DNA from: Leisingera sp. ANG-M7 | GTDB taxonomy: Bacteria > Pseudomonadota > Alphaproteobacteria > Rhodobacterales > Rhodobacteraceae | Direction: 5' to 3' | Assembly: GCF_000813965.1 (NCBI RefSeq) | Contig: NZ_JWLI01000006.1 | Span: 248,001 to 312,000 of the forward strand | DNA: 64,000 nucleotides | In this document: piece after piece, positions 1-64,000 of the stretch | Layout: the number at the start of each line of letters is the position of its first letter | Numbering within the stretch: the first letter of the stretch is position 1 | Notes under the pieces: generated by a model | What the model saw: the letters and a program-made list of their open reading frames with translations, nothing else | Told to the model about the DNA's origin: nothing | Database searches by the model: none | Program-made: the position numbers and the translations under genes

Positions 1-705
1 GGTCATGTCCGCCCAGAATGCCCAGCGCCGCACCGCCGCCCAGCACGCTGCCCCAGACAGCCAGCGCTGCCAGCAGCGGTGCCAGGCTGTGCGCCTGCGC
101 AGGCGGCTTGGGCAGGGTGCCGCTGCCCGGCAGTATCCGCCGCAGGGTGGCGTCGCGGTCGATCACATGGTGCTTCAGCGCGCCGGCAATATGCAGCCCC
201 AGCGCCGCCGCCAGCGTCCAGACCAGCAGCCAGTGCAGCCCGCCAAAGACCCCCGCCACCGCGTCGGACTTCGGCACAAACGGCAGGTTCTGCCCGAACG
301 GCCACCAGATCGGCGCAAAGCCTGTGGTTGCCGCATGGTGGATCCACCCCGACAGCGGTACCGCCACCAGCGAGCCGTACAAGAGCCAATGCACCACCTC
401 CGCCGCCAGCGCCTCTGCCTTGCGGTCAGGGTGCAGCAGGCCGGGCTTCGGCTGGCTCAGCGCCCACAGGATCCGCAGCAGCGCAGTAAAGAACACCGCC
501 ACCCCAACGGTCTTGTGCAGGGAGAACAGCAGCGTTGCCCGCTCGATCACCGCCTGGCTTCCGTCAAACCCGGGGCTCAGGATCTCATGCGCCAGTTCAT
601 TGGCGAAATAGCCCAGCGGAAAGGCCGAGAAGATCAGAAGGGCCGTCAGCCAGTGAAAGCCCTTGGCAACAGAGCCATAAGACGAAAATGTATTGGAGCG
701 GGACA
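1..705 (-). CDS. cytochrome b561 domain protein (C-terminus beyond window)
   Basis: A minus-strand frame is open from an ATG at 705 to the window edge (235 codons seen). It begins MSRSNTFSSYGSVAKGFHW. It is a four-helix haem-b membrane protein of the cytochrome b561/Ni-hydrogenase b-subunit type, with the expected histidines in KGFHW, SLHKTVG, WIHH and GLHIAGALKHH. A fifth hydrophobic stretch follows at about residues 205-225. Plain b561 proteins are about 180-190 aa, so this one carries a C-terminal extension; in this bacterial group that is often a YceI domain, but here it lies off the window. It probably moves electrons between membrane quinol and a periplasmic partner. It is divergent from fabD. 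Confidence 0.82.
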
Positions 706-882
706 TAAAGCGCATTTCCTGGTCAGGGTCCGGTTGACCTTAACCTAACCGCGCGCGCGCCCGATGCAACGCACGGGGCTGTCCGCCCATGCACAGGTTT
801 CGTGCGTCAGGTGCGGCTTTGCTTGTGCGTTAGGGAAAGGGCGGGTACATCAGGCAAAACGCTAAAACAGACGAGGTCATCA

Positions 883-1815
883 ATGACGATCGCATTTGTG
901 TTCCCCGGGCAGGGCGCCCAGACCATCGGCATGGGAAAGGCACTGGCTGAGGCCTATCCGGCCGCCAAGGCCATCTTTGACGAGGTGGACAGCGCTCTGG
1001 GCGAAAGCCTGAGCCAGCTGATCTGGGAGGGTGACATTGAAACCCTGACCCTGACCCAGAACGCCCAGCCCGCCCTGATGGCCACCTCGATGGCTGCCAT
1101 GCGCGCGCTGGAGGCCGAAGGCGTCACCATCGGCAAGGCCGCCTTTGTGGCGGGCCATTCGCTGGGCGAGTATTCTGCACTGGCCGCAGCCGGCGCGATT
1201 TCGGTCGCCGATACCGCCCGCCTGCTGCGCACCCGCGGCCTCGCGATGCAAAGCGCGGTGCCGGTGGGCGAGGGCGCCATGGCTGCGATCCTGGGTCTCG
1301 ACCTCGATGCGGTGCGTGCGGTGGCTGAGGAAGCCGCACAAGGCGAAGTCTGCCAGGCCGCCAACGACAACGACCCCACCCAGGTGGTGGTCTCCGGCGC
1401 CAAGGCCGCGGTGGAACGCGCTGCCGAAATCGCCAAGGAAAAGGGCGCCAAGCGCGCGGTGATGCTGCCGGTGTCCGCCCCGTTCCACTGCGCCCTGATG
1501 CAGCCCGCCGCCGACGCCATGGCCGAAGCGCTGGCAGGTGTCGATATCAAATCCCCGGCAGTGCCGCTGATCGCCAACGTGCGCGCTGATGCTGTCACCA
1601 GCCCGGACGAAATCCGCGCATTGCTGGTCGAGCAGGTCACCGGCTCCGTGCGCTGGCGCGAAAGCGTGCAGGCGATGGCTGCCAAGGGCGTCACCGAATT
1701 CTGGGAAATCGGCGCAGGCAAGGCGCTGTCGGGCATGATCCGCAAGATCGACCGCAACCTCGCCTGCCGCCAGGTCGGCGCCCCGGACGACGCCAAAGCC
1801 GCCGCTGAGGCCTGA
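883..1815 (+). CDS. fabD: malonyl-CoA:ACP transacylase FabD
   Basis: This 310-aa protein loads malonyl groups from CoA onto acyl carrier protein for type II fatty-acid synthesis in the cytosol. The start MTIAFVFPGQGAQ is the conserved FabD N-terminus and follows a weak GAGG; the frame is open upstream but those residues are not FabD-like. The nucleophile motif GHSLGE puts the catalytic Ser at 93, with Arg118 in the family position and the catalytic His at 202 in APFHC. The length is normal for the family. It is 64 bp upstream of fabG on the same strand and probably co-transcribed with it. Confidence 0.97.
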   Translation: MTIAFVFPGQGAQTIGMGKALAEAYPAAKAIFDEVDSALGESLSQLIWEGDIETLTLTQNAQPALMATSMAAMRALEAEGVTIGKAAFVAGHSLGEYSALAAAGAISVADTARLLRTRGLAMQSAVPVGEGAMAAILGLDLDAVRAVAEEAAQGEVCQAANDNDPTQVVVSGAKAAVERAAEIAKEKGAKRAVMLPVSAPFHCALMQPAADAMAEALAGVDIKSPAVPLIANVRADAVTSPDEIRALLVEQVTGSVRWRESVQAMAAKGVTEFWEIGAGKALSGMIRKIDRNLACRQVGAPDDAKAAAEA

Positions 1816-1879
1816 AACAGATTTACCGGCGCCTGCCCCCCCCCGGTGCGCGCCGGCACCGTATATAAAGGACAAGAAC

Positions 1880-2617
1880 ATGTTTGATCTGACTGGCAAG
1901 ACCGCCCTCATCACCGGCGCCTCCGGCGGTATCGGCGGCGACATCGCCCGCGCCCTGCACGCTGCGGGCGCCACCGTCGCGCTTTCCGGCACCCGCGAAG
2001 AGCCGCTGCAGGCGCTGGCCGCCGAACTGGGCGAGCGCGCCCATGTGCTGCCCTGCAACCTGTCTGATGCCGAGGCCGTTGAAGCCCTGCCGAAACAGGC
2101 GGCCGAGGCGATGGGCTCCGTCGATATCCTGGTCAACAACGCAGGCATCACCCGCGACAACCTCTTCATGCGCATGAAGGACGAAGAATGGCAGAGCGTT
2201 CTGGACGTGAACCTCACCTCCACCATGCGCCTGTGCCGCGGCGTGCTGCGCGGCATGATGAAGGCACGCTGGGGCCGCATCATCAACATCTCCTCCGTGG
2301 TGGGCGCCACCGGCAACCCCGGCCAGGGCAACTATGCCGCCTCCAAGGCCGGCATGGTGGGCATGTCCAAGTCGCTCGCCTATGAGGTCGCCAACCGCGG
2401 CATCACAGTGAATGCCGTTGCGCCGGGCTTCATTGCCACCGCGATGACCGACAAGCTGAACGACAACCAGAAAGACGCGATCCTCACCCAGATCCCGGCC
2501 GGCCGCATGGGGGATTCGAAGGAAATCGCCTCTGCCGTGCTTTATCTGGCCAGCCAGGAAGCGGGCTATGTCACCGGCACCACCCTGCATGTGAACGGCG
2601 GCATGGCGATGATCTGA
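1880..2617 (+). CDS. fabG: 3-oxoacyl-ACP reductase FabG
   Basis: This 245-aa classical short-chain dehydrogenase reduces 3-oxoacyl-ACP with NADPH, the second step of the elongation cycle. The nucleotide-binding motif TGASGGIG is at residues 12-19, NNAG is present, and the active site shows Ser, then YAASK. The C-terminus (TTLHVNGGMAMI) is typical FabG. Its position between fabD and acpP separates it from other SDR enzymes, including the one encoded at 33.5 kb. A strong intrinsic terminator follows. Confidence 0.97.
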   Translation: MFDLTGKTALITGASGGIGGDIARALHAAGATVALSGTREEPLQALAAELGERAHVLPCNLSDAEAVEALPKQAAEAMGSVDILVNNAGITRDNLFMRMKDEEWQSVLDVNLTSTMRLCRGVLRGMMKARWGRIINISSVVGATGNPGQGNYAASKAGMVGMSKSLAYEVANRGITVNAVAPGFIATAMTDKLNDNQKDAILTQIPAGRMGDSKEIASAVLYLASQEAGYVTGTTLHVNGGMAMI

Positions 2618-2641
2618 TCGCCCCTCCGCACCCGGATTTCG

Positions 2642-2672
2642 AAAACCCCGCAGCCTGTCTGCGGGGTTTTTT
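2642..2672 (+). terminator. intrinsic terminator of fabD-fabG
   Basis: Stem CCCCGCA/TGCGGGG extended by AAAA/TTTT, a 7-nt loop, then a run of six T, 25 bp after the fabG stop. Confidence 0.9.
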
Positions 2673-3034
2673 CGTTCCGGCAGCCCCGGACAAGAGCCTC
2701 AGTGCGGGCGAGCCTCAGCCGCCAAATGGTTGAAATCCGGTGAAAAAGCAAAAAAGATGCCATGCAGGCCTTGCAACCACTTGATTACAAGGCCATCTGC
2801 ACGCTTCATAGCGGCCACAGGCAAACTGCGCCGCAGGTCCGTGACCGCGCGAAACCGTTTGCCTTGGCTGCGGTCTATGCTATAGGCGGCCCGTATCCGC
2901 CGGCATTTCCCTTGGGAAACGCCGCACTGTCCCCGTCCCGCGGGGATCACACCGCCCGCTCCGGGCAATAACCACGCCGCCCGGCTAGGGCAGGGCAGAA
3001 CCGGGCAGAGTGCCCTGTAAAACGAGGAAGAGAC
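2673..3034. other. intergenic region before acpP
   Basis: This 362-bp stretch has no convincing gene; short open frames on both strands lack a ribosome site and family features. It holds the likely acpP promoter (2859-2886) and a leader of roughly 140 nt. Confidence 0.6.
2859..2886 (+). promoter_or_regulatory. putative acpP promoter
   Basis: TTGCCT, a 16-bp spacer, then TATAGG. It is a moderate sigma-70 match about 150 bp upstream of acpP, the first gene after the fabG terminator. Confidence 0.4.
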
Positions 3035-3268
3035 ATGAGCGACGTCGCAGATCGCGTAAAAAAGATCGTTGTTGAGCACCTGGGTGTTGAAGAAGACAAG
3101 GTCACCGAAAACGCCTCCTTCATCGACGATCTGGGCGCAGACAGCCTGGACACCGTGGAACTGGTGATGGCGTTTGAAGAAGAGTTCGGCATCGAGATCC
3201 CGGACGACGCAGCCGAAACCATCCAGACCTTCGGCGACGCGGTCAAGTTCATCTCCGAAGCGTCCTAA
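3035..3268 (+). CDS. acpP: acyl carrier protein
   Basis: This 77-aa acidic four-helix protein carries growing acyl chains on a phosphopantetheine arm. The attachment site is Ser37 in the invariant GADSLD motif, and the sequence is full length. The start follows a good GAGGAAG ribosome site. It sits between its own predicted promoter and terminator, so it is probably transcribed alone and at high level. In many alphaproteobacteria fabF follows acpP directly; here 3.8 kb separates them. Confidence 0.98.
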
Positions 3269-3294
3269 GCCACGCTTCCAGATGACCGGATTTC

Positions 3295-3330
3295 ACGGCG
3301 CTCTCCTGCACGGAGGGCGCCGTTTTCTTT
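3295..3330 (+). terminator. intrinsic terminator of acpP
   Basis: Stem CGGCGCTCTCC/GGAGGGCGCCG with one wobble pair, loop TGCAC, then TTTTCTTTT. Confidence 0.9.
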
Positions 3331-3520
3331 TGGCGGCTGCGGCTCCGAATCTTCTCCTGCGGCAATCCGGCGCCTTGCGCCACCGTTCTATGTTTGCGCT
3401 AGCGGACATCCCTGGATTCCGCGCCGCAATTGTTCCATAAATGGTCATGAAACGGCGCACCTGCAGGAAAATTCCGTGCTACTCTGGCCTCATGAGGCAT
3501 TACATGAGGAGACTGGCACT

Positions 3521-4264
3521 ATGATCATCTACCCCACGATGCAACTTCAGAACGGCCGCTGCGTGACGCTTGAAAAAGGGCGTCTGGATGAGCCGCAGGT
3601 CTGGCATGTGGACCCGGTCGAAACCGCCAAGGGTTTTGCCGCGGCGGGGGCTGAATGGATGCACCTCACCGATTTCAACGCGCTGGAGGGCGACAGCAGC
3701 AACGAGGAGCTGGTTCAGCAGATCATCCGCAGCGCCGGCATCCCGGTGCAGCTGGGCGGCGGCATGCGCTCCCGCGAGCAGGTCGAGCATTGGATCGACA
3801 AGGGGGCAGGGCGCGTTGTGATCGGTACCCTGGCAGCCCGTGACCCGCATCTTGTTCAGGAACTGGCGAAACACCACCCGGACCAGATCGTTCTGGCGGT
3901 GGACATCTGGCAGGGCCAGGTGATGACCGACGGCTGGCGCAAATCCGGTGCCTTCACCCCGGAAGCTTACCTCGAAGCCTTCGCGGGCGCGCCCTTTGCA
4001 GGCATCCTCATCACCGATATCGATTCCGATGTGGCCGATACCGAGGCGCAGATGGGTCTGATCTCGCATCTCGCCTCGCTGGTGAAACTGCCGGTGATCG
4101 CCAGCGGCGTGGTGCGTAACACCGATGACATCTCACGGCTCAAGTACATTTCCAACATTGCCGGCGCACAGGTCGGCCGGGCGCTGTTCCGCAAGACGCT
4201 CTCGGTCGAGGAGGCGCTGGCCGTTGCCCGCCCGGAATCGGAACCGGTGGCCGAATTCCAGTAA
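3521..4264 (+). CDS. HisA-like TIM-barrel protein lacking the N-terminal catalytic Asp
   Basis: This 247-aa protein has the HisA/HisF half-barrel pattern: the phosphate loop QLGGGMRS, the strand LAVDIW that keeps the second catalytic Asp, ITDIDSD, and VGRALF near the end. HisA isomerises ProFAR to PRFAR, but canonical HisA begins IPAIDL with the catalytic Asp; here that strand reads YPTMQL with Gln in its place. The RDGT motif and the second GG phosphate loop (here ASGVV) are also lost. It is therefore probably not the histidine enzyme. The start is the ATG after GAGGAGAC; an upstream in-frame start gives residues unlike the family. It is a lone gene with its own terminator, placed in the fatty-acid locus. 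Confidence 0.72.
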   Translation: MIIYPTMQLQNGRCVTLEKGRLDEPQVWHVDPVETAKGFAAAGAEWMHLTDFNALEGDSSNEELVQQIIRSAGIPVQLGGGMRSREQVEHWIDKGAGRVVIGTLAARDPHLVQELAKHHPDQIVLAVDIWQGQVMTDGWRKSGAFTPEAYLEAFAGAPFAGILITDIDSDVADTEAQMGLISHLASLVKLPVIASGVVRNTDDISRLKYISNIAGAQVGRALFRKTLSVEEALAVARPESEPVAEFQ

Positions 4265-4318
4265 CCATCCGGCAGGGCTAAAAACAGCCCGGGAAAAACC
4301 AGCTTGGGAAATTCAGCC

Positions 4319-4347
4319 AAGGGCGCCTGCATTCAGGCGCCCTTTCT
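4319..4347 (+). terminator. intrinsic terminator of the HisA-like gene
   Basis: Stem GGGCGCCTG/CAGGCGCCC with flanking AA/TT and a 4-nt loop, followed by TTTCT. It lies between convergent genes. Confidence 0.75.
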
Positions 4348-4382
4348 GCGCTGGCCGGATGCCGGCAAGGCGCCAGCCGCTC

Positions 4383-5309
4383 TCAGGCCTGTGCACTGAC
4401 CGGATTGGCATGCGCCCCGGATTCTGCTTCCGCTGCCGGGGCTGCGGTCTGTTTCGACAGGCTGAGCAGCAACTGCAACTCTTCCGCTGTCATCGGCTTG
4501 CTGAACTTCATACCGACGTAGTCGGCGTTCTGCCAGGTCACCTGGGCGCGGATGTCCTCCAGACCGGGAAACACGGCCATGACCTCATCCTTGGGAGAGA
4601 GAGCCGGGATGCCAGGCAGCTGCCAGACCCGGACCTTGGCGCCCATGCGGCTGATATCAACCAGTTTCGCACGCAGCGTCTGCCGGTTTCTCTTCAGGTC
4701 GCAGTTCAGCAAGCAGGGGTGCCGCCTGCGTCTGCGCCGGTGGCGCCGGGCAATCCGCTCCGCCAGAAACAGGCCGCCGCCAGCCAGAAGCAGAACCGAC
4801 AGGGAGCTGGCAATGGCAGTTTCCTGCGAAATGCCCCTGATCCGCCCTATGCCGGCAGGGGTATCCGCCTCATTCTTCTGTTGCGGAGCGAAATCACATG
4901 GCAGCGGAATGATCCGGGCCGCAAATTCTTCCAGCAGCGTCGCCGTGCCAAGCCGTTCGGCGCTGGTTCCGGCCTTGGCAATGCCGTGCCGGTTGTAGAC
5001 CTGCAGCAGCCCCTTCTGCTGCGTGATCAGCCGAATGGCCAGCGGCTCATACACCTCCATCCCGGACCGCCGCATCTGCATACGCAGCGTCACCACCGGA
5101 TGGTCCTCCAGCCAATGCTGCAGCAGCCTGGCCTTGACCGGATTGTTGCCGGTTTGCAGATGCTCAAGGAACCCGCGCGCCTCATGCTGAAACATCACCA
5201 GGTCAGACTGCAGCAAGCAGGTTGCCCTGGACGCCGCAGCCGGGCGTGCACCGGTCCAGGCTGCAACAGACGCGGCGAGTGCTGCCAGGATCAAGGGCCA
5301 GTGTTTCAT
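4383..5309 (-). CDS. membrane protein with periplasmic domain and cytoplasmic PilZ domain (copy 1)
   Basis: This 308-aa protein starts with a signal peptide (MKHWPLILAALAASVAAW). A periplasmic helical domain follows at about 30-160, with Cys31 and Cys138 likely able to pair. A membrane helix is at about 164-184, and a cytoplasmic PilZ domain at about 190-280. The PilZ domain shows the basic RRHRRRRRR cluster and DISRMG (218-223), the RxxxR plus D/NxSxxG signature that binds cyclic-di-GMP in this family. It is paralogous to the gene at 5832-6704 along its whole length. A job in linking a periplasmic signal to c-di-GMP output is inference; no specific ligand can be named. Confidence 0.72.
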   Translation of the reverse strand: MKHWPLILAALAASVAAWTGARPAAASRATCLLQSDLVMFQHEARGFLEHLQTGNNPVKARLLQHWLEDHPVVTLRMQMRRSGMEVYEPLAIRLITQQKGLLQVYNRHGIAKAGTSAERLGTATLLEEFAARIIPLPCDFAPQQKNEADTPAGIGRIRGISQETAIASSLSVLLLAGGGLFLAERIARRHRRRRRRHPCLLNCDLKRNRQTLRAKLVDISRMGAKVRVWQLPGIPALSPKDEVMAVFPGLEDIRAQVTWQNADYVGMKFSKPMTAEELQLLLSLSKQTAAPAAEAESGAHANPVSAQA

Positions 5310-5371
5310 GAAAGGGGCTCGCTCTACAGCTGGGGCCGGGCCGGCGTGGAAACATATGCAGAAAGACTACC

Positions 5372-5389
5372 AATGAGGGTGGTATCATT
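5372..5389. promoter_or_regulatory. dyad upstream of PilZ copy 1
   Basis: AATGA-N8-TCATT, 63 bp upstream of the copy 1 start, in AT-rich DNA. It is an operator candidate of unknown regulator. Confidence 0.3.
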
Positions 5390-5390
5390 G

Positions 5391-5418
5391 ATTAACTTCA
5401 CCCTATGGGGGAGTTAAT
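5391..5418. promoter_or_regulatory. second dyad upstream of PilZ copy 1
   Basis: ATTAACT-N14-AGTTAAT, with CCC and GGG inside that extend the stem. It is immediately beside the 5372-5389 dyad. Confidence 0.35.
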
Positions 5419-5425
5419 TCGCCAT

Positions 5426-5454
5426 AAAAGCGAAAGCCGCGCTCGGAGCGCGGC
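5426..5454 (-). terminator. intrinsic terminator, minus strand, no adjacent gene
   Basis: Arms GCCGCGCTC/GAGCGCGGC form a 9-bp stem with very short centre; on the minus strand it is followed by TTTCGCTTTT. It is far from the nearest stop codon (5832). Confidence 0.6.
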
Positions 5455-5831
5455 AATAGAGATGGGACGGGTTGAACAAAATCTGAAGGAAAGCAGTGTT
5501 AGCAGGCCGACTGAGGCAAAAGCCGCCGGTTGGGAGGCGCGGTGCAGGGACCGTCCCTGTGCACGCAGCCCCAATCCTTCGGCTGTGAAGGGGAACCAGG
5601 AGGGCACCTGGAATCAGGATCCAATAATTCCCCATCCCTTGTCAGGCCGGAAATCCGCCAAACCCGCAGGACGCCAGAACGGCTGGTTTTCGCCGGACTG
5701 GCCCGCTTCGAAGAGAGCCTGCGCTGCCATCGGTTCGATGTGCTGGCGGACCGCCGCCATTCCCCGCGCGTGCCGGACAGCTGAAATTTTGCGGTTTTGG
5801 CTCCAGGGCTGTGGAGATTGCGGGGCCGGCC

Positions 5832-6704
5832 TTACAGCCCCAGCCGGGCTTCTTCCCGAATGCCGCCATCCTCCATCGGGAATTCCTCGAGCAGCCGGTG
5901 AAGCTGTATGAAGTTGAATTCGCTGACGAATTGAACGCCAACGTAATCCGCCGTCTTCCAGCGCACTTGCGCTTCCACAATGTGCCCGCCAAAGCGCAGC
6001 GTCACGCGTCCGGAGGGGTCGCATTGGGTGTTCGGATGCACCTTGGCACCGGCCCTGCTGAGGTCGACAAGATATCCCTGCACGGTCCGGCCGCCCGTCT
6101 GCAGCACGCAAGGAACGGCGCAGGGGTAGCGTTTGGTGCGGCGGATCTTGCGGATGCCGATCCGGTCCAGGAAATACAAAACGCTTCCGCCCAGAACCAG
6201 AAACGAGACCCAGGCAATGCCCGCGTTGATGATCTGCTGGCGCTGGCGGGCGTCATTGGCGTTGATTGCCACCAGCTTGCTGCCGAACCCGTCTTCCTTG
6301 ATCTGATCGCACGGCAGCGCCTCCACCAGGGTGGCGTACTGCGACTGCAACTCGTAGATCCCCATGTGGCGCGCGCCTTCCAGCGCCGCCTGGCGGCCCT
6401 GGCTGGACAGAATCTGCAGCAGAACCTTGTTTTGCTGCATCAGCTTGAGCGTTCCTGCCTCAACCTGCTGAATCCCGACGGCCCGCATCCGCTGCTTCAG
6501 CGGTGCAGGCGGATTTGCGCCGATCCAGCTGTTCAACTGCTGCACGTAATAAGAGCTCTGTCCGGTCTCAAGATACCCCAGAAACCCGGCTGAGGCCCGG
6601 TTCAGGTCGGAAAGATCCTGATGCACAGGGCAGGACGCGTCCGCCCGTCCGGGCAGCAGGGACAGGGTCAGCAAAACAGCAACTGTCGGAAGCCATTTGC
6701 GCAT
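5832..6704 (-). CDS. membrane protein with periplasmic domain and cytoplasmic PilZ domain (copy 2)
   Basis: This 290-aa protein has the same plan as copy 1: signal peptide (1-23, ending ADASC), a periplasmic helical domain with Cys25 and Cys132 aligned to the cysteines of copy 1, a membrane helix at 160-179, and a PilZ domain at about 188-275. RRTKR and VDLSRAG (213-219) keep the c-di-GMP binding signature. Upstream GAGGA stands 11 nt before the ATG. Copies 1 and 2 are diverged, share only the architecture and scattered identity, and are separated by 522 bp, so they may be regulated separately. Confidence 0.74.
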   Translation of the reverse strand: MRKWLPTVAVLLTLSLLPGRADASCPVHQDLSDLNRASAGFLGYLETGQSSYYVQQLNSWIGANPPAPLKQRMRAVGIQQVEAGTLKLMQQNKVLLQILSSQGRQAALEGARHMGIYELQSQYATLVEALPCDQIKEDGFGSKLVAINANDARQRQQIINAGIAWVSFLVLGGSVLYFLDRIGIRKIRRTKRYPCAVPCVLQTGGRTVQGYLVDLSRAGAKVHPNTQCDPSGRVTLRFGGHIVEAQVRWKTADYVGVQFVSEFNFIQLHRLLEEFPMEDGGIREEARLGL

Positions 6705-6985
6705 GGCAGTGTGTTCCTCACGTATTTCCGGTGGTGAGTTTGGCGCAAAGTTGCGAATTTGAGGTTAACGCAGAGGCATCCGCTACTGATAATTGTCGGT
6801 TGGCGGCTCTTGGTGCGGCGTCCTTGCCCCGGAGATCGGGTGCAGCCGCGGGCTGCACGCAAAAAGACGGGCTGGAGACATAATGGCCCAGAGCTCCAGC
6901 CCGTTCTGGCAATCCAAGAGGACGGATGCCGAGTTTCGCGTTTTGATAAAATCAACCTACGACTGAGTCGTTAATCAATCGTTCT

Positions 6986-7017
6986 CGTGACGCAAAAATA
7001 GCGTCACGGGGCTTTTT
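6986..7017 (+). terminator. orphan intrinsic terminator
   Basis: Perfect 8-bp stem CGTGACGC/GCGTCACG, 7-nt A-rich loop, then GGGCTTTTT. No plus-strand gene precedes it for over 2.6 kb, so it may end a small RNA. Confidence 0.65.
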
Positions 7018-7048
7018 CCGCTACGTCACACCGGCAGCCAGCCCGCTC

Positions 7049-7077
7049 TTGCACCCGGTTGCCATTCCAAGCTATTT
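7049..7077 (+). promoter_or_regulatory. putative fabF promoter
   Basis: TTGCAC, a 17-bp spacer, then CTATTT, ending 36 bp before the fabF ATG and just after the orphan terminator. Confidence 0.4.
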
Positions 7078-7113
7078 GAACGGACGGATTGCCGAGGCAT
7101 AGGAGAGCAAGGA

Positions 7114-8379
7114 ATGCGCCGAGTAGTAGTCACCGGACTGGGCCTGGTCACCCCGCTGGCCAGCGGAGTCGAAGAAACCTGGTCCCGGTTGCTGGATGGA
7201 CAGTCGGGTGCCGGCCCAATCACCCTGTTTGATGCCGAGGCAAGCGGCGTCACCACGACCTATGCCTGCGAGGTCCCGCGCGGCGATGGCTCCGAGGGCA
7301 CCTTCAACCCCGATGGCTGGGTCATCAAGAAAGAGCAGAAAAAGATCGACGACTTCATCCTCTATGGCATCGCCGCCGCCGACATGGCCGTGCGTGACGC
7401 CGGCTGGACGCCCGAGGACGAGGAAAGCCGCCTGCGCACCGGCGTGATGATCGGCTCCGGCATTGGCGGCCTCAGCTCGATCGCCGACACCGCGGTGATG
7501 ATCAAGGAGAAGGGCCCCCGCCGGGTGTCGCCGTTCTTCATCCCCGGCGCGCTGATCAACCTGATCTCCGGCCAGGTCTCGATCCGCTTCGGCTTCAAGG
7601 GCCCGAACCACTCTGTCGTGACCGCCTGTTCGACCGGCGCCCACGCCATCGGCGACGCGGCCCGGCTGATCAAATCCGGCGACGCCGATGTGATGATCGC
7701 CGGCGGCGCCGAAGCCGCGATCTGCGAAATCGGCATCGCCGGCTTCAACGCTTGCAAGGCTCTGTCGACCAAACGCGCCGACGACCCGACCAAGGCCTCG
7801 CGCCCCTATGACGCCGACCGCGACGGGTTCGTGATGGGCGAGGGCGCCGGCATCGTGGTGCTGGAAGACTACGAGCACGCCAAGGCCCGCGGCGCCAAGA
7901 TCTATGCCGAAGTGCTGGGCTACGGCCTCTCTGGCGACGCCTACCACATCACCGCACCCTCCGAGGACGGAGAGGGCGGCGAGCGCTCGATGAAGGCTGC
8001 CCTGGCCAACGCCGGGCTGGACGCCTCCGCCATCGACTACATCAACGCCCACGGCACCTCGACCATGGCCGACACCATCGAACTGGGCGCGGTTGAGCGC
8101 CTGCTGGGCGACCACGCGGGCAATGTCACCATGTCCTCGACCAAATCCGCCACTGGCCACCTCCTGGGTGCCGCCGGCGCGATTGAGGCGATCTTCTCGA
8201 TCCTGGCGATCCGCGACCAGGTGGCCCCGCCGACCATCAACCTCGACAACCCCGCGGTTGAAACCCCGGTCGACCTGGCCCCCAACGCCAAGCGCGAACG
8301 CAAGATCAATGTGGCCCTGTCGAACTCCTTCGGCTTCGGCGGCACCAACGCATCGGTCCTGTTCGGGAAACCTGACTGA
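7114..8379 (+). CDS. fabF: 3-oxoacyl-ACP synthase II (KAS II)
   Basis: This 421-aa condensing enzyme extends acyl-ACP by two carbons using malonyl-ACP. The catalytic triad is visible: Cys172 in VTACSTGAH, His313 in NAHGTST and His349 in SATGHLLGAAGA. The C-terminal glycine loop SFGFGGTNASV is intact. The start is preceded by AGGAGAGCAAGGA. Its stop overlaps the mltG start by one base (TGATG), so the two are translationally coupled, a common alphaproteobacterial arrangement linking lipid and wall synthesis. Confidence 0.97.
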   Translation: MRRVVVTGLGLVTPLASGVEETWSRLLDGQSGAGPITLFDAEASGVTTTYACEVPRGDGSEGTFNPDGWVIKKEQKKIDDFILYGIAAADMAVRDAGWTPEDEESRLRTGVMIGSGIGGLSSIADTAVMIKEKGPRRVSPFFIPGALINLISGQVSIRFGFKGPNHSVVTACSTGAHAIGDAARLIKSGDADVMIAGGAEAAICEIGIAGFNACKALSTKRADDPTKASRPYDADRDGFVMGEGAGIVVLEDYEHAKARGAKIYAEVLGYGLSGDAYHITAPSEDGEGGERSMKAALANAGLDASAIDYINAHGTSTMADTIELGAVERLLGDHAGNVTMSSTKSATGHLLGAAGAIEAIFSILAIRDQVAPPTINLDNPAVETPVDLAPNAKRERKINVALSNSFGFGGTNASVLFGKPD

Positions 8380-9536
8380 TGTGGCGCAGCCTCGCCTCCA
8401 ACATGCTGACGGTCCTGATCGCCGCCCTGTTCCTGCTGGGCGGCCTCATCCTGTGGGGGCAGTCGCAGTATAAATCCGAAGGCCCGCTGGACACCGCCAT
8501 CTGCCTCCGGGTGGAGCGCGGCTCCAACATGGCACGCGTCAGCCGCGATCTGGAAGCGCAGGGCGCGGTTTCTTCCGGCACCATCTTCCGCATCGGCGCC
8601 AAATACAGCGAAAAAACCGGCCAGCTGAAGGCCGGCAGCTTCCTGGTGGAGCCGGGGTCGTCTATGGAGCGCATCGTCGACGAGATCACCCATTCCGGCG
8701 CCTCCACCTGCGGCACCGAAATCGTCTACCGTGTCGGCGTGACCCGCACCCAGGCTCTGGTGCGTGAGCTGGATCCGGCGACCAGCAAGTTTGAGGAAAT
8801 CGCAGACTTCGTTCTCGGCGAGGATGAGGTCCCGGCCCAGTACACCGAGACCCGCCAGGACGCCGACACCCGCTATCGCATCGCGCTGGCCGAAGGCGTC
8901 ACCAGTTGGCAGGTGGTCGAAGCGCTCAAGGCCATGGATGTGCTGGACGGCGACCCGGGCGAGCGCCCTGCCGAGGGCCTGTTGGCTCCTGACAGCTATG
9001 AGGTCACCCCCGGCACCCAGCGCACCGCGGTCCTGGCAGAAATGCAGGAGCGCCAGCAGCTGCGCATCAACGCCGCCTGGGAAGGCCGCGCGAGCGATGC
9101 CGCTGTCTCCAGTCCTGAGGAAATGCTGATCCTCGCCTCGATCATCGAGAAGGAAACCGGTGTGGCTCAGGAACGCGGTCTGGTTGCTTCTGTGTTCACC
9201 AACCGCCTCAACCGCGGCATGCGCCTGCAGACCGACCCGACGGTGATTTACGGCGTCACCAAGGGCGAGGGCGTCCTGGGCCGCGGGTTGCGCCAAAGCG
9301 AGCTGCGCAAGGCCACCCCTTGGAACACCTATGTGATCGAGGGCCTGCCGCCCACGCCCATCGCCAACCCCGGTATGGCGAGCCTTGAGGCCGCGGTGAA
9401 CCCGGAGACCACGGATTACGTGTTCTTCGTCGCCGACGGCACCGGCGGCCATGCGTTCGCAAAGACGCTGGACGAGCACAACGCCAACGTCGCCAAATGG
9501 CGCGAGATCGAAGCCCAACAGCAGCAGAACAACTGA
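8379..9536 (+). CDS. mltG: endolytic murein transglycosylase MltG
   Basis: This 385-aa inner-membrane enzyme cleaves nascent glycan strands and helps set peptidoglycan chain length. It has an N-terminal membrane anchor (about 6-27), a LysM-like region, and the YceG/MltG catalytic domain. The catalytic Glu257 is in LASIIEKETG, followed by the conserved TDPTVIYG and the GLPPTPIANPG motif. The start overlaps the fabF stop. A strong terminator follows. Confidence 0.95.
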   Translation: MWRSLASNMLTVLIAALFLLGGLILWGQSQYKSEGPLDTAICLRVERGSNMARVSRDLEAQGAVSSGTIFRIGAKYSEKTGQLKAGSFLVEPGSSMERIVDEITHSGASTCGTEIVYRVGVTRTQALVRELDPATSKFEEIADFVLGEDEVPAQYTETRQDADTRYRIALAEGVTSWQVVEALKAMDVLDGDPGERPAEGLLAPDSYEVTPGTQRTAVLAEMQERQQLRINAAWEGRASDAAVSSPEEMLILASIIEKETGVAQERGLVASVFTNRLNRGMRLQTDPTVIYGVTKGEGVLGRGLRQSELRKATPWNTYVIEGLPPTPIANPGMASLEAAVNPETTDYVFFVADGTGGHAFAKTLDEHNANVAKWREIEAQQQQNN

Positions 9537-9562
9537 GGCTGCGAGGGCAGGGCAAAAACAGG

Positions 9563-9590
9563 AAAGGGCGCCATTGGGCGCCCTTTTTTT
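9563..9590 (+). terminator. intrinsic terminator of fabF-mltG
   Basis: 10-bp stem AAAGGGCGCC/GGCGCCCTTT, loop ATTG, then a run of T. Confidence 0.93.
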
Positions 9591-9623
9591 GTCTGGGTAC
9601 TTCCTCCGCGGTGTGTGCCACAG

Positions 9624-10022
9624 TCAGGTATAGATGCAGATGTAGAAATTCGAACCGCTCTGATAGCCGCCGCATTTGTCGTAGAACTCAATCGTCGCCT
9701 TCACAGTCTTGCCTGACAGCGCGCTGAACTGCGATGTCAGGTCCTGCGGCTGCATTGGTGTCACCACGCCGGAGCAGCCGTTGCTGTAGTCATGCGTGTA
9801 GGTGGCAGTGTTGGTTTTGTCATTCTGGTCGGTCAGGGTCAGGGTCACCACGTCGTCAACCGAGGTTTCGCCTTCACCGCTGGGGCCGCCGGACATCACG
9901 ATCGTCGCGCCCTCTGGAATGGACACATAGTGCAGCGTGGCATCATAAAAGATCTTTCCCTTGTCGCCCGGAACAGGTGTCGACTCTTGAGCAGTGGCGA
10001 TCTGGTAGTTTTTCCAACCCAT
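9624..10022 (-). CDS. hypothetical protein, 132 aa, beside the GTA promoter
   Basis: I do not recognise this protein. The start MGWKNYQIATAQE is chosen because GAGGA lies 11 nt upstream; a longer frame to 10085 lacks a ribosome site. It is acidic and rich in Thr, Ser, Gly and Asp, with no signal peptide or membrane helix. A beta-rich fold is suggested by regular alternation (VVTLTLTDQND, TVKATIEFYD). Three cysteines lie near the C-terminus (DKCGG, YICIYT and an earlier NGCSG). It is divergent from the GTA cluster and lower in GC than its neighbours. A link to the GTA is not shown. Confidence 0.55.
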   Translation of the reverse strand: MGWKNYQIATAQESTPVPGDKGKIFYDATLHYVSIPEGATIVMSGGPSGEGETSVDDVVTLTLTDQNDKTNTATYTHDYSNGCSGVVTPMQPQDLTSQFSALSGKTVKATIEFYDKCGGYQSGSNFYICIYT

Positions 10023-10233
10023 CTGGTGATCCTCGCTATTGATTGAAACAGTGACGCACAGCGTGGTGCAAGGCTGAACGTACAACTCATAATTGTGGAT
10101 TCGGAAGATGGGTTTCTTGAAAGATCCGCACCATTTGATTCAGCTTTTGAATTGGAAATCCACTAAAAGTAATTGTTTACAGGTGTGTTCAGGCTTTTTC
10201 AGGCCCGCCTGCAGCGTTCCCCAATGGATGCCC

Positions 10234-10264
10234 GTTGCGCACCCACCGTACGCACCCCTGCCCA
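10234..10264. promoter_or_regulatory. GTA operator A (dyad, repeated before g3)
   Basis: The core at 10236-10254 is TGCGCAC-N5-GTACGCA, a dyad with one mismatch. The 31-bp block matches the block at 12245-12275 at 27 positions. The dyad centre is about 60 bp before the transcription start expected from the adjacent promoter, the usual place for an activator. Identity of the protein is not visible; the known GTA activator GafA is one candidate. Confidence 0.65.
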
Positions 10265-10270
10265 GGAACC

Positions 10271-10299
10271 TTGACTTTTCCACGGAAAACACGTATAGG
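10271..10299 (+). promoter_or_regulatory. GTA cluster promoter (Pg1)
   Basis: TTGACT, exactly 17 bp, then TATAGG: a near-consensus sigma-70 promoter on the GTA strand. It starts 7 bp after operator A. Confidence 0.7.
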
Positions 10300-10402
10300 T
10301 AGTGGTGCAGCTGGAAGAAACATGGACGGCCCCGGACCCCTCCGCCGGCGGCCGTCCTGTCTTTCTCTCGTGCGGACAAAAGCGCATGAGGTAGAGCAAA
10401 TC

Positions 10403-10795
10403 ATGACAGACCAATCGCCAGGCCCGGAACCGGGCCAGACACCCCTTCAGGACGGGGGCGCCCTCCTGAAGCGGCAGGTGCATTACACCGCCAATCTTCT
10501 GCAATCCCTGCAGGAGAGCATATACCGCCTGCGAAATGAGGCGGAGGAGCTACGGGAGCAGCTCGAAACCAACGGGGCCGATGAAACAACCGGCACCAAG
10601 GGGCAGGTCAGCCGTCTGGATCAGCTGATCCGCGAATGCCAGAAAGTGGAGAGACTCCTTGCAGAACAAAGCACCGAATTCGCCCGCATGCTCAAATCCG
10701 AACACGAACTCGATCCCGTCGCGGCGCGCGCAGCTGTCGAGCTCGGACTTTCTCGCCTGCGTGCCGCCCTCGATCCTGAGCTTGTTCTTGAATGA
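10403..10795 (+). CDS. GTA small terminase subunit (g1)
   Basis: This 130-aa protein is first in the GTA cluster, where R. capsulatus has g1, the TerS that recognises DNA and works with the large terminase in headful packaging. It has a Pro-rich N-terminus, then a long helical region (about 28-105) compatible with a TerS oligomerisation coiled coil. In this family it lacks a classical DNA-binding motif. The ATG at 10403 was chosen over upstream in-frame codons because MTDQSPGPEPG marks the start of a sensible protein and lies just downstream of the promoter leader. It overlaps the start of g2. Confidence 0.82.
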   Translation: MTDQSPGPEPGQTPLQDGGALLKRQVHYTANLLQSLQESIYRLRNEAEELREQLETNGADETTGTKGQVSRLDQLIRECQKVERLLAEQSTEFARMLKSEHELDPVAARAAVELGLSRLRAALDPELVLE

Positions 10796-12074
10796 GCTGG
10801 ACCGCAAAACCCTCTGTGCGCTGCCGCATCTGTTCGACATCTGGGCGCTGGACCACCAGCGCCCGCCGCCCGGCGATTGGCGCGCCTGGGTGATCCTGGG
10901 TGGCCGCGGTGCCGGCAAGACGCGGGCAGGGGCCGAATGGGTCCGTTCCCTGGCCGAAGGGGCCAGCCCCTATGATCCCGGTACCGCGCGGCGCATCGCA
11001 CTGGTGGCCGAAACCTATGACCAGGTGCGCGACGTGATGATCCACGGCGACAGCGGAATCCTGGCCTGCTCGCCGCCGGACCGCCGCCCCAAGTGGAAAG
11101 CGTCAGAGCGCAAGCTGATCTGGCCCAACGGCGCCGAAGCACAGGCGTTTTCCGCCCACGACCCCGAGGCCCTGCGCGGCCCCCAGTTCGACGCCGCCTG
11201 GGCGGATGAGCTGGCCAAGTGGCGCAAAGGCCAGGAGAGCTGGGACATGCTGCAGTTTGCGCTGCGGCTGGGGCAGGACCCCCGCGTCTGCGTCACCACC
11301 ACGCCCCGCAACGCGCCCGTCCTGAAACGGCTGCTGGCCTCGCCCAGCACCGTCACCACCCACGCTGCGACTGAGGCCAACCGCGCCAACCTCGCGCCGT
11401 CCTTCCTGACAGAAGTGCGCGCGCGCTATGCGGGCACCCGGCTGGGCCGGCAGGAACTGGACGGGGTGATGCTCTCGGACATCCAGGGCGCGCTCTGGAC
11501 CACCGCAGCGCTGGTGGATGCACAGGTGGCTGAGGCACCGCCTCTGGACCGGATTGTGGTTGCCGTCGATCCGGCCGTCAGCGCCGGCAAGAACTCAGAC
11601 GCCTGCGGCATCGTCGTGGCGGGCGCCGTCACCCAGGGCCCGCCGCAGGACTGGCAGGCCTATGTGCTGGCGGATTGCACCGTGCAGGGCGCCGGCCCGC
11701 TCGCCTGGGCGCAGGCGGTGATCGCCACCCGCGACCGCTTTGGCGCCGAACGGGTGGTGGCAGAGGTCAACCAGGGCGGCGCGCTGGTCGAAACCGTGCT
11801 GCGCCAGGCCGACCCGCTGGTGCCGTTCCGCGCGCTCCACGCCCGCAAGGGCAAATCCGCCCGCGCCGAACCGGTGGCCGCGCTCTATGAGCAGGGCCGG
11901 GTGCATCACCTGCCGGGGCTGGGAGAGCTGGAGGACCAGATGTGCCAGATGACCCCGCAGGGCTACCGCGGCAGCGGCTCGCCCGACCGGGTCGATGCGC
12001 TGGTCTGGGCGCTGCATGAGCTGATCATCCAGCCCGCCGCCAACCTGCGCAGGCCGCAGGTCAGGGTGCTGTAG
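10761..12074 (+). CDS. GTA large terminase (g2), packaging ATPase/nuclease
   Basis: This protein of about 437 aa packages host DNA into GTA heads. Counting from the GTG at 10761, Walker A is GGRGAGKT (47-54), the Walker B acid pair Asp-Glu is at 149-150 in AWADELAKW, and the C-terminal RNase H-like nuclease shows VAVDPAVSAGKNSDA and DRVDALVWAL. No ATG fits; the ATG at 10659 lies deep in g1 and adds non-family residues. The GTG (or a TTG at 10782/10788) is therefore proposed. It overlaps g1 by about 35 nt, which suggests coupling. Confidence 0.93.
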   Translation: MPPSILSLFLNELDRKTLCALPHLFDIWALDHQRPPPGDWRAWVILGGRGAGKTRAGAEWVRSLAEGASPYDPGTARRIALVAETYDQVRDVMIHGDSGILACSPPDRRPKWKASERKLIWPNGAEAQAFSAHDPEALRGPQFDAAWADELAKWRKGQESWDMLQFALRLGQDPRVCVTTTPRNAPVLKRLLASPSTVTTHAATEANRANLAPSFLTEVRARYAGTRLGRQELDGVMLSDIQGALWTTAALVDAQVAEAPPLDRIVVAVDPAVSAGKNSDACGIVVAGAVTQGPPQDWQAYVLADCTVQGAGPLAWAQAVIATRDRFGAERVVAEVNQGGALVETVLRQADPLVPFRALHARKGKSARAEPVAALYEQGRVHHLPGLGELEDQMCQMTPQGYRGSGSPDRVDALVWALHELIIQPAANLRRPQVRVL

Positions 12075-12094
12075 AACCTCTCAACCAACCAACC

Positions 12095-12178
12095 GCCCGG
12101 CGGCACGCCGGGCAGCGCCCGTCCCGCCCCACACCGGGCGGGCGCTTCGCGTCCACCCCGCCGGGACGGGCGCTGCCC
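12095..12178. repeat. REP-like hairpin and large inverted repeat after g2
   Basis: GCCCGGCG-GCA-CGCCGGGC at 12095-12113 is a perfect hairpin. Arms GGGCAGCGCCCGTCCC (12110-12125) and its exact reverse complement (12163-12178) form a larger stem. The first unit is almost the same as the hairpin inside g14 (20687-20704). Confidence 0.75.
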
Positions 12179-12244
12179 TCAGTGTGATGCAACACTGTAT
12201 TGTTTCCTTTGTATTCGTTTAATTTCAATAGTTTATATTCAGGT

Positions 12245-12275
12245 GTTGCGTACCCACCGTACGCACCGCTTGCCA
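12245..12275. promoter_or_regulatory. GTA operator B (perfect dyad) before g3
   Basis: The core at 12247-12265 is a perfect dyad TGCGTAC-N5-GTACGCA, with the same 5-nt centre (CCACC) as operator A. It lies 96 bp before the g3 ATG. The promoter at matching distance is poor (TTCAGG near 12280, TAATCC near 12301), so any start here would need an activator. Confidence 0.6.
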
Positions 12276-12371
12276 AATCTTCAGGCCTTTGGGGCACTAA
12301 TAATCCTCAGCAAAGGCGCACCAGTCCCAAGGGCCGGCAGCGCCACCTACGAACAACCTGAGGAGCGGACC

Positions 12372-13616
12372 ATGGTCTTTGACCTGCTGCGGCGCAAAAC
12401 GCCAGACCCCCAGAAATCAGGCCCCCTGAAACCGGGCCCCAATACTCCGGGCCTGGAACAGAAGACCAGCCAGACCGCCCGCGTGGTCTCCTGGCACGGC
12501 GCCGGCCGCATCGCCTGGAGCCCGCGCGACACCGTCTCGCTGACCCGCAGCGGCTTTGCCGGCAATCCGGTCACCCACCGGGTGATCCGCCTCATTGCCG
12601 AGGCCGCAGCCGCGGTGCCGCTGGTCCTGCAGGACAGCCGCCAGCGCTTTGACACCCACCCCTGGCTGGCGCTGCTGGCCCGTCCCAATCCGGCCCAGAC
12701 CCAGGCCGAGATGCTGGAGGCGCTCTATGGCCACCTGCTCCTCTCCGGCAACGCCTATATCGAGATGGTCACGGCAGAAGACGCAACCCCTGCAGAACTG
12801 CACGTGCTGCGCTCCGACCGGATGAACGTGGTGCCGGGGCCGGACGGCTGGCCTGCGGGTTTTGACTATGTGGTGGGCGGGCGCAAGCACCGCTTCGCCA
12901 ACGAGCCCGGCAATTCCCCGGTCTGCCATATCAAAAGCTTCCACCCGCAGGACGACCACTACGGCCTCTCACCCCTGCAGTCGGCGGCGATGGCCATTGA
13001 TGTCCACAACGCCGCCTCCCGCTGGTCCAAGGCGCTGCTGGACAACGCAGCCCGCCCCTCCGGCGCGCTGGTCTGGACCGGATCCGACGGCCAGGGGCAG
13101 ATGTCCGACGATCAATTCCGTAACCTAAGTGACCAGATCCAAACAAATTTCCAGGGTGCCCAGAATGCCGGCCGTCCGATGGTGCTGGAGGGCGGATTGG
13201 ACTGGAAACCGATGGGCTTCTCCCCCTCGGACATGGAATTCCAGAAAACCAAGGACACCGCCGCCCGCGAAATTGCGCTGGCCTTCGGGGTGCCGCCGAT
13301 GCTGATCGGCATCCCCGGCGATGCGACCTATGCCAACTACCAGGAGGCCAACCGCGCCTTCTACCGGCTGACCGTGCTGCCGCTGGTCTCCAAGGTCACC
13401 GCTGCGCTGTCCGGCTGGCTCACCGCCTGGACCGGCGAGGCGCTGACGTTGAAGCCCGACCTCGACCAGCTGCCAGCGCTCGCGGCAGAGCGCGAGGCGC
13501 AGTGGCGGCGCATCACCTCCGCGGATTTCCTCACACCCGCGGAGAAGCGGCGTCTGCTGGGGTTGCCCACAGAAACCCTGCCCACAGAGCAGACGGAGGG
13601 CGGACAGGATGACTGA
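12372..13616 (+). CDS. GTA portal protein (g3), HK97 family
   Basis: This 414-aa protein forms the dodecameric ring through which DNA enters the head. It has the HK97-type portal features: a Lys/Arg/Pro-rich N-terminus, VTHRVIRLIAEAAAAVPL, NAYIEMV, HIKSFHPQDDHYGLSPLQSA, and the C-terminal GVPPMLIGIPGDATYANYQEA. The ATG follows AGGAG at good spacing; upstream in-frame codons run through the regulatory dyad and are excluded. It is preceded by the structured spacer and overlaps g3.5 by 8 nt. Confidence 0.95.
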   Translation: MVFDLLRRKTPDPQKSGPLKPGPNTPGLEQKTSQTARVVSWHGAGRIAWSPRDTVSLTRSGFAGNPVTHRVIRLIAEAAAAVPLVLQDSRQRFDTHPWLALLARPNPAQTQAEMLEALYGHLLLSGNAYIEMVTAEDATPAELHVLRSDRMNVVPGPDGWPAGFDYVVGGRKHRFANEPGNSPVCHIKSFHPQDDHYGLSPLQSAAMAIDVHNAASRWSKALLDNAARPSGALVWTGSDGQGQMSDDQFRNLSDQIQTNFQGAQNAGRPMVLEGGLDWKPMGFSPSDMEFQKTKDTAAREIALAFGVPPMLIGIPGDATYANYQEANRAFYRLTVLPLVSKVTAALSGWLTAWTGEALTLKPDLDQLPALAAEREAQWRRITSADFLTPAEKRRLLGLPTETLPTEQTEGGQDD

Positions 13617-13833
13617 GCACCCGATGCACGCATTTGATTGTTCACCGGGATTGCGCCTGTCCGCCCATGAGCGGGTGGCCCAGATCCAGAACGACGCCGT
13701 GAACCGCCGCCTCGACCGGATCGAGCAGATGATGGAGCGGCTGGAGAAACGCCTCTGGCTCACCGTCTACGGCGTTGCCGCCGTCATCCTGGCGCAGGCC
13801 TTCCAATCCTTCCTGACGGTTCAATTGCCGTAA
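13609..13833 (+). CDS. GTA head formation protein (g3.5)
   Basis: This 74-aa protein matches the small RcGTA g3.5-type gene between portal and prohead protease. It has an N-terminal soluble part, a helical stretch (about 20-48, NRRLDRIEQMMERLEKRL) likely to form a coiled coil, and one membrane-like helix (about 50-71). Its start overlaps the g3 stop, so it is co-translated. Its exact role in head formation is not shown by the sequence. Confidence 0.78.
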   Translation: MTEHPMHAFDCSPGLRLSAHERVAQIQNDAVNRRLDRIEQMMERLEKRLWLTVYGVAAVILAQAFQSFLTVQLP

Positions 13834-13856
13834 ACCCAACGACTTGCGAGGTTCAG

Positions 13857-14426
13857 ATGATGCAGGGATCCCCCCAGCTGGAACATAAATTCGCACGCTT
13901 CGGCGAGGATCTCTCGCTGAAGGACGCAACCGAAATCAAGGGCTACGCCAGCCTGTTCGGCCAAACCGACCAGGGCGGCGACGTTGTGCAGCGCGGCGCC
14001 TATGCGGCCTCGCTCAAGGCGCTTCGCGATCAGGGCCGCACCGTCAAGATGCTGTGGCAGCACGATCCGCACCAGCCCATCGGCGTCTGGGACGAGGTGC
14101 GCGAGGACACCCGCGGGCTTTACGTCAAGGGCCGCATCCTCACCGCCACACCCAAAGGCGCTGAAGCAGCAGCCTTGATCGAGGCTGGCGCCATCGACGG
14201 ACTCTCGATCGGCTACCGCACCCAGAAAGCCACCCGCGCCCCCGACGGCACCCGCCAGCTCACGCAGGTGGAACTGTGGGAGGTGTCGCTGGTCACCTTC
14301 CCGATGCTGCCCGCCGCCCGGGTGGCAGCCAAATCCTCCGCCGATGCGGAAGCACAAGCGCTGCGCGCCCTGGCCGACGGCCTGCGCCAGATCACCCGTG
14401 ACCTCAGAACAGGACACCAAACATGA
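13857..14426 (+). CDS. GTA prohead protease (g4), HK97 family
   Basis: This 189-aa serine protease of the HK97/U35 type trims the capsid protein during head maturation. The likely catalytic residues are His69 in LWQHDP and Ser117 in DGLSIGY; EIKGYASLFG and ELWEVSLVTFPM are family hallmarks. GAGG precedes a double ATG. Its stop overlaps the capsid start by 4 nt (ATGA). Confidence 0.95.
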   Translation: MMQGSPQLEHKFARFGEDLSLKDATEIKGYASLFGQTDQGGDVVQRGAYAASLKALRDQGRTVKMLWQHDPHQPIGVWDEVREDTRGLYVKGRILTATPKGAEAAALIEAGAIDGLSIGYRTQKATRAPDGTRQLTQVELWEVSLVTFPMLPAARVAAKSSADAEAQALRALADGLRQITRDLRTGHQT

Positions 14427-15604
14427 GCAACCAAGACCTCCCGGCCCAAACCGGGGACGCAGCGCCCCTGGCGCATGAAGTGAAACAGGCCATGACCGGC
14501 TTTCTTCATGAATTCAAGGGGTTTCAGGACGACGTGCAATCAAGGCTGAAACAGGCAGAAGAGCGAGTGACCATGCTGGACCGTAAGACAATCTCTCAGA
14601 ACCGCCCCCATCTGGCAGCCAGCCAGGACGCGGGCGCCCCGCACCAGAAGGCGTTCAACGCCTACCTGCGCAACGGCGACGACGACGGCCTGCGCGGGCT
14701 TGAGCTGGACGGCAAATCCATGTCCACCGCCGTGGGCAGCGACGGCGGCTATCTGGTCGACCCGCAGACCTCCGACACCGTCAAGGCGGTGCTGAACGCC
14801 TCCGCCTCGATCCGCGCCGTGGCCTCCGTGGTGCATGTAGAGGCGTCGTCTTATGACGTGCTGATCGACCACAGCGAAATGGGCGCCGGCTGGGCCAATG
14901 AAACCGGCCCGTCCACGGAAACCTCCACCGGCAGCATCGACCGCATCTCGATCCCGCTGCACGAACTCAGCGCGCTGCCCAAGGCGTCGCAGCGGCTGCT
15001 GGACGACAGCGCCTTTGATATCGAGGGCTGGCTGGCCGGCCGCATCGCCGACAAATTCGCCCGCTCCGAGGCCGACGCCTTCATCAACGGCGACGGCGTC
15101 GACAAACCCACCGGCTTCCTCAACTACAACGTCGAGGAAAACGACAGCTGGACCTGGGGCAACATCGGCTACAAGGCCACCGGCGTCGACGGCGAGATCG
15201 GCAACGGCGACGCGATCATCGACCTGGTCTATGCGCTGGGGGCGGAATACCGTGCCAACGCCACCTTCATTCTGAACTCCAAGACCGCGGGAATGCTGCG
15301 GAAATTGAAAGACGCCGATGGCCGCTTCCTGTGGTCCGACGGCCTGGCCGCGGGCGAGCCTGCGCGCCTGATGGGCTACCCGGTGCTGATTGCCGAGGAC
15401 ATGCCGGACCCGGCCGCCAACAGTTTCCCCATCGCCTTCGGCGACTTCCGCGCCGGCTACACCATTGCCGAACGCCCGGACCTGCGGGTGATGCGCGACC
15501 CCTTCAGCGCCAAGCCGCATGTGCTGTTCTACGCGACCAAACGCGTCGGCGGCGACGTCAGCGACTTTGCCGCGATCAAGCTGATGAAATTCGGCCTGAG
15601 CTGA
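14423..15604 (+). CDS. GTA major capsid protein (g5), HK97 fold
   Basis: This 393-aa protein builds the GTA shell. Residues 1 to about 70 form a charged helical delta/scaffold region (FKGFQDDVQSRLKQAEERV), expected to be removed by g4. The HK97-fold body begins near HQKAFNAYLRNG and includes STAVGSDGGYLVDPQ, ADAFINGDGVDKPTGFL and RVGGDVSDFAAIKLMKF. Start and stop are clear. It is followed by a 180-bp spacer with a long inverted repeat, unlike the overlapping genes before it. Confidence 0.97.
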   Translation: MSNQDLPAQTGDAAPLAHEVKQAMTGFLHEFKGFQDDVQSRLKQAEERVTMLDRKTISQNRPHLAASQDAGAPHQKAFNAYLRNGDDDGLRGLELDGKSMSTAVGSDGGYLVDPQTSDTVKAVLNASASIRAVASVVHVEASSYDVLIDHSEMGAGWANETGPSTETSTGSIDRISIPLHELSALPKASQRLLDDSAFDIEGWLAGRIADKFARSEADAFINGDGVDKPTGFLNYNVEENDSWTWGNIGYKATGVDGEIGNGDAIIDLVYALGAEYRANATFILNSKTAGMLRKLKDADGRFLWSDGLAAGEPARLMGYPVLIAEDMPDPAANSFPIAFGDFRAGYTIAERPDLRVMRDPFSAKPHVLFYATKRVGGDVSDFAAIKLMKFGLS

Positions 15605-15646
15605 CCGCTCAGCGCTGATGGCGGACCGGCAGCCCGGTCCGCCGGC

Positions 15647-15730
15647 TGGTACGCACCCCATATTTCCCTGCCGTCTAGCTGCTCCCCCTCCGTCCGAGCG
15701 GCAGGGAACGGTGCGTGCCGGCCGAACCTT
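15647..15730. repeat. long imperfect inverted repeat between capsid and g6
   Basis: GGTACGCACC (15648-15657) and TTCCCTGCCG (15664-15673) are mirrored by CGGCAGGGAA (15699-15708) and GGTGCGTGCC (15710-15719). It can fold into a two-part stem. The outer arms resemble half-sites of the GTA dyad. It may limit read-through after the capsid gene or stabilise its mRNA. Confidence 0.6.
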
Positions 15731-15784
15731 AAAAACCGGACAGCAGATCAGGGCCGGCACAAGGGGGAGGCCCGCAGGAGTGAG

Positions 15785-16387
15785 ATGATGATGCTGAGCG
15801 AAGTGACCCCCGTGCCCGAGGCCGCCCTGCCGCTGGCCCCCTTCAAGGCGCACCTCCGCCTGGGCACCGGCTTTGGCGAGGACAGCCTGCAGGACGAGGT
15901 GCTGATCGGCTTCCTGCGCGCCGCCGTGGCCGCGGTGGAAGGAAGAACCGGCAAGGCACTGATAACACGTGAATTTGAGATCGAGATCCGCCACTGGCGC
16001 GACCGTGGCCGGATGGTGTTTCCCATCGCCCCGGTGCAGGCCGTGACAGAGGTGATGATCCGCGGCGCCGCTGGCGCTGAGACGGTGCTGGACCCTGCCG
16101 CCTACCAACTGGAGCGCGACAGCCAGCGCCCGGCGCTGTGTCCCGCGGGCAGCCTGCTGCCGCCGATACCGGCCGGCGGTCTGGCCCGGATCACCCTTCA
16201 GGCCGGCATGGCCGCGGACTGGGGCGGCTTGCCCGCCGATCTGGGTCAGGCGGTGATGCTGCTGGCCGCGCATTACTACGAATACCGGGCCGACACCGGC
16301 CTCCATGGCGGCTGCATGCCCTTTGGCGTCACCAGCCTGATTGAACGTTACCGCACCCTGCGGCTGACATTGGGAGGCCTGGCATGA
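15785..16387 (+). CDS. GTA head-tail connector protein (g6)
   Basis: This 200-aa protein has the phage gp6-like adaptor pattern (FKAHLRLGTGFGEDSLQDEVLIGFLRAAVAAVEGRTGKAL) and the C-terminal YRTLRLTLGGLA. It binds the portal and starts the neck. Three ATGs in a row begin the gene; GGAG stands 5-11 nt upstream, so 15785 or 15788 is likely. It overlaps g7 by 4 nt. Confidence 0.9.
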   Translation: MMMLSEVTPVPEAALPLAPFKAHLRLGTGFGEDSLQDEVLIGFLRAAVAAVEGRTGKALITREFEIEIRHWRDRGRMVFPIAPVQAVTEVMIRGAAGAETVLDPAAYQLERDSQRPALCPAGSLLPPIPAGGLARITLQAGMAADWGGLPADLGQAVMLLAAHYYEYRADTGLHGGCMPFGVTSLIERYRTLRLTLGGLA

Positions 16388-16716
16388 AGCACCCCCCGAA
16401 CCTGACCCGCAAACTGGTGCTGGAAGACCCCCAGCGCGCCCCCGACGGCGCCGGCGGCTATGTGGAGACCTGGGTGGCGCTTGGCACCCTCTGGGCTGAG
16501 GTGAAATCTCTCAGCGGGCGCCTCAACAGCGACAGCCTGTCTTTGCAGAAATACCGTATCACCCTGCGTGCAAGCCCGGATGGCTTTGCATCCCGCCCGC
16601 GTCCGGACCAGCGGTTCCGGGACGAGGACCGCCTCTACCGTATTGATGCAGTTGCGGAAAATGGACCGGACGCCCGCTATCTCACCTGCTTCGCGGTTGC
16701 GGAGGTGAGCACATGA
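16384..16716 (+). CDS. GTA head closure / head-tail adaptor protein (g7)
   Basis: This 110-aa protein is of the SPP1 gp16-like head completion family (NLTRKLVLEDPQRAPDGAGGYVETWVALGTLWAEV). It is predicted to plug the neck after packaging. It overlaps g6 and g8 by 4 nt each, which supports strict co-translation. Confidence 0.9.
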   Translation: MKHPPNLTRKLVLEDPQRAPDGAGGYVETWVALGTLWAEVKSLSGRLNSDSLSLQKYRITLRASPDGFASRPRPDQRFRDEDRLYRIDAVAENGPDARYLTCFAVAEVST

Positions 16717-17120
16717 CCTATGCCATCGCAGGCGGGCTGCAATCCGCCGTCTACACCCATCTGACCGGCGATGCGGACCTCACCGCGCTGGTCGGCAGCG
16801 CAATCTACGACGCCATCCCCGCAGGCCCCTTGCCACAGACCTATGTGGCCTTGGGATCAGAGGAGGTGCTGGACCGATCCGACAAGACCGCAGGCGGGGC
16901 CGAACATCGGTTCTTTGTCACCGTCACCACTGACATGGCTGGCTTTGCCACCGCCAAATCCGCCGCCGCCGCCGTCTGCGACGCGCTGGTCGGGGCCCAG
17001 GTGCCGCTGCCGCGCGGGCAATTGACCGGCCTGTGGTTCGACCGCGCCAAGGCAGAACGGCTCAGCACCGGCGGCAGGCAGATCACCCTGCGGTTCCGTG
17101 CGCGGGTGGATGACGTTTGA
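16713..17120 (+). CDS. GTA tail terminator protein (g8), DUF3168
   Basis: This 135-aa protein matches the DUF3168 family (ALQSAVYTHLTGDADLTALVG-like start, TYVALGSEE, HRFFVTV). It forms the ring that ends the tail tube and joins it to the head. The start overlaps the g7 stop. Confidence 0.9.
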   Translation: MTYAIAGGLQSAVYTHLTGDADLTALVGSAIYDAIPAGPLPQTYVALGSEEVLDRSDKTAGGAEHRFFVTVTTDMAGFATAKSAAAAVCDALVGAQVPLPRGQLTGLWFDRAKAERLSTGGRQITLRFRARVDDV

Positions 17121-17166
17121 CCCACAACTGCTTCCCGAAACCAATTGAAATACATGGAGAAACCCC

Positions 17167-17580
17167 ATGACAGTTCAAAACGGCAAGGACCTCTTGGTCA
17201 AAGTGGACATGAACGGCGCTGGCCTGTTCGAAACCATCGCCGGCCTGCGCGCCACGCGCATTAGCTTCAACGCTGAAAGCGTCGATGTGACCAGCCTCGA
17301 AAGCCAGGGCGGCTGGCGCGAGCTGCTGGCCGGCGCCGGTGTGCGCTCCGCCAGCATCTCCGGCTCCGGCATTTTCCGGGATGAGGCGACGGACGAACGC
17401 GCCCGGCAGCTGTTCTTTGACGGGCTGACGCCGGAGTTCCAAGTGATCATCCCCGACTTCGGCATCGTGCAGGGGCCGTTCCAGGTCACCGCGCTGGAAT
17501 ATGCCGGCAGCCACAATGGCGAGGCGACCTATGAACTGTCGCTCGCCAGCGCCGGCCAGCTCAGCTTTGCGGCGGTCTGA
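17167..17580 (+). CDS. GTA major tail tube protein (g9)
   Basis: This 137-aa protein belongs to the TP901-1-type major tail family (NGKDLLVKVDMNGAGLFETIAGLRATRISFNAESVDVTS is its opening, seen at residues 4-42). It polymerises to form the tail tube. A GGAG site precedes the ATG. It is separated from g8 by 46 bp and from g10 by 3 bp. Confidence 0.93.
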   Translation: MTVQNGKDLLVKVDMNGAGLFETIAGLRATRISFNAESVDVTSLESQGGWRELLAGAGVRSASISGSGIFRDEATDERARQLFFDGLTPEFQVIIPDFGIVQGPFQVTALEYAGSHNGEATYELSLASAGQLSFAAV

Positions 17581-17583
17581 CCG

Positions 17584-17904
17584 ATGGTGAACCCTCATGC
17601 AGGCGAGGCGGAATTGCTCGTGAATGGAACGCCTTACGCGCTGAAATTGACGCTGGGCGCGCTGGCAGGGCTCGAGGCCGCGCTGGAGGAAGGCACGCTG
17701 GTGGATCTGGTGCAGCGGTTCGAACAGGGCCGGTTTTCCGCCCGCGACGTGCTGGCGCTGCTGGCCGCAGGCCTGCAGGGCGGCGGCCATGATCTCAGCC
17801 GCGAGGACCTTGCCGCGGCCACCATTGGCGGCGGCCCGATGCAGGCGGCACGGGTGGCGGCGGAACTGCTGGTGCGCAGCTTTTCCGTGCCCGAGAGCCC
17901 ATGA
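17584..17904 (+). CDS. GTA tail assembly chaperone (g10)
   Basis: This 106-aa protein of the GTA gp10 family (DUF3356-like) has ALKLTLGALAGLEAALEEG near its start. It resembles the first member of the chaperone pair that guides the tape measure in long-tailed phages. It starts 3 nt after g9 and overlaps g10.1 by 4 nt. Confidence 0.85.
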   Translation: MVNPHAGEAELLVNGTPYALKLTLGALAGLEAALEEGTLVDLVQRFEQGRFSARDVLALLAAGLQGGGHDLSREDLAAATIGGGPMQAARVAAELLVRSFSVPESP

Positions 17905-18116
17905 GCGCGCTCGACTGGCCCGCGCTGATGCGCGCAGGGATGGCGGGGCTGAAACTGCTGCCGCGCGACTTCTGGCAGCTGACCCCTGCCGAGCTGCGGC
18001 TGATGCTGGGCGATCCGACGGCGCCGCAGCCGCTGGGCCGCGACCGGCTGGCAGCCTTAATGGAGGCCTTCCCGGACACCGCCGGCCTGAAGAACAAGGA
18101 GACAACGGATGACTGA
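17901..18116 (+). CDS. GTA tail assembly chaperone partner (g10.1)
   Basis: This 71-aa protein begins MSALDWPALMRAGMAGLKL and contains FWQLTPAELRLMLGD, the small gene expected between g10 and the tape measure in Rhodobacterales GTAs. It overlaps g10 by 4 nt and g11 by 8 nt. It probably acts with g10 as the second chaperone; unlike many phages, no frameshift fusion is seen. Confidence 0.8.
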   Translation: MSALDWPALMRAGMAGLKLLPRDFWQLTPAELRLMLGDPTAPQPLGRDRLAALMEAFPDTAGLKNKETTDD

Positions 18117-18768
18117 CTCATCTTCGATGGCAGAACTGGAATTGCAGGGCGAGGCTTTGGGCGAAGCCCTGGACGGTGCCTCAGGAATGGCCGCCGCCTT
18201 TGCAGAAGTGCTGGGGCGGGTCAAGGAAGGATTCTCTGAGACCGGCCGTGACGCCCAGATCCTGGACCGCAGCCTTTCCAAGGGCTTGCGCCGCGCCTTT
18301 GACGGTCTTGTGTTCGACGGCGACAGCCTTTCCGAGGCGATGGAGACGCTGAGGAACAGCATGATCCGCACCACCTATAACGCGGCGATGAAGCCGGTCA
18401 CCAACCATGTGGGCGGGCTGATTTCCGACGGGTTCGGCAGTCTGATCGGAAACATCCTTCCCTTCGCCAATGGCGCCGCCTTCAGCCAGGGCAAGGTGAT
18501 GCCCTTTGCCAAGGGCGGCGTTGTCACCAGCCCCACAACCTTCCCGATGCGGGGTGCCACCGGACTGATGGGGGAAGCGGGGCCAGAGGCGATCCTGCCG
18601 CTCACACGCGGTGCCGATGGCTCGCTGGGCGTGCGCAGCCAGGGCGGAGGCGCGGTCAGCGTGGTGATGAATGTCTCCACTCCCGACGTCAAAGGCTTTG
18701 AACGCAGCCGCAGCCAGATTGCCGCACAGCTGTCGCGCGCGCTGAGCCGCAGCGGACGCAACCGTTAA
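18109..18768 (+). CDS. GTA tail tape measure protein (g11)
   Basis: This 219-aa protein is short for a tape measure, which fits the short GTA tail. It has an N-terminal helical part, then a Gly-rich region with FANGAAFSQGKVMPFAKGGVVTSPT and MGEAGPEAILPL, the phage tape-measure C-terminal signature. It sets the tail length and lies between the chaperones and the distal tail protein. Confidence 0.9.
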   Translation: MTDSSSMAELELQGEALGEALDGASGMAAAFAEVLGRVKEGFSETGRDAQILDRSLSKGLRRAFDGLVFDGDSLSEAMETLRNSMIRTTYNAAMKPVTNHVGGLISDGFGSLIGNILPFANGAAFSQGKVMPFAKGGVVTSPTTFPMRGATGLMGEAGPEAILPLTRGADGSLGVRSQGGGAVSVVMNVSTPDVKGFERSRSQIAAQLSRALSRSGRNR

Positions 18769-18785
18769 GGATGGAGGGTAACACC

Positions 18786-19418
18786 ATGAATTTCCACGAA
18801 GTCCGCTTTCCCGCCTCGCTCAGCTTTGGTTCCGTCGGGGGCCCCGAGCGGCGCACCGATGTGGTGACGCTGGCCAACGGGTTTGAGGAACGCAACACCC
18901 CCTGGGCGCACTCACGCCGCCGCTATGACGCGGGCCTTGGCCTGCGCGCGCTGGAGGATATCGAGGTGCTGATCGCCTTTTTCGAGGCGCGCCAGGGGCA
19001 GCTCTACGGGTTCCGCTGGAAGGATTGGAGCGATTACAAATCCGGCCGGCCCAGTGCGGAGGCCGCCTTTGACGATCAGGTGATTGCCACCGGTGACGGC
19101 AGCAGCATGACGTTCCAACTCACCAAGACTTACCGGTCGGGTGAATTCACCTATCAGCGCCCGATTGCCAAGCCGGTTGCGGGCACCGTGCGGGTCGGGA
19201 TCGAGCAGGACGAGCTGCGCGAAGGCGTCGATTACGCGCTGGACACTGCCACCGGCCTCATCACCCTGGCGCACCCGCCGGAGGTCGGCCTCAGCATCAA
19301 TGCAGGCTTTGAGTTTGATGTGCCGGTGCGGTTCGACACCGCCAGCATTCAGACCAGCGTGTCCTCCTTTCAAGCCGGCGAGGCGCCTGCAGTTCCGGTT
19401 GTGGAGGTGCGGGTATGA
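18786..19418 (+). CDS. GTA distal tail protein (g12), DUF2460/TIGR02217
   Basis: This 210-aa protein begins MNFHEVRFPASLSFG, the family start. GGAGGG lies 7 nt upstream, which overlaps and excludes an in-frame ATG at 18771. Motifs include YDAGLGLRALEDIEVLIAFF and YGFRWKDWSDY. It forms the ring at the tail tip that joins the tube to the hub. It overlaps g13 by 4 nt. Confidence 0.92.
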   Translation: MNFHEVRFPASLSFGSVGGPERRTDVVTLANGFEERNTPWAHSRRRYDAGLGLRALEDIEVLIAFFEARQGQLYGFRWKDWSDYKSGRPSAEAAFDDQVIATGDGSSMTFQLTKTYRSGEFTYQRPIAKPVAGTVRVGIEQDELREGVDYALDTATGLITLAHPPEVGLSINAGFEFDVPVRFDTASIQTSVSSFQAGEAPAVPVVEVRV

Positions 19419-20302
19419 CAAGCCTTTCCAGTGACTTGCGCGACCACCTTCAATCCGGAATCACAACTGTGTGCCGTGCCTGGGCGCTGGAGCGGCGCGA
19501 CGGAACGGTGCTGGGATTTACCGACCATGACTGCGTGCTGTCCTTTGACGGCATCACGTTCCAGCCCGGCAGCGGGCTGACCGCGCGGGCGGTGCAGCAG
19601 GCCACCGGCCTGTCGGTCGACAACACCGAGGCGCTGGGAGTGCTGAGCGACGCTGCGGTGCGCGAGGAGGACATCGAGGCAGGCCGGTTTGACGGCGCGC
19701 AGGTGCGCTGCTGGCTGGTCAATTGGCAGGACGTCAGCATGCGGTGGCTGCAGTTCCGAGGCTCCATCGGCGAGATCCGCCGGGCAGGCGGTGCCTTTGA
19801 GGCAGAGCTGCGCGGGCTGACCGAAGCGCTGAACCAGCCGCTGGGGCGGATTTACCAGAAGCCCTGCACGGCTGTGCTGGGCAGCAGCACCTGCGGTTTC
19901 GATCTGGAAACGCCCGGATATGCCACTGACGTTGCGGTGGCGGAGACCAACCGCAGCGAGGCATTCCGCTGGGACGCCTTGCCGGGGTTTGAGCCCGGCT
20001 GGTTTGCCGATGGTCGGCTGACGGTCCTCAGCGGTGCGGCAGAGGGGCTGTGGGCTGCCATCAAGGCGGACCGCAGCGATGCCGAGGGCCGCAGGATTAC
20101 CCTGTGGGAGCCGGTGCGCGCCGCGGTGCAGCCGGGTGACATGGTCCGGCTGCAGGCCGGCTGCGATAAACGCATGGAGACCTGCCGGCTGAAGTTCAAC
20201 AACCTTCTGAACTTTCAGGGGTTTCCCGACATTCCGGGCGAAGACTGGGTGATGGCGGTGCCGCGCCAGTCCGGCACCAACACCGGGGGCAGCCGCAGAT
20301 GA
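19415..20302 (+). CDS. GTA tail hub / iron-sulfur-type DUF2163 protein (g13)
   Basis: This 295-aa protein has the DUF2163/TIGR02218 pattern (RAWALERRDGTVLGFTDHD, IYQKPCTAVLGSSTCGFDL, CDKRMETCRLKFNN, NFQGFPDIPGEDWVM). Four well-placed cysteines (in QKPC, STCG, AGCD, ETCR) match the residues that hold an iron-sulfur cluster in the RcGTA hub. It overlaps g12 and g14 by 4 nt each. Confidence 0.92.
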   Translation: MTSLSSDLRDHLQSGITTVCRAWALERRDGTVLGFTDHDCVLSFDGITFQPGSGLTARAVQQATGLSVDNTEALGVLSDAAVREEDIEAGRFDGAQVRCWLVNWQDVSMRWLQFRGSIGEIRRAGGAFEAELRGLTEALNQPLGRIYQKPCTAVLGSSTCGFDLETPGYATDVAVAETNRSEAFRWDALPGFEPGWFADGRLTVLSGAAEGLWAAIKADRSDAEGRRITLWEPVRAAVQPGDMVRLQAGCDKRMETCRLKFNNLLNFQGFPDIPGEDWVMAVPRQSGTNTGGSRR

Positions 20303-20832
20303 GCCGGGTGGTGGAGGCCGCGCGCGGCTGGATCGGCACGCCCTATGTGCATCAGGCGTCCTGCAAAGGGGCGGGCTGCGATTGCCTGGGGCTGATCCGG
20401 GGGCTGTGGCGCGAACTGCTGGGCGCTGAGCCGGAGCTGCCGCCCGCCTACACGATGGACTGGTCCGAACCTCAGGGCGCCGAGGCGCTGTGGCAGGCCG
20501 CGGCACGGCATCTAGCGGCGAAGCCGCTGGATGCGGCGGCCCCCGGCGATGTGATCCTGTTCCGGATGCGGGAGGGATCGGTGGCCAAGCATCTGGGGGT
20601 GCAGGCTGTCGTTTGTACCAAAGAAATGAGGGCTGCGTCTGCCTGGGCGGGCGCGAATGCGCCTGCTGGGGGGCAGGCAGGCGCAGCCCGGCGGTGCCGC
20701 CGGGCGAAACAGGTATGCAGTGTCCCCTCCTTCATCCACGCCTATGCCGGCCACGGGGTTGTCGAAAGCCCGCTGAGCCCGCCCTGGCAGCGCCGCATCG
20801 TGGCGCGGTTTCACTTCCCTGGCACGTCCTGA
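20299..20832 (+). CDS. GTA NlpC/P60 cell-wall peptidase (g14) carrying a palindromic insert
   Basis: This protein of 177 aa digests peptide bonds of peptidoglycan so DNA can enter the recipient. The NlpC/P60 nucleophile is Cys29 in GCDCLGLIRG and the catalytic His98 is in AKHLGVQ. The third polar residue is likely His147 in SFIHAY. Between His98 and His147 lies a segment of about 37 residues (104-140), Ala/Gly/Arg-rich and unlike the family. It coincides with a DNA palindrome (20630-20704) of REP type. Family members are about 140-150 aa, so the insert accounts for the extra length. The frame is kept; whether the enzyme still works is unknown. It overlaps g13 by 4 nt. Confidence 0.88.
   Translation: MSRVVEAARGWIGTPYVHQASCKGAGCDCLGLIRGLWRELLGAEPELPPAYTMDWSEPQGAEALWQAAARHLAAKPLDAAAPGDVILFRMREGSVAKHLGVQAVVCTKEMRAASAWAGANAPAGGQAGAARRCRRAKQVCSVPSFIHAYAGHGVVESPLSPPWQRRIVARFHFPGTS
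20608..20718. repeat. REP-like palindromic element inserted in g14
   Basis: Arms GGGCTGCGTCTGCCTG (20630-20645) and CAGGCAGGCGCAGCCC (20674-20689) pair at 15 of 16 positions. A nested hairpin lies in the loop (GCGGGCGC/GCGCCTGC). A second perfect hairpin CCCGGCGG-TG-CCGCCGGG is at 20687-20704. It shares GGCGCAGCCCG followed by GCGAAA with the intergenic palindrome at 25318-25346. Borders are estimated from where the protein leaves the family pattern. Confidence 0.7.
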
Positions 20833-20848
20833 CAAAGGAGCTGATCTG

Positions 20849-23800
20849 ATGGCAACCATTCTTCTCTCTGCCGCCGGCGCGGCGATTGGCGGCGCAATTG
20901 GCGGCTCGGTCGCGGGGCTGTCCTCAGCCGTCATCGGCAGAGCGGTCGGCGCCACATTAGGACGGCTGATTGACCAGCGCCTGATGGGTTCAGGCGCGGA
21001 GCCGGTGGAGACAGGCAAAGTGGACCGTTTCCGCCTGACCCAGGCCAGCGAGGGCGTGCCGGTGGCGCAGGTCTATGGCCGGATGCGGCTGGGCGGTCAG
21101 GTGATCTGGTCCTCCCGCTTTCTGGAGACAGTCACTGTCACTCCCGGCAGCGGTGGCGGCGGCAAGGGCAGCCCCCGGCCGCCGCAGCCGCAGGTGACCA
21201 GCTACAGTTATTCGGTGTCGCTGGCGGTTGCGCTCTGCGAGGGTGAGGTCGCCAGCATCTCCCGTGTTTGGGCCGATGGCGAGGAAGTGGCACCGAAGGA
21301 TCTGAACATGACCGTCTACCGCGGCACTGCGGACCAGCTGCCGGACCCGGTGATGGAGGCGGTCGAGGGCGCAGGCCAGGTGCCCGCCTACCGCGGCACG
21401 GCTTATGTGGTGATGGAGAATGTGCAGCTGGCGCGGTTCGGCAACCGGGTGCCGCAGTTCTCCTTTGATGTGCTGCGTCCTGAGCAGCCTGCCAGCAGCA
21501 CCTATGAGCAGGATCTGGGGCAGCTGGTGCAGGGGGTGGCGCTGATGCCGGGCACGGGCGAGTATGCGCTGGCGCCTGACACGGTGATGTATTCCGGCGG
21601 GCCGGGGGATATGAAACCCGCCAATCAGCACACGCCCTCGGGGATGAGCGACCTCAAGACCTCTCTTAACGCCTTGAACGCGGAATTGCCCTCCTGCGGT
21701 GCGGCGTCCCTGATCGTGTCCTGGTTCGGTAATGATCTGCGCTGCGGCGCCTGTTCAATAAAGCCGAAGGTCGAGCATAAGTATACAGAGGGCAGCCTGC
21801 CGTGGTCCGCAGGGGGGCTGAACCGGGCGTCTGCCGAACAGGTGCTGCGGGAAAACGGTACGCCGCTTTATGGCGGCACGCCGGCCGATGCCGCGGTGGT
21901 GCAGGCCATCCGCGAGATGCAGGCGCGGGGCCTTCGGGTGATGTTCTATCCCTTTATCCTGATGGATCAGGCCGCGGGCAACACGCTGCCCGACCCCTGG
22001 ACCGGCGAGGACGGCCAGCCGCATCTGCCGTGGCGCGGCCGGATCACCTTGTCGGTGGCACCAGGCCAGGCCGGGTCCCCCGATGGCACCGCGGCGGCGG
22101 ATGCGGAAGTGGCGGAGTTTTTTGGCACTGTTACGGCGGCGCATTTCACCGTGGGGGACGGCACCGTCACCTACAGCGGGCCTGACGAATGGAGCCTCAG
22201 CCGCTTCATCCTGCACAATGCGGCGCTGTGTGCGGCGGCAGGCGGGGTGGAGGCGTTCTGCATCAGCTCCGAGATGCGCAGCCTGACCCAGATCCGCGGT
22301 GCCAATGGCTTCCCGGCGGTTCAGCGGCTGAAGGCGCTGGCGGCAGAAGTGCGCAGCCTGCTGGGTCCGGGCACCAGGATCGGCTATGCCGCCGACTGGT
22401 CGGAGTACTGGGGCTATCAATCGCCGGAGGGCGACCGCTACTTTCACCTCGACCCGCTGTGGGCGGATGCCAATATCGACTTTGTCGGCATCGATAATTA
22501 CATGCCGCTGTCCGACTGGCGCGAGCGCAGCGACCATCTGGACGCGCAGGCGGGCGTGCCGTCGGTCTATGACCTCGATTACCTGCGCGGCAACGTGGAG
22601 GGTGGCGAGGGGTTTGACTGGTATTACCACTCCCCCCAGGCGCGGGAGGCGCAGATCCGCACCCCGATCACCGATGGCGCCCATGATGAGCCCTGGGTGT
22701 GGCGCTACAAGGATATCCGCAGCTGGTGGACTGAGACGCATCATGAGCGCATCGGCGGGGTGCGGCAGGCTGCGCCGACAGACTGGGTGCCGCAATCAAA
22801 GCCGATCTGGTTCACCGAACTGGGCTGCGCGGCGATCGACAAGGGCACCAATCAGCCCAACAAGTTCCTGGATCCGAAAAGTTCTGAATCGAAACTGCCG
22901 CGTTATTCCAACGGGTTGCGGGACGATCTGATGCAGATCCAGTACCTGCGCGCCTTTCTGGGTTATTGGGGCGAGGCCGCCAATAATCCCGTGTCCGAGG
23001 ATTACGGCGGGCCAATGCTGGATATGTCCAACGCCTATGTCTGGGCCTGGGATGCGCGCTCGTTTCCGGCCTTCCCGAGCCGCATGGAGATCTGGAACGA
23101 CGGCGAAAACTACCTGCGCGGCCATTGGCTGAACGGGCGCGCCGGACAGCGGACGCTGGCCTCTGTGGTGGAGGAGATCTGCCGCAGCGCGGGCCTTTAT
23201 GACATTGATACAACCGGTCTTTACGGCGTGGTGCATGGTTTCGTGAACCCGGATGTGGCAGACGCCCGCGCGGTGCTGCAGCCGCTGATGCTGCGGCACG
23301 GGTTTGACGCGGTGGAGCGCGACGGGGTGCTGCGGTTCCGGATGCGCAAGGGCAGCGTGACTGAGGCGCTGACGCTGGAGCATCTGGCTGACAGCGACGA
23401 GACGGACGGCAGCCTGGAATTGGCCCGCGCCAGCGAAGCGGAACTGGCGGGCCGGGTGCGGCTGCGGTTCACCGAATGGGGCGGCGACCATGCCGCCGGC
23501 TCGGTTGAGGCAGTCCTGCCCGATGAGGAGACGCATAGTGTCAGCCAGAATGAGCTGCCCTTGTCGCTCACCCGGGCCGAGGCGCGCCAGACTGTTGCCC
23601 GCTGGCTGGCAGAGGCGCGGATTTCCCGCGATATGGCGCGGTTCACCCTGCCACCCTCGCTGCTGCATCTGGGGGCCGGCGACGTGGTCTCTTTGCCGGT
23701 GGAGGGTAAGGACCAGCTTTACCGTATCGATCGGGTGGAGCAGGCGGAGGCGCAGGTGATTGAGGCGGTGCGGATAGAACCCGGCACCTATGATTTGGCC

Positions 23801-24778
23801 GCGGTGGCAGAGGAGCTGCCGGGCGTCAACGCCTTTGCCGCACCCGGCCCGGTGCTGCCGTTGTTCATGGACCTGCCGCTGATGCGCGGCGATGAGGTGC
23901 CGCACGCGCCGCATCTGGCGCTGACGGCGCGGGCCTGGCCCGGCAGCGTGGCGGTTTATGGTTCGGAGGCGGATGAGAATTACGCGCTGGAACAAGTGGT
24001 TGCGGCACGGCAGGTGATCGGCGTCACGGAAGCGCCGCTGTTTGCCGCCGGGGCCGGGCGCTGGGATCTGGGGGCGGATTTGCAGGTGAAGCTGATCTCC
24101 GGCAGCTTGGAAAGCCGTACGGTTGAGGCGGTGTTGAACGGCGCCAATGCGGCTGCCATCGGCGATGGCACCGCGGGCAATTGGGAGCTGTTCCAGTTCC
24201 GCGAGGCAGAGCTGATTGCGCCGCAGACCTACCTGCTGCGAGGCCGGTTGCGCGGCCAGCTTGGCAGTGATGCGCTGATTCCGGAGGTCTGGCCTGCGGG
24301 ATCTTATGTGGTGCTGCTGGACGGCGCGCCGGTGCAGATGGAACTGGCGCCGGAACAGCGCCGCAGGGTGCGCCATTACCGGATCGGCCCGGCGCGGCGC
24401 GCGCTGGAGGATCCATCCTATCTGCATCTGCAGGAGAGTTTCGAGGGCGTCGGCCTGCGGCCCTATGCGCCGGTGCATCTGCGGCTGAGCGGCGCTTTAG
24501 GGCAGGATGTTTCAGCGAACTGGATCCGCCGCACCCGGATCGAGGGCGACAGCTGGGAGCTGGATGAGGTGCCGCTGGGCGAGGAGATCGAATCCTACCG
24601 CATCCGGGTGATGCGCGGCGCAACTGTGCTGCGGGAGGAGATCTCTGCCACGCCGTCCTGGGCCTATCCGGCCGGGGCGCAGGCGCTGGACGGGGTGCAG
24701 GCGGGCGACGTGCTGGAAGTGGCGCAGCGCTCGGCGCGGTTTGGCGCCGGGGCGGCGGCAGAGGTGGTGCTGGGATGA
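20849..24778 (+). CDS. GTA baseplate megatron / host specificity protein (g15)
   Basis: This 1309-aa protein is the largest GTA component, at the tail tip, and is thought to contact the recipient cell. The N-terminus is a small hydrophobic Gly/Ala segment, then a hub-like part (QVYGRMRLGGQVIWSSRF). A TIM-barrel glycoside-hydrolase-like domain covers about 240-730 (GYAADWSEYWGYQSPEGD, FVGIDNYMPLSDWR, WFTELGCAAIDKG). A phage tail domain and a C-terminal fibre-like part follow. AGGAG precedes the ATG. It overlaps the next gene by 4 nt. Confidence 0.94.
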   Translation: MATILLSAAGAAIGGAIGGSVAGLSSAVIGRAVGATLGRLIDQRLMGSGAEPVETGKVDRFRLTQASEGVPVAQVYGRMRLGGQVIWSSRFLETVTVTPGSGGGGKGSPRPPQPQVTSYSYSVSLAVALCEGEVASISRVWADGEEVAPKDLNMTVYRGTADQLPDPVMEAVEGAGQVPAYRGTAYVVMENVQLARFGNRVPQFSFDVLRPEQPASSTYEQDLGQLVQGVALMPGTGEYALAPDTVMYSGGPGDMKPANQHTPSGMSDLKTSLNALNAELPSCGAASLIVSWFGNDLRCGACSIKPKVEHKYTEGSLPWSAGGLNRASAEQVLRENGTPLYGGTPADAAVVQAIREMQARGLRVMFYPFILMDQAAGNTLPDPWTGEDGQPHLPWRGRITLSVAPGQAGSPDGTAAADAEVAEFFGTVTAAHFTVGDGTVTYSGPDEWSLSRFILHNAALCAAAGGVEAFCISSEMRSLTQIRGANGFPAVQRLKALAAEVRSLLGPGTRIGYAADWSEYWGYQSPEGDRYFHLDPLWADANIDFVGIDNYMPLSDWRERSDHLDAQAGVPSVYDLDYLRGNVEGGEGFDWYYHSPQAREAQIRTPITDGAHDEPWVWRYKDIRSWWTETHHERIGGVRQAAPTDWVPQSKPIWFTELGCAAIDKGTNQPNKFLDPKSSESKLPRYSNGLRDDLMQIQYLRAFLGYWGEAANNPVSEDYGGPMLDMSNAYVWAWDARSFPAFPSRMEIWNDGENYLRGHWLNGRAGQRTLASVVEEICRSAGLYDIDTTGLYGVVHGFVNPDVADARAVLQPLMLRHGFDAVERDGVLRFRMRKGSVTEALTLEHLADSDETDGSLELARASEAELAGRVRLRFTEWGGDHAAGSVEAVLPDEETHSVSQNELPLSLTRAEARQTVARWLAEARISRDMARFTLPPSLLHLGAGDVVSLPVEGKDQLYRIDRVEQAEAQVIEAVRIEPGTYDLAAVAEELPGVNAFAAPGPVLPLFMDLPLMRGDEVPHAPHLALTARAWPGSVAVYGSEADENYALEQVVAARQVIGVTEAPLFAAGAGRWDLGADLQVKLISGSLESRTVEAVLNGANAAAIGDGTAGNWELFQFREAELIAPQTYLLRGRLRGQLGSDALIPEVWPAGSYVVLLDGAPVQMELAPEQRRRVRHYRIGPARRALEDPSYLHLQESFEGVGLRPYAPVHLRLSGALGQDVSANWIRRTRIEGDSWELDEVPLGEEIESYRIRVMRGATVLREEISATPSWAYPAGAQALDGVQAGDVLEVAQRSARFGAGAAAEVVLG

Positions 24779-25140
24779 TACGCCCGGTGCTCCCCGGCGA
24801 TGTGTCCGCGGTGGCGCGGGTGCTGTTGCTGGTGCCCGAAAGTGAGCGCCTTGCCCTGTGCCGCCGGATATTCGGGGACGCTGCAGAGGCCGCGGCGCAT
24901 TGCACCTTGCTGGGCCGGCTTCATCCGCGCTGGGGCGACGGCAGCTTGAGTGCTGTTTCCCGGCGGTTTGCGCTGGCAGATGAGCCGTTTCTGGACGATC
25001 CCGAGTATCTCAGCTGCACGCGGCTGGTGCTGCGGGAGCTGGCAGCGGTGCTCGAAACGGACCGGGAGGCTCACGCCCGGCAGGCTGGCGGGGTCAAGGA
25101 GGGCCGCAGGCCCCCGCGCCCTGGCGCGGCTTGTCCTTGA
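24775..25140 (+). CDS. small conserved protein trailing the GTA cluster
   Basis: This 121-aa protein overlaps the g15 stop by 4 nt, so it is translated with the GTA operon. It begins MIRPVLPGDVSAVARVLL, is helical, and includes LLGRLHPRWGDGSLSAV and EPFLDDPEYLSCTRLVLRELAAVL. I recall similar proteins immediately after g15 in other Rhodobacterales, of unknown function. The last 25 or so residues are Arg/Pro/Gly-rich and may be a variable tail. It is not expected to be structural, but nothing in the sequence proves that. Confidence 0.7.
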   Translation: MIRPVLPGDVSAVARVLLLVPESERLALCRRIFGDAAEAAAHCTLLGRLHPRWGDGSLSAVSRRFALADEPFLDDPEYLSCTRLVLRELAAVLETDREAHARQAGGVKEGRRPPRPGAACP

Positions 25141-25286
25141 GGCTGCCGGACTGGCTATAAACTTGCACAAGCGTCTTGAGGACGCAGATTGCGCCCTCAA
25201 GCGCTTCTCAGCAAAGTCTTTTCTGCATCAGTAACTGCGAGTCTTCCGGCGCACAAATTGACTGCAAAGGCTGATGCCAGGCGGCA

Positions 25287-25346
25287 GCGCCGCGCACCTG
25301 CGGTGCGCGGCGCCGGTCGTTTCGGGCGCAGCCCGAAGCGAAAGAC
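25287..25346. repeat. REP-like palindromes between convergent genes
   Basis: GCGCCGCGCACC-TGC and its exact mirror (25287-25313) form a 12-bp stem. A second stem (CGTTTCGGGC/GCCCGAAGCG, 25318-25340) follows. They sit between the end of the GTA operon and the convergent DksA-like gene and could block read-through in both directions. Confidence 0.75.
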
Positions 25347-25358
25347 CTCCAGGCGGGT

Positions 25359-25697
25359 TTATCCCGAAGCACAGGAAATGCACATGAGCGCGGCCGGATC
25401 CAGTTGCAGCCGCTTCAGGGCGATGTCCTCTCCGCAGTCCTCGCAAAACCCGTATTCGCCCTCGTCCATGCGGGCCAGCGCAGCCTGCAGGCGCTGGGTT
25501 TCCAGCTGGCGGCGGGCACCTTGCGCCTTGGCCATTGCCTGCATCTGCAAAGCATCCATGCGCGAAAGGCGGCCGACCATTTGCTGGTCCAGTTCAACCA
25601 CCTCTTGGGCGTCCGCACCGCGGGCATCCTCTGCCGCCAGTTCCGCAAGCCGGATGGTGATCTGCTGCTTCAGCCCCGCCTGATCGGACTCATTCAT
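25359..25697 (-). CDS. DksA/TraR C4-type zinc finger protein
   Basis: This 112-aa protein has a helical hairpin (about 5-75) and a C4 zinc finger: CEDC at 85-88 and CISC at 106-109. Proteins of this family enter the RNA polymerase secondary channel and tune transcription, often with ppGpp. It is shorter than E. coli DksA (151 aa), closer to TraR-like forms. The start is taken at MNESDQAG; an ATG six codons upstream is possible because GAGG lies between them at awkward spacing. It is divergent from cysE across an 84-bp region containing a perfect palindrome. Confidence 0.82.
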   Translation of the reverse strand: MNESDQAGLKQQITIRLAELAAEDARGADAQEVVELDQQMVGRLSRMDALQMQAMAKAQGARRQLETQRLQAALARMDEGEYGFCEDCGEDIALKRLQLDPAALMCISCASG

Positions 25698-25726
25698 TTT
25701 GAAAATATGCCTCATCACGGGTTTGC

Positions 25727-25739
25727 GTTTGCTGCAAAC
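25727..25739. promoter_or_regulatory. perfect palindrome in the dksA-like/cysE divergent promoter
   Basis: GTTTGC-T-GCAAAC, 13 bp, 42 bp before the cysE ATG. It may bind a regulator of either gene. Confidence 0.35.
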
Positions 25740-25781
25740 CACCTTAGATGGGTAGTCTGAGCGGAGAAAGGACCTTGACCC

Positions 25782-26603
25782 ATGGCAAAAACACAGCAAG
25801 CCGTTACTCCGGTGGATCCCGTATGGGACCGCATCACCCGCGAAGCTGAGGAGGCCATTGCCGCCCAGCCGCTGATGGGCGGGCTGATTCACGCCTGTAT
25901 CCTGCACCACAAGACGCTGGAAAAGGCGCTGTCGTACCGGATTGCCGCCAAGCTCTGCTCGAACGAAATGTCGATGATGGTGCTGCGCGAGATCGTTGAC
26001 GAGGCCTATGAAACCTGCCCGGAACTGCTGGAAGCCGCGCGCGCCGACCTGATGGCGATCAACGAGCGCGACCCGGCGAGCCACCGGCTGCTGCAGCCGA
26101 TCCTCTACTTCAAGGGGTTCCAGGCGGTGCAGGCCTACCGGGTCAGCCATTACCTGTGGGACAAGGGGCAGAAGGATCTGGCCTATTTCTTCCAGATGCG
26201 CACGTCGGAGATTTTCGGGATCGACATCCACCCTGGTGCCCGGATCGGCAAGGGGATCATGATCGACCATGCCCATTCCATCGTGATTGGCGAAACCGCG
26301 GTGGTGGGCGACAATGTGTCGATGCTGCATTCGGTGACCCTGGGCGGCACCGGCAAGGAAGAGCAGGACCGCCATCCCAAGATCGGTGACGGTGTGCTGA
26401 TCGGCGCCGGCGCCAAGGTCCTGGGCAACATCAAGGTTGGCCATTGCAGCCGCATTGCTGCCGGGTCTGTGGTGCTGTCGGAGGTTCCGCCTTGCACCAC
26501 GGTTGCTGGCGTGCCTGCCAAGATCGTGGGCGAAGCAGGCTGTGACCAGCCGTCGATCAACATGGACCAGGTGGTGCCGGCGGGATCTCCCTCAGCGGAG
26601 TGA
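25782..26603 (+). CDS. cysE: serine O-acetyltransferase
   Basis: This 273-aa enzyme makes O-acetylserine from serine and acetyl-CoA, the first step of cysteine synthesis. The N-terminal helical domain (WDRITREAEEAIAAQPLM) is followed by a left-handed beta-helix of hexapeptide repeats (IDIHPGARIGKGIMIDHAHSIVIGETA, residues near 147-175). The active-site His is in IDHAHSIVIGE. It has its own terminator and lies upstream of cysK, 299 bp away, on the same strand. Confidence 0.95.
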   Translation: MAKTQQAVTPVDPVWDRITREAEEAIAAQPLMGGLIHACILHHKTLEKALSYRIAAKLCSNEMSMMVLREIVDEAYETCPELLEAARADLMAINERDPASHRLLQPILYFKGFQAVQAYRVSHYLWDKGQKDLAYFFQMRTSEIFGIDIHPGARIGKGIMIDHAHSIVIGETAVVGDNVSMLHSVTLGGTGKEEQDRHPKIGDGVLIGAGAKVLGNIKVGHCSRIAAGSVVLSEVPPCTTVAGVPAKIVGEAGCDQPSINMDQVVPAGSPSAE

Positions 26604-26626
26604 GGCGCCTGGCTGCGGCTTGGGAA

Positions 26627-26650
26627 ATTGAGTATTTTTGCAAAGAAGAA
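26627..26650 (+). repeat. conserved 3' element, copy after cysE
   Basis: ATTGAGTATTTTTG then CAAAGAAGAA, directly before the terminator stem. It resembles elements after cysK and uvrA. Confidence 0.55.
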
Positions 26651-26673
26651 GGGGCGGGTTCCGCCCCTTTTTT
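26649..26673 (+). terminator. intrinsic terminator of cysE
   Basis: Stem AAGGGGCGG/CCGCCCCTT, 3-nt loop, then six T. Confidence 0.92.
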
Positions 26674-26902
26674 GATGTTTGATTGTGCGGTGAATTTTGT
26701 TTTGCGGGAACGGGTTGCAGGCGGCAGCTGATCTTCTGAGCGCAGACCGTCCGGCCTGCGGTTCTGCAAATGCCGGGTTCAAGCGGAGGCTGGTCTTAAT
26801 CGCAGTCTGCGGGTGCCGGCTGGCTTGAACCCGGCGGCGGCGGGGCGCATATTCCTGACCAACAGCTTCTAATTTTCGCAGTTTCGATTTGGGGGACAGA
26901 TC

Positions 26903-27967
26903 ATGATTTACACAACAGAAGGCCGCGGCCGTCTGTTTGGCTCGATCCTGGAAACGGTGGGCAACACGCCTGCGATCCGGCTGAACAATATCGCGCCGGA
27001 GCATGTCACCATCTATGTGAAGTTCGAGGCGTTCAACCCGGCGGGATCGGTGAAGGACCGGCTGGCGCTGAACATCATCGAGGCGGCTGAGCGCGAAGGC
27101 AGGCTGAAGCCGGGCCAGACCGTGGTGGAGGCGACCAGCGGCAATACCGGGATCGGCCTAGCAATGGTTTGCGCTGCCAAGGGCTATCCGCTGGTGATCA
27201 CCATGCACGACGGGTTCTCGGTCGAGCGGCGGCGGCTGATGCGGATGCTGGGCGCCAAAGTGGTGCTGACCCGCAAGGAGGACAAGGCGGTTGGCATGGT
27301 TGTGAAGGCCAAGGAGCTGGCGGAGGCCAACGGCTGGTTCCTGGCGCATCAGTTTGAGACCAAGGACAACGCCGACATTCACGAGAGCACCACGGCGCAG
27401 GAGATCCTGGGCGATTTTGAGGGCGAACGGCTGGACCACGTGGTGCTGGGCTATGGCACCGGCGGCACGGTGTCGGGCCTTGGGCGGGTGCTGAAAGGCG
27501 CGCGGCCTGATCTGAAGATCACCCTCAGCGAGCCGTCGAATGCGGCGCTGGTGCAGTCCGGTGAGGCGCAGGCGCGCAACGACGAAGGCGAGCCTGCGGC
27601 GACCCATCCGGCCTTCAACCCGCACCCCATTCAGGGCTGGACCCCGGATTTCATCCCGCTGGTGCTGCAGGAGGCACTGGACAAGGGTTACTTTGATGCG
27701 CTGGAGCCGGTGAGCGGTGACGAGAGCATCAAGTGGTCGAAGCGGCTGGCGGCGGAGGAAGGTATCCTCGCCGGAATTTCCAGCGGCGGCAGCCTGGCGG
27801 CGGCGATGAAGGTGGCCGAGACCGCGCCCGAGGGTTCTGTGCTGCTGGCGGTGCTGCCGGATACCGGCGAGCGCTACCTGTCGACACCGCTGTTTGAGGA
27901 CATCCCGGCGGATATGGATGAGGCGGAGCAGGCGCTGTCGGCCTCGACCCCCGGGTATCAGTACTGA
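26903..27967 (+). CDS. cysK: cysteine synthase A (O-acetylserine sulfhydrylase)
   Basis: This 354-aa PLP enzyme converts O-acetylserine and sulfide to cysteine. The PLP lysine is Lys51 in NPAGSVKDR, the substrate loop is EATSGNTG, and the phosphate-binding GTGGTVSG is present. It is longer than E. coli CysK (323 aa), with a C-terminal extension ending ASTPGYQY, a form common in alphaproteobacteria. GGGGGAC precedes the ATG. cysE and cysK together complete cysteine synthesis, but each has its own terminator. Confidence 0.95.
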   Translation: MIYTTEGRGRLFGSILETVGNTPAIRLNNIAPEHVTIYVKFEAFNPAGSVKDRLALNIIEAAEREGRLKPGQTVVEATSGNTGIGLAMVCAAKGYPLVITMHDGFSVERRRLMRMLGAKVVLTRKEDKAVGMVVKAKELAEANGWFLAHQFETKDNADIHESTTAQEILGDFEGERLDHVVLGYGTGGTVSGLGRVLKGARPDLKITLSEPSNAALVQSGEAQARNDEGEPAATHPAFNPHPIQGWTPDFIPLVLQEALDKGYFDALEPVSGDESIKWSKRLAAEEGILAGISSGGSLAAAMKVAETAPEGSVLLAVLPDTGERYLSTPLFEDIPADMDEAEQALSASTPGYQY

Positions 27968-28012
27968 GCCCGTGGGCTGCCGCCGGCGCGGAGCTGGTGG
28001 CGGCCTTTGCGT

Positions 28013-28040
28013 AAATGAGTATTTTGGGAAAGATGAAAAG
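28013..28040 (+). repeat. conserved 3' element, copy after cysK
   Basis: AAATGAGTATTTTGGGAAAG then ATGAAAAG, directly before the terminator stem. Confidence 0.55.
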
Positions 28041-28064
28041 GGGGCGGGCGCGCTCCCTTTTTTT
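28037..28064 (+). terminator. intrinsic terminator of cysK
   Basis: Stem AAAGGGGGCG/CGCTCCCTTT with one wobble, loop GGCG, then a T run. Confidence 0.9.
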
Positions 28065-28258
28065 ATTGAGAGTTTTGCGCCCGAATGACGCGGGCTGCCT
28101 GCAAGTGCGGTCCCTGTGCAGGCTTTGCCGCTTTGCTCGCCTCTTGCCCTTGTGCCGGGGCTGATGCACACTTCCCTTTACAGGAGGGATGTCTGTTTCA
28201 ATGCCTGGCCCGTTTGCACGGGGGCCAGCCCAAGGTCCTGCTTTGGAAGGAGTGTGCC

Positions 28259-29101
28259 ATGACATCCGATACTGACCGTTCCCTGTCACCGGAAAACCTG
28301 AAGCCGCGGCAGCCAAGCGTTCCCGAGGTCAATAGGCTGACTGCAGGTGATATCAGCGCGTCGCTGAAGGCCGGGTTTGCCGATTTTCTGGAACGCCCTG
28401 TCATGAGCGGCTTCTTCGGCCTGTTCTATGCGGTTTTCGGCATCCTGTTTGTCTGGTGCCTGGTCTGGCTGGGCAAGATCTGGATGATCATTCCCGCTGC
28501 CGTTGGCTTTCCGCTGGTGGCGCCTTTTGCTGCGGCCGGGCTTTATGAGATGTCGCGGCGGATGCAGGCGGGCGAGAGTTTCGGCTGGTCCGAAATCCTC
28601 GGCGTCATGGCCAGCCAGCGCAACCGTGAAATGGGCTGGATGGCCTTTGTGACGCTGTTCATTTTCTGGGTGTGGATGTATCAGGTCCGGCTTTGGCTGG
28701 CGATCACCCTGCAGAATGCGTCCTTCTCGGATTTCGATGGGTTCCTGCACGCGGTCTTCTTTACGCCGCAGGGCTGGGCCTTTCTTGCGATTGGCACCTG
28801 TGCCGGCGCGTTTCTGTCGGCCGTCCTGTTCACGGTGACTGTTGTTGCAATGCCCATGCTGCTGGACCGGGACACCAATTTCGTGACGGCCATGCTGACG
28901 TCGATCCGCGTGGTTGCGGAAAATCCGGTGATCATGCTGGGCTGGGCGGCGATCATCACCGCCGCCATGCTGGTGTCGCTGGTTCCGGCGTTTCTGGGCC
29001 TGATTGTCACACTGCCTGTTCTGGGACACACGACGTGGCATCTGTACCGGCGGGCGGTGCCGCCGGCGGAGGACGCGGCTGTCCAGCCATCCTCCTCTTG
29101 A
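28259..29101 (+). CDS. DUF2189 domain integral membrane protein
   Basis: This 280-aa protein has a soluble N-terminus of about 45 residues, then six predicted membrane helices. Features of the DUF2189 family are visible: SLKAGFADFLERPVMSGFFGLFYAVFGI, GFPLVAPFAAAGLYEMSRR, and the C-terminal LGLIVTLPVLGHTTWHLYRRAV. An AAGGAG site precedes the ATG at good distance; the longer upstream frame is not coding-like. Function is unknown in the family; some members lie near cytochrome oxidase genes, which is not the case here. Confidence 0.85.
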   Translation: MTSDTDRSLSPENLKPRQPSVPEVNRLTAGDISASLKAGFADFLERPVMSGFFGLFYAVFGILFVWCLVWLGKIWMIIPAAVGFPLVAPFAAAGLYEMSRRMQAGESFGWSEILGVMASQRNREMGWMAFVTLFIFWVWMYQVRLWLAITLQNASFSDFDGFLHAVFFTPQGWAFLAIGTCAGAFLSAVLFTVTVVAMPMLLDRDTNFVTAMLTSIRVVAENPVIMLGWAAIITAAMLVSLVPAFLGLIVTLPVLGHTTWHLYRRAVPPAEDAAVQPSSS

Positions 29102-29156
29102 GCCGTGGCCTGCCTGGGTGTTGAACGGGCAATCTGGCGGGAGGAGAATACGCAAA

Positions 29157-29186
29157 TGAAAAGCCCCGGCGCTTTGGCCGGGGCTC
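29157..29186 (-). terminator. intrinsic terminator of the pdh operon
   Basis: Stem AGCCCCGGC/GCCGGGGCT; on the minus strand it is followed by TTTTCA. It is 26 nt past the pdhC stop. Confidence 0.88.
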
Positions 29187-29211
29187 TGCTGTTTACACTG
29201 GCGGTGGCGGA

Positions 29212-30531
29212 TTAGGCCAGCATCACCATCGGGTTTTCCAGGTTGTCGACGATCGCTTTCAAGAGGTCCGCGCCGAGGGCGCCGTCGATGACGCGGTGGT
29301 CGACCGACATGGTGACGCTCATCACGGTGGCGACCTTCAGCTCGCCGTCCGAACCGACAACCGGTTTCTTGACGCCGGAGCCGACCGCCAGGATGCCCGC
29401 GTGCGGCGGGTTCACGATGGCGTCAAAGTTGTCGATGCCGAACATGCCGAGGTTGGAGATCGCAAAGCTGCCGCCCTGGTATTCATGCGGTGCCAGCTTG
29501 CGCTCGCGGGCGCGGGAGGCGAGGTCTTTCATCTCTGCCGAAAGCGCCGACAGGGATTTGGTGTCGCTGTCCTGCAGGACCGGGGTGAACAACCCGCCCT
29601 CGATGGCGACGGCAACGGCCACGTCGGAGGCTTTCATCTTGAGCACCCGGTCGCCGGCCCAGACCGCGTTGGCGTCCGGCACCGCCTGCAGTGCCAGCGC
29701 CACTGCCTTGATGATGAAGTCGTTGACCGAGAGCTTCACACCGCGGCCTTCGAGCTGCTTGTTCAGCTGGGCGCGGAACGCCAGCAGCGCATCCAGCTGG
29801 ATGTCGCGGCGCAGGTAGAAGTGCGGGATGGTCTGCTTGGCCTCGGTCAGGCGGGCGGCGATGGTCTTGCGCATGCCGTCCAGCTTGACCTCTTCGAAGG
29901 CGCGGCCCTCGTACATGCGGGCAACCATGTCAGCGGAGGGGCCGGCAGGGGCAGCAGCAGCAGCAGGCGCGGCGGCCGGAGCGGAAGCTGCCGGGGCAGC
30001 GGCGGCTGCGGCCTGCGGCTTGGCGTCCATGACGTCGGCCTTGACGATGCGGCCCTTGGGGCCGGTGCCCTTGATGGCGCTCAGGTCCAGGCCCTTGTCG
30101 GCAGCGATGCGGCGGGCCAGCGGGGAGGCGAAGATGCGGTTGCCGTCCGCGCCCTGCGGCGCGGCGGGCGCGGCTTTGGCCTCTTCCTTGGGCGCGGCTG
30201 CGGGGGCCTCAGCTTGCGCCGCAGGGGCTTCTTCCTTGGCCGGGGCAGCAGCGCCGCCGCCGGAGGACTGGATGTCATCGGCGCTTTCGCCGTCTTCCAG
30301 CAGCACCGCGATCGGAGTGTTGACCTTCACGCCCTCGGAGCCTTCGGCGATCAGGATCTTGCCGACCACGCCTTCGTCCACGGCTTCAAATTCCATGGTG
30401 GCCTTGTCGGTTTCGATCTCGGCGATCAGGTCGCCGGAGGAGACGGTGTCGCCCTCCTTGACCAGCCATTTGGCAAGGGTGCCTTCCTCCATGGTGGGAG
30501 AAAGCGCGGGCATCAGGATTTCGGTGGGCAT
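29212..30531 (-). CDS. pdhC: pyruvate dehydrogenase E2, dihydrolipoyllysine acetyltransferase
   Basis: This 439-aa core subunit moves the acetyl group from lipoate to CoA. One lipoyl domain is at 1-78 with the lipoyl-lysine Lys43 in ETDKATM. An Ala/Pro-rich linker follows, then the peripheral subunit-binding domain ([18 protein letters not shown], about 132-168), another Ala/Pro linker, and the catalytic domain ending with [14 protein letters not shown] that holds the active His and Asp. GGGAGAAC precedes the ATG. It is last in the pdhA-pdhB-(small frame)-pdhC operon. Confidence 0.97.
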
Positions 30532-30558
30532 GATTTTGTTCTCCCGGCAGGAGTTAAT

Positions 30559-30816
30559 TTAAGTGAAAGAGCCTAGCGCTCGGAAAACGTCGTAGGGTGG
30601 CGCTACCGCGTTGAAGGTATTGCAGTTCAAGACTGCAAAGCTCACCTCAGTACGGTGAGCTTTGAGCCAAGCGTCCACCTCAGGTGTCTTGCATTCATCG
30701 CTGATCTGCTCACAGAAGAAGGCACGCGGAACAAAGGCCAAGTGACGGACCAAGTTTTGGTCCGTAAACTCGAGAACAGCGCCCTCAATTGTGTTTTTCA
30801 GCAATGACAAGCCCAT
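30559..30816 (-). CDS. small unknown protein between pdhB and pdhC, 85 aa
   Basis: I do not recognise this protein. The frame starts 6 nt after the pdhB stop and ends 27 nt before pdhC, so it would be translated from the pdh mRNA, though no good ribosome site is seen. It is soluble, mixed alpha/beta in look, with three Cys (in FFCEQ, DECKT, LNCNT). Base composition is close to 50% GC, much below pdhB and pdhC, which suggests later arrival. It is not part of the normal pyruvate dehydrogenase complex. It may be a real gene or a relic. Confidence 0.5.
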   Translation of the reverse strand: MGLSLLKNTIEGAVLEFTDQNLVRHLAFVPRAFFCEQISDECKTPEVDAWLKAHRTEVSFAVLNCNTFNAVAPPYDVFRALGSFT

Positions 30817-30822
30817 GAAGTT

Positions 30823-32196
30823 TTACCGGTAGGTCACTTGCTTCACCGCTTCGACCACCTCATCCGTGGTGATCAGCGCGTGGCGTTCCAGGTTGGCGGC
30901 ATAGGGCATCGGGACGTCCTTGCCGGTGCAGGTCACAACCGGCGCGTCCAGATAGTCGAACGCCTGCTGCATCACCTCGGAGGCGATGTAGCTGCCGACG
31001 GAGCCCTGCGGCCAGCCTTCCTCGACGGTGACCAGGCGGTTGGTCTTCTTGACCGACTCGATCACCGTGGGCAGGTCCATGGGCCGGAGCGTCCGCAGGT
31101 CGATGACCTCAGCCGAGATACCGTCCTGGGCCAGCTTGTCTGCTGCCTCCAGCGCGTACTTCATGCCGATGCCGAAGGAGACGATGGTGGCGTCAGAACC
31201 TTCGCGCCAGATACGGGCCTTGCCAAACGGCACGGTGAAATCGTCCATCTTGGGCACTTCAAAGCTTTGCCCGTAGAGGATTTCGTTCTCGAGGAAGATC
31301 ACCGGGTTGTTGTCGCGGATCGCGGTCTTCATCAGGCCTTTGGCGTCGGCGGCGGAGTAGGGCATCGCCACCTTGAGGCCGGGGATCTGCATGTACCAGG
31401 CGGCGTAGTCCTGGCTATGCTGGGCACCGACGCGGGCGGCGGCGCCGTTGGGGCCGCGGAACACCATCGGGGCGCCCATCTGGCCGCCGGACATATAGAG
31501 CGTCTTGGCGGCAGAGTTGATGATGTGGTCAATCGCCTGCATGGCGAAGTTGAAGGTCATGAACTCGACAATCGGGCGCAGGCCGCCGAAGGCGGCGCCG
31601 GTGGCGATGCCGGCAAAGCCGTGTTCGGTGATCGGGGTGTCGATCACGCGCTTGGCACCGAACTCATCCAGCAGGCCCTGGGAGACCTTGTAGGCGCCCT
31701 GATACTCGGCGACTTCCTCGCCCATCAGGAACACGTCCTCGTCGCGGCGCATTTCCTCGGCCATGGCGTCGCGCAGGGCTTCGCGCACGGTGGTCTGCAC
31801 CATTTCGGTGCCTTCCGGGTAGTCCGGTTCCAGAACGCGGCTTTCGACCGGTGCGGGCGCGGCGGCGGCAGCAGCGGGGGCTGCGGGCGCCTCAGCTGCC
31901 GGTGCCGGAGCTTCAGCAGCCGGGGCAGGGGCGGCGGAGGCGTCGTAGCTTTCGCCGTCTTCCAGCAGGACCGCGATAGGGGTGTTCACTTTCACGCCCT
32001 CGGTGCCTTCGCCGATCAGGATCTTGCCGACGGTGCCTTCGTCGACCGCTTCGAACTCCATCGTCGCCTTGTCGGTTTCGATCTCGGCCAGAATGTCGCC
32101 GGAGCTTACGGTATCGCCTTCCTTGACCAGCCATTTGGCCAGGGTGCCTTCCTCCATGGTCGGCGACAGGGCGGGCATCAGAATTTCAGTTGCCAT
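30823..32196 (-). CDS. pdhB: pyruvate dehydrogenase E1 component beta subunit with lipoyl domain
   Basis: This 457-aa protein has an N-terminal lipoyl domain nearly identical to that of PdhC (Lys43 in ETDKATM), an Ala/Pro linker at about 82-120, and the transketolase-type E1 beta domain (about 130-457). The domain includes [14 protein letters not shown], with the Glu that activates thiamine diphosphate, [17 protein letters not shown], and [11 protein letters not shown]. The lipoyl fusion is typical of alphaproteobacteria. It starts 16 nt after pdhA. Confidence 0.97.
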
Positions 32197-32212
32197 GTCT
32201 TGTTCTTCCCTC

Positions 32213-33202
32213 TCAGGCGTAGATGTCGGTCCAGAGTTCGTCCAGGGCCGGCTCGGGGCTTTCCTTGGCGAATTCTGCGGATTTGTTGACGATCTCCTTG
32301 ATCTCTTTGTCGATCGCCTTGAGGTCTTCCTCGGTCGCGTGCTTGCCGGTCAGCAGCATCTCGCGGACCTGCTCGATCGGGTCGCGCTCCTCGCGCATTT
32401 TCTGGACCTCTTCGCGGGTGCGGTACTTGGCCGGGTCCGACATCGAGTGGCCGCGGTAGCGGTAGGTCTTCACCTCAAGGATATAGGGGCCGTCGCCGCT
32501 GCGGCAGTGGGCCACGGCACGCTCGCCGGCTTCCTTGACGGACAGCACGTTCATGCCGTCCACCGCTTCGCCCGGGATGCCGAACGCCTTGCCGCGTTCC
32601 CAGATCTCGGCGCTGGAGGTGGAGCGCTGCTGCGAGGTGCCCATGGCGTACTGGTTGTTTTCGATCACGAAGACCACCGGCAGTTTCCACAGGGCAGCCA
32701 TGTTGAAGGTCTCGTAGACCTGGCCCTGGTTGGCGGCGCCGTCACCGAAATAGGCGAAGGTCACGCGGCCGTTGCCCTTGTATTTGTCGGCAAAGGCCAG
32801 GCCTGCGCCGATCGGCACCTGGGCGCCGACGATGCCGTGGCCGCCGTAGAAATGCTTCTCCTTGGAGAACATATGCATGGAGCCGCCCTTGCCCTTGGAG
32901 TAGCCGCCCTCGCGGCCCGTGAGCTCGGCCATGACGCCATCGGGGTCCATGCCGCAGGCCAGCATGTGGCCGTGGTCGCGGTAGGAGGTGACGCGTTTGT
33001 CGCCTTCCTCGGCTGCGGCCTCAAGCCCCACAACAACCGCTTCCTGGCCGATGTAGAGGTGGCAGAAGCCGCCGATCAGGCCCATGCCGTAGAGCTGGCC
33101 CGACTTTTCCTCGAATCGGCGGATCAGCAGCATCTCGCGGTAGTGTTTCGTCAGTTCTTCGGCAGAAACGTTTGGTTTCTTTGCGCTTTTTCTAGCGGCC
33201 AT
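32213..33202 (-). CDS. pdhA: pyruvate dehydrogenase E1 component alpha subunit
   Basis: This 329-aa subunit binds thiamine diphosphate and decarboxylates pyruvate with PdhB. The cofactor motif [17 protein letters not shown] ends in IENN; the loop [11 protein letters not shown] is conserved. The ATG at 33202 (MAARKSAKK) follows a GGGGAG site; an upstream in-frame ATG (33253) would run through the regulatory dyad at 33232-33245 and is rejected. It is first in the operon. Confidence 0.96.
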
Positions 33203-33504
33203 GGTGGTCAGCTCCCCCTGAAGGCTAGATAGTTTAGTGTTAAACAAATTCATAGCGGGTTTTGGACCGGCTGAATAGTGCTATTCTGCCGCGGGCCGGA
33301 CCCAGGGTAAAGATCCGCCGATGGCTGCGCAGAAATGCAACAATTGGCGGCTGGCGCAGGAGCGGCGCGGACCTGTTTGGCGGCACACGCCGGCCCGGAT
33401 CTTGCGGTTACGGACTGGGCCGCGCGGCAAGCGCAAGATCCGGGTCGCCCTGCCGTGTCTTTCCTCCTTTCCTGAATGGCGTGCAAAAACTGAAAGGCAT
33501 GACC
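33203..33504. other. divergent region between pdhA and the SDR gene
   Basis: This 302-bp region has no gene of its own. Its pdhA side holds the dyad at 33232-33245. The rest is GC-rich with no clear motif. Confidence 0.5.
33232..33245 (-). promoter_or_regulatory. operator-like dyad before pdhA, shared with lpdA
   Basis: On the pdhA strand: GTTTA-ACAC-TAAAC, followed by TA. It is 29 nt before the pdhA ATG. The dyad before lpdA is GTTTA-ACGG-TAAAC followed by TA. Both are AT-rich islands in GC-rich DNA. Confidence 0.6.
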
Positions 33505-34260
33505 ATGGAACTGAAAGACAAGACGATCATCATTACCGGAGCCAGCAGCGGGATCGGCGCGGCCGCGGCGCTGCTGTTTGCCGCTGAGGGGGCGAATGTG
33601 GTGCTGGGTGCGCGCCGGGAGGAACGGCTGCGCGCCATTACCGGGCAGATTGAGCAAAGCAATGGGCGCGCAGTTTTCCTGGCCGGGGATGTTTGCGACG
33701 CGGCCTATGCCAAGGCGCTTGTTGAATTGGCGGAGGAACGCTTTGGCGGTCTGGACGGCGCGTTTAACAATGCTGGCATGATGGGGGATATAGGCCCCAT
33801 TGCGGAGATGGAGCCGGGCAATTGGCAATCTGTCCTGACGACCAACCTCACCAGCGCTTTTCTGTCAGCCCGGGCGCAGATTCCAGCGCTGCAGCGGCGG
33901 GGCGGCGGGTCCATTGTCTTTACCGGGACCTTTGTCGGCGTCAGCAATGGCGGCATGCCGGGCATGGCGGCCTATGCCGCGTCGAAAGCCGGGCTGCTGG
34001 GGCTGACCCAATCGCTGGCCTCAGAGCATGCGGCGGAGGGCGTCCGGGTGAATACGATCCTGCCGGGAGGCACCAAAACGGATATGGCGGGCGATGATCC
34101 GGCAGTGCATGAGTTCATCGCGGGCCTGCATCCGCTCAAACGGATGGCGGAGCCGAAGGAGATTGCCCAGTCTGCCATGTTCCTGCTGTCGGACAGGGCA
34201 AGCTTTATGACCGGGGCGCCGGTGTCGGTTGATGGGGGTATTTCGGCCCGGTTGCTGTAA
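33505..34260 (+). CDS. short-chain dehydrogenase/reductase (SDR)
   Basis: This 251-aa oxidoreductase has the classical SDR fold. TGASSGIG binds the cofactor, NNAGMMGDIG follows, and the active site shows YAASK. The C-terminal GAPVSVDGGISARLL is typical. GAAAGG fits the ATG at 33505 better than the ATG two codons before it. The substrate cannot be told. It is divergent from pdhA and ends at a hairpin (34271-34291) shared with the convergent DivIC-like gene. Confidence 0.88.
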   Translation: MELKDKTIIITGASSGIGAAAALLFAAEGANVVLGARREERLRAITGQIEQSNGRAVFLAGDVCDAAYAKALVELAEERFGGLDGAFNNAGMMGDIGPIAEMEPGNWQSVLTTNLTSAFLSARAQIPALQRRGGGSIVFTGTFVGVSNGGMPGMAAYAASKAGLLGLTQSLASEHAAEGVRVNTILPGGTKTDMAGDDPAVHEFIAGLHPLKRMAEPKEIAQSAMFLLSDRASFMTGAPVSVDGGISARLL

Positions 34261-34270
34261 GCGTCCTGCT

Positions 34271-34291
34271 GCCGGCCGCTGTGCGGCCGGC
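34271..34291. terminator. hairpin between convergent genes
   Basis: Perfect stem GCCGGCCGC-TGT-GCGGCCGGC between the SDR and DivIC-like stops. It lacks a T run on either strand, so termination is uncertain. Confidence 0.4.
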
Positions 34292-34311
34292 GGCAAATGT
34301 TGCAGGACAGA

Positions 34312-34611
34312 TCAGCGGATCACGATCTCGTCCGCGCGGACGAGACCGAGAACCGTGCGTGCCTGTTCGTCGAGGAGGTCAAGGTCGAGGTAGTCGTCGG
34401 ACAGGCGGCGGGTCAGGTTTTCCATTTCCCCGATCCGTGCTTGGAGGCGGCTGAGATCCTGCTGAAGTTCTTCTGCTTCGGCCTGGATCTCAACCCGTCT
34501 GAACAACCCGAAGTCGCCCTGCACCGCCGCAAAGGTGAAATACGCGCTGAGCGCGAATGCGATGGCAAAAAAGGCAATGGCGCCGAGGGACGGCCGTGTG
34601 CTTCGGGTCAC
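34312..34611 (-). CDS. septum formation initiator family protein (FtsB/DivIC-like)
   Basis: This 99-aa single-pass membrane protein has a short cytoplasmic N-terminus, a membrane helix (about 9-30) and a periplasmic coiled coil (about 38-72, IQAEAEELQQDLSRLQARI). It ends with LDEQARTVLGLVRADEIVI, the FtsB/DivIC C-terminal pattern. It probably joins the FtsQ-FtsL complex that activates septal wall synthesis. It is downstream of pgk on the same strand but separated by a terminator. Confidence 0.87.
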   Translation of the reverse strand: MTRSTRPSLGAIAFFAIAFALSAYFTFAAVQGDFGLFRRVEIQAEAEELQQDLSRLQARIGEMENLTRRLSDDYLDLDLLDEQARTVLGLVRADEIVIR

Positions 34612-34739
34612 TTTGGAGGTGCCTGTATGTTACTGCTTATGTTGTATTTTGCGCCGTTTGCCGGCGTCTGAGAGGACTATGCCACAGGCGAATCGTCTTG
34701 GGAATCCCAAAACTGTCCACAGGGGTGTTTTTTATCGGT

Positions 34740-34774
34740 GAAACGCAATGCCCCGGCGCGGCGGCCGGGGCATG
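34740..34774 (-). terminator. intrinsic terminator of pgk
   Basis: 10-bp stem ATGCCCCGGC/GCCGGGGCAT, followed on the minus strand by TGCGTTTC. The T run is weak. Confidence 0.65.
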
Positions 34775-34800
34775 ACACTGTGGCAGACAGGGTTCTGGGC

Positions 34801-35991
<1,191 letters not shown>

Positions 35992-36130
35992 CTGCCGAGC
36001 TCCCTATGGTGAAAGTGCAGGTAAATCCGCGGGCTGTTTCGGGGGTTTTTGCGCATCAGTCAATGCTCCCTTGGCATTTCCGGGCGCTGCCCTTAACTAT
36101 CGTTGCAAATTTCGACGACAGGAGGGCCAC

Positions 36131-43628: not shown

Positions 43629-46600
43629 ATGAGCAGCGAAGGGAAAGCTGAGATCAAACCCGCCGGCGAGAATAACCGCGCCGCCGCCGAGGCGGTGCCG
43701 GTGACCGGTCCCGCTCCGGAAACGGATGCGGCTGTTCGGGCTGTGCCGCGGCGGCGGCGCCGCTGGCGGCTGCTGCGCGGGCTGGTCTGGGTGCTGGCGC
43801 TGCTGAGTTTTCTGGGCGCTGGCGCAGTCTATTTCGGGGTCGGCACCCGGCTGGATGCGCCGGATTGGGTGCGCAACCGGGTGGAGGCGCGGATTGAGCG
43901 GCACCTGAACGGGCTGCAGGTCGAATTCGGCGCCATCAATGTCGTGGTGAACAAGGGCTGGCGGCCGCGGGTGAGCCTGCGGGATGTGGTGCTGCGGCAC
44001 CCGGACGGCAGCGTCTTTGCCCAGCTGGCCGATGCCCAGGCAAGCCTGGCGATGCGGCCCCTGCTGCAGGGCCGGATCCAGCCCAAGCGGATCGCCCTGA
44101 GCGGGCTGTTTGCGGCGCTCAGGCGCAACGAGGACGGCAGCCTGGCGCTGAGCTTTGCTAGCGGTGCGGCACCGTCGCGGCGCGCTGCCAGCCTGGTGGA
44201 ACTGATCGAGCAATGGGACAGCCAGTTGCAGAAGCCGGTGCTGGCTGCGCTGACCGAGGTTGAGACCAGCGAATTGACGCTGTCCTATACTGACGACCGT
44301 CTGGGCCGCGGCTGGACTCTGGACGGCGGCAGGATCGGATTGCAGCGGGAGGGCGGCTCGGTCTCCTTGTCGGCGGCCTTCTCGGTCCTGAGCGGACGCG
44401 GCGAGGTTGGCACGGTGGAAGCCAGCTATACCTCCGAAATCGGCAGCCCCGAGGCGGAGTTCGGGGTGCTGGTCTCCGAGATCGCCAGTGAGGATATCGC
44501 GGTGCAGAGCCCGGCGCTTGGCTGGCTGGGGGTTCTGCGGGCGCCGATCTCCGGGTCGTTGCGCGGCGGCGTGGCGGCGGATGGCGTGGTGCAGCCGGTT
44601 CAGGCCAGCCTGCGGATCGGCGAAGGGGTGATCCAGCCTGCGGCGCAGACCCGTCCGGTGCCGATCACCGGCGCGCGCAGCTATTTCACCTATGATCCGG
44701 CGGCCCAGCTTCTGGCGTTCTCGGAACTGAGCATTGAAAGCGGCTGGGGCTCCGGGGTGATGCAGGGCCAGGCAAGCCTGGCCGGGGTGCAGAACGGCCA
44801 GCTGGCCGGGCTGGTCGGGCAGCTGCGGTTCTCCGATCTGAAGCTGAACCCGCGCCGCCTGTTTGAAACCCCGGTGGAGTTTCCTGCGGTGGATGCGGAT
44901 TTCGATCTGCGGCTCAAGCCCTTCCGGCTGCGGCTGGGAGAGATGCTGGTGCATGACGGCGGCAGCCGCATTCACTTTGACGGCACCGTCGGCGCTGGCC
45001 CTGAGGGCTGGGACTATGACCTGAACGGCAGCGTCGACCAGGTGCAGGTGAAGCGGGTCAAGGAATTGTGGCCCTCGGTGCTGGCGCCCAAACCGCGGGA
45101 GTGGGTGGGTGAGAACCTGCACGCCGGGCTGGTGCGCGATGTGGGTTTCCACATGCGCGGCCGCGGCAGCGGCAAACCGTTTGTCAGCCTGGATCTGGCG
45201 TTTGAGGGCGCCGAGGTGGTGTTTCAGAAATTCATGCCGCCGGTGAGGGGCGGATCCGGTCAGCTGAGCCTGTACGGCCAGCGGTTTGTGGTCACGGCCT
45301 CCGGCGGCACGATCACAGCGGACCAAGGCGGCGAAGTGGAGGTTGCCGGCACGTCCTTTATTATCCCGGATGTTACCGCCAAGGACGGAACGCCTGGGAT
45401 TGCCCGGATCAAGGCGCGCGGATCTGCCACGGCGGCGCTGTCGCTGCTGAACCGGGAGCCCCTGCGGGTGATGGACAAGGCCAATCTGCCGGTGGACCTG
45501 GCGGAAGGGCAGGTGGAGGCCGAGGGCACGCTGGCGCTGCCGCTGCAGAAGAAGATTCCGGTGGAGCAGATCCTGTATCATTACAGCGGCACGGTGCAGG
45601 GTGTTCAGTCCGCCAAGCTGGTGCCGGGCCATGTTGCGAAGGCACCGCTGCTGCGGGTTGAGGGTGATCAGGGGCAGGTGAGGATCAGCGGCGATGGCAG
45701 CCTGTCTGGCGTGCCGCTGAGCGCCAGTTGGCGGCAGAAGATTGGCAAGGGTGCCGCGCCGGACAGCCGGGTCGAAGGGACGATCGAACTGTCGCCGGCA
45801 GCAGTCGAGGCGTTCCGGATCGGCTTGCCGCGCGGGTCGGTTACCGGCAAGGCGCAGGGGCGCTATGCAGTGGACCTGAAGCCGGGGGTGCCGCCACAGC
45901 TGACACTGGAGTCGGATCTGCGGGGTGCGGGGCTCCGGATCCCGGAAATCAGCTGGCGCAAGGGAGAAAGCGCAACCGGCAAACTGTCTTTGACCGCGAC
46001 CCTCGGTGAGAGCGCCGCAGTGGACAGGCTGGAACTGGAGGCGCCGGGCCTGTCAGCCACTGGCCAGGTCACGACGCACAAGAGCGGTGGGCTGAACCAG
46101 GCAGTGCTCACCTCGGCGCGGGCGGGAAACTGGTTTCAGGGCGCGGTGACCTTCACCGGCCGGGGCGCCGCAGCACCAGCGATTGAGGTGACCGGCGGTC
46201 GGCTGGACCTGAACCGGTCGCCGTTTTCGGATACGTCAAACGGTGGCGGCAGCGGCGGCCGAGGCGGTGATGTACCGGTGACACTGCGGCTGCAGAACCT
46301 GCAAGTGACTGACAGCATCGGGCTGCAGAACTTCCAGGGCAGGTTTTCCACCCGCGGCGGCATGAACGGGGAGTTCACCGCACGTTTGAACGGTCAGACG
46401 CCGGTGGCCGGTACGGTGGTGCCGCAGAACGGCGGCACTGCCTCGCGCATCCGCTCCAATGATGCGGGCGGGGTGTTCCGCTCTGCCGGGGTGTTCGGGC
46501 ATGGCCGCGGCGGCAGCTTTGACATGACGCTGGTGCCGGCCGCGGGGGCGCCGGGCGAATATGACGGCAGGGTCGCGGTCCGCAACATCCGTGTGAAGAA

Positions 46601-47096
46601 CGCGCCTTCGATGGCGGCGATCCTGAACGCGATCAGCCTGGTAGGCCTTCTGGACGAGATGACCGGCCAAGGCATCCTGTTCACCAGCATGGAGGGCCGG
46701 TTCCGGCTGGGGGCTTCGCATCTGATCCTGCATCAGAGCAGCGCGGTCGGCCCGTCCATGGGGCTGTCGCTGGACGGCAATTTCGACCTGAACAGCAGCC
46801 GGCTGAACATGCGCGGGGTGATCTCGCCTGTTTACCTTCTGAATGCCATCGGGCGGGTGTTGTCGCCGCGGGACGGCGAAGGTCTGTTCGGGTTCACCTT
46901 CACCCTGCGCGGAACCGCTGATGACCCATCGGTCACGGTGAACCCGCTTGCAGGGCTGGCACCGGGTTTCCTGCGCGAGATCTTCCGCGGTCCGGCGCCG
47001 GAGGTGCCTGGTGACACCAGGGCGTTCTCAGCCGACGGTGAGGAGCTGGAGGAAGGCCAGGAACAGGTCCGCGAACCGCGGGGATCTGACAAGTAA
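43629..47096 (+). CDS. large AsmA-like / DUF3971 membrane protein
   Basis: This 1155-aa protein is of the YhdP/AsmA type: a basic cytoplasmic N-terminus, one membrane helix (about 48-70), then a very long beta-rich periplasmic part. DUF3971-like sequence is seen in the middle (VKRVKELWPSVLAPKPREWVGENL), and the end has the AsmA C-terminal pattern (NAISLVGLLDEMTGQGILFTSMEGRF, ISPVYLLNAIGRVLSP). Such proteins are thought to bridge inner and outer membranes and move lipids. Function here is by family. Confidence 0.88.
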   Translation: MSSEGKAEIKPAGENNRAAAEAVPVTGPAPETDAAVRAVPRRRRRWRLLRGLVWVLALLSFLGAGAVYFGVGTRLDAPDWVRNRVEARIERHLNGLQVEFGAINVVVNKGWRPRVSLRDVVLRHPDGSVFAQLADAQASLAMRPLLQGRIQPKRIALSGLFAALRRNEDGSLALSFASGAAPSRRAASLVELIEQWDSQLQKPVLAALTEVETSELTLSYTDDRLGRGWTLDGGRIGLQREGGSVSLSAAFSVLSGRGEVGTVEASYTSEIGSPEAEFGVLVSEIASEDIAVQSPALGWLGVLRAPISGSLRGGVAADGVVQPVQASLRIGEGVIQPAAQTRPVPITGARSYFTYDPAAQLLAFSELSIESGWGSGVMQGQASLAGVQNGQLAGLVGQLRFSDLKLNPRRLFETPVEFPAVDADFDLRLKPFRLRLGEMLVHDGGSRIHFDGTVGAGPEGWDYDLNGSVDQVQVKRVKELWPSVLAPKPREWVGENLHAGLVRDVGFHMRGRGSGKPFVSLDLAFEGAEVVFQKFMPPVRGGSGQLSLYGQRFVVTASGGTITADQGGEVEVAGTSFIIPDVTAKDGTPGIARIKARGSATAALSLLNREPLRVMDKANLPVDLAEGQVEAEGTLALPLQKKIPVEQILYHYSGTVQGVQSAKLVPGHVAKAPLLRVEGDQGQVRISGDGSLSGVPLSASWRQKIGKGAAPDSRVEGTIELSPAAVEAFRIGLPRGSVTGKAQGRYAVDLKPGVPPQLTLESDLRGAGLRIPEISWRKGESATGKLSLTATLGESAAVDRLELEAPGLSATGQVTTHKSGGLNQAVLTSARAGNWFQGAVTFTGRGAAAPAIEVTGGRLDLNRSPFSDTSNGGGSGGRGGDVPVTLRLQNLQVTDSIGLQNFQGRFSTRGGMNGEFTARLNGQTPVAGTVVPQNGGTASRIRSNDAGGVFRSAGVFGHGRGGSFDMTLVPAAGAPGEYDGRVAVRNIRVKNAPSMAAILNAISLVGLLDEMTGQGILFTSMEGRFRLGASHLILHQSSAVGPSMGLSLDGNFDLNSSRLNMRGVISPVYLLNAIGRVLSPRDGEGLFGFTFTLRGTADDPSVTVNPLAGLAPGFLREIFRGPAPEVPGDTRAFSADGEELEEGQEQVREPRGSDK

Positions 47097-47157
47097 ACCT
47101 TGCAGAGGGCGAAAATCGCCATAGATTTCTCCCGCTGCACAGCCTATAGCGCGCGCC

Positions 47158-48243
47158 ATGAAACTCAGCGATTTCGACTTCGACCTGCCCGACGACCTGA
47201 TTGCCACCCGGCCTGCCAACCCGCGCAGCTCGGCCCGCTTGCTGGTGGCCGAGGGCGGTGCCCTGCACGATGGGCAAGTGACCGATCTGACCCGCTGGCT
47301 GCAGCCCGGCGACCGGCTGGTGCTGAATGATACCAAGGTGATCCCGGCCCGCCTGAGCGGGCTGCGGCACCGCGACAGCGCGCAAGGCCCCGTGGCGGCC
47401 AGGATCGAGGCGACCCTGCTGGAACCCCGCGCCGATGGCAGCTGGGCCGCGCTGCTGAAGCCCCTGAAGAAGATCAAAGCGGGTGAGGAGATTGTCTTCT
47501 CTCAAAACCTGAGCGCCAGGCTTGAAGCCATCGACGACGGCCAGGGGCAGCTGCGCTTCAATCTGAGCGGCACCGATTTTGATGCTGCATTGGCAGAGGC
47601 TGGCGCGATGCCGCTGCCGCCCTATATCGCCGCCAAGCGTGCCGCGGATGAGCAGGACAAGACCGACTATCAGACCGTCTGGGCCAAAAATTCCGGCGCG
47701 GTGGCGGCGCCGACGGCCTCCCTTCATTTCGACGCGCCGCTGCTGGAGGCGCTGAAGGCGCGCGGAGTTGAGATTTCCTATGTCACCCTGCATGTGGGCG
47801 CGGGCACCTTTCTGCCGGTCAAGGTGGAGGATGTGACCACCCACCGGATGCACGCGGAATGGGGCAAGGTGAGCGAAGAGGCCGCAGCAGAGATCGCCGC
47901 AACCAAGGCTGCAGGCGGGCGGGTGATTCCGGTCGGCACCACGGCGCTGCGGCTGATCGAAAGCGCCGCCAAGGACGGCCGGATCCATGCTTGGGAAGGT
48001 GACACCGACATCTTTATCTATCCGGGGTTTGCGTTCCAGGTGGCGGATGCGCTGATGACCAACTTCCACCTGCCGAAATCGACGCTGCTGATGCTGGTCT
48101 CGGCGCTGATGGGGCAGGGAGAGATCCGCAAGATCTATGATCACGCGGTCGAAAGCCGCTACCGGTTCTTCTCTTATGGCGATGCGTCGCTTTTGATCCC
48201 GGCAAAGGCGAATACATCTCAGAAATGCGGCACGGAATCGTAG
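47158..48243 (+). CDS. queA: S-adenosylmethionine:tRNA ribosyltransferase-isomerase QueA
   Basis: This 361-aa enzyme makes epoxyqueuosine on tRNA from SAM. It starts [20 protein letters not shown] and contains [34 protein letters not shown] and [18 protein letters not shown], all family hallmarks. It is followed by a hairpin and a transporter rather than the usual tgt. Confidence 0.96.
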
Positions 48244-48360
48244 ACAAGCGCCGCAACTATGGAACCCTGAAGGCGCGCAAAGGGTTCATTAAACTGAAAT
48301 CGGAATCGGCGATACCGGCCCGGCGGGCTTGATCGCCCGGACATAACAATCAAAACTGAT

Positions 48361-48398
48361 AGCAGCCCGTCCCATTGTGGAGGGCTGCTTTGCTTTCG
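48361..48398 (+). terminator. hairpin terminator after queA
   Basis: Stem AGCAGCCC/GGGCTGCT with a loop of 13 nt, then TTGCTTT. It lies just before the ribosome site of the next gene, so partial read-through is likely. Confidence 0.55.
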
Positions 48399-48412
48399 AA
48401 GGAGGCATGAAA

Positions 48413-49687
48413 ATGCTGCAGGTGCTGTCGAGCGCATGGGCGCTGCTGCTGGGGGTTTGCTTGCTGATGGTGGGCAACGGCCTGCAGGGCACCATGCTGG
48501 GTGTGCGCGGCGAACTCGAGGGTTTTTCGACCTTCCAGATGTCGATCGTGATGGCGGCCTATTTTGTGGGCTTCCTGGGCGGTTCGCGGCTGGCGCCGGA
48601 GATGATCCGCCGCGTCGGCCATGTGCGTGTCTTTGCGGCGCTGGCCTCTTTCATCTCGGCGGTAATGATCCTCTATCCGCTGCTGCCCAACACCATTGCC
48701 TGGGCGCTGGGGCGGATGATCATCGGCTTCTGCTTCTCCGGCGTGTATGTGACGGCGGAAAGCTGGCTGAACAATGCGGCTGACAACACCAACCGCGGCA
48801 AGGCGCTGTCGCTCTACATGATCGTGCAGACCATCGGCATCATTGCCGCGCAGATGATGATCCAGATCGGCGACCCGGCCGGGTATGAGGCGTTCATCAT
48901 CGCGTCGATCCTGGTTTCTGTCTCCTTCGGGCCGATCCTCTTGTCGATCTCGCCGACGCCGGCCTTTGACACCACCAAGCCGATGACCCTGCGCCAGCTG
49001 TTTGAAACCTCGCCGCTGGGCTGTGTTGGCATGTTCCTGCTGGGCGGCGTGTTCTCGGCCCAGTTCGGGATGAGCGCGGTTTACGGCTCTGCCGCCGGGC
49101 TGACACTGTGGCAGCTGTCGGTCTTTGTCTCCACCTTCTATGTGGGGGCGATGCTGCTGCAGTACCCGCTGGGCTGGCTGTCGGACCGCATGGACCGCCG
49201 TTTCCTGATCCTGGCGGCCGCCCTGGCTGGCGGCATCGGCGCGGTGCTGGGCTTCCTGTTCGGGATGGAGTTCAAGATGCTGCTGGTGGCGGCTTTCTTC
49301 ATCGGCGGGCTGTCGAACCCGCTCTATTCGCTGCTGATCGCCTATACCAACGACTATCTGGAGCATGACGACATGGCGGCGGCTTCCGGCGGACTGATCT
49401 TCATCAACGGGCTGGGCGCCATCGCCGGGCCGCTGATCACCGGCTGGCTGATGGAGGATGCCGTGTTCGGGCCCGCGGGGTTCTTCACCTTCATCGGCGC
49501 GCTGATGTTTGCGATGGCCGCCTATGCCGCCTACCGCGCGACGCAGCGTGCGGCGGTTCCTGTCGATGAAACCGGCAGCTTTGCCGCGATGTCGCCGACG
49601 GCAACGCCGGTGGCTGTGGAGTTTGCCCAGGAATACGCCATCGAAAGCGAACTGGAGGAGCAGGAAACTGCCCAAGAAACAGTCTGA
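48413..49687 (+). CDS. MFS transporter, YcaD-like
   Basis: This 424-aa protein has twelve predicted membrane helices. The helix 2-3 loop and the later YPLGWLSDRMDRR loop are MFS signatures; GRMIIGFCFSGVYVTAESWLN is typical of the YcaD subfamily. Substrate unknown. GGAGG stands 7 nt before the ATG at 48413 and only 1 nt before the ATG at 48407, so the later start is chosen. The last 45 residues are a soluble acidic tail. Confidence 0.87.
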   Translation: MLQVLSSAWALLLGVCLLMVGNGLQGTMLGVRGELEGFSTFQMSIVMAAYFVGFLGGSRLAPEMIRRVGHVRVFAALASFISAVMILYPLLPNTIAWALGRMIIGFCFSGVYVTAESWLNNAADNTNRGKALSLYMIVQTIGIIAAQMMIQIGDPAGYEAFIIASILVSVSFGPILLSISPTPAFDTTKPMTLRQLFETSPLGCVGMFLLGGVFSAQFGMSAVYGSAAGLTLWQLSVFVSTFYVGAMLLQYPLGWLSDRMDRRFLILAAALAGGIGAVLGFLFGMEFKMLLVAAFFIGGLSNPLYSLLIAYTNDYLEHDDMAAASGGLIFINGLGAIAGPLITGWLMEDAVFGPAGFFTFIGALMFAMAAYAAYRATQRAAVPVDETGSFAAMSPTATPVAVEFAQEYAIESELEEQETAQETV

Positions 49688-49825
49688 TTGCGCTAACCGA
49701 CCGGAATTGTGAGGATTATTTCACACAATGGGGTTGTCTGACGCAATTTGTGACCCAAGGTTACTTGTAAAGGTAATGTAAAATGGCCTGAAGTTAGGGT
49801 CAGGAAAAACTTGGAGTTACGACCG

Positions 49826-50404
49826 ATGGCTGGTCCCGAAGAGATACTTGCATTCTGGCTCGACAAAGTCGGGGAGAAGGGATGGTATCTGCAGGATGAC
49901 GCGCTGGATCAGGAGATCCGCGACACGTTCCAAAGCACCTGGGAGGCGGCCTGCGAAGGCCGGTTCTCCTTCTGGCTAACCTACCCGAGCGGCACTCTGG
50001 CCTACATCATCCTGATGGACCAGTTCCCGCGCAACATGTTCCGCGGCGAGGGCCGGGCCTTTGCCTCGGACCGGGCGGCCCTGTCGGCGGCAAAGATCGC
50101 GATCAACAAGAACTGGGACCTGAAAATCGACGAGCCGGCGCGGCAGTTTTTCTATCTGCCGATGATGCATTCCGAAAACCTGTGCGATCAGGAACGCTGC
50201 ATCCGGCTGATGATGGAGCGGATGCCTCAGACCGGCACCAGCAACCTGCTGCATGCCCGTGCCCACCGCGAAGTGATTCGCCAGTTCGGCCGCTTCCCCT
50301 ACCGCAACGAGGCCCTGCACCGGGCCAGCACTAGCCCGGAACTGGCCTATGTGCAGGCCGGCGGCTATGGCGAGACCGTGCGGCAGATGCAAGCGGCCGG
50401 CTGA
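49826..50404 (+). CDS. DUF924 family protein
   Basis: This 192-aa soluble helical protein has the DUF924 features ILAFWLDKVGEKGWYLQDDALD, LIMDQFPRNMFRGEGRAFASD and FYLPMMHSENLCDQE. It has a TPR-like helical repeat look. The family's function is unknown. GGAG lies 10 nt before the ATG. A strong terminator follows. Confidence 0.92.
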   Translation: MAGPEEILAFWLDKVGEKGWYLQDDALDQEIRDTFQSTWEAACEGRFSFWLTYPSGTLAYIILMDQFPRNMFRGEGRAFASDRAALSAAKIAINKNWDLKIDEPARQFFYLPMMHSENLCDQERCIRLMMERMPQTGTSNLLHARAHREVIRQFGRFPYRNEALHRASTSPELAYVQAGGYGETVRQMQAAG

Positions 50405-50427
50405 CACCGGTTCAACTGGAAGATTTC

Positions 50428-50465
50428 AACGCCGCGCCCTGAGGACGGGCGCGGCGTTTTTCTTT
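50428..50465 (+). terminator. intrinsic terminator of the DUF924 gene
   Basis: 12-bp stem AACGCCGCGCCC/GGGCGCGGCGTT then TTTTCTTT. Confidence 0.93.
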
Positions 50466-50543
50466 GGCGGTCCCTTGCCTGCGGTGCGGCACTGCGGCAG
50501 GAAGGTGCTCCCGTATTTCATAAATTTCTTTGAAAGAGAGAGC

Positions 50544-50999
50544 ATGACTGTATCCTCCTTTCCCATGACCGGCAGCTGCCGCTGCGGTGCCACCGGAATA
50601 GAAGTGTCCAAACCGCCGGCGCTGACAGCCGCCTGCCACTGCCGCGGCTGCCAAAAGATGAGCGCCAGCGCGTTTTCCCTGACCGCGCTGTACCCGGCTG
50701 AGGCGTTCCGGGTTGTCCAGGGCGATCCTGTCGTTGGCGGTGCCAAGGGTGCCGAACTGGCCCACTATTGCTGTCCTGGGTGCCAGACCTGGATGTTCAC
50801 CCGCATCACCGGCGTGGAGGGGTTTGTGAACGTGCGTCCGACGATGTTCGAGGACAGCAGCTGGTTCCGCCCGTTCATTGAGACCTGGACAGCGGCCAAG
50901 CATCCGTTTGTGCAGGTCACCGCAGAACACAGCTTTGAGCATTTCCCCACGATGGAGGAGTTCGGCGGGCTGCTGGCGGCCTACGCCGAAAGAGGCTGA
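50544..50999 (+). CDS. GFA family zinc protein
   Basis: This 151-aa protein has the CENP-V/GFA fold. The zinc-binding cysteines are in SCRCG, CHCRGC and CCPGC, the usual two-site pattern. The family is named for glutathione-dependent formaldehyde activation, but most members have unknown roles. GAGAGAG precedes the ATG. It is convergent with the next gene, with only 7 bp between them. Confidence 0.9.
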   Translation: MTVSSFPMTGSCRCGATGIEVSKPPALTAACHCRGCQKMSASAFSLTALYPAEAFRVVQGDPVVGGAKGAELAHYCCPGCQTWMFTRITGVEGFVNVRPTMFEDSSWFRPFIETWTAAKHPFVQVTAEHSFEHFPTMEEFGGLLAAYAERG

Positions 51000-51006
51000 G
51001 CCGGGG

Positions 51007-51420
51007 TCAGCTTTCGCCTGAACTGCACGCGCTGCCATCCTTCAGCAAAGGCGCGGCCTGGATGATCCGGCCGGCCAGTTCAGCAGCGCCTGCACGGGCT
51101 GCCTCTGCCGCGGCCTGCCGGGGCAGGGCACGCATGTCTGCAAGGCTGGCTTGCACCTGTGCCAGGCGCGCCTCCAGCCGGGTGAGGCTTGCAGCAGTGG
51201 CGGTGCCGTCCTGCACCATGCTGCGCAGAGCGGCTGCCTCCTCTTGCAGCCCCGAGACGGCCGTGCGCAGCGGGGACACCTGATCCGCAATTGCGGCCGC
51301 ATTGGCGGTGACGCCTTCGGCTGCGGCCATCAGTTTCCATGCCAGGAACACGCACAGTGCCAGCAGGATCAGGGTGGCGTTCAAGAGCGCCTTGGCAAGA
51401 TCGAAAAGGTTTTTTGTCAT
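51007..51420 (-). CDS. hypothetical membrane protein with coiled coil
   Basis: I do not recognise this 137-aa protein. It has one membrane helix (about 11-32, ALLNATLILLALCVFLAWKL) and then a long helical region of heptad type (about 45-115, LQEEAAALRSMVQDG). A C-terminal tail has one Cys (SACSS). An ATG two codons upstream is equally possible. It is divergent from lpdA. Confidence 0.6.
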   Translation of the reverse strand: MTKNLFDLAKALLNATLILLALCVFLAWKLMAAAEGVTANAAAIADQVSPLRTAVSGLQEEAAALRSMVQDGTATAASLTRLEARLAQVQASLADMRALPRQAAAEAARAGAAELAGRIIQAAPLLKDGSACSSGES

Positions 51421-51557
51421 ATGCATGCGGTCCAGGGTTGTGGATTGCAGAAAGCTTCCGGCCTATGCTGGCCCGGAGCTGCCTGTTCTGCCAAGCGGAA
51501 ACCTGCCGGAAAATGCATGGCCGCTATGCCGCAGCAGAGGATGATTGCAGTGCAGCG

Positions 51558-51585
51558 AAAACTAGTTTAACGGTAAACTAGTTTT
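51558..51585. promoter_or_regulatory. perfect palindrome before lpdA, shared core with pdhA
   Basis: Arms AAAACTAGTTTA and TAAACTAGTTTT around ACGG: 12-bp perfect arms with a 4-nt centre, 28 nt before the lpdA ATG. The core GTTTA-N4-TAAAC at 51565-51578 matches the pdhA dyad at 33232-33245. Confidence 0.75.
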
Positions 51586-51613
51586 GGAACCTGTTCGAGG
51601 GCGAGGGAGCAAC

Positions 51614-53008
51614 ATGGCCGCACAATCTTATGACGTGATCGTAATCGGCGCCGGGCCGGGGGGCTATGTCGCCGCCATCCGTGCGGCGCAGCTGGGCCTG
51701 AAGACCTGCGTGGTCGAGCGTGAGCATCTGGGCGGCATCTGCCTGAACTGGGGCTGTATTCCGACCAAGGCGCTGCTGCGCTCCTCGGAAGTGTTCCACC
51801 TGATGGAGCGCGCCAAGGATTTCGGCCTGAAGGCGGAGAACATCGGCTATGACCTCGATGCGGTGGTGAAACGCTCGCGCGGGGTGGCGAAACAACTCAG
51901 CTCCGGCATCGGCCACCTGATGAAGAAGAACAAGATCGACGTGGTGATGGGCGAAGCGTCGATTCCGGCCAAAGGCAAGGTTTCGGTCAAGACCGACAAG
52001 GGCACCCAGGATCTGACCGCCAAGAACATCGTTCTGGCCACCGGCGCCCGCGCCCGCGAGCTGCCGGGGCTGGAAGCGGACGGCGATCTGGTCTGGACCT
52101 ACAAACACGCGCTGCAGCCGGTGCGGATGCCGAAGAAGCTGCTGGTGATCGGCTCTGGCGCCATCGGCATCGAATTTGCCAGCTTCTACAACACCCTGGG
52201 CGCTGACACGACGGTTGTCGAAGTCATGGACCGGGTGCTGCCGGTCGAAGATGCGGAAATCTCTGCCTTTGCCAAGAAGGCCTTTGTCAAACAGGGCATG
52301 AAGATCATGGAGAAAGCCATGGTCAAGCAGCTGGACCGCGGCAAGGGCAAAGTGACGGCCCATATCGAAGTGGGCGGCAAGGTAGAGAAACAGGAGTTCG
52401 ACACCGTGATCTCCGCCGTGGGCATCGTCGGCAATGTCGAGGGCCTGGGGCTGGAAGAGCTCGGCGTCAAGGTCGACCGGACCCATGTGATCACTGATGA
52501 ATTCTGCCGCACCGGCGTCGATGGCCTCTATGCCATCGGCGACATCGCCGGCGCGCCCTGGCTGGCGCACAAGGCGTCCCACGAAGGTGTGATGGTGGCC
52601 GAGCTGATCGCGGGCAAGCACGCGCACCCGGTGAAGCCGGAAAGCATTGCCGGCTGCACCTACTGCCAGCCGCAGGTGGCCTCCGTCGGCTATACCGAAG
52701 CGAAAGCCAAGGAACTGGGTTACGACATCAAGGTCGGCCGCTTCCCCTTCATCGGCAACGGCAAGGCCATCGCGCTGGGTGAGGCCGAGGGCGTGGTCAA
52801 GACTATCTTTGACGCCAAGACCGGCGAGCTGCTGGGTGCCCACATGGTCGGCGCCGAGGTGACCGAGATGATCCAGGGCTATGTGGTGGGCCGCCAGCTG
52901 GAGACCACCGAGGAAGACCTGATGAACACCGTCTTCCCGCACCCGACGCTCAGCGAGATGATGCATGAATCGGTGCTGGATGCCTATGGACGCGTGATCC
53001 ATATGTAA
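51614..53008 (+). CDS. lpdA: dihydrolipoyl dehydrogenase (E3)
   Basis: This 464-aa FAD enzyme reoxidises dihydrolipoate in 2-oxoacid dehydrogenase complexes. FAD binding is shown by IVIGAGPGGYVAAI, and the redox disulfide is Cys43/Cys48 in GICLNWGCIP. The NAD motif VIGSGAIGIEF and the C-terminal active site HPTLSEMMHE are present. GCGAGGG precedes the ATG. The dyad it shares with pdhA suggests it is the E3 of the pyruvate complex, although it is 18 kb from pdhABC. Confidence 0.96.
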   Translation: MAAQSYDVIVIGAGPGGYVAAIRAAQLGLKTCVVEREHLGGICLNWGCIPTKALLRSSEVFHLMERAKDFGLKAENIGYDLDAVVKRSRGVAKQLSSGIGHLMKKNKIDVVMGEASIPAKGKVSVKTDKGTQDLTAKNIVLATGARARELPGLEADGDLVWTYKHALQPVRMPKKLLVIGSGAIGIEFASFYNTLGADTTVVEVMDRVLPVEDAEISAFAKKAFVKQGMKIMEKAMVKQLDRGKGKVTAHIEVGGKVEKQEFDTVISAVGIVGNVEGLGLEELGVKVDRTHVITDEFCRTGVDGLYAIGDIAGAPWLAHKASHEGVMVAELIAGKHAHPVKPESIAGCTYCQPQVASVGYTEAKAKELGYDIKVGRFPFIGNGKAIALGEAEGVVKTIFDAKTGELLGAHMVGAEVTEMIQGYVVGRQLETTEEDLMNTVFPHPTLSEMMHESVLDAYGRVIHM

Positions 53009-53032
53009 GCTGCCCGCGGTGGTGTGCATTTG

Positions 53033-53063
53033 AAAAGGCGGCCTGCTGAGGGCCGCCTTTTTT
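53033..53063 (+). terminator. intrinsic terminator of lpdA
   Basis: 11-bp stem AAAAGGCGGCC/GGCCGCCTTTT, loop TGCTGAG, then T run. Confidence 0.93.
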
Positions 53064-53179
53064 CGTGGTGCCGCATGTCCCGGGCGCGCGGGGCGTTGCG
53101 TCAGATACTGGGCGCCCTCTGGCCACTGGTGCCGGCACGGGGTAACCAGTGGCAGAACAAGATCAAAGGGGCGGCAGTC

Positions 53180-54349
53180 ATGATGGCATCCGGGAAAACC
53201 CGCTGGGGCGCGATCCTTGCGGTCTGGGCGGCCGGCCTTGGCGCTGCCGCGCAATACGGCAAGGTGTCGGTTGTCTTTGATCAGCTGGGCGCGCTGTATC
53301 CGGAAGCCGGAGCCGGCCTGAGCCTCAGCGTGTCGATGACGGGCGTGCTGGGCATTCTGATGGGTGCGGTGGCCGGGTTGTTTGTTTCTTCCTTCGGCTA
53401 CCGGCGCACGCTGGTCTGGGCCTTGTGGACAGGCGCCATGATGTCGGCGCTGCAGGTGCTGCATCTGCCCTACGGGCTGTTCCTGGTGACACGCGCGGCC
53501 GAAGGGTTGTCGCACCTGGGCATCGTGGTGGCGGGGCCGACGCTGATGGCGCTCTTGGCAAGCGACCGCCAGCGGGGCACGGCGCTGACGGTGTGGAGCA
53601 CGTTTTTCGGCGTTGCCTTTGCGCTCTTGAATTGGCTGGGGCTGCCGCTGGTGGCCGCGCATGGCCTGCTGTCGCTGTTTGCCGCGCATGCCGCACTGAT
53701 GGCGGTGCTGGCTGTTCTGCTGCAGTGGGCGATGCGGGGCCTGCCGGTGCCGCCGCGCCAGCCGATGCCGCAGCTGGCCAACCTGGCGGCCCTTCATCTG
53801 AAGATCTACCGGTCACCGTTCAAGCTGGCGCCGGCCGCGGGCTGGCTGTTTTACACCACTTGTTTTGTGGCGCTCCTGACGGTGCTTCCGCCGCATCTGC
53901 CAGCGGAGCAGCGGGCCTTTGTGATGGGGGCGTTTCCGCTGATCTCCATCGCGTCGTCGATGCTGTTGGGGGTGGCTTTGTTGCGGGTGATGCCGGCGGT
54001 GCAGCTCATTCAGCTGGGTTTTGGATTATGTGCGGCGGGGGGGCTGTGGCTCTGGGCCATGCCGGGAGATTGGCTGGCGTGTTTTGCGCTGGCGGCGGCC
54101 TTTGGCCTGGTGCAGAGCGGCAGCTTTGCCTGCGTGCCGCAGCTGAACACCACCGCGGCGGATCAGTCTGAGGCCAATGGCGCCATGTCGCAGGCGGGCA
54201 ACGCAGGCAATGTGATCGGCACGCCTCTGTTGCTGGGCTCGCTGGGCCTGGCAGGCTATGGCGGCATGATGCTGGTGGTCTGCGCCCTGTTCCTGGCAGG
54301 CATTCTGGTACACCAGCTGCTGGCCGTACGGCGGCGCGCCTGGGCCTGA
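53180..54349 (+). CDS. MFS transporter
   Basis: This 389-aa protein has about twelve predicted membrane helices. The loop after helix 2 (FGYRRTLVW) resembles the MFS G-x-x-x-D-R-x-G-R-R region in a reduced form. The protein has the general look of CynX/NimT-type carriers. Substrate unknown. The ATG at 53180 is chosen from where the hydrophobic protein begins (MMASGKTRWGAILAVW); the upstream frame spans the lpdA terminator and is rejected. Confidence 0.8.
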   Translation: MMASGKTRWGAILAVWAAGLGAAAQYGKVSVVFDQLGALYPEAGAGLSLSVSMTGVLGILMGAVAGLFVSSFGYRRTLVWALWTGAMMSALQVLHLPYGLFLVTRAAEGLSHLGIVVAGPTLMALLASDRQRGTALTVWSTFFGVAFALLNWLGLPLVAAHGLLSLFAAHAALMAVLAVLLQWAMRGLPVPPRQPMPQLANLAALHLKIYRSPFKLAPAAGWLFYTTCFVALLTVLPPHLPAEQRAFVMGAFPLISIASSMLLGVALLRVMPAVQLIQLGFGLCAAGGLWLWAMPGDWLACFALAAAFGLVQSGSFACVPQLNTTAADQSEANGAMSQAGNAGNVIGTPLLLGSLGLAGYGGMMLVVCALFLAGILVHQLLAVRRRAWA

Positions 54350-54369
54350 GCGGCGGCTCCCGCCCGTCA

Positions 54370-54445
54370 CTGGCCCCAAGGGGCCCGTTCCCGTTGGGCC
54401 AAGCGCCGCGCAAAGCGCGCGGCGCAACGGAATTCGTGCCGAATT
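54370..54445. repeat. cluster of REP-like hairpins before uvrA
   Basis: GGCCCC-AA-GGGGCC, then GCGCCGCGC/GCGCGGCGC around AAAGC, then CGGAATTCG-TGC-CGAATTCCG. The three neighbouring stems resemble the cluster at 43.0 kb. Confidence 0.75.
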
Positions 54446-54505
54446 CCGAACCTAAGAACGGAGCTTTTCCGGCTGCTGCCAGCTGCTGTCAGCAAGTTTC
54501 AACCT

Positions 54506-54520
54506 GTTCGCGCAATGTTC
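54506..54520 (+). promoter_or_regulatory. LexA (SOS) box of uvrA
   Basis: GTTC-N7-GTTC exactly, the alphaproteobacterial LexA site. It is just upstream of a TTGGCG-N16-CTATCT promoter match (54532-54559) and 89 bp before uvrA. Confidence 0.85.
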
Positions 54521-54608
54521 TCTTTTTAGGCTTGGCGTTTTCCACAGCATTCCCTATCTGTAGGGCGGGCGTCCGCCAAGGGTTCGGCGGCGCGGGTACG
54601 GGGGCATT

Positions 54609-57467
<2,859 letters not shown>

Positions 57468-57469
57468 AT

Positions 57470-57490
57470 AAGAGGGGCGCTGCCCCTCTT
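57470..57490 (+). terminator. first hairpin after uvrA
   Basis: AAGAGGGGC-GCT-GCCCCTCTT, 3 nt past the stop. It is followed by TTGGCCTTT only, so it is probably weak. Confidence 0.5.
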
Positions 57491-57510
57491 GGCCTTTGGC
57501 CAATTCACCC

Positions 57511-57534
57511 CGGGATATTTTTGGCCAGATGAAC
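57511..57534 (+). repeat. conserved 3' element, copy after uvrA
   Basis: GGGATATTTTTGGCCAGATG then AAC, just before the second terminator stem, like the elements after cysE and cysK. Confidence 0.5.
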
Positions 57535-57560
57535 AGAGGGGCGTTTGCGCCCCCCTTTTC
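57535..57560 (+). terminator. second, stronger terminator after uvrA
   Basis: GGGGCG-N4-CGCCCC then CCTTTTCTTT. Confidence 0.8.
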
Positions 57561-57561
57561 T

Positions 57562-57996
57562 TTAGGCGGGTTGCGGCGCCGCGGGGCGGGCCAGGACGAG
57601 CGGCACCAGGAACAGCCCCAGGAAGGCCGTGTTCATCGCCACGTTGAACCAGGCGCCGGAGGCGAGGGAGCCGAGGCTGTCGGGGATGTACCAGGCCAGC
57701 AGCGCCGGGAGCAGCAGGCGGCGGCCAAGGGCCGGGTCGGTGCTGTAGATGCGCTCAGTCACCAGGTAGATCAGAACACAGAAGCCGCACATCAACCCGC
57801 CGCTGATGGCTGTCATCAGGGAGGCTGCGCCTGGACTGAGCGCTTGGGCACCGTCCACCGGTAGGAAGGCGAGATCGATGAACAGGCTGAGTACTGCGCC
57901 GAGTGGTGTGACGAGGGCCAGCACCATGGCAAGGCCGAAAGCGGTGCCGAGGATTGAGACAGTCTTGAGCATGCGGATCGCGGCAGTGTGAGACAT
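57562..57996 (-). CDS. four-helix membrane protein, DUF2798-like
   Basis: This 144-aa protein has four predicted membrane helices (about 12-34, 48-72, 82-104, 112-134) and little outside them. It has a DUF2798-like look but the match is by general pattern. AGGAG lies 7 nt before MSHTAAIRML; the longer frame is rejected. It is divergent from an XRE/MmyB regulator, so it is probably under that regulator's control. It is convergent with uvrA. Confidence 0.65.
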   Translation of the reverse strand: MSHTAAIRMLKTVSILGTAFGLAMVLALVTPLGAVLSLFIDLAFLPVDGAQALSPGAASLMTAISGGLMCGFCVLIYLVTERIYSTDPALGRRLLLPALLAWYIPDSLGSLASGAWFNVAMNTAFLGLFLVPLVLARPAAPQPA

Positions 57997-58053
57997 GGGA
58001 AGCTCCTGTGAAATGTCTCCGCCAAGATGCAGCGGAGAGCGGAGGCAAAACAA

Positions 58054-58068
58054 TTACCTGGGGGGTAA
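58054..58068. promoter_or_regulatory. operator candidate in divergent region
   Basis: TTACC-TGGGG-GGTAA, a perfect dyad in the 121-bp region between the membrane gene and the regulator gene. Confidence 0.5.
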
Positions 58069-58117
58069 GTGTATTCCCCGCTGCAGCCCCCTATGCTGCG
58101 GAAAACGGAGGCATCAA

Positions 58118-58888
58118 ATGGCGGAGAGCTTTGGCGCGGTTTTAAAGAAATGGCGCGGGCTGCGGCGGATGAGCCAGATGCAGCTGGCGCTGGAGGCCGG
58201 GGTCTCAGCCCGGCATCTGTCGTTCCTCGAGAGCGGGCGGTCGCGCCACAGCCGGGGCATGGTGCTGCGTCTGAGCCAGGAGTTGCAGCTGCCGGGCGGA
58301 GCACAGAACCAGCTGCTGACCGCTGCCGGTCTGGCGCCGGTCTATGCGAGCCGCCCGCTGGAGGATGCGGAACTGGCGCCGCTCAGGCAGGCGGCGGAAC
58401 AGATGCTCGATGCGCATGCGCCTTTTCCAGCGATGATGATCGACCGTCACTGGACCCTGCTGGATCTGAACCGCCCAATGGAAATGATGCTGGGCAATGC
58501 CGGTATAGCCAAGGGCAGCAGCCTGATCGAGGCACTGCTGGACAATGCGGTCTTGCGTTCGGCGCTGGACAATCTGGAGGAAGTGGAGCGTCACAGCCTT
58601 GCGCGGTTGCGCACGGAACTGGCGCATTTCGGTGCTGATCCGGTTCTGGAGCGCGCGGTGGCGCGGCTGCAGGCAAATGCTGCCGCCCATGATGCGCCGC
58701 AGGAGGGCGTGCTGCCCGCAGTGATCCCCGCGCGTTACCGGATGGGCGGGCAGGTTTTGGCCTTTTTCTCAACCATCACCCAGTTCGGCGGCACCGGTGA
58801 CCTAGCGATGTCGGAGCTGAGGGTCGAGATGCTGTTTCCTGCCGATGAGGCAACACGTCAAATGATAGCAGCGATGGCCGGGGCCTGA
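58118..58888 (+). CDS. helix-turn-helix regulator, XRE N-terminus and MmyB-like C-terminus
   Basis: This 256-aa regulator has an N-terminal HTH (about 5-60, LKKWRGLRRMSQMQLALEA and VSARHLSFLESGRSRHSRGM) and a MmyB-like ligand-binding PAS domain (about 95-255, MIDRHWTLLDLNRPMEMMLG). Members often bind fatty acids or similar ligands and control a divergent gene. GGAGG stands 6 nt before the ATG. Its target is likely the adjacent membrane gene, through the dyad at 58054-58068. Confidence 0.88.
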   Translation: MAESFGAVLKKWRGLRRMSQMQLALEAGVSARHLSFLESGRSRHSRGMVLRLSQELQLPGGAQNQLLTAAGLAPVYASRPLEDAELAPLRQAAEQMLDAHAPFPAMMIDRHWTLLDLNRPMEMMLGNAGIAKGSSLIEALLDNAVLRSALDNLEEVERHSLARLRTELAHFGADPVLERAVARLQANAAAHDAPQEGVLPAVIPARYRMGGQVLAFFSTITQFGGTGDLAMSELRVEMLFPADEATRQMIAAMAGA

Positions 58889-58909
58889 CCGGGCCGCCCA
58901 GCACAGCAC

Positions 58910-59248
58910 TTACTGGGCGAGGCTGTCTGCAGAACCGATCAAGCGCAGAACCTTCTGGGTTTCCCGGTTCACCTGATAAACATAACCGCCGGCCTGCACA
59001 TAAGTAGCGTAGGGGTCCGGCGCCCAATGGCCCGGCTCACCGATCCAGGTGTAGTCATCCAGGATGTGGTCGCCGCGGCGGTAGAACTTTTTGGCAGCCG
59101 GCCCGGGTGTGCAGTGCGAGGCTTTCATCGCCAGCCCCTGCGGGCATTCCAATGCGTCCTTGTCCGGGCTGCCATTGCCGGCAGCCAGCGGAATCGCCAG
59201 CGCGCTGGCAGCGGCAAGAACAGATATTGGAACAAGGCGGCGTAACAT
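58910..59248 (-). CDS. small exported protein of unknown function
   Basis: This 112-aa protein has a signal peptide (about 1-23, LVPISVLAAASALAIPLAAG). A Cys pair follows in ALECPQGLAMKASHCTPG. The rest resembles a small secreted domain with GDHILDDYTWIGEPGHWAPDP, then YVQAGGYVYQVNRETQKVL, found in many Roseobacter hypothetical proteins. The ATG is the only sensible start. Function unknown. Confidence 0.7.
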   Translation of the reverse strand: MLRRLVPISVLAAASALAIPLAAGNGSPDKDALECPQGLAMKASHCTPGPAAKKFYRRGDHILDDYTWIGEPGHWAPDPYATYVQAGGYVYQVNRETQKVLRLIGSADSLAQ

Positions 59249-59346
59249 TTACAGCGGGTCCTCTTTGCGCTGTCCTTCACATAAAGGGTCCGGCGGCAAA
59301 GCCAAGAGGGGCTGAAAACGGGAGGCGGCGGGTTGCCGGTTGCAGC

Positions 59347-60918
59347 TCAGGCGGCGGCAAGAACCCGCGCTTCAAAGCTGCGCAGCGAGAGCCGGGCGGC
59401 ATTTCCGTAGCCACGGCCGGTTTCAGCGCAAAGTTCAGGGAACAATTCGCGGATTTCCGCCTGTGTGCCGGCATCGAAGCCGGCCGCGGTTTCAGGGCCG
59501 GGCTGGTAGCTTTCGCTGAGGGCGCCATTCGCCCAGACGATCTGGTGGCTGCCGAACAGGAGGTGGAAATACTCTGCCCTCTGCATCTCAAGTGCCGGTC
59601 GCACGGTCTTGTCGTTGACCAGGTCCTTGGCTTTGACCAGGACTTCCTCCTCGCCGAACAGAAGCTCTGCCAGCGGGCCGGACACGACCATCCGGTGCTG
59701 CGGGGACACATAGAGGTCGCGGTTATTGCCGCAGCTGCCCTTGACAAAACGGACCGGAGCCGTTTCGGCTGTGCATGCGGTGCTGCGGCTGCCGATCCAC
59801 TTCAGAACCTGCGGGCCGTTGTCGTAGGTCAGAACTTCCATGCCCGGGCGCAGGTCCTCGACCGGGATCTCGCCATCCGGGGTCCGGATCAGCGTGCCGC
59901 GCAGGAAGCAGGGCACGGTCTGGGTAATCTCTACCAGCCCGGTGTCAGAGTTCCCCTGGCCGTTGTCCGCAGTATAGTTGAAGTAGACTGTTTCTAAATC
60001 GCCGTCTGTCACTACGGTGAAAGTGCCGTCAGCATTCAGGGTGATTTGCTGCCCGGTCGGCAGGGTAACGGTGTCCCCGGCGGTGACCGGCTGACCATTG
60101 ATATGGGTCACGGTCAGCGTGCCGGCGGCGGTGGTGTCATTCTCCAGAACGTCCAGCACCCGGGTCTTGTTGATGGCGAATTCCGCCTCATCATCCTGGG
60201 CCACCACGGCGGTCTGGACTGAACCGCCGGCGATCAGCAGATTGGTGTCATAGCTGCTGTCGGAGGTATCAGCGACGCCGATCTTCAGCGTGTTGATTTC
60301 ACCTGCGTTCACGGGAGCAATGAACGTCAGGGTGATGGTGAACCCGTCCATTTCGGTGTTGTACTGGTCGCCGGTGTTGTCGACATAGACGTTCTCGGTG
60401 CCGTCATTGATGTTGCCGATCGAGGCGGTGCCGTCACCGATGGAGACCTGCGCCTCAACACCGTTCACCCAAACGCCAATGACGTCGTTGTATTGGGAGC
60501 TGGCAAACTCAGGGTATTCTTCGGACGAGAGCACGAAGTCGATGGTCAGCGTGTCGCCGTCCGGTACAAAATCGACCTCCAGGAAGGATGCGTCAAATGT
60601 GCTGGCACCCGCCAGCGCGTCGAAATCTGCATCGCCGTTTACACCGCTGGTATTGGTGGAGGTGTTGGTGTTCTGGTTGGTGTTGGTTGAGCCGTCGCTG
60701 TTGGTGAAGTCCCGTACATAGCCGGTTGACAGGATGACGCCTGAATCCGCGGGGGCCACGCCAGGTGTGGTAATGTCCGCGCCGGTGTAGATACCGGAGG
60801 AAAGAGTGTCGCCGCTGTAGCTGGCGCTGGTCACAGTCACGCCGTCGCCGAAAATCTCCTCCGCCATCTGGGTGGCGGTCGCGGAGGAGTCGATGTTCAG
60901 TTCGGTCGCAGTGGCCAT
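59347..60918 (-). CDS. choice-of-anchor L and Hint domain protein
   Basis: This 523-aa acidic protein has no classical signal peptide and opens MATATELNIDSSAT. A choice-of-anchor L-type domain covers about 15-235 (DFDALAGASTFDASFLEVDF, SSEEYPEF, YNDVIGVWVNG). A cadherin-like/Ig-like linker follows (about 240-335, LDVLENDTTAAGTLTVT). A Hint domain begins at Cys337 (VPCFLRGTLIRTPDGEIPV) and includes YVSPQHRMVV. Hint domains can cut and rejoin their own chain. It is probably exported by type I secretion, which is inference. Confidence 0.87.
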   Translation of the reverse strand: MATATELNIDSSATATQMAEEIFGDGVTVTSASYSGDTLSSGIYTGADITTPGVAPADSGVILSTGYVRDFTNSDGSTNTNQNTNTSTNTSGVNGDADFDALAGASTFDASFLEVDFVPDGDTLTIDFVLSSEEYPEFASSQYNDVIGVWVNGVEAQVSIGDGTASIGNINDGTENVYVDNTGDQYNTEMDGFTITLTFIAPVNAGEINTLKIGVADTSDSSYDTNLLIAGGSVQTAVVAQDDEAEFAINKTRVLDVLENDTTAAGTLTVTHINGQPVTAGDTVTLPTGQQITLNADGTFTVVTDGDLETVYFNYTADNGQGNSDTGLVEITQTVPCFLRGTLIRTPDGEIPVEDLRPGMEVLTYDNGPQVLKWIGSRSTACTAETAPVRFVKGSCGNNRDLYVSPQHRMVVSGPLAELLFGEEEVLVKAKDLVNDKTVRPALEMQRAEYFHLLFGSHQIVWANGALSESYQPGPETAAGFDAGTQAEIRELFPELCAETGRGYGNAARLSLRSFEARVLAAA

Positions 60919-61051
60919 AGCGGGCGCCTCAATCCGGGAGCTGGTTAACGGGTTGTTTTCCGGAATGCTGCTGAATTGCGGCGGAATAGTGGCGGGCCTT
61001 GGTCGAAATCCTGAAGTTTACTCGAATTTTAGAGGAATTTTTGGAATGCCG

Positions 61052-61087
61052 GAAAAGATAGAGGCCGGCCCCGTCAGGGACCGGCCT
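61052..61087 (-). terminator. intrinsic terminator of the valine operon
   Basis: Stem GGCCGGCCCC/GGGACCGGCC with one wobble; on the minus strand it is followed by TCTATCTTTTCC. It is 48 nt past the mmsB stop. Confidence 0.8.
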
Positions 61088-61134
61088 TGCGCGCTGCCGG
61101 TTTGGGAGGTGGCCGCGTGCCGCGGCTGGGCGTC

Positions 61135-62010
61135 TCAGCCCTCCCGGCTGCGCTTTTCGAACCGTGGCAGCATGGCAGAGAAGTCCATGCCTTTGCCGTC
61201 TTCGTCCTCGACGAATTTTTTGTAGAGCGCCATGGCCAGCTCGCCCATCGGGGTGTCGGCATCGGCGCTTTCGGCGGCCTGCTGGCTGAGGCCCAGGTCC
61301 TTGAGCATCAGCTCCGCTGCAAAACCCGGCTGGTAGTTGTTGTCAGCGGGCGATTGCGGGCCGACGCCGGGGGCGGGGCAATAGGCGTTCATGGTCCAGC
61401 TGTAGCCTGAGGAAGTGGAAACCACGTCGAACATCTTCTGCCGGTCGAGGCCCAGCTTGTCAGCCAGGGCAAAGGCTTCGCAGGTGGCGATCATGGTGAC
61501 GCCCAGGATCATGTTGTTGCAGATCTTGGCCGCCTGGCCGGCACCGGCCTCGCCGCAATGCACGGCCTTCTGGCCCATGATATCAAACAGAGGCTCAGCG
61601 GCCGCAAACGCCTCTGCCGAGCCGCCGGCCATGAAGGTGAGCGTGCCGCCGGCCGCGCCGCCGATACCGCCGGAGACCGGCGCGTCGACGGACAGGAGGC
61701 CTGCGGCCTCCGTCTGCTCAGCCACCGCGCGGGCAGAATCCACGTCGACGGTGGAGCAGTCGATCAGAGCGGCGCCCTTGGCCATGGCCGGGATAACTTC
61801 CGCTGCGACCGCGCGCAGGATAGCACCGTTCGGCAGCATGGTGATGACGGCATCAGCACCAGCTGCGGCATCAGGGCCGGAAGCAGCCATGGTGACGCCT
61901 TCGATGCTGACATCGGCCATGTCGAAGCCGGTGACCTCGTGGCCGGCCTTGGCGAGGTTAGCGGCCATCGGCCCGCCCATGTTGCCCAGCCCGATAAATC
62001 CGATCTTCAT
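61135..62010 (-). CDS. mmsB: 3-hydroxyisobutyrate dehydrogenase
   Basis: This 291-aa NAD enzyme oxidises 3-hydroxyisobutyrate to methylmalonate semialdehyde in valine breakdown. GFIGLGNMGGPMA binds NAD; DAPVSGGIGGA and the catalytic Lys in GAGQAAKICNNM are conserved. SGYSWTMNAYCPAPGVGP is typical of the HIBADH subgroup. It overlaps the upstream gene by 4 nt. Confidence 0.95.
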   Translation of the reverse strand: MKIGFIGLGNMGGPMAANLAKAGHEVTGFDMADVSIEGVTMAASGPDAAAGADAVITMLPNGAILRAVAAEVIPAMAKGAALIDCSTVDVDSARAVAEQTEAAGLLSVDAPVSGGIGGAAGGTLTFMAGGSAEAFAAAEPLFDIMGQKAVHCGEAGAGQAAKICNNMILGVTMIATCEAFALADKLGLDRQKMFDVVSTSSGYSWTMNAYCPAPGVGPQSPADNNYQPGFAAELMLKDLGLSQQAAESADADTPMGELAMALYKKFVEDEDGKGMDFSAMLPRFEKRSREG

Positions 62011-63053
62011 TGCACGTCCTCCTCAAATGTCAGCGCGTCGGCGCCCAGCGGCGCCAGCATGTTCTCGACCGCCTGCGGCGGGACGGCCTCGCCCGCATAT
62101 TGCCACTGCGGGTTGCGGTCCTTGTCGATGATCTGGGCCCGGATGCCCTCCAGAAAATCGCTGTGTTCCATAGCGCGGAATGTGTAGCGGTATTCCAGGT
62201 CCAGCGCCCGGCGGATGGCAGGGCCGTCGGCACGCAGCCGGCGCAGCATTTCCAGCGTGCAGGCCATCGACAGCGGCGAGTTTCGTTTGAGAGATTTCAG
62301 TGCGGCAGCGGCAAATTCGCTATCTCCGGCCTCAAGACTGGCAAGAATGTCCTCTAGGCTGTCCTTGCCGAAGTGTCTGGTCGTGTGCTCGCGAACCGTG
62401 CGCAGCTTTCCCTCAGCCGCGGGCTTGGCGGCATCCTCGACCAGCCTGGCGCTGCCGGTTTCCTCCAGCGCGGAGATCAGAGCCGGCCATTGGTCCTGCG
62501 GGATGAAGTAGTCGGCAAAGCCTGCGAGGATGGCATCATCCGCGCCCATCCTAGCGGCAGTCATGCCAAGGTATTCCCCCAGGTGATCCGGCGCCAGCGA
62601 CAGCATCAGGGAACCGCCCACGTCCGGCACCAGGCCGATGCCGACCTCCGGCATGGCGATCTGGCTGCTTTCGCCGACGACCCGGTGGGTGCCGTGGCAG
62701 CCGATGCCGACGCCGCCGCCCATGGTGAATCCTTGCATGAAGCTGATCACTGGCTTCTTATACTCAAAAATCAGTGCGTTCAGCCGGTATTCATCGCGCC
62801 AGAAAGTACGGCCATAGGAATAGTCGCCCTTGGTGCCGGTGTCATAGAGCTCGGCAATATCACCGCCTGCGCAAAATGCCTTGTCGCCCTCGGCGTCGAT
62901 CACCACCAGTTTGACGGTGTCATCCCTTGCCCAGTCGCGCATGGCGGCGTCGATAGCCATGCACATCTCATAGCTCATCGCGTTCAGCGCCTTGGGGCGG
63001 GTGAAGGTGATGCGGCCGGCCTGGCCGGAATTGCGGATGTGGATGTCACTCAT
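62007..63053 (-). CDS. 3-hydroxyisobutyryl-CoA hydrolase (enoyl-CoA hydratase family)
   Basis: This 348-aa crotonase-fold protein fits HIBYL-CoA hydrolase: the oxyanion loops ALNAMSYEM, CAGGDIAEL and MGGGVGIGCHGTHRV, then EVGIGLVPDVGGS with the catalytic Glu and Asp. The length is longer than simple hydratases and right for this enzyme. Its place between an acyl-CoA dehydrogenase and mmsB supports the valine role. It has a 50-bp gap from the dehydrogenase gene. Confidence 0.9.
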   Translation of the reverse strand: MSDIHIRNSGQAGRITFTRPKALNAMSYEMCMAIDAAMRDWARDDTVKLVVIDAEGDKAFCAGGDIAELYDTGTKGDYSYGRTFWRDEYRLNALIFEYKKPVISFMQGFTMGGGVGIGCHGTHRVVGESSQIAMPEVGIGLVPDVGGSLMLSLAPDHLGEYLGMTAARMGADDAILAGFADYFIPQDQWPALISALEETGSARLVEDAAKPAAEGKLRTVREHTTRHFGKDSLEDILASLEAGDSEFAAAALKSLKRNSPLSMACTLEMLRRLRADGPAIRRALDLEYRYTFRAMEHSDFLEGIRAQIIDKDRNPQWQYAGEAVPPQAVENMLAPLGADALTFEEDVQ

Positions 63054-63103
63054 CTGGCGTGCTCCATCAGTATGTCTTGCCGTACAGTCTGGGGCAGGGC
63101 GGG

Positions 63104-64000
63104 TCAGCCTGCAATCAGCTGGCGCGAGACGATCAGGCGCATGATCTCGTTGGTGCCTTCCAGGATCTGGTGCACCCGCAAGTCGCGGACGATCTTCTCA
63201 ACTCCATAATCCGCCAAATAGCCGTAGCCGCCGTGCAGCTGCAGGCAGCCGTTGGCCACGTCAAAGGCGGTGTCGGTAACCATCAGCTTGGCCATGGCGC
63301 AGAACTTGGTGGCGTCATGGGCGCCGGTGTCCAGTTTCCACGCGGCCTGGCGCAGGAAGGTGCGGGCTGCCTGCAGGCGGGTTTCATATTCCGCCAGCCG
63401 GAACTGCAGCGCTTGGAACTGGTTGATGGATTTGCCGAAGGCCTTGCGCTCGGACATGTACTGGACGGTCTGATCCAGCGCCGCCTGAGCGCCGCCCAAT
63501 GCACCGGCAGAGATGTTCAGCCGTCCGCCGTCGAGCCCCGCCATAGCATAGGAGAAGCCCTTGCCTTCCTCACCGATCAGGTTGTCTGCGGGGATTGCGC
63601 AGTCGTCGAACTGCACCTGCGAGGTGGGTTGCGCCTTCCAGCCCATCTTGTCCTCCAGCGCGCCGAAAGACAGGCCCGGGTTGCCGTCCTCGACCACCAC
63701 AGTGGAGATCCCCTTGGGGCCGTCTTCGCCGGTGCGGCACATCACGACATAGGCGTCAGAATAGGAGCCGCCGGAGATGAATGCCTTGGTGCCGTTCAGG
63801 ATGTAACCCTCATTGCTGCGCTCGGCGCGGGTTTTGAGAGCAGCGGCGTCAGAGCCGGAGCCCGGCTCGGTCAGGCAGTAGGAGAAGATCTTCTCCATGG
63901 TGCAGAGGCTGGGCAGCCATTTCTGCTTGGTCTCCTCGGAGCCGAACTTGTCGATCATGCCGCCGCACATGTTGTGGATCGACAGGAAGGAGCCGATGGC
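63104..64000 (-). CDS. acyl-CoA dehydrogenase, probably isobutyryl-CoA (5' end beyond window)
   Basis: The frame is open to the window edge, with 299 codons including the stop. It covers the middle beta domain and C-terminal helices of an acyl-CoA dehydrogenase: FSYCLTEPGSGSDAAALKT, RDLRVHQILEGTNEIMRLIVSRQL, and QLHGGYGYLADYGVEK. The catalytic Glu is in LEGTNE. The operon partners make isobutyryl-CoA the likely substrate. The true N-terminus is not in the window; the ATG at 63970 is internal. Confidence 0.92.
   Translation of the reverse strand, partial: AIGSFLSIHNMCGGMIDKFGSEETKQKWLPSLCTMEKIFSYCLTEPGSGSDAAALKTRAERSNEGYILNGTKAFISGGSYSDAYVVMCRTGEDGPKGISTVVVEDGNPGLSFGALEDKMGWKAQPTSQVQFDDCAIPADNLIGEEGKGFSYAMAGLDGGRLNISAGALGGAQAALDQTVQYMSERKAFGKSINQFQALQFRLAEYETRLQAARTFLRQAAWKLDTGAHDATKFCAMAKLMVTDTAFDVANGCLQLHGGYGYLADYGVEKIVRDLRVHQILEGTNEIMRLIVSRQLIAG

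Follow-up and report, generated by a model that had tools for sequence, protein, structure and literature searches.

An oriented repeat before g1 and g3 of a Leisingera GTA cluster as a candidate activator site of a proposed wider GTA regulon

The window, a stretch of 64,000 nucleotides from Leisingera sp. ANG-M7, carries on its forward strand the first genes of a GTA cluster, viz., g1 at the small-terminase position, g2 for the large terminase and g3 for the portal (Table 1). The closest named GTA relatives of this genome (4.58 Mb) belong to Leisingera, with portal identities of up to 97%. A search of phage records with the GTA large terminase matched 333 records, none at ≥60% identity. Another large terminase of the genome, with 51% identity to g2 (G000:C1:309677-310834, minus strand), is perhaps part of a prophage. 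The initial annotation described a 31-bp repeat before g1 and again before g3, and a direct reading of the window confirms that the two copies are identical at 27 of 31 positions. The near-consensus promoter TTGACT-N17-TATAGG, said to lie beside the first copy, is likewise present as described; a 22-mer within that copy ends 14 bp upstream of TTGACT, and the centre of its dyad, at 10245, falls at about -61 from a start near 10306, in agreement with the proposed placement about 60 bp before the start. A sigma-70 promoter scan of the window did not include this promoter among those it listed. An alignment of the g1 upstream regions of 18 of 21 genomes of the genus, from which three regions with 10-11 mismatches to the 22-mer were left out, reveals the conserved pattern TTGACttttN..cGTAtAgGT.

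Table 1. Coordinates of the features around g1-g3 in the window and of the 195-nt elements elsewhere in the genome
Feature	Position	Strand	Description
First copy of the 31-bp repeat, before GTA g1	10234-10264	+	GTTGCGCACCCACCGTACGCACCCCTGCCCA
Parts of the g1 copy	22-mer 10235-10256; dyad 10236-10254; core 10245-10254	+	imperfect dyad; core ACCGTACGCA
g1 promoter TTGACT-N17-TATAGG	10271-10299	+	TTGACT 10271-10276, TATAGG 10294-10299, read in the sequence
GTA g1, small-terminase position	10403-10795	+	no Pfam match
GTA g2, large terminase	10800-12074	+	Terminase_6N, Terminase_6C; part from 10800 used, start codon provisional
g2-g3 gap, 297 bp	12075-12371	+	GC-rich inverted repeats; one weak terminator-like hairpin, 12180-12197
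Second copy of the 31-bp repeat, before GTA g3	12245-12275	+	GTTGCGTACCCACCGTACGCACCGCTTGCCA
Parts of the g3 copy	22-mer 12246-12267; dyad 12247-12265; core 12256-12265	+	perfect dyad; core ACCGTACGCA
ATCTTCAG and -10-like TAATAA after the g3 copy	12277-12303	+	ATCTTCAG 12277-12284, TAATAA 12298-12303; conserved, 21 genomes aligned
GTA g3, portal	12372-13616	+	Phage_portal E 9.4e-91
195-nt element L024	G000:C23:21787-21981	-	
195-nt element L027	C8:164611-164806	-	
195-nt element L029	C5:139942-140133	-	
195-nt element L030	C8:21737-21933	+	

The repeat was originally viewed as a dyad, TGCGTAC-N5-GTACGCA, which is perfect in the g3 copy and has one mismatch in the g1 copy. Within the window alone, a loose form of the dyad has 4 matches at ≤3 mismatches, which is not significant against a shuffle mean of 2.0 with 15 of 100 shuffles reaching 4. 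The symmetric 7-N5-7 dyad was not retained as the conserved unit: across the aligned genus genomes GTTGCG and CGTACG stay constant, but the left arm and the centre of the dyad are variable. The conserved unit is the oriented element GTTGCG-N6-(A/S)CGTACG, and its deeply shared core is a 10-bp palindrome, ACCGTACGGT (here ACCGTACGCA).

The exact pattern GTTGCG-N7-CGTACG occurs at 15 places in the genome as against one for the reversed control, and at 185 as against 13 when the tabulated counts of the 21 genus genomes are summed. With one mismatch allowed, the genome has 34 places compared with 25 for the control, which is near background. The 22-mer TTGCGCACCCACCGTACGCACC occurs at ≤3 mismatches at 10 places in the genome (one for the reversed control), and at ≤2 mismatches in 16 of the 21 genus genomes and in none of 40 others; 20 of the listed 22-mer places were fetched for inspection. 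Thus, across whole genomes, the motif is found outside GTA genes as well, with ten of the 15 exact sites preceding non-coding-looking elements, and it is kept at g1 and g3 of related clusters.

In each of the 21 genus genomes, the g2-g3 gap has its best match to the 22-mer beginning 124-127 bp upstream of g3, with 0-5 mismatches in 20 of them and 7 in one; in the alignment, the conserved stretch ATCTTCAG...tAATgATCCTCAGCAAAG comes after it. For g1, 18 of the 21 genomes have an upstream best match with 0-6 mismatches; the other three have 10-11, and the best-match search finds no recognisable g1 site in them. The motif is therefore retained in related GTA clusters at both places, in counts that come from related genomes which are not independent and that probably include the same strains in more than one of the compared sets, e.g., L059 and G013. 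For the wider family, 80 of 578 relatives were taken, six of which (L059-L064) were treated as Leisingera, L062 bearing another name, and the 74 with both large-terminase and portal matches, the Leisingera-type loci included, were used to count GTTGC-N6..9-CGNACG. This pattern is present just before g3 in 30 of the 74 loci, always on the coding strand, and before g1 with nine matches on the coding strand and one on the other, as against four matches in all other sequence of these loci. The g3 site could not be found in the family loci of several genera.

Nine further loci (L160-L168) were added and 75 g1 and 83 g3 regions were extracted, while matrix scoring outside Leisingera covered 69 g1, 75 g3 and 30 lysis regions, the last being the loci returned by a holin search that found the holin in 50 of 61 genomes. 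The best unsupervised 10-mer upstream of the -35 in the 69 non-Leisingera g1 regions is AcCGtaCGgT, and the best match to the core lies mostly at -37/-38 or -26 from TTGAC, positions about one helix turn apart, of which the Leisingera-type g1 sites use -26. A second copy, GCGNACG, is located inside the -35/-10 gap in 22 of the 69 regions, at offset 8 in every case (mononucleotide shuffles gave at most 2), and in none of the six Leisingera-type loci. The strongest longer motif upstream of the core in these 69 regions is a CtrA-like or IHF-like box, gTTAAgaaTTtGTTAA. With a matrix trained on g1, p≤0.05 is attained outside Leisingera by 25 of the 75 g3 gaps (50 fall short) and by 13 of the 30 lysis upstreams (17 fall short). 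A simple core expression, compared with dinucleotide shuffles, matches 18 of the 69 g1 upstreams outside Leisingera (shuffle mean 1.2, maximum 7), 28 of the 76 g3 gaps (mean 4.0, maximum 9) and 13 of the 30 lysis upstreams (mean 1.9, maximum 7). The core was not recovered by unsupervised motif searches of the g3 and lysis regions, in which the motifs were ribosome-binding, Ruegeria-dominated or upstream coding ones.

The 15 exact sites of the genome lie at g1, g3, the GTA endolysin-holin genes, a DUF2793/Peptidase_G2 gene, a BrnA-like gene and the ten non-coding-looking elements. At the lysis genes, 60 bp separate the 22-mer from the start of the endolysin gene, and the holin matches GTA_holin_3TM with an E-value of 2.5e-27. 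The element precedes the GTA lysis genes in all four Leisingera genomes inspected, with 5-7 mismatches to the 22-mer, and the lysis and g3 elements can be aligned in register through ATCTTmaG to a TAATGA/TATGAG box. Unlike g1, neither the g3 nor the lysis box has a canonical -35, and the g3 box lacks canonical sigma-70 spacing as well; we regard these -10-like boxes as putative promoters. The start of the spike-like gene lies 94 bases on from the first base of its site, and its product matches DUF2793 (E 1e-27) and Peptidase_G2 (E 3.7e-30); phage appendage and tail-spike chaperone chains are further matches of the Peptidase_G2 part. The BrnA-like antitoxin gene (L026, 1047-1409, minus strand; BrnA_antitoxin E 3e-12) is 91 bp downstream of a site at 1501-1522 on the same strand. 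Thus, the repeat looks like a real regulatory site shared by several parts of the GTA.

The g2-g3 gap measures 554-1255 bp in 16 loci named Ruegeria or Silicibacter (e.g., L079, L081, L082, L084 and L108). Inserts lengthen the gap in these loci, and CGTACG or a near form of it, with GTTGC, still adjoins g3 in them; the gap is short in two further Ruegeria loci, and another one lacks a large-terminase match. By matrix, the best match in the long-gap loci is the site at -89 or -93 in 14 of 16, with p≤0.05 in only 4 of 16, and in L084 and L091 another stretch outscores the site. Of the 73 named g2-g3 gaps, 37 have terminator-like hairpins (as against a mean of 13.2 and a maximum of 18 in shuffles), some of these hairpins being the core palindrome itself (L071, L072) or lying in long inserts. 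So do 12 of the 21 genus gaps (mean 1.4 and maximum 4 in shuffles), where the hairpins begin upstream of the site, at -180 to -185. The gap in the window has only a weak hairpin, and in Tateyamaria-type loci a hairpin adjoins g3 and no recognised site is found there. Of the second regulated start at g3 proposed in the initial annotation, the conserved site is borne out, and the start itself is likely because the site stays beside g3 across long gaps and hairpins are found in many gaps. An alternative, which we find improbable, is that the g3 copy serves as a loading site for an antitermination complex, as with Caulobacter GafZ, so that polymerase from g1 runs on into g3. The accessible part of PMC11150451 describes passage of an early terminator by GafZ, and the hairpins in many gaps would suit such a role, but the genus site lies downstream of the hairpin and is followed by a -10-like box, and the same element precedes stand-alone lysis genes.

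Among the non-coding-looking elements, one of 195 nt is present in exactly four copies, which are 93-98% identical to the query copy and each lie about 45 nt downstream of an exact site. Fourteen copies from the genus share one consensus fold of -81.3 kcal/mol with a covariation term of only -0.39; 4 of its 55 pairs are changed on both sides with pairing kept, and the covariation support is therefore modest. The RNA alignments consisted of 12, 14, 14 and 11 hand-chosen sequences. A model of the element, searched against 100 family genomes, one per genus, recovered all four copies and gave a further weak match in the same genome (E 0.0033), downstream of a site near the ribosomal protein L15 gene. 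One other genome has two matches (E 4e-11 and 9e-5), which follow GTTGCGGCCCCTCCGCACGCC and GTTGCGACCCCAGCGCCCGCC in the same layout of site and element, and another has one doubtful match (E 0.003) with no such site by eye. Between places, members of a second structured type (L022, L280, L281, L283 and L287) share 59-64% identity; five of the pairs have changes on both sides and some others are broken. These members lie near genes for ribosomal protein L15, trpF/trpB and others. The elements at C1:362816 and C1:549190 share a 3' palindrome, CGGCGGCGCCGCC. Some elements, e.g., those before trpB and rplO, point towards a gene and could be its leader instead of a separate RNA. At the gathering score, Rfam found no family at the ten site loci L021-L030. 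From their sequences, the four 195-nt elements constitute a candidate small-RNA family that may be linked to the GTA.

The four near-identical 195-nt elements raise the question of whether all copies of the site are remnants of an interspersed intergenic repeat devoid of GTA function. In favour of this, seven of the nine non-GTA places fetched from the congener G007 lie in intergenic flanks shared with this genome. Flanks are shared at five of six other places in G012 as well, and the copies have a fixed gene context, which speaks against such a repeat. The GTA copies lack the 195-nt body, which occurs in only 2 of 99 genomes of other genera, whereas the g3 copy is fixed in all 21 genus genomes and is found in other genera too. 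We therefore disfavour this explanation and consider it very improbable.

Based on these observations, we propose that the repeat is a candidate activator site of the GTA regulon, most likely for GafA, and that the g3 copy gives the head and tail genes their own start; we put the probability of this reading at roughly 0.6. That GafA is the likeliest protein at the repeat is our inference from comparison with Rhodobacter capsulatus, and activation instead of repression, as well as a start before g3, are suggested by the arrangement of the sites. According to the accessible portions of the published accounts, R. capsulatus GafA-C binds a fragment spanning the -35, the -10 and the start of the GTA promoter, and GafA(1-86) binds specifically to fragments on both sides of the -35/-10, its shifts at gafA being non-specific (PMC9638019). 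The same portions report that GafA binds the lysis promoter (PMC6363796) and, at 50-100 bp upstream of the start, the tspA promoter (PMC13420450). It is also reported, in the part of the literature available, to bind its own gafA promoter, with autoregulation independent of the N-terminal part. The gafA gene (DUF6456) is present in the genome under study, and no copy of the site at ≤7 mismatches was found around its domain match (L170), in a stretch that extends about 1.5 kb in both directions. This could be explained by the reported N-terminal-independent autoregulation, and would also be expected if a different protein used the site.

A stationary-phase, cell-cycle or repressor protein might thus own the site and control both the GTA and the small RNAs, with GafA acting at other bases of the same promoters. 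Most sites in the genome are not at GTA genes and none is at gafA, TTAACC-like half-sites lie downstream of several copies, and putative CtrA half-sites are reported at late GTA loci in the part of PMC9638019 available. We nevertheless hold this to be rather unlikely, since, across the family, the element is present at g1, g3 and lysis genes, for which the accessible literature names GafA as the sole direct activator, and since its places fit the fragments bound by GafA-N and GafA-C.

If GafA, or an activator like it, recognises the oriented site, it would aid a normal promoter at g1 from its upstream position, and at g3, the lysis genes and the RNA-like elements the bound activator would compensate for the absent -35. 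As the -10-like boxes at g3 and lysis lack a good -35, they would be expected to need the bound activator for transcription. The hairpins upstream of the g3 site imply that g3 may be restarted after termination in the gap, and an own start would set capsid output apart from that of the terminases g1-g2. A bolder extension, to which we give somewhat less than even odds, is that the regulon of the GTA activator includes about ten structured small RNAs, whose promoter element is shared with g1, g3, the lysis genes and the spike gene, with the head genes having their own activator-dependent start after the terminases. If so, a burst of regulatory RNAs would be tied to GTA production, and the RNA-like elements may take part in GTA production or release. 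The motif thus represents a testable candidate GafA site and predicts that a cluster generally depicted as a single operon has a further promoter, and the candidate regulon of this genome could be listed from sequence alone.

Among known systems, the GafA regulon of R. capsulatus is similar in having activator sites at the g1 promoter, lysis and tail-spike genes, and a gafA gene is found here too (accessible parts of PMC6363796, PMC13420450 and PMC9638019); two DNA-binding parts that act on and around the -35/-10 (PMC9638019, as accessible) are a further likeness. It differs in that the accessible main texts, supplements aside, describe no site motif or g3 promoter for R. capsulatus, whereas the present genome lacks a site at gafA and has ten RNA-like targets. 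Putative GafA sites are cited there to a supplementary figure of PMC9638019, and the motif may already be drawn in it. CtrA promoters may resemble the present ones in the TTAACC-like half-sites that, by eye, follow several copies and in a TTAA-N-TTAA-like box upstream of g1 in other genera, but the dyad and core are not CtrA sites, and, according to the available text, the GTA promoter of R. capsulatus was not bound by CtrA. The Caulobacter GTA, with GafYZ, IHF and terGTA, likewise has an activator site upstream and a further site lying between the -35 and the -10, and about 20 bound genome regions are described for it in the accessible part of PMC11150451. Its cluster has an early terminator, of which the terminator-like hairpins in many g2-g3 gaps may be a counterpart. 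There, however, the GafY site lies at -123 to -113 with IHF in between, and the early terminator is passed by antitermination, whereas the Leisingera cluster has an extra element before g3.
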